Positions 1-36,958 are shown, counted from the first letter of the stretch. The stretch is 36,958 nucleotides of DNA from an uncultured Bacilli bacterium (GCA_947627925.1 CANQXW010000009.1:1-36958), one strand, 5' to 3'. The notes: a model not told the origin generated them from the sequence alone. Program-made: numbers and translations.

Positions 1-92
1 TCCAAAGATATATTCTAGCATATTAAAACTGACATTTTAAAAAAATTTTATACTGACATTTTAAAAAAGGATTAACAATAAGCAAAAAATAG

Positions 93-121
93 TTTACATT
101 TTAGGCTACTTATAATATAAT
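93..121 (+). promoter_or_regulatory. sigma-A promoter of rpsO
   Basis: A TTTACA -35 box (93-98) and a TATAAT -10 box (116-121) are separated by 17 nt. They lie 84 nt upstream of the rpsO start, so the mRNA has a leader of about 75 nt. No other gene fits between. Upstream (28-70), the short string ACTGACATTTTAAAAAA occurs twice in tandem; its role is unknown. Confidence 0.75.
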
Positions 122-141
122 TAATAGTGAAGTTTTTACTT

Positions 142-168
142 AGATAAAAAAGTTTCCGATTTTTATCT
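142..168 (+). promoter_or_regulatory. rpsO leader hairpin
   Basis: AGATAAAAA (142-150) pairs perfectly with TTTTTATCT (160-168) across a 9-nt loop in the rpsO 5' leader, about 35 nt before the start codon. Ribosomal protein S15 is known to bind its own leader in several bacteria. That this hairpin is such a site is inference; it could also simply stabilise the message. Confidence 0.45.
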
Positions 169-204
169 CAGTTTAAACCAATTAAAAAGAAAGGAAGAAG
201 AAAA

Positions 205-474
205 ATGGCCTTAAAAAAAGAAGAAAAAGCCAAAATTATTAAAGAATTTGCTAAAAATGCAAAAGATTGTGGTTCTGCAGAAGTTCAAATTGCAATATTA
301 ACTAATGAAATCAATAATTTAACTGAACATATGAAAGAACACAAACATGATTATCATTCAAAAAGAGGCTTACTAATGAAAGTAGGTAGAAGAAAGAAAT
401 TACTTAACTACTTAAAAGAAAATGATGTAGTAAGTTATCGGGAAGTAATCAAAAAATTAAACTTAAGAAAATAA
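205..474 (+). CDS. rpsO: 30S ribosomal protein S15
   Basis: This primary 16S rRNA-binding protein nucleates the central domain of the 30S subunit. Its 89 residues match the usual S15 length, and the family pattern is clear: an N-terminal helix, [24 protein letters not shown], then [20 protein letters not shown] near residues 51-70 and a C-terminal [11 protein letters not shown]. The ATG is preceded by a purine-rich site (GAAAGGAAGAAG). A good promoter and a hairpin-bearing leader lie upstream, compatible with autoregulation. It is followed by an intrinsic terminator and then pnp, the order common in bacteria. Confidence 0.98.
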
Positions 475-480
475 GAAAAA

Positions 481-512
481 GGCACTGTCAATTTTTAGTG
501 TCTTTTTATTTT
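481..512 (+). terminator. intrinsic terminator after rpsO
   Basis: GGCACT and AGTGTC form a short stem (one G-U pair) followed by TTTTTATTTTT. It sits between rpsO and pnp, so part of the transcripts probably end here while readthrough supplies pnp. No separate strong promoter is visible in the 54-nt gap. Confidence 0.7.
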
Positions 513-528
513 TAGAAAAGAGGTAGAA

Positions 529-2700
529 ATGAAAAAAGTATTTGAATTAGATTTTTATGGTAGAAAAATTGTTGTCGAACATGGTGAACTAGCAAGAAGA
601 GCCCATGGCAGTGTTTTAGTTCGCGTAGGAGATACGGTTGTTTTAAGTACAGCGGTAGTTTCTAGTAACGTAAATATTTTGTCTGATTTTTTTCCATTAA
701 TGGTATTGTATAATGAGAAATTATATTCAGTTGGTAAAATACCGGGTGGATTTATTAAAAGGGAAGGAAGACCAACAGATAATGCCACTTTAGCAGCGAG
801 AATGATTGATAGACCAATGCGTCCTTTATTCCCTGATGATTTTCGAAATGAAGTGCAAATTGTGAATACGGTTTTAAGTGTTGATCAAGATAATGTCCCA
901 GAATTAGCGGCTTTATTTGGGTCATCTTTAGCCACTTGCATTAGTAAAATACCTTTTAATGGTCCTGTGGCAGCGGTTAAAGTTGGTCGAGTTGATGGTA
1001 AATTTGTAATTAATCCAACTGTAGAAGAAGCTGAGAAAAGTGATATTGATTTAACTGTTGCTGGTACCATTGATGCCATTAACATGGTGGAAGCTGGAGC
1101 TAAAGAAGTATCAGAAAAAGATATGTTAGAGGCTTTATTATTTGGTCATGAAGCTGTTAAAAAACTTGTCGCTTTTGAAATGGAAATTATTAAAGAAATT
1201 GGGGAAGAAAAGATGGATTACCCAAAACTAGAAATAAGTGATGAGTTAAAAGAAGAAATTGCAAGCAAAGTTGAAGATAGGCTAAATGAAGCACTTCATA
1301 TTAAAGAACAAAAAGAAATGTATGATGCCATTGATGCGATTAAAGAAGCATTAATTGAAGAATATACAAATAACAATAGTGATTTAAAAGATGATGAGTT
1401 AAAAGAACTTTTAACTAAAGTAAGTTTAGTTTATGAAGATGTTCGTTATAAAGTATTTAGAAGAATTATTGTTAAAGAAAAATTAAGAGCGGGTGGTAGA
1501 AAACTAGATGAAATTAGGCCTTTAAGTGCTAGTATTGATTTGCTACCAAGAACGCATGGTTCGGCTTTATTTACGAGAGGCGAAACTCAAAGTTTATCTA
1601 TTACTACTTTAGGCGCTCTAGGAGAAAGCCAAATGCTTGATGGTCTTTCTTTAGAGGAAGAAAAAAGATTTATGCTTCATTATAATTTTCCCCAATTTAG
1701 TGTAGGCGAAACAGGAAGATATGGAAGTCCTGGGCGAAGAGAAATTGGTCATGGAGCTTTAGGCGAAAGAGCTTTACTCCAAGTTATTCCATCTGAAGAA
1801 GAATTTCCTTATACCATTAGAGTGGTTAGTGAAATCTTAGGTAGTAATGGTTCTTCTAGTCAAGCGAGTATTTGTGCTGGTTGCTTAAGTTTAATGGCTG
1901 CCGGCGTCCCAATTAAAGCTCCTGTTGCGGGTATTGCAATGGGTCTTATCACTAATGAAAAGAAATATGTTATTTTAACTGACATTGAAGGAATGGAAGA
2001 TCATTTAGGTGATATGGACTTTAAAGTAGCGGGTACAAGAAAAGGTATTTGTGCTTTACAAATGGATATTAAGATTGATGGTGTTAATAAAAACATTTTA
2101 AAAGAAGCTTTAGAACAAGCGAAAAAAGCTCGTCTAGAAATCTTAGATTTATATGAAACAATTATTAAAGAACCAAGAAAAGAATTATCTGAATATGCGC
2201 CAAAGATTGAAACATTTACAATTGATCCAGAAAAGATTAAAGATGTTATTGGCCGTGGTGGCGAAATGATTACTAAAATCATTTTGGAAGCTAGTCATGT
2301 TAAAACGGTTAATGATAAAAATGCCGTTAAAGTAGATTTAGAAGATGATGGTAGAGTAATTATTTATCATACTGATAAAGAAATTATTAAGAAAACTAGA
2401 GAAATGATTGAAGATGTGGTTAAAGAAGTCGAAACTGGTAAAATTTACAATGGTAAAGTAGTTAAAGTCGAAGACTTTGGTTGCTTTGTAGAATTATGGC
2501 CAGGTTGTGAAGGTATGGTTCATGTTTCGCAACTTGATTATAAGAGAGTTAATAAAGCTAGTGATGTAGTTAAAGTGGGAGATGAAATCATCGTTAAATC
2601 TTTAGGCTATGATAATCGGGGCCGTTTAAATTTATCTAGAAAAGATGCTTTACCAAAGCCAGAAATAAAAGAAGAGAAAAAAGAAAGAAACGATAAATAA
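529..2700 (+). CDS. pnp: polyribonucleotide nucleotidyltransferase (PNPase)
   Basis: Phosphorolytic 3'-5' exoribonuclease of mRNA decay, usually a trimer. At 723 residues it is full length. Order of domains: RNase PH-like 1 (about 10-145), helical linker (about 150-230), RNase PH-like 2 (about 320-460) with the core stretches [15 protein letters not shown] and, near 484-503, [14 protein letters not shown], which carries the catalytic acidic residues. A KH domain follows, with its loop V-I-G-R-G-G-E near 571, then an S1 RNA-binding domain (about 636-705) and a charged Lys/Glu tail. The start is supported by GAGGTAGAAATG. No defects seen. Confidence 0.98.
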
Positions 2701-2743
2701 TTAGGAAAGAAGTAGAAATACTTTTTTTCATTTAGGATAAGTT

Positions 2744-3403
2744 ATGAAAAAAGAAAAATTGAATATTGTTTATGAAGATAAATACTTAATTGTAATTAAT
2801 AAGCCTAGTGGAATGCTAACTATTAGTAATGAAAAAGAAAAAGATAATACTTTATATCATCAAGTATCTCTTTATTTAAAAAAGCAAAATAAAAATAATA
2901 AAGTATTTATTGTTCATCGTTTAGACAAAGATACTTCAGGCTTAGTGTTACTAGCTAAAAGTGAGAAGATTAAAAGGATGCTTCAAGATAATTGGGAGAA
3001 TGTTCAAAGAGGTTATACAGCAATTGTAAAGGGAAAAGTTGAAAAAGATAAAGATACTTTAACCAGTTATTTAATGACTACGAAAACTCACTATGTCTAT
3101 AGTACGAAAAATAAAAAAGGAAAACTAGCGATAACAGAATATAAAAGAATAAATTCTAATAATTTATATAGTGCTTTAAAAATAAATATTAAAACAGGGC
3201 GAAGAAATCAAATTAGAGTGCAATTAAAAGATATAAATCATCCAATTATAGGGGATAAAACTTATAATGAAGAAAAAGATAAGCATATTAAAAGATTATG
3301 CTTACATGCAAATTATTTAGAATTTACCCATCCCATTACTCATGAAGTATTAAAGTTATCGATTGATGACCCTAAAGATTTTAAAAAATTAATTAATTAT
3401 TAA
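2744..3403 (+). CDS. RluA-family RNA pseudouridine synthase
   Basis: Isomerises uridine to pseudouridine in rRNA or tRNA. The signature HRLDKDTSGLVLLAKS at about residues 58-73 contains the catalytic Asp, and TGRRNQIRVQL plus HPIIGDKTY are the other conserved family blocks. At 219 residues it lacks the N-terminal S4 domain of RluD/RluC types, so it is a short-form member (YhcT/RluA-like). The substrate position cannot be told from sequence. It follows pnp by 43 nt without a clear terminator, so cotranscription is likely. It converges on vanY, with a shared terminator between them. Confidence 0.92.
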   Translation: MKKEKLNIVYEDKYLIVINKPSGMLTISNEKEKDNTLYHQVSLYLKKQNKNNKVFIVHRLDKDTSGLVLLAKSEKIKRMLQDNWENVQRGYTAIVKGKVEKDKDTLTSYLMTTKTHYVYSTKNKKGKLAITEYKRINSNNLYSALKINIKTGRRNQIRVQLKDINHPIIGDKTYNEEKDKHIKRLCLHANYLEFTHPITHEVLKLSIDDPKDFKKLINY

Positions 3404-3428
3404 AAAGAGAAGGAGCAATCCTTCTTTT
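3402..3428. terminator. bidirectional intrinsic terminator
   Basis: AGAAGGA (3408-3414) and TCCTTCT (3419-3425) form a 7-bp stem closed by a GCAA tetraloop. A-rich sequence lies on the left and T-rich sequence on the right, so it can serve both the pseudouridine synthase (+) and the convergent vanY gene (-). It overlaps the last codon of vanY. Confidence 0.85.
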
Positions 3429-4545
3429 AATATTCGGCAATATATAAATCATAGTATTCATCATAAGTAAGGCCAGAATCATGAACTTTAGTGGCTAAAT
3501 CAACTCCTAAATAACGGATATGCCATGGTTCTTCCATATAACCCGTAATAGGGACAAATTCTTCTAGATATCTTAAGATAAAACCATATTTATAACAGTT
3601 ATTTTTAACCCATTCAAAGTCTTTATCATCAAGCCTTTGGCCAATAACATTAGGATCATTTAAATCAACTGCAAGGCCTAATTGATGTTCACTAGTTCCG
3701 GGACGAGCAGAGTAGGTATCAGCCTTTTCTCTACCATCTTCAGCTACATAATTAGTATATAAAGTATTTTGAAATGAATAAGAACGATAAGCTGTCGTAC
3801 TTTCTAAAGTAAGTCCATCTTTAGTTGCAGCTTCAATAAATTTTTGATAAGCATCAGCGGCAACTTTAACCATTTTAGCCCCATTTTTACTATCAAATAG
3901 AGTAACTAAGTTTTTAGGAACAAAATCTTTATCGACATAATGATATTTATTAATCAATGTGGTTATCTCATCCGGATTTTCAATTCTAATTGGGTCGGTA
4001 TAAAATTCTTTATCTAGATTAAGATTAACATAAGTAACAACTTTATCAATACTTTTATCTTGATTCTTAGCTTGATATTCTTCATATCTAGCTAAATTTT
4101 CAATATTGAAGTTTTTAATTTCTAAATATTTAGTAAAGTCACTTTGTTTATCTAAATTTAATAATTTATCTTGATTAATATTACTCAATTTAAAGATATT
4201 ATTTACTTCTTCAGCCTTATAGCCAATTTCTAAATATTGATTAATTTTCGTAAGAAAATCAGTTTCATCTAAATAATCTATTTTTAAATATTCTTCTAAA
4301 TAAGCATCTTGATATAAATTATTCTTAAGTATTTCATCTAAAGTTTTAGAATAATCATCTTTGTAAACTTGGGTTAAATTATTTTCTTTGATAACCTTTA
4401 TGGCTTCCTCGCTATAATATTTTTGAGAAGTATTATTTCCAAAAATAAGTTTAATTAGGAATATAATTAAGAAAGCAATAATAAGTAATCCAAGTAGTAA
4501 AATAGTAAATCTTATAATTCTTCTTTTTGTTTTTCTTTTCATCAT
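3427..4545 (-). CDS. VanY-type D-alanyl-D-alanine carboxypeptidase, membrane-anchored
   Basis: Zinc peptidase that removes terminal D-Ala from peptidoglycan stems. A Lys/Arg-rich start is followed by a membrane segment (about 12-34), placing the rest outside the cell. A poorly conserved middle (35-220) precedes the VanY domain. There, T-A-Y-R-S-Y, S-E-H-Q-L-G-L-A-V-D-L (near 284-294, His and Asp zinc ligands) and E-P-W-H-I-R-Y-L (near 337, last His ligand) are intact. Two adjacent ATG codons (4545 and 4542) follow GGTGG closely, and the second is equally likely. A TATAAT -10 box at 4558-4563 gives only a very short leader. No van regulators are nearby, so this looks like a housekeeping wall enzyme rather than a resistance gene. 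Confidence 0.92.
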   Translation of the reverse strand: MMKRKTKRRIIRFTILLLGLLIIAFLIIFLIKLIFGNNTSQKYYSEEAIKVIKENNLTQVYKDDYSKTLDEILKNNLYQDAYLEEYLKIDYLDETDFLTKINQYLEIGYKAEEVNNIFKLSNINQDKLLNLDKQSDFTKYLEIKNFNIENLARYEEYQAKNQDKSIDKVVTYVNLNLDKEFYTDPIRIENPDEITTLINKYHYVDKDFVPKNLVTLFDSKNGAKMVKVAADAYQKFIEAATKDGLTLESTTAYRSYSFQNTLYTNYVAEDGREKADTYSARPGTSEHQLGLAVDLNDPNVIGQRLDDKDFEWVKNNCYKYGFILRYLEEFVPITGYMEEPWHIRYLGVDLATKVHDSGLTYDEYYDLYIAEY

Positions 4546-4604
4546 ACCACCATAAATATTATATCACTTTCTTCTTTTTAATGTTTTAAAATATCTAAAA
4601 GTTG

Positions 4605-4641
4605 ACATATAAAAAGCTACTACTTAACAGCAGTAGCTTTT
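4605..4641 (-). terminator. intrinsic terminator of the 4620-8626 operon
   Basis: A perfect 10-bp stem, AAAAGCTACT with AGTAGCTTTT (4612-4621 / 4632-4641), ends in a T-run on the minus strand. The stop codon of the Cys-rich protein gene lies inside the loop. Confidence 0.85.
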
Positions 4642-6461
4642 ACTTGTCTAGTTTCTCCAGTTCTTTCCCAACCATCTAAATATTCAAGTGGGCTCCATGT
4701 ATATCTATATTTTGTAACATTTTGACTTGAAACTGTTGGATTTACTTTAGTGACATTTCCTTGTGTACACTTAGAATCTGCACCTAAACCATATTTAGTA
4801 TAACCAGCAGGACAAGTATATTCGGTAGTTTTAATACCATTTTGCGTATCTTTTCCAGTTGATACACATTTACCATTTTGATCTTTAAATCCGTCAGGAC
4901 ATTTTGTAGATGTTTTCTTATCTGGTTCATATTCTTTTGGATAACATTTATGATCTTTATCATTTAATGTATAACCATTTTCACAACTATATTCTGGAGT
5001 TTTAACAGTTGTTAATTGAGTTTTATCTTCAATATCACATTTAGAACCATTTACTTTACCTGTTTCACAAGTATAAGTAGGTGTTGTTGGTGTTCCAGAT
5101 GGAGTATTTTGATAACATCTAAGACTTGCACCAGAACCAGTTTGAGAAGTAGTGCCACTTGGACAACTATAAGAATATGATGTGACAATTCCATTTTGAT
5201 ATGAGTAAGAAGCGCCACAATAATATGCGTAAACAGTTCTTGAACAATTAGTTCCACAAGTTTGTTTTACAGTTCCACTATAAGTACATCCTTGGTAGGT
5301 ATAATTATGTGGAGTTTTATAGTAAACATAGTAAGCATTACTCTTTTTATAACATTTAAGACTTGCACCACTACCACTATAAGGACTATATCCGCTAGGA
5401 CAACCATAATTAGCAATAGCTACTTTTGTAAGTTCTTTAGAAGAACCGGCAACAACACATTTGCCATCAACTAAATTACCTTGACTACATTTAGCAGTAG
5501 CATCAACTTGTTTGACGTCAGTTTTATAACATTTTAAGTCGGCTCCCGTACCTTCTTTGGAAGTAGTACCTTCTGGACAACTATAATTATATGTTACTTT
5601 TGAATTAACTGCGTCTTTAGTTTTAACACATTTAGCATTTGGATCTTCCCCAACTTTAGTGTAACCTTCTTTACAACTGTATTCAGTTGATTTTATTGGA
5701 TCAGTTGTAGTACTAGAATCTTTAGTACAAGTAACTTTTTCTCCATTAACAATTTTTTCATAACCATTAGGACAGTTATAAGTTACCACTTTAGTTGATG
5801 GAATAGTATTTTCATCACCTTTTAGACAAATGGTATTTTTACCACTACCGTTTTTAGTATAACCGGCAGGGCAACCATAAACGTTTTCTAAAGATGTGTA
5901 TGCTTGTTTATAACGATATTCTGTAGTTAAGTCACTTGGTTCTACAATAGTTACTTTACAATTACCACTAATACATAATTGGTTACAACCTAACTCTTCA
6001 GTTGTTTTAGCAACTTCAGTTCCACAAACTAGAGTAGTAGTCATATGATATTTACCATTAGTATTGGATACTGTAACATAACTTGCTTCGGTATCACAAG
6101 TACTACCATTATATCCAAATGATAAGATTAAATTTTTATCAATTAATTCTTGTAAAGTATATTTTAGAGTCATACCATTTTCTGGTAATTCGCTAATTAA
6201 GAAATATTCTTTAGCAGTATCATGGAAATATCTAAAGTTTTCAATATAATCTTTAGAATAATAATCAGTATTATTTAAAACATTGTTAATATTACCATTA
6301 TTATTGCCATTATCATAGTTAACATTAGAATTACCTGCATTATTGTTTCTGGCAAATAACCAAATTATTAAGAAAATGATTAAAGCGACTATAACAATTA
6401 ATATTCCTTTTTTTAGGACATTACCCCAATCAATACTTTTTCTTGGTTCTTCTACGTACAT
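4620..6461 (-). CDS. membrane-anchored protein with cysteine-paired repeats, unknown function
   Basis: I do not recognise a family. Seen: a short cytoplasmic start, one membrane helix (about 15-37), an Asn/Gly-rich linker, then an extracellular part. From about residue 195 to 590 it carries at least eight degenerate repeats of the form Y-x-C-P-x-G-Y/T-T/S, a short Gly/Ser turn, then K-C. Examples are YSCPSGTTSQTGSGASLRCY and YTCPAGYTKYGLGADSKC. Shorter C-x-x-G-x(4-6)-G-K-C units are interspersed. The even cysteine pairing suggests one disulfide per repeat, loosely EGF- or sushi-like. It starts 2 nt after the upstream gene, so the two are translated as a pair. Likely a stalk or adhesin; that is inference. 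Confidence 0.8.
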   Translation of the reverse strand: MYVEEPRKSIDWGNVLKKGILIVIVALIIFLIIWLFARNNNAGNSNVNYDNGNNNGNINNVLNNTDYYSKDYIENFRYFHDTAKEYFLISELPENGMTLKYTLQELIDKNLILSFGYNGSTCDTEASYVTVSNTNGKYHMTTTLVCGTEVAKTTEELGCNQLCISGNCKVTIVEPSDLTTEYRYKQAYTSLENVYGCPAGYTKNGSGKNTICLKGDENTIPSTKVVTYNCPNGYEKIVNGEKVTCTKDSSTTTDPIKSTEYSCKEGYTKVGEDPNAKCVKTKDAVNSKVTYNYSCPEGTTSKEGTGADLKCYKTDVKQVDATAKCSQGNLVDGKCVVAGSSKELTKVAIANYGCPSGYSPYSGSGASLKCYKKSNAYYVYYKTPHNYTYQGCTYSGTVKQTCGTNCSRTVYAYYCGASYSYQNGIVTSYSYSCPSGTTSQTGSGASLRCYQNTPSGTPTTPTYTCETGKVNGSKCDIEDKTQLTTVKTPEYSCENGYTLNDKDHKCYPKEYEPDKKTSTKCPDGFKDQNGKCVSTGKDTQNGIKTTEYTCPAGYTKYGLGADSKCTQGNVTKVNPTVSSQNVTKYRYTWSPLEYLDGWERTGETRQVKATAVK

Positions 6462-6463
6462 TA

Positions 6464-8626
6464 TTATTCACCGCTTTCTCTAGTTAAGGTCATTTCTTCG
6501 CCACATGTTTGGTTATATACTATATTAACAGCGCTAGAAGCTGTTTGGAATAAAGAATCCCATCTTTGGTATTCAGGACTTTCGCCATCGCCAATAGGAA
6601 TAAATGTAAACCATAATGGACCAACTACATCGTCCCAAGCAAGAGCAAAGTCACTAGGATTTTCAATTTTAGCTCTTTCATTGAATATTGGGTCTTCCAT
6701 TAAAACGTTTTCTTCTAAACTAGCTTCTATATTATTTAAATGATTTAATGAATTATCCATATTATTTAATGATTTAACAAATATTTCTAAATACATATAT
6801 GCTTTATTACTTAAATCCATATTGTATGGATCAGCTAAACAAGCTTCAACAATATCAACAAATCCTTCTAAGAATTCATCTAAATCACTACCAGCTGGAG
6901 CAATATCTCTTAAAGCTTCAATTCTATTTAAATCTTCATTAGTAATGCTGTTAATACCAGTAATTTTAGTATCGATTACATGAGCAGCGATTTCGTTCAT
7001 AACATCGTTTAAGGCAAGAGATGCTTCATCATTTTTATGAGTCATAATATCTCTATTGGCAATACCAACTACAAAACGAGTATAATCATTGATATTAGCT
7101 CCATTAAATAAGTTATAACTTTGTAATACATACGCTCTGTTAACATAATCTATAGCTTCTTGAGCAGTTAAATTTTGAGTTGCTCTAGCATTTTCATAAT
7201 CATTAATATAATTATAATTAAATCCTATGCATTGTGCATAACTTTCAACTCTAGAATCATATGGAACTTGTTTTAATATAGCAATTTGATCTTCTGAGAA
7301 GTTAAATGCCATAAAGTAAGCAGCATTATCAGAATAACCAATTTCTCTTAAAGCATCAACAACTTCTGGATTACTATTTTGCATCGCAATAATAGCTTCT
7401 GGTACTGGAGTAGGAGTAGGTTCTGCTTCTATAAGTTCTTCTGGTTGTGGATTATAATTAGGATCAACATATTCCATATAAGTATTATTATTACTATTAG
7501 ATCCCTTTCCATTAGAACGACCTATTAAGTAAGCACCTACTACAAGACTAATTCCAATAGCACCAGATAAAGCATAACATATTGCTTTTTGAATTTTGCT
7601 ATTATCTTTTTTAACAGGTTCAGGTTGTTTTACTGGTTCAGGCTTTTTAATAGGTTCGGGTTGCTTTACTGATTCAGTTTTTGGTGCTTGATCCGTTTTA
7701 TTATCCATATCTTTACCTCCTTCTGGTAATTGTTCTTCTTTTTTATCATCTTTTGCTTCTTCGTTATTAGCTTGTTCTTGTGTCTTTTCATCTTGATTAT
7801 CAATTTTAAATTCTTTAATTAAGTCTTCATAATGACTTAATTCTAAAGTATCAATTAATTTATTTAACGATTTTAATAATTCCTCTTTTTCAGAATCACT
7901 AATATCTTTTTGACTTAAATTTTCTAATTTAGTTCTTAAATCTTGTTCACTCATAAGTAGCAAGCTATAATCATATTTTGTTAAATTATCATATTCTTGT
8001 TTAGCTAAATCGTATTGTTTTTGAACATCGGTATTTTCAAATGCTTCGAAGTATTTTAAATCTTCTTCTAAAGTTTCAATCTCTTTTTTAACACCAGTAG
8101 TATCATGGTTATAAGCTTCTAAAGTTTTTAAATCTCTAACTTTAGCATTTAAAGCCTTTTTAAGAGCACTTTTAGAAGTCCATTTTTCTCTAGCTTTTAA
8201 AGTAAGTTTTAAATCATCCATCATGACTAATAAATCCTTAAGATAAGAGTTTAAATCATTACCCTCTAAATCAGGATTAATTTCTATTAATTTATTAAAA
8301 GTTTTAGTGCTATAACTATGGATTTCACTAACTAAATAATTAATAATTTCTTCTTTTTGCTTTTTAGATGTTCTTGCTGCTGTTAATTTTTTAATTTCAT
8401 TTCTATAAAGCTCAAAAATTGTTACTTTGCTTTTATATTCATCATATAAAGCTCTTTGTTTACTAAGCTCTTGACCTAATTTTGTATATTCGCTAAATTC
8501 TTCTTGAGTCATTTGACCATTATCTAGCTTACTTCTTAAAGCCTTTCTTTGTCTTTCTAATTTTGTTGTAGTACCTTTAATATTTTTGAGAAAATCATTT
8601 AATTTTTCTCTTAATTCATCTTTCAT
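6464..8626 (-). CDS. coiled-coil membrane protein with Pro-Glu-Pro linker, unknown function
   Basis: Not recognised. Residues 1-290 are charged and heptad-like, suggesting a long cytoplasmic coiled coil. A Glu/Gln/Lys-rich stretch follows, then a linker with three to four P-E-P-[IV]-K-[KQ] repeats (about 318-338). A single membrane helix (about 347-370) leads to an extracellular part of about 340 residues that starts with a Pro/Thr-rich spacer and has no cysteine-repeat motif. AAAGGGGG sits 7 nt before the ATG. A strong sigma-A promoter and flanking repeats lie just upstream. It is the first gene of a two-gene operon with the Cys-rich protein, so the two may form one envelope-spanning assembly. 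Confidence 0.8.
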   Translation of the reverse strand: MKDELREKLNDFLKNIKGTTTKLERQRKALRSKLDNGQMTQEEFSEYTKLGQELSKQRALYDEYKSKVTIFELYRNEIKKLTAARTSKKQKEEIINYLVSEIHSYSTKTFNKLIEINPDLEGNDLNSYLKDLLVMMDDLKLTLKAREKWTSKSALKKALNAKVRDLKTLEAYNHDTTGVKKEIETLEEDLKYFEAFENTDVQKQYDLAKQEYDNLTKYDYSLLLMSEQDLRTKLENLSQKDISDSEKEELLKSLNKLIDTLELSHYEDLIKEFKIDNQDEKTQEQANNEEAKDDKKEEQLPEGGKDMDNKTDQAPKTESVKQPEPIKKPEPVKQPEPVKKDNSKIQKAICYALSGAIGISLVVGAYLIGRSNGKGSNSNNNTYMEYVDPNYNPQPEELIEAEPTPTPVPEAIIAMQNSNPEVVDALREIGYSDNAAYFMAFNFSEDQIAILKQVPYDSRVESYAQCIGFNYNYINDYENARATQNLTAQEAIDYVNRAYVLQSYNLFNGANINDYTRFVVGIANRDIMTHKNDEASLALNDVMNEIAAHVIDTKITGINSITNEDLNRIEALRDIAPAGSDLDEFLEGFVDIVEACLADPYNMDLSNKAYMYLEIFVKSLNNMDNSLNHLNNIEASLEENVLMEDPIFNERAKIENPSDFALAWDDVVGPLWFTFIPIGDGESPEYQRWDSLFQTASSAVNIVYNQTCGEEMTLTRESGE

Positions 8627-8656
8627 ATCAAATCCCCCTTTGTGAATATGCCGTAT

Positions 8657-8685
8657 ATAATACTATAATGTAAGGAAAATGTCAA
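8657..8685 (-). promoter_or_regulatory. strong sigma-A promoter of the membrane-protein operon
   Basis: On the minus strand a perfect TTGACA (8685-8680) and TATTAT (8662-8657) are separated by 17 nt, about 30 nt before the start codon at 8626. This is among the best promoters in the window. Direct repeats abut its upstream side. Confidence 0.85.
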
Positions 8686-8687
8686 GC

Positions 8688-8740
8688 AAAAAGTGATAAG
8701 ATTAACACACAAAAAGTGATAAGATTAACACTTATCACTT
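8688..8740. repeat. tandem direct repeat plus inverted repeat upstream of promoter
   Basis: A 21-nt string beginning AAAAAGTGATAAG occurs at 8688-8708 and again at 8711-8731 with no mismatch. The second copy forms a perfect 10-bp inverted repeat, AAGTGATAAG / CTTATCACTT (8714-8723 / 8731-8740), with a 7-nt loop. The block lies between the stop of the HTH gene and the -35 box of the operon. It could be a weak terminator for the HTH gene, an operator for a dimeric regulator, or both. Confidence 0.75.
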
Positions 8741-8754
8741 AAATTTGAGATTAA

Positions 8755-9186
8755 TTAGTCTATTTTTCCAAGTAACCAATCAACAGATACATTAAATTTT
8801 TTAGCAAATTCATATATAAAATTAGTAGATATTAAATATCTTCCTTTTTCATATTCACACCAAACAGATGGTGATGTATTAAGAAATTTTGCTAATTTAC
8901 TTTGGGTGTAGTTGTTCATTTTTCGAGTTAATCTAAGCCGGTATTTAATTTTATCATAATCAATATCGGGCTTAATATTTTTGTAATTTTTCGTATCTGT
9001 AAGTCCTAAAGTATAATCTAAAGATACATTAAAGTAATTAGCAAAATCATTAAGTCTTTTTAAGGGCATAATATTATAAGTATTTTCTAAAACTGCATAT
9101 GTACTTCTTTTTATTCCTAGGGCCTCTGCTACTTCTCTTTGTTTTTTGTCACTAGACTCTCGAATCTCTTTCATTCTATTTAACAT
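8755..9186 (-). CDS. transcriptional regulator with two XRE-type HTH domains
   Basis: Two Cro/C1-like helix-turn-helix domains lie in one 143-residue chain: about 1-62 (K-K-Q-R-E-V-A-E-A-L-G-I-K-R-S-T-Y-A) and about 80-143 (Y-T-Q-S-K-L-A-K-F-L-N-T-S-P-S-V-W-C-E-Y-E). Both halves end in similar text, F-N-V-S-L-D-Y-T-L-G-L and F-N-V-S-V-D-W-L-L-G-K, so this is an internal duplication. ATG follows GGTGG by 6 nt. It sits between the membrane-protein operon, whose promoter carries repeats, and the divergent surface-protein/DGR locus. Either could be its target; the sequence does not decide. Confidence 0.88.
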   Translation of the reverse strand: MLNRMKEIRESSDKKQREVAEALGIKRSTYAVLENTYNIMPLKRLNDFANYFNVSLDYTLGLTDTKNYKNIKPDIDYDKIKYRLRLTRKMNNYTQSKLAKFLNTSPSVWCEYEKGRYLISTNFIYEFAKKFNVSVDWLLGKID

Positions 9187-9542
9187 CTATGGCCACCAAG
9201 AACATTTTATTTTATTTAGTGACCAAATTTATAAAAGGTTGCAAATACCGAAAAAAAGATTTTTCTCAGTTATTTATTTTGCCTACTAGATGTTTTATTA
9301 TTTTTATAGAGTAGTTTAATAATTTGGCCTAAACAAAAAAATGTTTAAAGAGTTAAACTAGAATAAATTAAAAGATTATATTTTACTTTGTCACATTAAA
9401 AAAGATAATTTTAGTTAAATAAAATTATTAATATTTAGGTCATTTTCATTATAATCATATCAATAAAACTACTGATAATCAACTCGACTCACTACACATT
9501 TAATTAAGGGTAGATGAGGGCTTTTATGGAGGCTGAATTAAC
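9187..9542. promoter_or_regulatory. 356-bp divergent intergenic region with promoter of the DGR target operon
   Basis: No ORF is supported here. A TATAAT box at 9450-9455 has only a weak -35 (TTAATA at 9428-9433). It would give a leader of about 85 nt before the GTG at 9543. GGAGG at 9528-9532 is the ribosome binding site, 10 nt before that GTG. Near the HTH gene start, GGCCACCAA and AGTGACCAA resemble each other and could be half-sites. No clear RNA structure was found. Confidence 0.5.
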
Positions 9543-10265
9543 GTGGACAAAAAGAAGTTCATTAAAAATTTAAATTATAGAAAAATTGCTTTAGGTCTTA
9601 TTGCAATTGCAGTAATTTCTTTAGTTGCTTGGGGTTTAAAAGACACTCATGCTTTTTATAGTACTAGTACAGAGTTAAAGGTATTTAGTACCACAATAGG
9701 CAATTTTGCTGGAGGTGGAGATACATCTACCTTAGAGAAGAATACCGACATTAATGTCTTATATTATGTTCAAGATATATTTAATACCACAAAATACAAT
9801 GTTGTAGCTAATGCTCCTGCAAATAGTAAACAATACAAATTAGATGAAAAGAGAAGCAATTGTATACCTAAAGAAAGTAGTAATTCAGGAGATACAGTAA
9901 GTTATAGTGATTATTCAATAGATGAGGCAACAGGAGAAGTAAAGCTAACAGTAACTGAAGATAAAATTCATCAAATAGTGTGCCGAATATATTATAGTTT
10001 TGAAATAGAGACATATGAAACATTTAATAGAGATGTAAATGTTGTAGCTTTAGTGGAATCAACAGAAGGAACAATCGTAACCATAAAAAATGGCAAAGCC
10101 TATTCTTTACAAGAAATACCTACTTCAGGATATAAAATAGGTAATGTTGAATGTACTAATAAAGATGAGGCAACAAAAACAAAGATTAATTATGAGAATG
10201 GTAATTTACAGGTAGATTATAAAGTAAAAGATTTATGTTATGTGTATTTTGATAAAGAGAGTTAG
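9543..10265 (+). CDS. membrane-anchored surface protein, partner of the DGR target
   Basis: No known family is assigned. It has a basic start, a membrane segment (about 14-32), then DTHAFYSTSTELKVFSTTIG, which recalls the region after the signal in TasA/camelysin-like proteins. Two similar modules follow, each with a cysteine near its start and another near its end before an aromatic strand (N-C-I-P ... V-C-R-I-Y-Y and V-E-C-T-N ... L-C-Y-V-Y-F). The start is GTG with GGAGG 10 nt upstream; an ATG at 9526 runs out of frame to a stop. The stop is 11 nt from the next ATG, so it is cotranscribed with the VR-bearing protein, which has the same module. Probably a structural or anchoring partner. 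Confidence 0.8.
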   Translation: MDKKKFIKNLNYRKIALGLIAIAVISLVAWGLKDTHAFYSTSTELKVFSTTIGNFAGGGDTSTLEKNTDINVLYYVQDIFNTTKYNVVANAPANSKQYKLDEKRSNCIPKESSNSGDTVSYSDYSIDEATGEVKLTVTEDKIHQIVCRIYYSFEIETYETFNRDVNVVALVESTEGTIVTIKNGKAYSLQEIPTSGYKIGNVECTNKDEATKTKINYENGNLQVDYKVKDLCYVYFDKES

Positions 10266-10276
10266 GAGTGAACGGA

Positions 10277-11536
10277 ATGAAGAGAAAAGTGTTTAGAAAT
10301 GTAGTAATAGCGTTATTGGTATTAGAAATACCGATGTTGTATCTAACATTTAGATCATATGCCAATAGAGATAAAGACATAAATAAAGTGAATTATAAAG
10401 AACAAGAAAATATTAAAACTAATAGTACATTAGCGTATTATCTAGATGGTGAACCTCAAGAAAATAGAAATAAATGGCCAACCGATTCACCTGATATCGC
10501 ATATTATAAAGCAGAGTGTTATGATGAAAACGATAGTCCAATAGAATCATCAGAAGTGGTAAGTTTTAATTATGAAGATCATACAGCAACAATAACAACC
10601 AAAAAGACCGTGTATTGTTCGTTATATTTTGCATCTAAAACATCACCAATAGGGGCATTAATATTAAATTCTGGTAATGATGGGAAAAAATATTTTGAAT
10701 CGGACGCAGACTTAACAGCTAGAAATAAAACAATAACAGGTAATTTTAAAGATGACTTAAGAAGATTTGTAGGTACATATAGTCAAGTAAAAAATAACTT
10801 TATCTGTTTTGGAACAGATAGTCAACAAACATGCAAAGACAATAAGGATACATACATGTATAGAATAATAGGAATAGATACAGAAGGAAGATTAAAAATA
10901 ATCAAAGCGACAAAATTAGTCCAAGGAAGCACAAGTACATTTCAATGGCATAATAGTTATAGTTCTGATATAACTTGGCCAAATTCAGATTTATATAAGA
11001 GATTAAATGGAAAAACCACAAATACATCATCATATCCAAATATATTTATAGGTAATGAGAAATATAATAGTTATATGTCAGACACAGAATGGACAAAATT
11101 AATAGATACGCCAAAATATTATATAGGAGATACAACATCAAGTAGTAATCCAACAGTATTTCAAAATGAAAAAAGTAAAGATTTAAGTGGAGAAAAAATA
11201 GGATTAATGTATTTAAGTGATTATTTATATGCAAATAAAGGTACAGCAGATACAAATAATTGGTTATTTATCCAAAATGGATTAAATAGAGCAAGCAACA
11301 CCCCAAGTGGATCAATTCCCCCAACAAATGATTATGAATGGACAATGACTAGGTATGGTAAGCACAGCAACGGCAATTACTATGCGTGGGATGTGCTTAA
11401 TAACGGGAGCGTGAACAACCCGATTTTGGACGATACGTATGCGGTTCGTCCAGTCTTCTATCTTTCATCCGAGATAACAATCACAGACGGTAACGGAGAT
11501 ATTGGAACTCCATATATAATTTCGGATGCGGCATAA
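10277..11536 (+). CDS. DGR target: membrane-anchored surface protein with variable C-terminal domain
   Basis: This protein is diversified by the retroelement. The ATG at 10277 is chosen because AGGAG (10264-10268) lies 8 nt upstream; an in-frame GTG at 10268 overlaps that site. Seen: a membrane anchor (about 9-26), a two-cysteine module (A-E-C-Y-D ... V-Y-C-S-L-Y-F) like those of the upstream protein, then a globular region from about 125. The C-terminal part (Y-R-I-I-G-I-D ... W-T-M-T-R-Y-G ... Y-A-V-R-P-V-F-Y-L) resembles surface domains of gut Firmicutes with a C-type-lectin or FGE-like fold, the usual scaffold for DGR variation. VR codes residues 359-395. The last 24 residues, T-D-G-N-G-D-I-G-T-P-Y-I-I, are constant. 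The ligand is unknown. Confidence 0.88.
   Translation: MKRKVFRNVVIALLVLEIPMLYLTFRSYANRDKDINKVNYKEQENIKTNSTLAYYLDGEPQENRNKWPTDSPDIAYYKAECYDENDSPIESSEVVSFNYEDHTATITTKKTVYCSLYFASKTSPIGALILNSGNDGKKYFESDADLTARNKTITGNFKDDLRRFVGTYSQVKNNFICFGTDSQQTCKDNKDTYMYRIIGIDTEGRLKIIKATKLVQGSTSTFQWHNSYSSDITWPNSDLYKRLNGKTTNTSSYPNIFIGNEKYNSYMSDTEWTKLIDTPKYYIGDTTSSSNPTVFQNEKSKDLSGEKIGLMYLSDYLYANKGTADTNNWLFIQNGLNRASNTPSGSIPPTNDYEWTMTRYGKHSNGNYYAWDVLNNGSVNNPILDDTYAVRPVFYLSSEITITDGNGDIGTPYIISDAA
11351..11461 (+). repeat. DGR variable repeat (VR)
   Basis: VR aligns with TR1 from AGGTATGG to TTCTAT. In the 78-nt core (from GCGTGG) it has nine substitutions, each at an A of TR1: seven of eleven Asn codons are changed (to Asp, Leu, Ser, Ile, Asp, Asp, Tyr) and one GAC becomes GTC. 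No non-A position differs in that core. The 3' end, GCGGTTCGTCCAG, is invariant and GC-rich, as expected for the initiation-of-mutagenic-homing element. At the 5' edge VR is 6 nt longer than TR1 and has two non-A differences. Confidence 0.93.
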
Positions 11537-11538
11537 AT

Positions 11539-11581
11539 AATCGCCTTGGAGGGCATATGGCCTCCGGGCGATTTCTTTTTT
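11539..11581 (+). terminator. strong terminator and hairpin after the DGR target gene
   Basis: AATCGCC (11539-11545) pairs with GGCGATT (11567-11573), with an inner GGAGG/CCTCC stem, followed by TCTTTTTTT. It is the most GC-rich hairpin in the window. It ends the surface-protein operon and separates it from the template RNA. DGR target sites are known to need a hairpin downstream of VR for efficient homing; this one is about 78 nt past VR, so a dual role is possible but unproven. Confidence 0.88.
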
Positions 11582-11610
11582 AGGGTTTTTAAAAAAATTT
11601 AAATAAATAT

Positions 11611-11638
11611 TTGAAATAATATTGTTTTAGTATATAAT
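11611..11638 (+). promoter_or_regulatory. promoter of template RNA 1
   Basis: TTGAAA (11611-11616) and TATAAT (11633-11638) with a 16-nt spacer lie just upstream of the TR1 unit and after a strong terminator. Template RNA therefore appears to have its own promoter. Start of transcription is expected near 11645, about 23 nt before TR1. Confidence 0.75.
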
Positions 11639-11644
11639 GATTTA

Positions 11645-11906
11645 TAGGTAATCTTGATATTAAAGTGAGGTATGGTTATAACGGCAATTCTAATGCGTGG
11701 AATGTGAATAATAACGGGAACGTGAACAACCCGAATTTGAACAATACGAATGCGGTTCGTCCAGACTTCTATAACTTGAATGAAAGTATGGTTAAGATTA
11801 TACTTTAGGGAAGATAGAAGACAAAGATTATCTAGGATGCATGTCCAAAATGAAAACAGAGATGGTAATCTTTACGAAGAAGCCTATTAACTCTGTTATT
11901 TTTTTT
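11645..11906 (+). ncRNA. DGR template RNA 1 (TR1 transcript)
   Basis: This non-coding unit is inferred from a promoter upstream, TR1 at 11668-11772, and a terminator made of AACAGAG (11855-11861) and CTCTGTT (11891-11897) followed by a T-run. DGR reverse transcriptases use such an RNA, with sequence on both sides of TR, to prime and template mutagenic cDNA. The flanks are shared nearly unchanged with the second unit; for example GGGAAGATAGAAGACAAAG lies just after the template in both. This supports a functional RNA rather than leftover coding sequence. Confidence 0.75.
11668..11772 (+). repeat. DGR template repeat 1 (TR1)
   Basis: 105 nt, direct orientation relative to VR and the RT gene. 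Read in the VR frame it is dominated by AAC/AAT codons, the signature of an adenine-mutagenesis template, since Asn codons give the widest amino-acid choice when A is randomised. Matches VR at all non-A positions in the 78-nt core ending at TTCTAT. Confidence 0.92.
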
Positions 11907-12004
11907 GACGAATTTTGTCGAAAAATTAGAAGTTTTGACAACGTTTGTCGAAAGTATTGCAATAAGAAAAAATATCGGTAAAATAGAGACCTCGAAAGCG
12001 AGGT
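11903..12004 (+). promoter_or_regulatory. operator-like repeats, promoter and RBS hairpin of the Rpn nuclease gene
   Basis: Two similar 21-nt boxes start at 11903 and 11933, exactly 30 bp apart. Each begins TTTTGAC and ends TTTGTCGAAA, and the second contains the dyad GACAA-CGT-TTGTC (11937-11949). Next come TTGCAA (11957-11962) and TAAAAT (11979-11984), spaced 16 nt. Then ACCTCG (11989-11994) and CGAGGT (11999-12004) form a 6-bp hairpin with an AAAG loop that buries the Shine-Dalgarno GAGG (12000-12003), 6 nt before the ATG. Confidence 0.7.
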
Positions 12005-12009
12005 GAACT

Positions 12010-12831
12010 ATGAATACAACTGAAGAAAAATATTATACATTGAAGTGTGACCGATTATTCAAATCAGCGATTGTGGATAATAATGACTATACAATTATGA
12101 ATAATATCTTGTCCGATATTTTAGATAGAGAAGTCCAAGTAAAAAGATATTATAATTCGGAATTGAAAGTCAAAAACAAAAAGAATAAAGAGAATAGATT
12201 AGATGTAGTCTTAGAAACAGAAGATGGAACATTTATTAGTTTAGAAGTTAATGGTAATTATGATAATCCAACCAAAAGAAGAAATTATATTTATTATTCA
12301 ATGTTGTATTCAGGGTTGCCATTAAGAGGATCAAAGAAAGGGGAAACAAAAGAAGTAATCCAAATAAATTTAAACTACAATGAAAGAAAGAATAAGCCAT
12401 TAAAAGAAGAGTATCTAATAATGAATAGAGAAGGAAATATTTTAATACAAAACTTTAAAATTATAAATGTGAATGTTGAAAGATATAAAGATACGTGGTA
12501 TGATAAAAATATCAAAGAAGATAGAAGACATATCTATCTAACAATGCTTGGGGCTAATAAAGAAGAGATAGAAGAGTTAGCCAAAATAGATAAAAAAATA
12601 AAAGAGGTGAGAGATAAAATGATAAGATTTAATGAAGATGGAACCATTACTAATGTATTAACGCCAGAAGAAGATGAGGAACTAATGAGAGCCTTAAGGG
12701 ATGAAGAAGCATATAATAATGGTGTCAAGGACACTGCCATTTCTATGGTAAAAGACAAAGTTCCTTTAAAAAAAGTGGCTCAATATACTAAATTAAGTAT
12801 CAAAGACTTAAAAAAATTAATAGTTAAATAA
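12010..12831 (+). CDS. Rpn-family PD-(D/E)XK nuclease / putative transposase-like protein
   Basis: It belongs by pattern to the recombination-promoting nuclease (Rpn/YhgA, PD-(D/E)XK) family. The start C-D-R-L-F-K-S-A-I-V-D-N is typical. Near residues 62-82, N-R-L-D-V-V-L-E-T-E-D-G-T-F-I-S-L-E-V-N supplies the Asp and Glu of the nuclease core, with Val-Asn where many relatives have Met-Gln. The C-terminus has the family's Glu/Lys helix and a short HTH-like tail (P-L-K-K-V-A-Q-Y-T-K-L-S-I-K-D-L). At 273 residues it is complete. It lies exactly between the two template units, with its own promoter, paired upstream boxes and an RBS hairpin, so expression looks tightly controlled. A link to DGR homing is inference. 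Confidence 0.85.
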   Translation: MNTTEEKYYTLKCDRLFKSAIVDNNDYTIMNNILSDILDREVQVKRYYNSELKVKNKKNKENRLDVVLETEDGTFISLEVNGNYDNPTKRRNYIYYSMLYSGLPLRGSKKGETKEVIQINLNYNERKNKPLKEEYLIMNREGNILIQNFKIINVNVERYKDTWYDKNIKEDRRHIYLTMLGANKEEIEELAKIDKKIKEVRDKMIRFNEDGTITNVLTPEEDEELMRALRDEEAYNNGVKDTAISMVKDKVPLKKVAQYTKLSIKDLKKLIVK

Positions 12832-12846
12832 AAAGACTAAATGCTT

Positions 12847-12852
12847 TATAAT
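12847..12852 (+). promoter_or_regulatory. promoter-like -10 box of template RNA 2
   Basis: TATAAT at 12847-12852 occupies the same position as the -10 box of unit 1, but the -35 (TTAAAT, 12824-12829, 17-nt spacer) is weak and lies over the end of the nuclease gene. Transcription may be weaker or may rely on readthrough from that gene. Confidence 0.5.
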
Positions 12853-12858
12853 AATTAT

Positions 12859-13125
12859 AGGTAATCTTGATATTAAAGTGAGGTATGGTTATAACGGTAG
12901 CAATTACCGTGCGCGGAATGTGAATAGTGACGGGACTGTGAACAACAACAATTTGAACAATACGAATGCGGTTCGTCCAGCCTTCTATAACTTGAATGAT
13001 AGTATGATTAAGGTTATACTTTAGGGAAGATAGAAGACAAAGATTATCTAGGATTAAATAATCCAAAACAAAAACAGAGATGGTATTCTTTACGAAGAAG
13101 CCTATTAACTCTGTTATTTTTTTTT
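12859..13125 (+). ncRNA. DGR template RNA 2 (TR2 transcript)
   Basis: A second copy of the template unit, collinear with unit 1 from the -10 box to the terminator (AACAGAG 13073-13079 with CTCTGTT 13109-13115 and a T-run). The flanks of TR2 are almost identical to those of TR1, while the template itself has diverged. Whether it is transcribed and used is not visible from the sequence. It may serve another target gene outside the window. Confidence 0.6.
12881..12988 (+). repeat. DGR template repeat 2 (TR2)
   Basis: 108 nt, direct orientation. It shares with TR1 the AAC/AAT-rich character and the invariant end (GCGGTTCGTCCAG, then TTCTAT). In the core it differs from TR1 at both A and non-A positions: TGG/CGG, AAT/AGT, AAC/GAC, AAC/ACT, CCG/AAC and GAC/GCC. 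It does not explain the VR in this window as well as TR1 does. Its AATTAC at the 5' side does match VR where TR1 does not. Confidence 0.8.
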
Positions 13126-13258
13126 AATTATCCAAAATAAAAAGCAAAATTTATTTAAAGATTTCTAATTTAATGATATAATTTGATTAGAATGGGAGTG
13201 ATAAATATTCAGAAACAATCAAAATTATTAGACATGCGACAAATTATTTAAGAAGAGG
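13126..13258 (+). promoter_or_regulatory. promoter region of the DGR avd-RT cassette
   Basis: This is the remaining part of the 427-bp gap that also holds TR2. TATAAT at 13177-13182 with a weak TTTAAA (13154-13159, 17-nt spacer) is the only promoter candidate before the four overlapping genes. A 19-codon frame (13192-13251) lies between it and the first gene; no function is claimed for it. Confidence 0.45.
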
Positions 13259-13648
13259 GTGGGAAAAATTAAAAATGATTATGTAGAATTAAGAAAATCA
13301 GGAAAATTTTATAATGTCTTTGGCGATGATGCCTTAGTGGTTCATTATCTAACAGGCTATAAAATTGTTGCGGAAAAAGGCGGAGTAGGATTTCCTGAAA
13401 CAGCTTATAATAAAGTTATAAATGCTTTAGAAGATGCTGAGGTAAATTACCGAGTTTATGAAAAAGAAGAAATAAAAGAAGAAAAAAATTTCAAGAAAAT
13501 TAATAATTATAAGGGAATATTAAAAAAGGGAATAAGTATTTTATCTATCGAAGAAAGATTTCAAAAAATCGAAAAAAAGATTAAAGGCTTAAATGCTAAA
13601 GAACTTGATCGGGTGCTTGAAGCAATAGAAGATGCAATATCGAACTGA
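13259..13648 (+). CDS. MutS domain I-like DGR accessory protein
   Basis: The first about 70 residues read like the mismatch-recognition domain I of MutS (K-S-G-K-F-Y-N-V-F-G-D-D-A, then G-F-P-E-T-A-Y-N-K-V-I-N-A-L-E, then V-N-Y-R-V-Y-E). The MutS ATPase and other domains are absent, and the rest is a Lys/Glu helix. Stand-alone MutS-like ORFs have been reported next to DGR reverse transcriptases; their role is unsettled. The start is uncertain. GTG at 13259 overlaps the purine-rich AGAAGAGGG, and an in-frame stop 27 nt upstream leaves no room for a longer form; a non-standard ATT at 13268 would be better spaced. It overlaps the Avd gene by 17 nt. Confidence 0.75.
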   Translation: MGKIKNDYVELRKSGKFYNVFGDDALVVHYLTGYKIVAEKGGVGFPETAYNKVINALEDAEVNYRVYEKEEIKEEKNFKKINNYKGILKKGISILSIEERFQKIEKKIKGLNAKELDRVLEAIEDAISN

Positions 13649-14012
13649 AAAATTTTTAATAATTAAAAATATGAAAAAATTTGTTTTGGGATTAGAAGTA
13701 ATGTTGACTAATTTTCCCAGAAAAGATTTTTTAAACAAAGATATGATATATAAAGATGCCTTAAAAATATTAGAATTAGTTTATACCGCTAATGAAATAG
13801 ATGATAGAGAGAAGAAAAAAGATTTACAAATTGAAATTTTAAGTAAACTTAATATGTTAGATTTTTATTTAGAAAGAGCTTATAAAAAAAGATATATTAA
13901 TGAAAAACAATGTTTAGCTAAATCAAATGAACTGGAACAAATATCGAGAATGGTTTATAAATGGATTAAAAATAGTCTAAATGAAAGTGAAAATACTGAT
14001 GAACAACTGTAA
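13632..14012 (+). CDS. avd: Avd-like DGR accessory variability determinant
   Basis: Avd binds the DGR reverse transcriptase and template RNA and is required for mutagenic cDNA synthesis. The 126-residue chain is almost wholly helical, with F-V-L-G-L-E-V-M-L-T-N-F-P-R-K-D, K-D-A-L-K-I-L-E-L-V-Y-T-A and L-N-M-L-D-F-Y-L-E-R-A-Y-K-K-R-Y-I. This fits the four-helix-bundle Avd/23S-IVP fold, whose usual length is about 120. A basic surface is expected, and Lys/Arg are frequent. It overlaps the upstream gene by 17 nt and the RT by 32 nt, indicating translational coupling. ATG at 13632 is used; Met at 13671 is an alternative. Assignment rests on pattern plus position beside a DGR-type RT. Confidence 0.85.
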   Translation: MQYRTEKFLIIKNMKKFVLGLEVMLTNFPRKDFLNKDMIYKDALKILELVYTANEIDDREKKKDLQIEILSKLNMLDFYLERAYKKRYINEKQCLAKSNELEQISRMVYKWIKNSLNESENTDEQL

Positions 14013-15123
14013 TTTAGAAAATGTTTTAAATTTATATGAGCAAGAAATATCCAAAAATGTTAAAAATAAACATAAGGTATTTATGTTTGAAAGAAATAAA
14101 TTTCAAAATATTGAGCATATAATCCATATTTTAAATAGTGGTATGTATGAAGGTGGACGTTATAATATTTTTTTAATTAAAGAGCCTAAGCATCGAATTG
14201 TGATGGCTTTGGATATTAGAGATAAAATAATTAATCATTTTATTGCTCGATATGTTTTAGAAAAAAAGTTATCTAAATATTTAGATGATCGAAATATTGC
14301 TACTAGAAAAGGAATGGGGACAGATTACGGAATTAAACTTTTAAAAAAATATTTAGAGTTAAATAAAAAGTATGGAACCTTTTATATTTTGAAATTAGAT
14401 ATAAGTAAATATTTTTATTCCATTGATCATGAAGTTTTAAAAGAGATGGTCAAAGATAAATTAACTAGTGAAGAGTTTAATTTTTTAAGTATTATTATTG
14501 ATAGTACGAATAAACCTTATGTTAATAGACGTATTGCTAATATTAAAGATAATTATTTAACTAAGCATCCAGAATTTACTAAAGAAGTATTAGCGCTACC
14601 ATATTATAATGAAGGTAAAGGGTTACCCATTGGAAATATGACTAGTCAATTTTTATCTATTTATTATTTATATGAATTAGATCATTATATTGTTCATAAT
14701 TTACATATTAAGCATTATATTCGTTATATGGATGATTTTGTTTTAATTCATCCTTCGAAAGCGGTTTTAGAAAATGCTAAAGATAAAATCGAAAAAATTT
14801 TAAATGAAAAGTATAAACTGAATTTAAATGCCAAGAAAACCAAGATTGTTAAATGTAATGAAGGCTTTTCTTTTTTAGGATATAATTATAAAGTTATAAA
14901 TAAGAAAACTATTGTGAAATTACGGCGAGAAGCTTATGAGAAAACTAAAAAAAGAGTTAAAAGAACCTATTATATGTATGAAAAAGGATTTATTGATTTT
15001 AATGCCGCTTTTTGCTCTATTATGTCTTATTGGTATAACCGTAAATATGGTAGCCAAATGAAAGTTAGAAGAGCTATTAATAAATATTGGTTTGAAAGGG
15101 TCCATTATGGGTTACAAAAATAG
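13981..15123 (+). CDS. DGR reverse transcriptase
   Basis: Copies template RNA into cDNA with adenine-directed errors. RT motifs appear in order: a basic N-terminal part; Y-I-L-K-L-D-I-S-K-Y-F-Y-S-I (motif A, Asp about 140); G-L-P-I-G-N-M-T-S-Q at 214-223; Y-M-D-D-F at 249-253 (catalytic pair); and G-F-S-F-L-G-Y later. The IGNxxSQ string instead of QGxxxSP separates DGR RTs from group II intron and retron enzymes and is linked to low fidelity. No maturase or endonuclease domain follows. Length of 380 fits the family. An alternative start at 13999 cuts the overlap with avd to 14 nt. The catalytic motifs are intact, so the enzyme should be active. Confidence 0.96.
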   Translation: MKVKILMNNCNLENVLNLYEQEISKNVKNKHKVFMFERNKFQNIEHIIHILNSGMYEGGRYNIFLIKEPKHRIVMALDIRDKIINHFIARYVLEKKLSKYLDDRNIATRKGMGTDYGIKLLKKYLELNKKYGTFYILKLDISKYFYSIDHEVLKEMVKDKLTSEEFNFLSIIIDSTNKPYVNRRIANIKDNYLTKHPEFTKEVLALPYYNEGKGLPIGNMTSQFLSIYYLYELDHYIVHNLHIKHYIRYMDDFVLIHPSKAVLENAKDKIEKILNEKYKLNLNAKKTKIVKCNEGFSFLGYNYKVINKKTIVKLRREAYEKTKKRVKRTYYMYEKGFIDFNAAFCSIMSYWYNRKYGSQMKVRRAINKYWFERVHYGLQK

Positions 15124-15412
15124 ATACATTTTTATTAAAAGGACTTATCCTAAAAGTGTAGTTGTGTTTATTAAAAAGGGAAAGTATGTAAGTTATGGTT
15201 TAGATAAAGAATTTTTAAAATATTGGCATTTTAAAAAAATTAATGATTTAAATTATTGGCATATTAATTATTTAGTAGTCGAAAATATGCAAATATTAGA
15301 ACATAAGGAATTTTTGAATAATTCCTATGATTTTCGTTATTATCAATTTCGGATGATGATGTTATTAAATAAGCTAAAAGAAAGAGAAATGGCCGATAAG
15401 TCGCTCATTTAA
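15107..15412 (+). CDS. second MutS domain I-like protein after the DGR RT
   Basis: A 101-residue protein. R-Y-I-F-I-K-R-T-Y-P-K-S-V-V-V-F-I-K-K-G-K-Y fits the start of MutS domain I (Tyr-Pro ... Phe ... Gly-Lys/Asp-Phe/Tyr), and Y-W-H-I-N-Y-L-V-V-E-N continues in step, but the F-G-D-D-A part is degraded to Y-G-L-D-K-E. The ATG at 15107 is chosen because GAAAGGG lies 6 nt upstream; an in-frame TTG at 15092 falls inside that site. It overlaps the RT stop by 17 nt. Together with the 13259 protein it brackets avd-RT. They may be two halves of one function or a heteromeric pair. Weaker assignment than the first copy. Confidence 0.6.
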   Translation: MGYKNRYIFIKRTYPKSVVVFIKKGKYVSYGLDKEFLKYWHFKKINDLNYWHINYLVVENMQILEHKEFLNNSYDFRYYQFRMMMLLNKLKEREMADKSLI

Positions 15413-15429
15413 ATTCGGCATTTGCAACA

Positions 15430-16551
15430 TTAATATTTTAAAGGCTTATGGCTTGTTTCAAATTTAACATTGGCATTTTTACTTTGTAAATCATAAAGAG
15501 AAGCACATTTAAGTTCGAGAGTATAGGTAAGAGAATTTTTTAAAGGAGTAAAAGGAATATTTACTTCTTTTTTAATTTTGTTTAAATATTGTTGCCCTTT
15601 TTTAGTGAATCCTAAAACTTTAATATATTCCAGATTTAAATTTTTAATATCTTCTTTTTTAAGACCGACTAAAATATGAATAAGCATTCTTCTTATCTTA
15701 TTATAAGTATAGCGTTTAGATTTAGTTTTATTTATTAATTCTTCTATAGAATGGCAAGTTAAAATAACTTTTTTAAGCCGATTATCAATTCCTTCTGTGA
15801 CATCGACATAAATATCTAAATTATCATCAGTCATTATTTTATATTTTAAATAAGGAAAATAATCTTCTAAAGAAACATTTTCAATTTTTGCTAGGGTACT
15901 TTGAGGAACATATTTGGCTATATCTTTTTGATTTTTAATTTTTTCTCTAATATTAGAGGCACTTACAATTTTTTCATCTAAGGTAGTATCTAAATAATCG
16001 TTAGTTCTTTTAATGGTTAGAGGTATAATTTTATAATGATTATTTTGAATAGCTTTAAGATAAGATATTCCAAGTAAATCATTAGGTTTAAAATTAAAGT
16101 CTATATCTAAAGCTTTAGCTAGAGAAGTAGGATAATTAATTCCCATATCAAGATAATTTTGGACCTTTTTATTATATTCTTTTTCTTCGGTTATTTGGTA
16201 ATTGGCTAGTTTTTGTAATGTATCAAGGTCGTTAGATTCACTACCAAAAACTAAATATTCACATTTAACTTCATTTAAAATTTTTAAAGAAGCTTCGGCA
16301 AAGATATCGGCACTTTGACTACCAAAGACAAAGGGAAGCTCTAAAACTAAATCAACCCCGGCTTCTAAAGCGAGTTCAGTCTTATTCTTTTTGGAAATAA
16401 TGGAAACTTCGCCCCGTTCTAAAAAGTAACCATTTAAAACAAGAACGATTAAAGAGTTAGGAAACATCTCTTTAATTTTCTCTAAATGGTATAAATGACC
16501 ATTATGGAAAGGATTGTATTCACAAATAATACCAACTATTTTCATCTGCAT
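15430..16551 (-). CDS. tmcAL: tRNA(Met) cytidine acetate ligase (TmcAL/YlbM)
   Basis: Forms N4-acetylcytidine at the wobble base of elongator tRNA-Met from acetate and ATP. The nucleotidyltransferase start M-K-I-V-G-I-I-C-E-Y-N-P-F-H-N-G-H (His pair of the HIGH-like motif) and S-A-S-N-I-R-E-K, N-G-Y-F-L-E-R-G-E are family blocks. Upstream codons up to 16590 overlap the promoter and are rejected. ATG at 16551 or 16545 is the start, the latter giving the usual M-K-I-V-G. Neither has a Shine-Dalgarno site, and the -10 box ends about 11 nt before, so the mRNA may be leaderless. Divergent from miaA, another tRNA modifier. Confidence 0.9.
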   Translation of the reverse strand: MQMKIVGIICEYNPFHNGHLYHLEKIKEMFPNSLIVLVLNGYFLERGEVSIISKKNKTELALEAGVDLVLELPFVFGSQSADIFAEASLKILNEVKCEYLVFGSESNDLDTLQKLANYQITEEKEYNKKVQNYLDMGINYPTSLAKALDIDFNFKPNDLLGISYLKAIQNNHYKIIPLTIKRTNDYLDTTLDEKIVSASNIREKIKNQKDIAKYVPQSTLAKIENVSLEDYFPYLKYKIMTDDNLDIYVDVTEGIDNRLKKVILTCHSIEELINKTKSKRYTYNKIRRMLIHILVGLKKEDIKNLNLEYIKVLGFTKKGQQYLNKIKKEVNIPFTPLKNSLTYTLELKCASLYDLQSKNANVKFETSHKPLKY

Positions 16552-16562
16552 CACTAAAGTTA

Positions 16563-16614
16563 ATATAGCAACTAATGGCGCTATTGTCAAATGGGAAATA
16601 TTTATTGTATAATG
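16563..16614. promoter_or_regulatory. divergent promoters with overlapping -35 boxes (tmcAL / miaA)
   Basis: Plus strand: TTGTCA (16585-16590), 18 nt, TATAAT (16609-16614) for miaA. Minus strand: TTGACA (16591-16586), 17 nt, TATATT (16568-16563) for tmcAL. The two -35 hexamers share five base pairs, so two polymerases could hardly bind together. Confidence 0.8.
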
Positions 16615-16632
16615 AGCTTGAGGTGATTAGCC

Positions 16633-17484
16633 ATGATTATGTGTATTGTTGGTCCAACAGGGGTAGGGAAAACTAAACTAAGTATTATGTTGGCTAAAAA
16701 ATATCAAGCTATAATTATTAATGCTGATGCTTGCCAAGTCTATAAAAATTTAAACATTGGAACGGCTAAAATAAAAGAAGAAGAGAAAGAAGGAGTTCCT
16801 CATTATCTTTTAGATATTAAAGAAGTTACTGATGATTATAGTGTTTGTGATTATCAAAAAGATATTAGAAGTCTTTTAAATAAATTAAAAGATCAAAATA
16901 TTATTTTAGTGGGAGGCACCGGCCTTTATTTAAAAAGTGCGTTATATGATTATGAATTTAGTCCTCTAGAAAATAAAGATTATTCTTCTTATACTACCGA
17001 AGAATTATATGAAATGGCTAAAAAAATAGATAGTAATTTAGTGATTGATCAACATAATCGCCGAAGACTCGAAAATTATTTAAATAGAATAAATAAAACT
17101 ACTAGAGAACCTAAACTTTTATATGATGTTAAATTTATTGGCCTTACGACAGATAGAAAAACTTTGTATGAAAGAATAAATAGAAGAGTAGATGAAATGT
17201 TTTCGGAGGGTCTTTTAGATGAAGTAAAAGAATTGTACCAAAAATATGGCCTTACTAAAATTTTAAGTAGAGCTATTGGTTACAAAGAGCTTATTAGATA
17301 TTTAGATGGTAAGATAACTTTAGAAGAAGCAAAAGAAGAAATAAAGAAAAATTCCCGGCATTATGCCAAAAGACAATACACTTGGTTTAATAATCAAATG
17401 AATATTAATTGGTTTGAAACGAATTTTGAGGATTTTTCTAAAACTTGTGAAGAGGTAGTTAATTATATTGAAAAAGATGCTTAA
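16633..17484 (+). CDS. miaA: tRNA dimethylallyltransferase
   Basis: Adds a dimethylallyl group to N6 of A37 in tRNAs that read codons starting with U. The P-loop G-P-T-G-V-G-K-T-K-L-S (residues 6-16), I-I-N-A-D-A-C-Q-V-Y (usually S-A-D-S-Q-V-Y), G-T-A-K, H-Y-L-L-D and V-G-G-T-G-L-Y are all present, as is the C-terminal H-Y-A-K-R-Q-Y-T-W-F. At 283 residues it is slightly shorter than the common 300-315. GAGGTG lies 9 nt before the ATG. Its stop overlaps the stop of the convergent gene in a shared TTAA. Confidence 0.96.
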   Translation: MIMCIVGPTGVGKTKLSIMLAKKYQAIIINADACQVYKNLNIGTAKIKEEEKEGVPHYLLDIKEVTDDYSVCDYQKDIRSLLNKLKDQNIILVGGTGLYLKSALYDYEFSPLENKDYSSYTTEELYEMAKKIDSNLVIDQHNRRRLENYLNRINKTTREPKLLYDVKFIGLTTDRKTLYERINRRVDEMFSEGLLDEVKELYQKYGLTKILSRAIGYKELIRYLDGKITLEEAKEEIKKNSRHYAKRQYTWFNNQMNINWFETNFEDFSKTCEEVVNYIEKDA

Positions 17485-18437
17485 ATTGCATCTTTAAATT
17501 CTAAATAAATAGATTTATTAAAATTATGTTCTTCGACATTGACTTCGCCCGAGTCAGCTTTTTTAAGTTCTTCATTATTAACTAAAAAATATTTATGATA
17601 AAGATAATCTTTGCCATCACTACTAACAGGATCATCCCAAGTAAGATCTAGATGTAACCATTCATCGCCAATCTTCACAGCATTCCAGACATGGCCATTA
17701 GATTCATAGCTAATTTCTTCTTTAGTGGTCGCAATTTTATAATTTTCATAATTTAATTTAGATAAGATAATACTCATTAAATCGGCATAACCATTACAAG
17801 TCGCATAACCTTCAACTACGGGACCATAGGCATTATAAGAACGATAATTACTTTCCCCAGTATCATTTCTAATGGTGTCATATTTCGTATTGTTAATAAT
17901 ATAATCATGTATTTTTTTAATATTTTCAAAATCATCTAAATTCTCATCATATAATTCTTTTATAACATTATCGACATAATTATTGATAACATCTTTTTCT
18001 TCTTTAGTATATAGATAATCAACATTAATAGTTATTTCGCCAGATTCTTTAATGGAAGTTTTTAGAGAATTAAAACTATTATAAGGATGCACAAAATTAT
18101 TAATATGAGTTAAAGTAAATTCATCTTTAGTTATTTTAGTAATGTCATCTAAACATTCAGTATATTCACTAGGGCAATAAAAAGTAAATTCTTGCCAACC
18201 TTGGTTTATGACACTATAAACAATATCAGTTAAATCTTCATAAGAATAAGGAAGATAATCTTTACTATTTTTAATATATAAAAAGTCATAATTTTTAGTA
18301 TATTCATTTCCTTTTTCAATAGTTAAAACGGGTTTATTAGAAATTGTTTTAGCTAAAAAATCCGTAATAGTTTCGGCATTAAGTAAAATAACTAAAATAA
18401 GTCCATAACATATTAAAGGAATAATAAATTTTCTCAT
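17481..18437 (-). CDS. secreted or membrane-anchored transglutaminase-like protein
   Basis: A signal or anchor helix at the N-terminus (about 4-22) precedes an extracytoplasmic region. The transglutaminase-like core near 190-270 keeps a plausible triad: Cys in Y-A-T-C-N-G-Y-A-D-L, His in N-G-H-V-W-N-A-V and Asp in H-L-D-L-T-W-D-D-P. In bacteria such proteins are usually wall-associated peptidases or cross-linkers; the substrate is unknown. ATG at 18437 is chosen, since GAGAGTG lies 6 nt upstream and an in-frame GTG at 18446 is inside that site. 318 residues. Convergent with miaA. Confidence 0.87.
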   Translation of the reverse strand: MRKFIIPLICYGLILVILLNAETITDFLAKTISNKPVLTIEKGNEYTKNYDFLYIKNSKDYLPYSYEDLTDIVYSVINQGWQEFTFYCPSEYTECLDDITKITKDEFTLTHINNFVHPYNSFNSLKTSIKESGEITINVDYLYTKEEKDVINNYVDNVIKELYDENLDDFENIKKIHDYIINNTKYDTIRNDTGESNYRSYNAYGPVVEGYATCNGYADLMSIILSKLNYENYKIATTKEEISYESNGHVWNAVKIGDEWLHLDLTWDDPVSSDGKDYLYHKYFLVNNEELKKADSGEVNVEEHNFNKSIYLEFKDAI

Positions 18438-18461
18438 AGAAATCACTCTCTAATTATAGCA

Positions 18462-18490
18462 CAAAAAAAATAAAGTAGTAAACTACTTCA
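18462..18490 (-). terminator. intrinsic terminator of rpsT
   Basis: AAGTAGT (18473-18479) and ACTACTT (18482-18488) pair, followed on the minus strand by a run of T (18470-18463). The stop codon of rpsT overlaps the stem. Confidence 0.8.
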
Positions 18491-18746
18491 TATTTTTTAT
18501 TTTTGCATTTAATCTTTGTTTTTCACGATCAACTTTATTTTCTTTAATTAAACCTTTTTGTAAAGCTGAATCAATTGTTTTTTGGAAATCTTTAAATACT
18601 TTACCAGCTTCATCTTTATTTCCAGCGGCAATTAATTTTTCGCATGATTTAATTAAATTTTTTACACGCATCTTTAGTTCATGATTTTCTTCTGTTTTTT
18701 TAGCAATAACCTTAACAGCTTTTTTAGAACTTTTGATATTTGGCAA
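18483..18746 (-). CDS. rpsT: 30S ribosomal protein S20
   Basis: A small basic helical protein that binds the 5' domain of 16S rRNA. 87 residues, with the family start P-N-I-K-S-S-K-K-A-V and later N-L-I-K-S-C-E-K and I-D-S-A-L-Q-K-G-L-I. The start codon is TTG: AAGGAGGG is ideally placed 7 nt upstream and there is no nearby ATG. S20 genes with UUG starts are known in other bacteria, where the weak start is tied to autoregulation. Monocistronic, with its own terminator. Confidence 0.96.
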   Translation of the reverse strand: MPNIKSSKKAVKVIAKKTEENHELKMRVKNLIKSCEKLIAAGNKDEAGKVFKDFQKTIDSALQKGLIKENKVDREKQRLNAKIKNMK

Positions 18747-18947
18747 TTAAATCCCTCCTTAAAAATTCATATTAATTTTATCAAAAAATATGCTAATGTG
18801 CAAGGAGTTTAGATAGATAAGTCCAAAAAGATTAATTTTTAAGATTTTTATTCCTGTATTTTGGGTAATTATAAATTTGTTAATAATAAGACATAATTAG
18901 ACATAATAGTTTCATATATTTATTTATAATATAATTGGTGAAGGATA

Positions 18948-19868
18948 ATGAAAAGGTTTAAAAGTAAAAAGAAACATGCCAATGGAATTATATATCTAGG
19001 TGTTTTTTTAATAAGTATAGCCTTATCTTCGAAGTTTTTATATGATCATAATCTAATTAATAATGATACTTTAATTAGTTTTTTAATTAGTGATAATTTT
19101 GGTAGTTATCAAAATAAGATAAGTGATGTTGATTTTCTTTTAAAATATGCCTTTAATATTGATACTAATAAAAGTGTCCCAGTTATTAAAGAAGAGAGTA
19201 ATCCAGAAAATGAAAGTGAAGTAAATACTGATCAAGGATCTTTTAATGAACCCATCTTATATATTTATAATACGCATCAGGAAGAAAAGTACCAAAGTAA
19301 TTTATTAGAGCCTTATAATATTTCGGCGGGAGTATTTGTGGCGAGCAAAATGTTAAAAGAATATTTAGAAAGTGAAGGAATTACCACCATTGTGGAAGAG
19401 AATAATATTGCTGATGCTCTTCATGCTTTAAATTTAAAATATGGTAGTAGTTATAAAATATCAAGGAGTTTCATGGAAAGTGCTAAAGAGCAAAATCCTT
19501 CTTTAAAATATTATATTGATTTACATAGAGATTCATCTGTCTATGATAAAACGACTACCACGATAAATGGGGAGAAATACGCAAGGATTTTATTTGTGGT
19601 GGGTCTTGACCATGATAATTATGAACCTAATTTAGATTTAGTGACGCGCTTAAGAAGTAAAATTGATGCTTATGATAGTACACTTTGTAGGGGAATTATG
19701 AAAAAAAGTGGTAAAGGAGTAAATGGCATCTATAACCAAGATTTTAGTGAGTATGCGATGCTGATTGAAGTTGGTGGTCAATATAATAATATTAGTGAAG
19801 TCAATAATACTTTAAAAGTTTTGGCCAAAATTCTAGCCGACTTTATTCGGGAGGAAGAAAATGGGTAA
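18948..19868 (+). CDS. spoIIP: stage II sporulation protein P (SpoIIP), amidase/endopeptidase
   Basis: SpoIIP cleaves septal peptidoglycan during engulfment with SpoIID and SpoIIM. Seen: a basic start, a membrane helix (about 13-31), an acidic linker, then the amidase domain with Y-I-Y-N-T-H-Q-E-E-K-Y (about 104), Y-I-D-L-H-R-D-S (about 188, zinc-binding His) and I-E-V-G-G-Q-Y-N-N (about 272, catalytic Glu). At 306 residues it is shorter than B. subtilis SpoIIP (about 400), mainly in the linker. The next gene overlaps by 8 nt. It suggests sporulation ability, though a vegetative wall role cannot be excluded from one gene. Confidence 0.92.
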   Translation: MKRFKSKKKHANGIIYLGVFLISIALSSKFLYDHNLINNDTLISFLISDNFGSYQNKISDVDFLLKYAFNIDTNKSVPVIKEESNPENESEVNTDQGSFNEPILYIYNTHQEEKYQSNLLEPYNISAGVFVASKMLKEYLESEGITTIVEENNIADALHALNLKYGSSYKISRSFMESAKEQNPSLKYYIDLHRDSSVYDKTTTTINGEKYARILFVVGLDHDNYEPNLDLVTRLRSKIDAYDSTLCRGIMKKSGKGVNGIYNQDFSEYAMLIEVGGQYNNISEVNNTLKVLAKILADFIREEENG

Positions 19869-20187
19869 GAAAAAAAATACTAATCCAGTTTTGAAAATTT
19901 TAGGAGTTTTATTTGTTATTTTTATGGCTTTATATATTGCGAGTACCAGTGGTTATTATGAAAGTAAAATAAGAGATAAAGTAGTAATTACAGAAGAGGG
20001 AATAAAAGAGTTTGAAAGTAAAGTGCAAAATGGCGAAGACATTGATATTACCTCTTTTTTAAATACCAAAAGGCCGGATTATAGTAGTCCCATATCTAAA
20101 CTTGGGGATAATGTGACCAAGGGATTGGAAAGTGCAATTTTTGAAGGAGCCAAATTTGTGGCTGATATTCTGAAGTCCCTCTTTTAA
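19861..20187 (+). CDS. small membrane protein cotranslated with SpoIIP
   Basis: 108 residues, not recognised. A basic start, one membrane helix (about 12-30), then a mostly acidic extracytoplasmic region and an amphipathic C-terminal helix. GGGAGGAAG is the ribosome binding site and lies inside the end of spoIIP; the 8-nt overlap implies coupled translation. Function in engulfment or SpoIIP control is guessed from context only. Confidence 0.75.
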   Translation: MGKKKNTNPVLKILGVLFVIFMALYIASTSGYYESKIRDKVVITEEGIKEFESKVQNGEDIDITSFLNTKRPDYSSPISKLGDNVTKGLESAIFEGAKFVADILKSLF

Positions 20188-20238
20188 AAAATCAATTTAT
20201 ATTGTATAATGATACTAGAGAAAGTAAGGGTCGATGAA

Positions 20239-21330
20239 ATGAAAGTGTTGTGTATTGGCAGTTCATTACTGGAAATTACATGTTCGATTAATGAAGTGAT
20301 AAAAGAAAATCAAACGATAAGAATAACGGAAAAGAATGAATGTGGCGGCGGACATGCTGGCAATATTGCTTATTTACTGGGTAAATGGGGTGTAGAAACT
20401 TATATTGCGAGTATACTAGGCGCTGATGATGCCGCGAATAAAATTAAAAAAGAATTTGAAAATATTGGGGTTAAGACCGAATATATTGAAACTAGTTATG
20501 ATAAAGGAACAGGACAATCTATTGTTATTTTAAATACAACCAGTAAAAATAGAACTACTTTTGAAATATCCAGCAATGCTTATTTAAAAAAGTATGCTTT
20601 TGGTATGGCTCCAGATATTATAGTAGTTGATGGTAATGATTTTAACGCTTCCGTAGCGGCTTTTGATAAATATCCTAATATTCCTAGTTATTTAGTAGTT
20701 AATATGGTTAATAACGAAGTAATTGAACTTTGTAAATATGTTTCTTTTATCATATGTAATAAGAGTACAGCTGAGGCTCTTACCAATTTAACAATTGATT
20801 ACAATAATAGTGGGACTTTAGTTAATGTTTATAATAAATTAAAACAAAAATTTAATAAGGCTGATATCATTGTTACTCTAGGCGAAAGAGGATCAATGTA
20901 TGCGATTAATGGTCAAGTAAAAGTTATGCCGGTAGTTAAAACCAATATTGTGGATACTAATGGCGCTGGAGATATTTATGCGGGAGCCTTTATCTATGGA
21001 ATGGGGCGCAATTTTGGTTTAGAAAAATCTATTGCTTATGCCACCATCGCGGCTTCACTAAGTACAACTAAAATTACTTCTCGTATGTCTATTCCGGGAA
21101 TAAGTGAAGTATCTAATTATTATGATAATAAATTTGGGGCGCAAAATAATCCAAATAATAATGTTAATAATGTTGAACAAGCTAAGCCAGAAGCACAACC
21201 TACGCAAGAGCCATCACCGCAAACTCCACCTGAGAGTGCGCCAGCACCACAAAATCCTAGCCCCGCTCCAAATGCTAATCCCAACGCCATGAACATGGCA
21301 ACGACTGAAGAAAATAATGTTAACCAGTAA
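20239..21330 (+). CDS. PfkB-family carbohydrate/nucleoside kinase with Pro/Ala-rich tail
   Basis: A ribokinase-like sugar or nucleoside kinase. The N-terminal G-G-G-H-A-G-N-I-A-Y-L-L-G-K-W-G and the C-terminal signature D-T-N-G-A-G-D-I-Y-A-G-A-F, with the catalytic Asp, are intact; the substrate is not evident. ATG at 20239 is chosen because the upstream in-frame ATG (20209) lies inside a TATAAT box (20205-20210). The core ends near residue 297. A tail of about 65 residues follows, rich in Pro, Ala, Gln and Asn and with clearly higher GC than its surroundings, which is unusual for this family. It overlaps the Smr gene by 14 nt. Confidence 0.88.
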   Translation: MKVLCIGSSLLEITCSINEVIKENQTIRITEKNECGGGHAGNIAYLLGKWGVETYIASILGADDAANKIKKEFENIGVKTEYIETSYDKGTGQSIVILNTTSKNRTTFEISSNAYLKKYAFGMAPDIIVVDGNDFNASVAAFDKYPNIPSYLVVNMVNNEVIELCKYVSFIICNKSTAEALTNLTIDYNNSGTLVNVYNKLKQKFNKADIIVTLGERGSMYAINGQVKVMPVVKTNIVDTNGAGDIYAGAFIYGMGRNFGLEKSIAYATIAASLSTTKITSRMSIPGISEVSNYYDNKFGAQNNPNNNVNNVEQAKPEAQPTQEPSPQTPPESAPAPQNPSPAPNANPNAMNMATTEENNVNQ

Positions 21331-21568
21331 GACACCGCATTTAGATTTACATGGGGAAGAAGTGGCTATGGTTTATGCTTTAGTTAATGAATTTATCCAA
21401 GATAACTATAAAATGGATATTACGCCAATTGTTATTATTCATGGTAAAAGTACCAATATTATAACTAATGAAGTTCATAAAATTTTAAAAGAACATAAAC
21501 TAGTGGAAAGCTTTCATCTAAACAATTGGAATTTAGGTGAAACCATTGTTAATCTAAAGCAAAAATAA
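21317..21568 (+). CDS. stand-alone Smr-domain protein
   Basis: 83 residues made only of a small MutS-related (Smr) domain, a fold that nicks or binds nucleic acids. L-D-L-H-G near residue 9, I-I-H-G-K-S-T-N-I-I near 43 (the usual H-G-x-G-x-G has drifted to H-G-K-S-T-N) and the C-terminal G-E-T-I-V-N-L are the family marks. It overlaps the kinase tail by 14 nt. No MutS2 is attached. Confidence 0.82.
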   Translation: MLTSKTPHLDLHGEEVAMVYALVNEFIQDNYKMDITPIVIIHGKSTNIITNEVHKILKEHKLVESFHLNNWNLGETIVNLKQK

Positions 21569-21654
21569 TGTCAAAAATTGAAGTGCATAATTATATCAAA
21601 TTAATACAATAAATGCCAATTATTTGCTAATTTTCCAAAAAATTATACATATAG

Positions 21655-21683
21655 TTGACATTTCTTTTTATTTGTGCTATACT
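21655..21683 (+). promoter_or_regulatory. sigma-A promoter of the 21711 gene
   Basis: TTGACA (21655-21660) and TATACT (21678-21683) with a 17-nt spacer, 28 nt upstream of the ATG at 21711. It opens the three-gene unknown module and also rules out the longer reading frame that starts at 21624. Confidence 0.85.
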
Positions 21684-21710
21684 TATAACGTAATTAAGGG
21701 GGTAGACAAC

Positions 21711-22127
21711 ATGAAGGGATACGTTTTAGATTACGTTAATGAAAATGAATTTAAAAAATTAGAAAGAGCATTAAAGAAATATAATATGCTTGCTTTTAAG
21801 AAGTTAAACTTTGAATTTTATCCAGAACTTAGAAATGGAAATTTTTTAGGAGAGAAAGTAGAATCAAGTAAAAATGCGCAAAAGTATGAATTAAGATTAC
21901 CAAGTGATAAAATGTTTACGCAAATTCATGGCGAAGTAAAATTAATTTATACAGTTCATCCTAAAGAAAAAGTAGTTATTTTAGAGGAAATAACACCTGC
22001 TAATATTTTACTTGAAGGACATATGTCTGAACTTACTACTTATAAAGGAATTATGATTAGTAAGAAAAATGCTTCTAAAGATATGTTTAAAATTGACTTA
22101 CTTAATATGTTACAAGATAAACATTAA
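21711..22127 (+). CDS. conserved-looking hypothetical protein, 138 residues
   Basis: Not recognised. Soluble, mixed alpha/beta in appearance, basic, without cysteines or membrane segments. ATG at 21711 follows AAGGGGG by 9 nt and a good promoter. Starts M-K-G-Y-V-L-D-Y-V-N-E-N-E-F-K-K-L-E. The next gene begins 26 nt later behind its own strong ribosome binding site, so the two are likely cotranscribed. Confidence 0.75.
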   Translation: MKGYVLDYVNENEFKKLERALKKYNMLAFKKLNFEFYPELRNGNFLGEKVESSKNAQKYELRLPSDKMFTQIHGEVKLIYTVHPKEKVVILEEITPANILLEGHMSELTTYKGIMISKKNASKDMFKIDLLNMLQDKH

Positions 22128-22153
22128 TATTTAAATAAATTAGGGGGATTGAA

Positions 22154-22405
22154 ATGATAAATAAACAAGAGGATACAACTTGTTCTAGGGAAATAATTAA
22201 TAATTATAAAGATTTATTAAAGGATTTAAAGGTTTGTTATAGTCGAAGAAGTAGCCAAAGAAATTTAATGACTTCAACTAATCCTCAATGGCGGGATATT
22301 GAACAAGCTCAAGCATTAGCAATGATGCAAATGGCTACGTTTACACCAACTAGTCCAGATTATTATGAAGCTCATGATTGTGATTTTGGCGGGTTATCTC
22401 GATAA
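22154..22405 (+). CDS. hypothetical protein, 83 residues
   Basis: Not recognised. A strong AGGGGGATTGAA site precedes the ATG. It has an N-terminal helix with Lys/Glu and a polar C-terminal half with W-R-D-I-E-Q-A-Q-A-L-A-M-M-Q-M, then an acidic end. Three cysteines, no membrane segment. It lies between another unknown gene and the P-loop ATPase. Confidence 0.65.
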   Translation: MINKQEDTTCSREIINNYKDLLKDLKVCYSRRSSQRNLMTSTNPQWRDIEQAQALAMMQMATFTPTSPDYYEAHDCDFGGLSR

Positions 22406-22443
22406 GAGAAACCATGAATAGATAAAAAGGAAAGTGTGATGAA

Positions 22444-22472
22444 AAAGGTTTGCTTTAAAGCAAGCTTTTTTC
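22444..22472 (+). terminator. intrinsic terminator
   Basis: TTGCTTT (22450-22456) and AAAGCAA (22457-22463) form the stem, followed by GCTTTTTT. It ends the 21711-22405 transcript and separates it from the ATPase gene. Confidence 0.75.
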
Positions 22473-22531
22473 GTGGAATAAATTGCTTTTTTTAGTATTA
22501 TGTATTATATTAATTTTAAAGGAGAATTTAA

Positions 22532-23494
22532 ATGAAAATTGTACGACCTAGTGAATTAATTCATGATGAAAGTTTTATAAGAGAAGTTGTTGATGATGTT
22601 TGTGATGAAATAAAAATGGCACCTCAAGATAAAATAGTATTAACGGGTGGCAGAGGAATTGGCAAAAGTACCATTTTATATAATTTAGAAAATCGTGAAA
22701 TTAGTCATAAAAATCCTTTTATTTATACCCATTTTGATTCTGTTGTTAGTTTTTCACGAGTTCCTGATAATGATTTTTCTGATGAATTTCATCGTCATTA
22801 TTATGAAATAATTTTTTCTTTAAAAATTCTTAATTATTTAAAAAGAAATTATCCTTTTATTTATGATACGCATTTTAAAGGAGTCGACAGTATAGTTCGA
22901 AATTCTTATCAAGAATTAAGGAGTTTTGGAAGAAGACGCCACAATAGAAATCTTATCTATTTTAATACAGGAATATTAGTAAAAGATATTTTAGATAAAT
23001 TAAGAGAAGTTTTAAAATTAGAAACCGTCAATCTCGCTATTGATCGTTTTGATTGGACAAATGGCCGAAGCATTTATACCGAAAAATTATTAAGTGATTA
23101 TTTTCTTATGTTTGATAAAACGGTTATAACTTCCGATGATGCCACGTTTTCTGAAAGAGAAGAGGATATCGAGGCTCAAGGATTTAAAATAATTAAACCA
23201 ACTTATTCTCAAGATCTAAATTTTATCCGTTTCTTAATTAATAATAATTGTGATGATGATGTCATAAAAGCTTTATTAGGGACCATTAGTGATGAAGATT
23301 TAAAATATTTAATTACTTCTTGTAATGGCGATATTGATGCAATGTTAACTATTATAAATGAATTAGAAGGAAAATGGCATTTTTATAATGGAGGCCTTAA
23401 TGTGTCAAAAGAGTTACATGGAGAAACCGAAAGAGAATTGGGCCGCATTCGGCAAATAAAAAGTGTATCGGTTCCACCAAAATTTTATTTATAA
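22532..23494 (+). CDS. P-loop ATPase of unknown function
   Basis: Walker A G-G-R-G-I-G-K-S-T at residues 39-47 is clear, and V-N-L-A-I-D-R-F-D-W near 175 is a likely Walker B with a sensor-like T-S-D-D-A further on. The rest is AAA+/STAND-like in arrangement, with a middle insertion rich in Arg and aromatic residues (Y-Q-E-L-R-S-F-G-R-R-R-H). No fused effector, HTH or membrane domain. 320 residues. AAAGGAGAATTTAA precedes the ATG. It could be an ATPase of a small defence or partition-type module, but no partner identifies it. Confidence 0.75.
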   Translation: MKIVRPSELIHDESFIREVVDDVCDEIKMAPQDKIVLTGGRGIGKSTILYNLENREISHKNPFIYTHFDSVVSFSRVPDNDFSDEFHRHYYEIIFSLKILNYLKRNYPFIYDTHFKGVDSIVRNSYQELRSFGRRRHNRNLIYFNTGILVKDILDKLREVLKLETVNLAIDRFDWTNGRSIYTEKLLSDYFLMFDKTVITSDDATFSEREEDIEAQGFKIIKPTYSQDLNFIRFLINNNCDDDVIKALLGTISDEDLKYLITSCNGDIDAMLTIINELEGKWHFYNGGLNVSKELHGETERELGRIRQIKSVSVPPKFYL

Positions 23495-23502
23495 TAATGT
23501 TA

Positions 23503-23546
23503 AAAACCTCATTTCTTAAAAATAGAAACGAGGTTTATTTTTTTTA
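23503..23546. terminator. bidirectional terminator between ATPase gene and tRNAs
   Basis: A long stem, AAACCTC-TTTCT against AGAAA-GAGGTTT with one mismatch, is flanked by A-rich and T-rich runs. It serves the ATPase gene (+) and, read on the minus strand, the tRNA transcript. A further hairpin (AACTCGGA / TCCGAGTT, 23546-23570) lies between it and the tRNA-Leu end. Confidence 0.8.
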
Positions 23547-23579
23547 ACTCGGATTTAATAGTCCGAGTTATTTTCAATC

Positions 23580-23664
23580 TGGTGCACCTGAAGGGACTTG
23601 AACCCCCACGGATATATCCACTAGATCCTAAGTCTAGCGCGTCTACCAGTTCCGCCACAGGTGC
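23580..23664 (-). tRNA. tRNA-Leu (anticodon TAG)
   Basis: 85 nt including an encoded CCA. The acceptor GCACCTG pairs with CAGGTGC. D-arm GGCGGAACTGGTAGACGC, anticodon loop C-T-T-A-G-G-A, a long variable arm (class II, typical of Leu) and T-arm GGGGGTTCAAGTCCCTT are all present. It is downstream of the CAT tRNA in the same transcript. Confidence 0.95.
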
Positions 23665-23672
23665 ACATATAA

Positions 23673-23749
23673 TGGTGGACCTCGTAGGACTCGAACCTAC
23701 GACCGCCCGGTTATGAGCCGGATGCTCTAACCAGCTGAGCTAGAGGTCC
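23673..23749 (-). tRNA. tRNA with anticodon CAT, probably tRNA-Ile2 (lysidine-modified)
   Basis: 77 nt including encoded CCA. Acceptor GGACCTC with GAGGTCC, D-arm AGCTCAGCTGGTTAGAGC, anticodon stem CCGGC with loop C-T-C-A-T-A-A, T-arm GTAGGTTCGAGTCCTAC. The loop C-T-C-A-T-A-A and the G-G-A-C-C start recall minor tRNA-Ile(CAU), the TilS substrate, rather than elongator Met (usually T-T-C-A-T-A-C). The acceptor is fully paired and the stem lacks the three G-C pairs of initiator tRNA. Ile2 is favoured but not certain. Confidence 0.9.
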
Positions 23750-23760
23750 ATTGCTTTTTC

Positions 23761-23789
23761 ATTATACTATAATTGTTTTTAAGTTGCAA
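23761..23789 (-). promoter_or_regulatory. promoter of the tRNA operon
   Basis: On the minus strand, TTGCAA (23789-23784), 17 nt, TATAAT (23766-23761), ending 12 nt before the first tRNA base. Confidence 0.85.
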
Positions 23790-23867
23790 GTAAACATCAG
23801 TAAATTGCCAAAAATTTTTAATGAATTGTCGATATATCATATGATACAATAGAAATAGGGTGAAAAT

Positions 23868-25277
23868 ATGAAAATAGCCGTTATTAGTGATATCCATTCT
23901 AATGCTTTAGCACTTTCCTTAGCTTTAGAAGATGTTAAAAAGGAAAAGTGTGAGCAAATTTTCTTTTTAGGAGACTACCTTACTGATGGACCCAATGAAA
24001 ATGAAATCATAAATGTGATTCAAAAATATGGAACGAAAGTAATTTTAGGAAATAGAGAAAAATATTTATTAAATTATGATGCTAATCAAAAAGATTTTAA
24101 TAATTATCGGCCTATCTATTTTACTTATCATAATTTAGAGGTAGCAAATTTAAACTATTTAAAATCGCTACCTAGCCGTGAAATTGTCACAATAAATAAC
24201 TATAAAATATTACTTATTCATGGAGAAGAATATGGCCATAGTGCTAATACAATTGAAGAATTATTTGATGAATACATAGCTAAATATGATTTTGATATTT
24301 GTCTTTTTGGTCATACTCATAAATATTTTCAAAAAGAGTATCAAGGCAAATTATTTATCAATCCAGGTTCTATTGGTGTTCCGACTGATACGCCTTATTA
24401 TAAATATGTCATTCTAGATATTACGGACAAAGTAACTATTGATTTAAAAGAATTTAGAGTAAAAGATACCTATGAAGAGTTAGCTAAGGAGTATAAAAAA
24501 TCTTCTTATTATCAAGAAAATTTTTGCTGGAGTGATTTAATTTTAAGAGGTATTAAAGATGGTAAAGATTATACAACTCCTTTTATTAAAATGGTTAGGG
24601 AAAAATTACCCATGATAGATCAAAATAATCCTTTAGAATTTAACCAATTATGGCAACAATGTTATGATGAATTTATTCATAATTATAATCAAATTGATTA
24701 TGAAAAATTAGATAAATTATTTAAAGATAATCAAATATTAACTATTACTGATTTATATGATTTTTGTCATACCAAGTTAGATTATGGTTGGCTAGATATT
24801 TATGGTCATGTTCACTATAATGAAAATAATAATGAGGATTATATTTTACAAAGTCCTCTAGAACTAATGGAGTCAAGAGTAGGGATTTGCTGGGATTATA
24901 CGGAGTTATATCGGCAATTTTTTAATCGTTTAACTTTAAAAAAAGAAACATATTTGTTTTATTATGAAGTAAATTCCACCCTTTGGCCATCTCATTCAAT
25001 ATTTGTCTATTATGTAAATAAAAAAGTTTATTGGTTTGAACCGATGCTAGATACCGATGTCTTTAATTATTCAGGTATTCATGAGTACAATGATTTACCT
25101 AGCTTATTACAAGATGCTAAAAAAGCCTTTCTTAAAAATGGCGTTTTAAATGGCTTTTTACCTAAAGATATAGATTCTAAAAAACTTTCATGTTACAAAT
25201 ATCGGGAGCCTAAGTATCATTTAAATGATCAAAAATTTTATGAATATGTCCTAAAAGGAGAAAAAATAAATATCTAA
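23868..25277 (+). CDS. metallophosphoesterase fused to a transglutaminase-like domain
   Basis: Two enzymes in one 469-residue chain. N-terminal half (1-205): a YfcE-like calcineurin-type phosphoesterase with D-I-H (residues 8-10), G-D-Y (35-37), G-N-R-E, H-G-E-E-Y and G-H-T-H (about 146), all metal ligands kept. After a helical linker, the C-terminal part (about 310-410) has a papain/transglutaminase pattern: Cys in V-G-I-C-W-D-Y-T-E-L, His in P-S-H-S-I-F-V-Y-Y, and Glu in W-F-E-P-M-L as third residue. No signal peptide, so cytoplasmic. The fusion is unusual; the two active sites may act on one substrate. Domain calls are from motifs only. Confidence 0.8.
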   Translation: MKIAVISDIHSNALALSLALEDVKKEKCEQIFFLGDYLTDGPNENEIINVIQKYGTKVILGNREKYLLNYDANQKDFNNYRPIYFTYHNLEVANLNYLKSLPSREIVTINNYKILLIHGEEYGHSANTIEELFDEYIAKYDFDICLFGHTHKYFQKEYQGKLFINPGSIGVPTDTPYYKYVILDITDKVTIDLKEFRVKDTYEELAKEYKKSSYYQENFCWSDLILRGIKDGKDYTTPFIKMVREKLPMIDQNNPLEFNQLWQQCYDEFIHNYNQIDYEKLDKLFKDNQILTITDLYDFCHTKLDYGWLDIYGHVHYNENNNEDYILQSPLELMESRVGICWDYTELYRQFFNRLTLKKETYLFYYEVNSTLWPSHSIFVYYVNKKVYWFEPMLDTDVFNYSGIHEYNDLPSLLQDAKKAFLKNGVLNGFLPKDIDSKKLSCYKYREPKYHLNDQKFYEYVLKGEKINI

Positions 25278-25328
25278 ACCTTTCTTTTTCTAAAAATAAA
25301 TGGTATAAATAAAGAAGGGGGAATTATA

Positions 25329-25778
25329 ATGGGAGAATATCGAAATCAAATTGTTAGAGAAATTTTAATTAAAAGATTTTATTTAGAGAGATTGGGTTTT
25401 GACTTTATGGGCTATTCTTTTTCTTCTTTAGAAGATCTTACTTATCATCATCTTATAATTCCCCGTTGTAAGTCTGAGATTTTAGGTTATGGTAATGGTT
25501 ATTATGTATGGAATGGGGTAGTTTTAGATGGAAATACGTCTCATGATTATTTACATGTTATTGAAAGATATGATGAAGACCGCTTTTTAGCCATTAATAG
25601 TGAGTTATTAGATGAATATGTTAAAGGTTATATCAGTTTAGAAAATTTACGTAAAATTGATGATATTTTAACCTCATTTGAAGAAGAATATAAAGATAGA
25701 CGACACCATAAAAGACTGATTGTACCAGAAAAATATACGGAAAGATTATTTCGTTCTCGGTCTTTAAAAAAGAAGTAG
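25329..25778 (+). CDS. hypothetical protein, possible HNH-like nuclease fold
   Basis: 149 residues behind a strong AAGGGGG site. The stretch Y-H-H-L-I-I-P-R ... W-N-G-V-V-L-D ... S-H-D-Y-L-H-V-I-E (about 37-83) has the H-H ... N ... H-x(3)-H spacing of HNH endonucleases but lacks the usual cysteines, so this is only a candidate. The C-terminus is basic (R-R-H-H-K-R ... R-S-R-S-L-K-K-K), which would suit nucleic-acid binding. Convergent with the dCMP deaminase gene. Confidence 0.6.
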   Translation: MGEYRNQIVREILIKRFYLERLGFDFMGYSFSSLEDLTYHHLIIPRCKSEILGYGNGYYVWNGVVLDGNTSHDYLHVIERYDEDRFLAINSELLDEYVKGYISLENLRKIDDILTSFEEEYKDRRHHKRLIVPEKYTERLFRSRSLKKK

Positions 25779-25797
25779 ATTTTTTCTACTTTTTTTA
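25773..25797. terminator. bidirectional terminator
   Basis: AAGTAGA (25773-25779) and TCTACTT (25785-25791) with a T-rich loop, an A-run before and a T-run after. Shared by the convergent genes on either side. Confidence 0.85.
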
Positions 25798-26280
25798 GTA
25801 TCCTTTTATACCTTCTAAAGATTCATCATTTTTAATAAAATCTTCGACATCAATAATGGTAAAATCTTCTTTAGTATTTCTGACAACCACTTCTTTAATG
25901 CCCGCATTAATAATCATTCTTTTGCATAGAGCACAAGGTCTAGCATTAGCTACATATGATTTATCATCGTAATTAATCCCTACTAAATAAAGGGTAGAAC
26001 CAATCATTTTATTGCGCGCGGCCGAAATAATGGCGTTTTGTTCTGCATGTACACTCCGACATAATTCATAACGTTCTCCTCTTGGAATATTTAGTTTTTC
26101 TCGCGTACAATATTTTAAATCACAACAATTTTTTCGACCTCTTGGAGCTCCCACATAACCAGTTGAAATAATTTCATCATCTTTGACAATAACAGCCCCA
26201 AAATTTCTTCTTAAACAAGTGCCTCTTTCACTAACAGATTCGGCAATATCCAAATAATAATTTCTTTTATCAATTCTCAT
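25795..26280 (-). CDS. deoxycytidylate (dCMP) deaminase family protein
   Basis: Converts dCMP to dUMP for thymidylate synthesis. The zinc site is complete: H-A-E-Q-N-A-I (residues 77-83, with the proton-shuttling Glu) and P-C-A-L-C-K (about 114). R-R-N-F-G-A-V-I-V and T-G-Y-V-G-A-P-R-G are family blocks for dCMP rather than cytidine deaminases, and an extra Cys/His set (N-C-C-D ... C-T-R-E) matches the second zinc of this group. 161 residues, ATG with GTGAGGT upstream. In Bacillus this protein is called ComEB; no com genes adjoin here. Confidence 0.92.
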   Translation of the reverse strand: MRIDKRNYYLDIAESVSERGTCLRRNFGAVIVKDDEIISTGYVGAPRGRKNCCDLKYCTREKLNIPRGERYELCRSVHAEQNAIISAARNKMIGSTLYLVGINYDDKSYVANARPCALCKRMIINAGIKEVVVRNTKEDFTIIDVEDFIKNDESLEGIKGY

Positions 26281-26356
26281 AACAATACCTCACTTTTAAT
26301 TATAAAAAAAATTGTCATTTTTGTAAATGAATATTTGATTATGGGGAATAATAAAA

Positions 26357-27511
26357 ATGATGGTTATGAAAAAGGAAAGCGTTTTAAAAATTATAATCGG
26401 TATTTTAATTGTGACTAATGGACTTTTATTAGGCTTGGTTTTAACTAAAAAAGAAGAGAAAAAAGTTGATTACTGTTTTTATGAAAATAATGAAGATTAT
26501 GTTTTAATTGAAAAAAATAATTTAGGTAATAATTTAGAAAGCTATTTATATAAAGATAATAATGATAATTATTTAGGCAAAATATATGAATATGGAAGTA
26601 GTAAAGAAGTTAATATTAATGATTTAATTAAAGAAGATAAAAGAGAAGATTATGAAGATAAAGTAACTCAATTATTATATTTAAAATATCCGAAATTTGT
26701 GGCGAGTTCTTTACTAGGAGATGATGTTCAAAGAAATTATTTATTAAGAGATAATGAACTGGTTATTTATTTTAGTAATTATAATATTACGCCAGTGGTG
26801 GAAGAACTTTTATATTTAAAAATAAATTATAATGAAATTAAAGATTATGTTAATTTTACGGTTTTACTCGATAGTGACTACCAAATTGAAAGTGGTTATA
26901 ACTATACTAAATCGAAAAAAAGTGTAGCGATTAGTTTTGATGATAGTCCCAATAAGGGAAAGACTAATAAAATTTTGGAGTATTTAGAAGATAACCATTT
27001 TCATGCAACCTTTTTTGTCGTTGGGGAAAGAACAATTAATAATGAGAACTTACTTATTAGTATGAAAAATAGTGGTAATGAAATAGGTTCTCATACATAT
27101 AGTCATAGCAATATGCGAAAGATGAGTGAAGAAGCCATTATTAATGATTATGAAAAGATGAACGCTATTTATCGGAATTTATTTGCGGAAGATTTAAGTC
27201 TTATTAGACCGCCTTATGGGGCTCTTAATAAAAGTGAAGCCAGTATTTTAAATGTTTCTTTTATTATGTGGAGTTTAGATACTAATGACTGGCGTTATCG
27301 TAATAAAGATTATTTAATTAATTATGTCATGGATAATATTAAAGATGGGGATATTATTCTTTTTCATGATGCTTATGATTCTACGGTGGCTGCCATTTCT
27401 GAATTACTTCCGCTTTTATATAGTAAAGGCTATCAAGTAATGAGTGTATCCGAATTATTTAATTTAAAAGAAAAGCCATTAGAAAAGAATCAAATATATT
27501 ATAATGCTTAA
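26357..27511 (+). CDS. membrane-anchored polysaccharide deacetylase (NodB domain)
   Basis: Removes acetyl groups from peptidoglycan or another N-acetylated glycan outside the cell. An N-terminal membrane helix (about 9-28), then about 150 residues resembling the extracellular domain that precedes NodB in PdaC-like enzymes, then the NodB domain (about 190-365). All five motifs are seen: S-F-D-D-S; S-H-T-Y-S-H (metal His pair); R-P-P-Y-G; W-S-L-D-T-N-D-W; G-D-I-I-L-F-H-D. Start: ATG at 26357 with GGGGA 9 nt upstream; two further in-frame ATGs lie within the next four codons. Its stop shares TTAA with the convergent gene. Confidence 0.92.
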   Translation: MMVMKKESVLKIIIGILIVTNGLLLGLVLTKKEEKKVDYCFYENNEDYVLIEKNNLGNNLESYLYKDNNDNYLGKIYEYGSSKEVNINDLIKEDKREDYEDKVTQLLYLKYPKFVASSLLGDDVQRNYLLRDNELVIYFSNYNITPVVEELLYLKINYNEIKDYVNFTVLLDSDYQIESGYNYTKSKKSVAISFDDSPNKGKTNKILEYLEDNHFHATFFVVGERTINNENLLISMKNSGNEIGSHTYSHSNMRKMSEEAIINDYEKMNAIYRNLFAEDLSLIRPPYGALNKSEASILNVSFIMWSLDTNDWRYRNKDYLINYVMDNIKDGDIILFHDAYDSTVAAISELLPLLYSKGYQVMSVSELFNLKEKPLEKNQIYYNA

Positions 27512-27885
27512 AAAATAGCTAAATCCACCGTGGAAGAGTTGTCATCAATCTCGGTATATAAAGCTAATAATCCCGCCACGACAAAGACGATATTAGTTAT
27601 AATTCTTTCATAGGCTATTTGAATTTTTCTCGGATTTCCTCCTTGTTTAATAATCTCTAATTCTTCTTTAGCATGAGTATAGAAGTAAAAGTAGATTCCG
27701 AGAGCAACCGTTAATAAAATAATATTTATTTTGCGTCCCGTTAGTTTATCATTTAAGTTATTGGTATCTAAATATTTTTTTTCAAAACTATTTGCAATTA
27801 ACGCAAAAATTACAATAAAAAAATAAATATACCAAATAATATCTTCTTCTTCTAAATCTTTTAAACTTCTTAATTTCTCATCCAT
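27508..27885 (-). CDS. small integral membrane protein, unknown
   Basis: 125 residues with three hydrophobic segments (about 17-34, 52-68, 93-110) joined by charged loops. Not recognised. The ribosome binding site is poor. It may be cotranscribed with the small membrane protein upstream on the minus strand (27913-28200), 28 nt away. Confidence 0.65.
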   Translation of the reverse strand: MDEKLRSLKDLEEEDIIWYIYFFIVIFALIANSFEKKYLDTNNLNDKLTGRKINIILLTVALGIYFYFYTHAKEELEIIKQGGNPRKIQIAYERIITNIVFVVAGLLALYTEIDDNSSTVDLAIF

Positions 27886-27912
27886 ATTAAAATATATGAA
27901 AAAAAGAAGCCG

Positions 27913-28200
27913 CTACTTCTTTTTCTTGTTTAAATAAATACTAATTTTATCTCTTCTTATTTTAATACTACCAATTACAAAGATGATACTCGCTATTAAA
28001 AGCATTACTCCTAAGATAATTTCCCAGATATTTGTATTGGTAGCAAACATCACAATACTAAAAAGAAATCCCGCTATTCCGATTAAAAATAAACGATCTA
28101 AGCGGATTTTTAAATTCTTCCCAAATTCAGTTTGGTAAAATTCTTCTTTAGCTTTAATTTTTTCTTCTTTACTTAAAGTGGCATATTTACTTTTTAACAT
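27913..28200 (-). CDS. small membrane protein with two helices, unknown
   Basis: 95 residues: a charged helical start (S-K-E-E-K-I-K-A-K-E-E-F), two adjacent membrane helices (about 34-50 and 57-77) and a very basic end. ATG at 28200 is chosen because AGGTGA lies just upstream; a TTG at 28245 in the same frame has no such site and falls in the -35 region of the divergent yceD promoter. Confidence 0.7.
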   Translation of the reverse strand: MLKSKYATLSKEEKIKAKEEFYQTEFGKNLKIRLDRLFLIGIAGFLFSIVMFATNTNIWEIILGVMLLIASIIFVIGSIKIRRDKISIYLNKKKK

Positions 28201-28239
28201 CAAATCACCTAAATAAATATTACCATTTATTTCTTGTTC

Positions 28240-28269
28240 TTGCAATAAATAGACGAGTTATATTATAAT
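28240..28269 (+). promoter_or_regulatory. promoter of yceD-rpmF
   Basis: TTGCAA (28240-28245), 18-nt spacer, TATAAT (28264-28269), 27 nt before the start codon. Confidence 0.75.
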
Positions 28270-28296
28270 GATAAAAGATGAAAGGCCGCGATTAAG

Positions 28297-28776
28297 ATGA
28301 TTATTGATTTAGATGAATTAAATATTAAAAATCACATAGATATTAATTGTGATGTTTTGTATGAAGAGGGGATAGATAAGAGAATTAAGGGGTTAGATAA
28401 GGCCAGGGTTACGGGAGAAGTTACTAAAAATAGTAGTGGTGATATTGAACTTAATTGTCTTTTTACGGGGTCGATGTTAATTGAAGATGCGATTACTTTA
28501 GATTTAGTTCCTTATGAATTTAGAATAAATATTGAGGAAAATTTAGAAGAAATTGCCGAAAGTAATGCCGATGTTTACGAAAAAATGCAAAATACACTTG
28601 ATTTAAAAGCTATTTTATGGCAAAATATTGTATTGGAAGTCCCAATTAGTTATACTAAGGAAAAAGATGCTCACCTTAAAGGTGATGGTTGGGAATTAAA
28701 AAATGATAATATTAAGTCCTCTGGTATTGATCCAAGACTTAAGAAATTAGAAGATTTATTGAAAGGTGATGATTAG
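28297..28776 (+). CDS. yceD: YceD-family protein (DUF177)
   Basis: 159 residues, soluble and acidic, with the family features C-D-V-L-Y near 23, a central strand-rich part (V-T-G-E-V-T-K, L-N-C-L-F-T-G) and the C-terminal D-P-R-L-K-K-L-E-D-L-L. YceD is needed for normal 23S rRNA levels and large-subunit assembly in other bacteria. Its position 2 nt before rpmF is the classical arrangement and confirms the call. Confidence 0.9.
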   Translation: MIIDLDELNIKNHIDINCDVLYEEGIDKRIKGLDKARVTGEVTKNSSGDIELNCLFTGSMLIEDAITLDLVPYEFRINIEENLEEIAESNADVYEKMQNTLDLKAILWQNIVLEVPISYTKEKDAHLKGDGWELKNDNIKSSGIDPRLKKLEDLLKGDD

Positions 28777-28778
28777 TT

Positions 28779-28964
28779 ATGGCAGTTCCTTTTAGAAGAA
28801 CAAGTAAAACTAAAAAAAGAATGCGGAGAACTCATTTAAAAAAAGAAGTTGGCGCAGTTACAACTTGTGAAAAATGTGGTGCCGCAATTAGACCTCATAG
28901 AGCTTGCCCAAAATGTGGTAACTATAAAGGTGAAAACGTTTTAAAAGTTGAAGAAGAAAATTAG
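28779..28964 (+). CDS. rpmF: 50S ribosomal protein L32
   Basis: 61 residues with the L32 start M-A-V-P-F-R-R-T-S-K-T-K-K-R-M-R-R and a zinc ribbon of two C-x-x-C pairs (C-E-K-C at about 31 and C-P-K-C at about 44). The zinc-binding form is intact. Cotranscribed with yceD; terminator follows. Confidence 0.98.
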   Translation: MAVPFRRTSKTKKRMRRTHLKKEVGAVTTCEKCGAAIRPHRACPKCGNYKGENVLKVEEEN

Positions 28965-28966
28965 AA

Positions 28967-29000
28967 ACAGCCAAAAAAATTATGGTTGTTTTTTTTGACA
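28967..29000 (+). terminator. intrinsic terminator of rpmF
   Basis: AACAGCCA and TGGTTGTT (one G-U pair) form an 8-bp stem followed by TTTTTT. The T-run leads directly into the TTGACA box of the next promoter. Confidence 0.85.
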
Positions 29001-29024
29001 AGCAAGGTAATTACATGTTATAAT
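28995..29024 (+). promoter_or_regulatory. promoter of candidate antitoxin RNA 1
   Basis: A perfect TTGACA (28995-29000) and TATAAT (29019-29024) spaced 18 nt. No open reading frame with a ribosome binding site follows, so the product is likely an untranslated RNA starting near 29031. Confidence 0.8.
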
Positions 29025-29030
29025 GAATAT

Positions 29031-29139
29031 GTCAAGGAAACTTGAATACAATAAAAAAGGGAATACTTAACAGCGCCATGTTGAGTACTCGCCAAAATGG
29101 GTAGCACTTAATCTAGTTAGATTGAGCGCTTTTCTTTTA
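29031..29139 (+). ncRNA. candidate antitoxin small RNA (sRNA1)
   Basis: About 108 nt between a strong promoter and a strong terminator. Three hairpins: TCAAG-GAAA-CTTGA (29032-29045); ACTTAACA-GCGCCA-TGTTGAGT (29065-29086, one G-U); and the terminator AGCACTTAATCTA / TAGATTGAGCGCT (29103-29130, 12 bp with one mismatch) followed by TTTTCTTTT. It converges on the small toxin-like gene and ends 10 nt beyond that gene's stop, so the toxin mRNA 3' end would be antisense to it. This is the geometry of txpA/RatA- and bsrG/SR4-type loci. Confidence 0.7.
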
Positions 29140-29148
29140 CATAGAATA

Positions 29149-29232
29149 CTACATTACAAAAGTAAAAAGTAAGACTATTAGTAAAAAGATAATAAGGATA
29201 AGTGATAAGATTAAAAAATCTTTCTTATACAT
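29149..29232 (-). CDS. 27-residue hydrophobic peptide, candidate type I toxin
   Basis: A very short gene with excellent signals. AAGGAGG lies 8 nt before the ATG. The peptide starts M-Y-K-K-D-F-L and continues as one membrane helix rich in Leu/Ile to a Met end, with no further charge. Small single-helix peptides of this kind are the toxins of type I systems (Fst, TxpA, BsrG and others); it matches none of these that I can name. A minus-strand promoter lies about 65 nt upstream, and an RNA transcribed convergently covers its 3' side. Not tested; could also be a benign membrane peptide. Confidence 0.65.
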   Translation of the reverse strand: MYKKDFLILSLILIIFLLIVLLFTFVM

Positions 29233-29294
29233 ACTATCAGCCTCCTTCCTTATAGAAGTTGGCAAGCACTCGACTGCTAAGTATTCCTATTAAA

Positions 29295-29322
29295 ATTATA
29301 CCTTATTAATAGAATAAAACAA
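29295..29322 (-). promoter_or_regulatory. promoter of the toxin-like gene
   Basis: On the minus strand TATAAT (29300-29295) has TTGTTT (29322-29317) 16 nt upstream. The expected leader of about 56 nt carries GGAATACTTAGCAG, a close copy of a string in the two small RNAs, followed by CGAGTGCTTG. Confidence 0.65.
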
Positions 29323-29403
29323 GCGAACAAACGGGATTTTTAGCGATTTTAGGGAAAAAATATTTTCTTAATAGATAAAGTTTCGATATGCTATAATATT
29401 AAT

Positions 29404-29503
29404 GTTCAATGAACCTTTAATAGGGTAGATGCTTAATAGCGCAAAGTTGAGTATTCTCTAGAAATGTAGTGCTGAAATTATTTGAATTGTATGCTTTTTT
29501 TCT
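29404..29503 (+). ncRNA. paralogue of the candidate antitoxin RNA (sRNA2), no toxin gene attached
   Basis: About 100 nt. A TATAAT box at 29392-29397 precedes it (weak -35). It follows sRNA1 block by block: a small 5' hairpin (GTTC-AAT-GAAC), GCTTAATAGCGC then GTTGAGTA in place of ACTTAACAGCGC / GTTGAGTA, then GAAATGTAG and a T-rich end (GCTTTTTTT). No convergent small ORF with a ribosome binding site is present opposite it. Together with sRNA1, the toxin-like gene and two promoters it accounts for the 600-bp gap between rpmF and the 29567 gene. Confidence 0.55.
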
Positions 29504-29512
29504 GGGATAATC

Positions 29513-29540
29513 TTGACTAATTTCATATTTTAAGTATAAT
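29513..29540 (+). promoter_or_regulatory. promoter of the 29567 gene
   Basis: TTGACT (29513-29518), 16 nt, TATAAT (29535-29540), 26 nt before the start codon. Confidence 0.75.
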
Positions 29541-29566
29541 ATTTAAAACGATTAAGGGGGATTATA

Positions 29567-30355
29567 ATGCTAAAAAAATTGGGAAGTAAAATAACGGAAT
29601 TTTTAAAAATGTTATTTTTATTTAAACCAGAAGAAAGCTTTAAAGAAGTATTTGAATCATTAGATTATTTAGATAAAGAATTAGATAATATATATTTTTC
29701 TTCTTTTGAAGTAGGAACCTTATTTGAATATTATGTTAATAAAGATCGCTTAGCGGAAATGGAAGAAGAAATTAAAAAATATAGTGATATGATTGATGTG
29801 GTAGATAAAGATAACTATAGATTATCTGTATTAATTGCTAAAAATTTACTTATATTTTGTTGCTTATTTTATGGATCTGTCTTTATGGGAGCCCTTGGTC
29901 TTAATTTTTTAATTTCTATAATAATGCTTTTAGCCAATTTTTTTGTTGCTTATCGTTTTGCGGTTGTTTCTGATAAATTAGTAGAGGTTATCAAAGAAGA
30001 TAAAAAGAGTAAAAATATACTTTTAAATACTATTGAAAGAATGGGAATAACTTGTGGCAATATTTCCAGAAATTTAGATAAAAAGAAATCCTTACTAGAA
30101 GCCAATACTACTAGTAAACCAATGGCAATGGATGTATGGGAAAAAGCCCAAGAAGCTTTAAATAATTATCTTGATTATGGTTCTTTTACGATGATGAGTG
30201 ATGAAGTAATACTTTATTTAAAAAAGATGCTTCAAGAAGATTTAAATGTTGAAGAAGAAAATATTTTTGCTCTTTTAGATTTAGCTAAAGAAAGAAATTT
30301 AGAGACTAAAAATTTAAATTTACCAAAAAATTTAAACTTAAAAAAAGGAAATTAG
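29567..30355 (+). CDS. membrane protein with two helices and long cytoplasmic flanks, unknown
   Basis: 262 residues. A charged start, two neighbouring membrane helices (about 89-107 and 110-130), then a cytoplasmic helical domain with a conserved-looking K-P-M-A-M-D-V-W-E-K-A-Q-E-A-L and an Asn/Leu/Lys-rich end. Not recognised. AAGGGGGATTATA precedes the ATG. It stands before dnaG with no terminator in the 37-nt gap, so it may be cotranscribed with the dnaG-rpoD-trmK operon. Confidence 0.7.
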   Translation: MLKKLGSKITEFLKMLFLFKPEESFKEVFESLDYLDKELDNIYFSSFEVGTLFEYYVNKDRLAEMEEEIKKYSDMIDVVDKDNYRLSVLIAKNLLIFCCLFYGSVFMGALGLNFLISIIMLLANFFVAYRFAVVSDKLVEVIKEDKKSKNILLNTIERMGITCGNISRNLDKKKSLLEANTTSKPMAMDVWEKAQEALNNYLDYGSFTMMSDEVILYLKKMLQEDLNVEEENIFALLDLAKERNLETKNLNLPKNLNLKKGN

Positions 30356-30392
30356 GGTATAAGCGACAATATATATAAATAGAGGGTAAAAA

Positions 30393-32138
30393 ATGGAATT
30401 AATTAGTGAAAGTAAGATTAATGAAATAAGAAATTCCGCTGATATAGTAAATATCATTGGTGATTATGTACCACTAAAAGCACAAGGCAAAAATTATTTT
30501 GGGGTTTGTCCTTTCCATGATGATCATACACCTAGTATGTCCGTTTCTAGGGAAAGACAAGTATTCAAATGTTTTGTTTGCAATAAAGGTGGTAACGTTT
30601 TTAAGTTTGTCCAAGAATATGAAAATATTAGTTTTGGAGAAGCTGTTAAAAAAGTCGCTGATAAAGTAGGAATACCCTTAGATTATGTCTATACTAAAAA
30701 AGTAAATACTAAATATAACCTAGATTATGAAATAATGGATTTTGCTTCTAAAATTTTTCAAAATAATTTAAATAGTAAAGAAGGCTTGGAGGCTAAAAAG
30801 TATTTAGAACAAAGAAATATTACGGATAATATTATTAAAGAATTTCAAATTGGTTTGTCTTTAAAAGATAAAAAATATTTATATAATGTCTTAATTAAGA
30901 AAAATTATGATTTGAATAAATTAGATGATTTAGGTCTTATTAATAAAAATGGTTTAGATGGTTATGACCGCTTTGTTAGTAGAATAATGATTCCGATTAC
31001 TAATTTAGATGGTAAAGTAGTGGGCTTTACGGGAAGAATTTATAATACGGAAGATCCAGCCAAATATATTAATACCAAAGAAACGGAAATATATAAAAAG
31101 GGTAGTATTATCTTTAATTACTATAATGCGAAAAATTATATTCGGGAAAGTAAATGTGCCATTTTAGTTGAAGGTAATATGGACGCTATTAGGATGTATT
31201 CCAGTGGTATTCGAAATGTTTTAGCTTTAATGGGAACGACTTTAACTAAAGAGCAGATAGAGATTTTAAAAAAATTAAGGGTGCCAATCATCTTAATGCT
31301 CGATAATGATAATGCCGGAAGTATTGCCACCATTAATATTGGTGATGAACTTTTAAAAAATAATTTAAATGTTAAAGTTGTTCGTTTAAAAGGAGCCAAA
31401 GATCCTGATGAATATATTGTTAAGTTTGGTGCGGAGGCTTTGGAAGATGCCATTAATCATAGTTTAAATTATTTAGATTATAAAATGGATTATTTAAAAA
31501 ACAATAAAAATTTAAATAATACGGAAGAGTTAATTGAATATGTTAAATCAGTATTAAAGATGGTCGAAAATGAAGATAATTTAACGAAAGAAATTACTTT
31601 ACAAAAAATTGCTCATGAATATAATTTAGATTATGAAATATTGAAAAAAGAACTGGTATTTAAAAAAGAAGCGGAAGAAAAACCACTAAGAGTAATTACT
31701 CCTAGTAAAGATAAATATCAGATTTGTGTAAATTATATTTTATATTATTTAATGAGTGATGCCAAATACTTAAAAATATATAATAAAAAATTAGGTTATT
31801 TGAAAAATGAAAACGAAAGAAATTTAGTGACCGAAATTGAATATTATATTAAAAATCATGGTAAAATAAATTTAGCTGATTTTATCTCTTATGCCGAAAA
31901 TGACGATAAAATTCGGGATATGGTTAATAATATAAGTGGTTATGTTGATGGTAGTGATTTAAAAGAAGAAACATTTTTAGAATATATTAAAGCTCTTAAT
32001 GATATTTTAGAAAAAGATAATATGCAAAAAATTAAAGATAAGATTAATAAATCAACTGATATAAATGAACAATTAGAAATAATAAATAAACAGATATCAA
32101 TGTCGAAAAAAAGACTAGATGCAAAAAAGGAAGGGTAA
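30393..32138 (+). CDS. dnaG: DNA primase
   Basis: Makes RNA primers for replication. An N-terminal CHC2 zinc finger (C39, H42, then C60 and C63 in C-P-F-H ... C-F-V-C), the RNA-polymerase-like core, and a Toprim domain with V-E-G-N-M-D-A (about 259) and M-L-D-N-D-N-A-G (about 306), whose acidic residues bind metal. 581 residues, close to the usual 590-620. The C-terminal part, the helicase-binding region, is helical and diverged. First of the classical macromolecular synthesis set with rpoD 3 nt downstream. Confidence 0.97.
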   Translation: MELISESKINEIRNSADIVNIIGDYVPLKAQGKNYFGVCPFHDDHTPSMSVSRERQVFKCFVCNKGGNVFKFVQEYENISFGEAVKKVADKVGIPLDYVYTKKVNTKYNLDYEIMDFASKIFQNNLNSKEGLEAKKYLEQRNITDNIIKEFQIGLSLKDKKYLYNVLIKKNYDLNKLDDLGLINKNGLDGYDRFVSRIMIPITNLDGKVVGFTGRIYNTEDPAKYINTKETEIYKKGSIIFNYYNAKNYIRESKCAILVEGNMDAIRMYSSGIRNVLALMGTTLTKEQIEILKKLRVPIILMLDNDNAGSIATINIGDELLKNNLNVKVVRLKGAKDPDEYIVKFGAEALEDAINHSLNYLDYKMDYLKNNKNLNNTEELIEYVKSVLKMVENEDNLTKEITLQKIAHEYNLDYEILKKELVFKKEAEEKPLRVITPSKDKYQICVNYILYYLMSDAKYLKIYNKKLGYLKNENERNLVTEIEYYIKNHGKINLADFISYAENDDKIRDMVNNISGYVDGSDLKEETFLEYIKALNDILEKDNMQKIKDKINKSTDINEQLEIINKQISMSKKRLDAKKEG

Positions 32139-32141
32139 AAA

Positions 32142-33248
32142 ATGGTAGAAATTAAAACATTTGAACAAAGAAAAGAAGAATTAATTAAAAAAGGAGAAGA
32201 AATAGGTTATATAACTTTTGAAGAATTAGCGGAAGCCTTAAAGGGTTTAGAAATTGATAGCGATACTTTAGATGATTTATATAATTCTTTTGTGGATGCG
32301 GGAATATCCGTTATTACCGAAGAAGATGCGAGTGATGTCGAAGAATCAGGCGGAAATCCTGGTATTTTGGAAAGTGAAGTAGCTATTTTAGATGATGCCG
32401 AGATTACAAAAGATGTTAATATTAATGATCCAGTTAGAATGTATTTAAAAGAAATTGGTAGAATTAGTTTGTTATCATCTGAAGATGAAATGAATATTTC
32501 CATGCGGATTGCGGATGGCGATGAAGATGCGAAAAGATTACTTGCCGAAAGTAATTTAAGACTTGTTGTTAGTATTGCCAAAAGATATGTTGGTCGTGGT
32601 CTTTTATTCTTAGACTTAATTCAAGAAGGTAATATTGGATTAATGAAAGCCGTCGAAAAATTTGACTATGATAAAGGGTATAAATTTTCGACTTATGCGA
32701 CTTGGTGGATTAGACAAGCCATAACTAGAGCTCTAGCTGATCAAGCAAGAACTATTAGAGTACCAGTTCATATGGTTGAAACAATTAATAAAATGGTAAG
32801 AATCCAAAGACAAATGACTTTGGAATTAAATAGAGAACCATCTGAAGAAGAATTAGCGAAAAAAATGGGTATTTCCGTAGAAAAGGTTAGAGAGGTAATT
32901 AAAATTAGTCAAGAGCCAGTATCTTTAGAAACGCCAATTGGAGAAGAAGATGATTCTCATTTAGGTGATTTCTTAAAAGATGAAAGTAGTCTTTCTCCTG
33001 AAGAATATACGGAAAATGAAATTTTAAAAGAAGAAATAAAAGATGTTTTACAAACATTACAACCAAGAGAACAAGAAGTTTTGGAATTAAGATTTGGTCT
33101 TTCGGATGGAACTTGTCATACTCTAGAAGATGTTGGTAAAAGATTTAATGTTACCAGAGAGCGGATTAGACAAATTGAAGCCAAGGCTTTAAGAAAATTA
33201 AGACATCCATCGAGAGCTAAGAAATTAAGAGATTTCTTGGATAGTTAA
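32142..33248 (+). CDS. rpoD: RNA polymerase primary sigma factor (sigma-70 / SigA)
   Basis: 368 residues, like B. subtilis SigA. Short region 1.1 (1-80, acidic), region 1.2 with [11 protein letters not shown], region 2 with [16 protein letters not shown] (2.4, reads the -10 box), region 3, and region 4.2 with [15 protein letters not shown] (reads the -35 box). Consistent with the TTGACA/TATAAT promoters seen through the window. Three nt after dnaG, two nt before trmK. Confidence 0.98.
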
Positions 33249-33250
33249 AA

Positions 33251-33871
33251 ATGAATAGTGCAAGAATCAAAGCTCTAGCAGACTTTATTTCTTTAAAAGA
33301 TAATGTTTTAGATGTGGGCTGTGATCATGGTTATTTAAGTATATATCTTAAACAAAATAATTTATGTACTTCCGTTTTAGCTAGTGATATTTCGGCTTCT
33401 GCCTTAGAGATGGCCAAGAAAAATTTTGCCAAATATGAAGTTGATGTTAAGTCTTATGTTAGTGATGGCTTTGATAAAGTAGATGCTTATTTTGATACAG
33501 CGGTTATTGCGGGCATGGGTACGACAACTATCTTACATATTTTAGATAATCCTAAATGTCCCAATAAATTAATTATTAGTAGTCATAATGATTTATTTAC
33601 ATTACGAAAAAGTCTAAATAAAATGGGTTTTCAATTAGAAAAAGAAACTGTTATTTTAGAAAAGGGCCATTATTATAGTATTATGCTATGGGAAAAGGGA
33701 AGTCACAAATTAAAACATGCGGAATTACTTTTTGGAATTTCTAAGAATAAAGATTATTATTTATTCTTGTATAAAAAAAATAAAGAACTACTTAAAAAAG
33801 TTCCTTGGTTAAAACGAGGAAAATTAAAATATTTAAATTATCTTTTAAAAGGTCTTATTGAAAAAAAGTAG
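33251..33871 (+). CDS. trmK: tRNA (adenine(22)-N1)-methyltransferase
   Basis: Methylates N1 of A22 in the tRNA D-loop region. The SAM-binding D-V-G-C-D-H-G-Y-L-S (about 21-30), A-S-D-I-S-A-S-A-L, A-G-M-G-T-T-T-I and S-S-H-N-D (family S-x-x-N/D motif) mark TrmK (YqfN). 206 residues, slightly under the usual 225-235. Directly behind rpoD as in many Firmicutes. Its 3' end overlaps the convergent gene by 17 nt. Confidence 0.93.
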   Translation: MNSARIKALADFISLKDNVLDVGCDHGYLSIYLKQNNLCTSVLASDISASALEMAKKNFAKYEVDVKSYVSDGFDKVDAYFDTAVIAGMGTTTILHILDNPKCPNKLIISSHNDLFTLRKSLNKMGFQLEKETVILEKGHYYSIMLWEKGSHKLKHAELLFGISKNKDYYLFLYKKNKELLKKVPWLKRGKLKYLNYLLKGLIEKK

Positions 33872-34133
33872 GACCTTTTTGATTGGGAATATTGAGATTA
33901 TTAATTTTTTCTTTTAAAGGTTGTAAGTTTTTTTCCGTATTAGTCATGATTTTCGTTGTCGTCATATTTCCCATTTCTTTTAACATATTAAGGGCATTTC
34001 GTGCATTATTGACCATGGGTTTGGCTTCTTTATAAAGTGGGATAATTTGATTTACGACGCCTAAAGTTTTATTAATTCCCCCAAGGATTTTGGGGATAGT
34101 TAGGGAAGAAGGAAAGATTCTTGGTCCAAACAT
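33855..34133 (-). CDS. YqfQ/VrrA-like small protein
   Basis: 92 residues. The centre, L-G-V-V-N-Q-I-I-P-L-Y-K-E-A-K-P-M-V-N-N-A-R-N-A-L-N-M-L, recalls the YqfQ/VrrA pattern, and in B. subtilis yqfQ lies close to trmK (yqfN), so position and pattern agree. Function is unknown, although the family is common in spore-formers. ATG at 34133 is chosen because AGGTGA is upstream; an in-frame GTG at 34142 falls in that site. Confidence 0.55.
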   Translation of the reverse strand: MFGPRIFPSSLTIPKILGGINKTLGVVNQIIPLYKEAKPMVNNARNALNMLKEMGNMTTTKIMTNTEKNLQPLKEKINNLNIPNQKGPTFFQ

Positions 34134-34227
34134 TTTATTCACCTAATATATTTTATGCAAATAGTGACTAGCAACACACTATTATTTATGCTATAATTTT
34201 AAATAGAAGAATAGCAAGGAGTACAAA

Positions 34228-35790
34228 ATGGCCGAGGTAAAAGAAAAAAAATACTGGTATGTTACTTTAGGTGATTTTTTTAGAAATATTTTTCTTACTT
34301 TTTTTGCTATAATTACCTATTCTTTAATTGGTATTAAAGCTTGTACTTATGACTTATTTGTTTATTTATATAACACTATTGTGTGGCATCTAGATAAAGG
34401 ATATAAAAGAACTAAAGAACCAGCTAATTTTTTACAAGTTCAAAATGATAAAACTAAGAAAAAAGATAAAGTTTATAACTATAGTGCTAAAACTTTAGCG
34501 AAATTAGAAGCCGATTATCGGGAATTAGTGCGGGATTTACAAACCACCGGAGCTACTCGTTCAAAAGAAGTTAACGCTTATTATTTTAAAGTTCGCGATA
34601 AACAAGGAAAGATTATTAAAGGAACGATGAATGGTCTTTCTAAACTAGATATTAATGCTTTTTTAATCAATGAAGGATATCAAGTTTATAGTATTAAAAC
34701 TAGTCCTTTAATTAACTTTCTTTTTAAAGATTCCTCTTTAATTACAGTTAAGATGTCGACAAAAGAATTAGTTTTTTGGTTAACACAATTATCTACTTAT
34801 TTAAAATCCGGCATAACTTTAAATGATGCGATTAAATTACTTTCCAAACAAGTATCTAAAAAGAAGAGTAAAGCGCGGGCTTTCCAAGCTATCTCTTATG
34901 AACTTACTTTAGGTTCATCTTTTTCTAATGCTTTGGAAAAACAAGGAGATATGTTTCCCGCTCTTTTAATTAATATGGTTAAAGCTGCTGAGGCAAGTGG
35001 TACTTTAATTGAAACTTTAGAAGATATGGCTAATTATTATACCGAAGTTGATGAAACGAAAAAAGAAATGCGAAGTGCAATGATGTATCCCGCTATTATT
35101 AGTGTTTTTGCCATTGTGGTTATTTCGGTAATCATGATTTTTATCATTCCCGAGTTTGTGAAAATATATGAAAAGCAAGATATTGAAATTTCCGGTATTA
35201 CTTTATTTGTAATTAATGTTAGTAATTTTTTAAGAGATAATATTATTAGTATTTTAGGCATAGCTTTCTTTTTATTAATAGTTATTGTGATAGCTTATAA
35301 AAATATTAAATCTTTCCGGCGGAGTGTCCAAACATTCTTTATGCACATTCCCGTTATTAAAGATGTTATCATTTATAATGAACTAGCAATATTTACTAAA
35401 ACTTTTGCCTCTCTTTTAAGAAACAATGTCTTTATTACCGAAAGTATTGATATTTTAAGTAAGATTACGAATAATGAAATTTATAAAGGTATTTTGTTTA
35501 AAACTATTAATAATATTGTTAAAGGAGAAAAAATATCCGAAGCTTTCCAAGATCATTGGGCCGTACCCGAAGTGGCATATTTTATGATTGTAACGGGTGA
35601 GTCGACCGGTGAACTTGATAATATGATGCAAAAGGTTAGTGATTATTATCAAGGGCTTCATAAAAATGTGGTTAATAATTTAAAAGCCTTTATTGAACCG
35701 ATTTTAATTAGTTTACTGGCTTTAGTTGTTGGTGGCGTTATTATTGCGGTTGTTATTCCAATGTTTAAAATGTATGGAGAATTATTATAA
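34228..35790 (+). CDS. type II secretion/type IV pilus inner-membrane protein (PilC/GspF/ComGB)
   Basis: Platform protein of a pilus-type machine. Two repeated GspF domains (about 180-305 and 375-505), each ending in membrane helices (about 283-306, 340-357, 490-515). M-S-T-K-E-L-V-F-W-L-T-Q-L-S-T-Y-L-K-S-G and A-A-E-A-S-G-T-L are typical. The usual N-terminus of the family (F-K-V-R-D-K-Q-G-K-I-I-K-G-T) begins only at about residue 122; the first 110 residues, with a membrane helix at about 20-40, are extra. Followed by prepilin peptidase 9 nt later. Confidence 0.92.
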   Translation: MAEVKEKKYWYVTLGDFFRNIFLTFFAIITYSLIGIKACTYDLFVYLYNTIVWHLDKGYKRTKEPANFLQVQNDKTKKKDKVYNYSAKTLAKLEADYRELVRDLQTTGATRSKEVNAYYFKVRDKQGKIIKGTMNGLSKLDINAFLINEGYQVYSIKTSPLINFLFKDSSLITVKMSTKELVFWLTQLSTYLKSGITLNDAIKLLSKQVSKKKSKARAFQAISYELTLGSSFSNALEKQGDMFPALLINMVKAAEASGTLIETLEDMANYYTEVDETKKEMRSAMMYPAIISVFAIVVISVIMIFIIPEFVKIYEKQDIEISGITLFVINVSNFLRDNIISILGIAFFLLIVIVIAYKNIKSFRRSVQTFFMHIPVIKDVIIYNELAIFTKTFASLLRNNVFITESIDILSKITNNEIYKGILFKTINNIVKGEKISEAFQDHWAVPEVAYFMIVTGESTGELDNMMQKVSDYYQGLHKNVVNNLKAFIEPILISLLALVVGGVIIAVVIPMFKMYGELL

Positions 35791-35799
35791 GAGGGTTTT

Positions 35800-36570
35800 A
35801 TGGGAATATTAGTATTTATAATTGGTACAATTTTAGGTTCATTTTATTTAGTTGTGGGCACAAGGGCTCCTAGGGGAGAAAATGTTATTACGGGAAGAAG
35901 TAGATGCGATAATTGTCAACACCCTTTAAAATGGTATGAGTTAATTCCTCTTTTATCATTTATTTGGCAAAGAGGAAAATGTAACTATTGTCATCAAAAG
36001 ATTGCTATCGAACATCTTTTAGTGGAAATTCTAACAGGATCTTTATTTCTTTTTGGTTATTATTATTTTCATTTAACCATTAATTTTTATATTTATTTAG
36101 TTATTACTTCTGCCGCCATTATAATTTTTATTAGTGACTTTAAATATATGGTTATTTTAGATAGTCCTATTATTATTGGGAGTATTTTAGTTTTGCTTTT
36201 GCATTATTTAGAAGGTGGCTTTCAACATATGGGCATTCATCTTATTTATGGCTTTGTTCTTTCTTTAATTATGCTTTTAATTAAATTATTAGGAGATCAC
36301 CTATTTAAAAGAGAATCTTTAGGGGGAGGGGATATTAAATTAGCTTTTTTAATCGGTATAACTTTAGGATTTCCAGGAATTGGCCTTCGCATGGGTTTAA
36401 TTTCTTTAATATTCGCTTCTTTTTTAGCCCTTCCATATGCCATAGCTAATACTTATTTAAATAAAAAAAATGAACTTCCATATGGTCCATTTTTAATCGC
36501 TTCGATGATTATTATCTTTATCTTTAGTGATAAATTTGCTAATTTATTAGTTTTCTTTTCTTTATTGTAA
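35800..36570 (+). CDS. prepilin leader peptidase (type IV, PilD/ComC family)
   Basis: Cleaves and usually methylates prepilins at the membrane. Two C-x-x-C pairs (about 36-39 and 60-63) in the cytoplasmic loop and the two catalytic Asp residues, in I-S-D-F-K-Y-M (about 112) and G-G-G-D-I-K-L (about 176), are present, with about seven to eight membrane helices. 256 residues, complete. GAGGGTTTT precedes the ATG. Together with the PilC gene it implies type IV pili or a competence pseudopilus; the ATPase and prepilin genes must lie elsewhere. Confidence 0.95.
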   Translation: MGILVFIIGTILGSFYLVVGTRAPRGENVITGRSRCDNCQHPLKWYELIPLLSFIWQRGKCNYCHQKIAIEHLLVEILTGSLFLFGYYYFHLTINFYIYLVITSAAIIIFISDFKYMVILDSPIIIGSILVLLLHYLEGGFQHMGIHLIYGFVLSLIMLLIKLLGDHLFKRESLGGGDIKLAFLIGITLGFPGIGLRMGLISLIFASFLALPYAIANTYLNKKNELPYGPFLIASMIIIFIFSDKFANLLVFFSLL

Positions 36571-36657
36571 GAAGTAAACAATAACACCAGCAATAAAACT
36601 AGCAATCATTAAAAAAAGCATAACCCAAACGACTAGTCTTCTAGTTTTTTTATTCAT
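36562..36657 (-). CDS. 31-residue membrane peptide resembling Prli42
   Basis: M-N-K-K-T-R-R-L-V-V-W-V-M-L-F-L-M-I-A-S and on through I-A-G-V-I-V-Y-F. GGAGG lies 10 nt before the ATG. Length, the N-K-K start, the basic-then-hydrophobic layout and the late small-residue patch match the stressosome-associated membrane peptide Prli42, widespread in Firmicutes. Its end overlaps the prepilin peptidase stop by 9 nt on the opposite strand. No stressosome genes are in the window. Confidence 0.65.
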   Translation of the reverse strand: MNKKTRRLVVWVMLFLMIASFIAGVIVYFLQ

Positions 36658-36750
36658 TTTTATACATCCTCCGTTTTTAATCTACATTAACTATATCATA
36701 TTTTAGGTATTTTTAAAAGTTTTTTCGCATATTCTTTAGGGGTGAATATT

Positions 36751-36930
36751 ATGCAAAAATTCTTTCAAAAAAATAAAAAGTATTTATTATTTGTTTTCGT
36801 AGTCCTTATTATTGGTCTTATTACAGGTATTCTTTTCTTTTTAGTGCAAAATAGTACCGTTAAAACTGAAATTATAAATAGTCGGGAATTTATCAGTTTT
36901 AAATCAATAAATCTTTACAAACCATTATAA
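36751..36930 (+). CDS. short membrane protein, unknown
   Basis: 59 residues: a basic start (Q-K-F-F-Q-K-N-K-K), one membrane helix (about 11-33) and a polar tail. ATG at 36751 is chosen since AGGGG lies 8 nt upstream; a GTG at 36742 falls in that site. The helix region is loosely like the start of SpoIIM-type proteins, but the frame ends at a stop placed inside a terminator hairpin, so this appears to be a complete small protein. Function unknown. Confidence 0.55.
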   Translation: MQKFFQKNKKYLLFVFVVLIIGLITGILFFLVQNSTVKTEIINSREFISFKSINLYKPL

Positions 36931-36945
36931 AATGGTTATTTTTTT
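36919..36945 (+). terminator. intrinsic terminator
   Basis: AACCATT (36920-36926) and AATGGTT (36931-36937), loop ATAA, then ATTTTTTT. The stop codon of the short membrane protein is in the loop. Confidence 0.85.
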
Positions 36946-36958
36946 GTCAAATTTTCGA

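Follow-up and report, generated by a model that had tools for sequence, protein, structure and literature searches.

Positions 9543 to 15412 of the window, a contig of 36,958 nucleotides (contig 9) from the uncultured Bacilli draft genome G000 (1.16 Mb, 56 contigs, 88% complete), in all probability form the hub of a chromosomal diversity-generating retroelement (DGR) acting in trans, with several template RNAs, one reverse transcriptase (RT), dispersed targets and variable repeats (VRs) that are mosaics of templates. Judged from sequence, the locus is confirmed as a complete chromosomal DGR, comprising a target gene with its VR, adenine-rich templates, an Avd protein and an RT of the DGR clade, and its one RT and six template repeats (TRs) appear to serve at least eleven scattered surface-protein genes. 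The first-pass annotation had described a complete DGR at this place, and all the parts it listed are present, but it understated the extent of a genome-wide system, missing the MutS_I-like gene at 13259-13648, the Rpn/PDDEXK gene, the open reading frame (ORF) at 15092-15412, four further TRs and ten further VRs. The parts, the A-specificity of the variation, the dispersed arrangement, the conserved RNA structure and the relation of one RT to many VRs can be read directly from the DNA.

The hub and its chromosomal setting

The hub carries, in this order, a secreted partner protein, the target, TR1, an Rpn-type nuclease, TR2, a MutS_I-like protein, Avd, the RT and orf4, all on the forward strand. 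The RT gene (13981-15123), which bears LPIGNMTSQ and YMDD, encodes the only RT found in a search of the 1.16-Mb draft, and its best sequence match in the PDB is 8ub7, titled 'Reverse transcriptase' (3e-23), which we take to be the Bordetella phage DGR RT complex. The first-pass annotation had placed the protein in the DGR clade from I-G-N-M-T-S-Q and Y-M-D-D and had proposed a phylogeny as a check; the resulting tree, which combines three group II intron RTs with five DGR-type RTs from phages or plasmids and with relatives from the gut and elsewhere, bears this out, the hub RT falling among gut Bacilli RTs within the IGNxxSQ group and the group II introns standing apart at 100/100. Two DGR accessories were recognised beside it. 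The Avd-like protein noted earlier lies at 13632-14012 and matches the PHROG 'Avd protein of DGR' at 7.7e-17, its matches to Pfam bAvd (6.7e-7, 30.2 bits, cut-off 40) and NCBIfam DGR Avd (5.8e-10, 39.4 bits, cut-off 80) lying below the curated cut-offs. The other is the MutS-domain-I-like accessory (MSL) at 13259-13648, with a Pfam MutS_I match above cut-off (2.5e-6), a family (PF01624) already known to accompany DGRs (PMC10053308).

The last gene, orf4 (15092-15412), overlaps the end of the RT gene, and the 15 RT-bearing congeners searched all have it immediately after the RT. It matched nothing in Pfam (MutS_I included), NCBIfam, PHROGs or PADLOC, and nothing of note in the PDB by sequence. 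Its AlphaFold model (pLDDT 89) returned MutS/MSH proteins in all of the top 30 VIA rows, at Z 4.5-7.1 over 57-77 residues and with none reaching Z 8, the next unrelated structural match scoring Z 2.6; the Foldseek match to MutS/MSH has an E value of only 0.35, and a profile comparison of orf4 with MSL gave a probability of 85 and E 7e-6. Model and profile together indicate that orf4 is probably a second MutS-domain-I-like protein, here termed MSL2. The Rpn/PDDEXK_2 nuclease gene between TR1 and TR2 (12010-12831; Pfam PDDEXK_2, 3e-14) has counterparts elsewhere, such genes adjoining 5/6 G000 TRs in the same orientation (window, C10, C19 and C25); the chance figure of 2.6e-10 for this adjacency presumes an independence that duplication violates. 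Rpn/PDDEXK_2 genes are also interleaved with TRs in the hub of a sister species.

The flanks of the hub are housekeeping in character, with a HIGH nucleotidyltransferase, an IPP transferase (MiaA), ribosomal protein S20, SpoIIP and, identified by eye, a PNPase-like ORF, and the gene order downstream is common to sister species. This context and synteny agree with the earlier statement that the DGR sits on the cell's own chromosome without phage genes around it, and the 'wall-bearing' host it had proposed is in keeping with five transpeptidase (PF00905) matches found in the genome. A phage origin was considered and rejected, given these neighbours, the lack of any match to the TR tail motif in IMG/VR and the distance of the nearest viral RTs there, at most 35% identical to the hub RT; the two IMG/VR results argue for a cellular DGR. 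An XRE-type double HTH regulator (8755-9186, reverse strand; Pfam HTH_19, 7.9e-20) is divergent from the target operon, and HTH-like ORFs, read from translations, lie near targets on C1, C7, C12 and C20, which is an association only. Two large anchored proteins on the reverse strand (4620-6461 and 6464-8626), one of them repetitive and cysteine-rich, also adjoin the DGR and received no confident family assignment.

Targets, homing signal and template RNAs

The target gene (10268-11536, ATG at 10277), delimited by its ORF and by paralog alignment, encodes a protein with an N-terminal hydrophobic anchor and a C-terminal VR, as had been described for a membrane-anchored protein from the sequence alone. 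The VR, defined by comparison with the templates, spans 11351-11440 near the 3' end of the coding sequence and is followed directly by the 21-bp homing signal (IMH) GCGGTTCGTCCAGTCTTCTAT at 11441-11461. This signal is unlike the IMH* of the templates: its 14th base is T in every VR and A or C in every TR, so that one shared place always reads GTC in VRs and GAC or GCC in TRs. Upstream lies the gene of the partner, a secreted protein with a signal or anchor (9543-10265), which precedes the VR gene in nearly all target operons, similar ORFs of ~225-257 amino acids standing upstream of the targets on C1, C4, C5, C7, C8, C10, C12, C17 and C20. Across ten paralogs the target scaffold shows 57-76% identity to the window protein, with hypervariability mainly in the VR, in an alignment of ten VR-bearing targets and a signal-less C5 paralog that leaves out the C31 target, cut by a contig end. 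The homing signal has been lost or is lacking in three further paralogs (C5, C6 and C16); the synonymous codons of the IMH are the same across targets and are not so in the IMH-less paralogs. An AlphaFold model of the target built with 11 paralogs was poor (pLDDT 39), a PDB profile search gave no sequence match for it, and weak DUF6273 matches occur in 2/11 family members, so a C-type-lectin/FGE fold and ligand binding are putative. Just behind the VR gene, at 11545-11582, stands a GC-rich hairpin (AATCGCC...GGCGATT), and similar hairpins follow the targets on C1, C13, C17, C20 and C31; they may be either terminators or homing-related structures.

Downstream of the target, where adenine-rich templates had been reported, two stand-alone template RNA units are found, TR1 at 11633-11906 (core 11668-11751, IMH* 11752-11772) and TR2 at 12847-13124 (core 12881-12967, IMH* 12968-12988). 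TR1 consists of a -10-like TATAAT, the leader GGTAATCTTG, the core, the IMH*, a structured tail and a terminator. A search with TR1 recovers six units of ~275 nt from G000, about 90% identical; besides the two in the window, C5, C10, C19 and C25 carry one apiece. The cores of the C19 and C25 units are identical, and the six are partly recent duplicates. Cores diverge about threefold faster than flanks in G000 (0.167 vs 0.051). The TRs were also considered as DGR targets themselves, and this was rejected on the differences between their cores, which show no A bias (0.67 vs 0.64 expected, G000).

An IMH* that varies in some species and a tail of 134 positions ending in the terminator are common to 17 TRs from seven genomes, and RNAalifold predicts five helices in the tail. 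In this alignment 15/33 pairs are changed on both sides and 98.6% of cells are paired; 0/500 shuffles reach 15 pairs and slid controls give 2-4, the structure being favoured in both controls through its derivation from the alignment on which it was tested. A covariance model of the TR finds the element in 32/385 genomes of the order, with one to at least eight TRs per genome in this genus and one or two in other genera of the family.

Adenine-specific variation and a dispersed repertoire

Over the last 60 nt of the window VR, mismatches to TR1 fall at 9/25 template adenines and at 0/35 other sites, and TR1 is its best match among the G000 TRs. Such a pairing would be expected of a classic cis DGR, in which TR1 and the adjacent VR alone function and the remaining TRs and VRs are inert duplication relics, and some remote VRs do lie far from any TR. 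This reading is nevertheless unlikely, since leader, tail and terminator are kept in 6/6 G000 TRs, the exact IMH, synonymous sites included, is kept in ten targets, and the cleanest VRs of the sister species G001 are remote ones (20/35 at A with 0/52 at non-A, and 13/35 with 0/49). Across G000, TR and VR differ mainly at template adenines (174/348 at A vs 126/597 at non-A, p=6.5e-20), and likewise in G001 (168/311 vs 44/451), G004 (299/572 vs 218/1102) and G006 (238/431 vs 153/754; each p<1e-19), each VR being compared with its best-scoring TR and the hypergeometric p treating sites as independent. The pattern is cleaner in sister species than in G000. The A/non-A mismatch ratio is 2.2-3.6 from TR to VR and 0.68-1.17 from TR to TR, the negative control, which makes the A signal specific to TR-to-VR transfer. 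Many differences at non-A sites are seen in the VRs on C1, C8 and C10 of G000, so that the repertoire may in part be old or stem from TRs outside the 88%-complete assembly.

The window VR also looks like a mosaic of two TR types when read from its sequence: its 5' part matches a type for which the only examples come from a sister species, and read as this type (5') joined to TR1 (3') it carries zero non-A cost. Two templates fitted better than one at p<0.05, uncorrected and with 60 simulations per VR, in 3/11, 4/9 and 11/19 VRs; these signals could instead come from unseen templates. Mosaic VRs, and Rpn nuclease genes beside most TRs, are what gene conversion might leave if the TRs were silent donors recombined into expressed genes by a RecA/Rpn-type route without reverse transcription. 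We regard that route as very improbable, given that donor and acceptor differ A-specifically, which is not a product of conversion, and that an intact DGR RT and Avd adjoin the templates. Less credible still is a family of ordinary surface-protein paralogs shaped by diversifying selection, with template-like sequences present by chance; this reading would account for the shared scaffold of the targets and is refuted by the A-specific differences, by non-coding TR RNAs with covarying structure and by the exact IMH.

A trans-acting DGR accords with the inventory of G000, namely one RT, six TRs and 11 IMH-bearing target genes. The homing-signal search found 17 places on 14 contigs, of which 11 are VRs in the terminal part of anchored surface proteins. 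Among sister species, a genome of 1.1-1.4 Mb can contain at least eight TRs or about 40 homing sites. Within the genus, 19/38 genomes have an RT match, which in some cases is a fragment or a more distant RT, and the RT gene carries stops, is split or survives as a remnant in G088, G407, G077 and G197; in G077, ~3.4 kb splits it around residue 218. IMH-like sites were counted with two mismatches allowed and with TR sites taken in. Most of the RT-bearing congeners searched have 7-40 of them and most of those lacking an intact RT have 0-2, though there are exceptions. G213, the assembly of G006, has 40 such sites and one TR found; G197 keeps six with an RT remnant only; and G055, a 94%-complete assembly, has at least eight TR units and 11 sites, with neither RT nor orf4 found in it. 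G161 and G390 possess an RT, yet sites with this IMH are nearly absent from both, perhaps owing to a different IMH of their own.

Proposed mechanism and relation to known DGRs

The short template RNAs, six in the assembly, would be transcribed separately, each unit comprising leader, A-rich core and structured 3' tail, and RT and Avd would copy them with random bases at A. The cDNA would then replace the 3' part of target genes bearing the 21-bp homing signal, which ends in GTCTTCTAT. The eleven targets in G000 encode what appear to be surface proteins with an N-terminal anchor, most of which have a secreted partner. Since TRs differ, successive homing from different TRs would yield VRs that are both mosaic and point-mutated, and the two MutS-domain-I-like proteins encoded in the hub operon may protect mismatched intermediates or direct their integration. 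On this reading retrohoming would be active at the present day, VRs would arise by the mosaic route, and MSL, MSL2, the Rpn nuclease and the partner protein would have roles in the system. A more specific version, put forward tentatively and with more doubt than conviction, is a combinatorial DGR with one RT and a pool of divergent TR RNAs, each transcribed on its own, in which the 5' and 3' halves of the VRs in targets across the chromosome come from different templates and a dedicated MutS-domain-I pair lets heavily mismatched intermediates escape mismatch repair.

The DGR of Bordetella phage BPP-1 (bRT-Avd-TR-mtd), the trailing RNA of which is also predicted to be structured (PMC8867640), shares the IG(N/S)xxSQ-type RT, Avd, the A-rich TR, a VR at the 3' end and the IMH/IMH* difference; unlike it, the G000 DGR is cellular, pairs a single RT with many scattered VRs and TRs, the latter as separate units with their own terminators, and includes two MutS-like accessories. 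Remote or multiple VRs are already known (PMC7517822, PMC8867640, PMC10907252, PMC6642488), and multiple TRs occur in a minority of DGRs (PMC6642488). Cyanobacterial DGRs (PMC7517822), including that of Trichodesmium with 18 TR/VR loci and two DGR-RTs (PMC8867640), resemble the present one in their many remote targets, homology near the target 3' end and nearby transposase genes, and differ in that here one RT goes with six to at least eight templates and targets are secreted or anchored, those of cyanobacteria being mostly cytosolic. Thiohalocapsa PB-PSB1 likewise diversifies remote targets in trans with perfect non-A matches, in contrast to the single RT hub here from several DGR loci (PMC10907252), while Treponema denticola shares cellular surface-protein targets, remote targets and several TR types, which differ between strains or individuals there and coexist in one assembly here (PMC4891356). 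The MetaCSST survey records multiple TRs and VRs, as in Stenotrophomonas SKA14 with two TRs and six VRs; its example with six TRs and 91 pairs is atypical, with few A-to-N changes (PMC6642488), unlike the six TRs and 11 A-specifically changed VRs of G000. In the papers compared, the main 2018 DGR survey aside, no precedent was found for a ~1-Mb genome that combines one RT, numerous divergent TRs in stand-alone units, dispersed VRs by the tens and a second MutS-like protein.

These findings suggest that a small-genome lineage of gut Bacilli devotes a single retroelement to rewriting its whole surface-protein repertoire, one relative of ~1.1 Mb having about 40 sites with the homing signal. If the combinatorial reading were true, diversity would arise from template shuffling on top of A-mutagenesis. 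The covariation-supported structure of the TR RNA is present in many copies, and through MSL2, a probable new accessory, a connection of DGRs with mismatch repair becomes open to testing. Species with an intact, decayed or missing RT form a natural series in which the effect of a DGR on genomes can be gauged.
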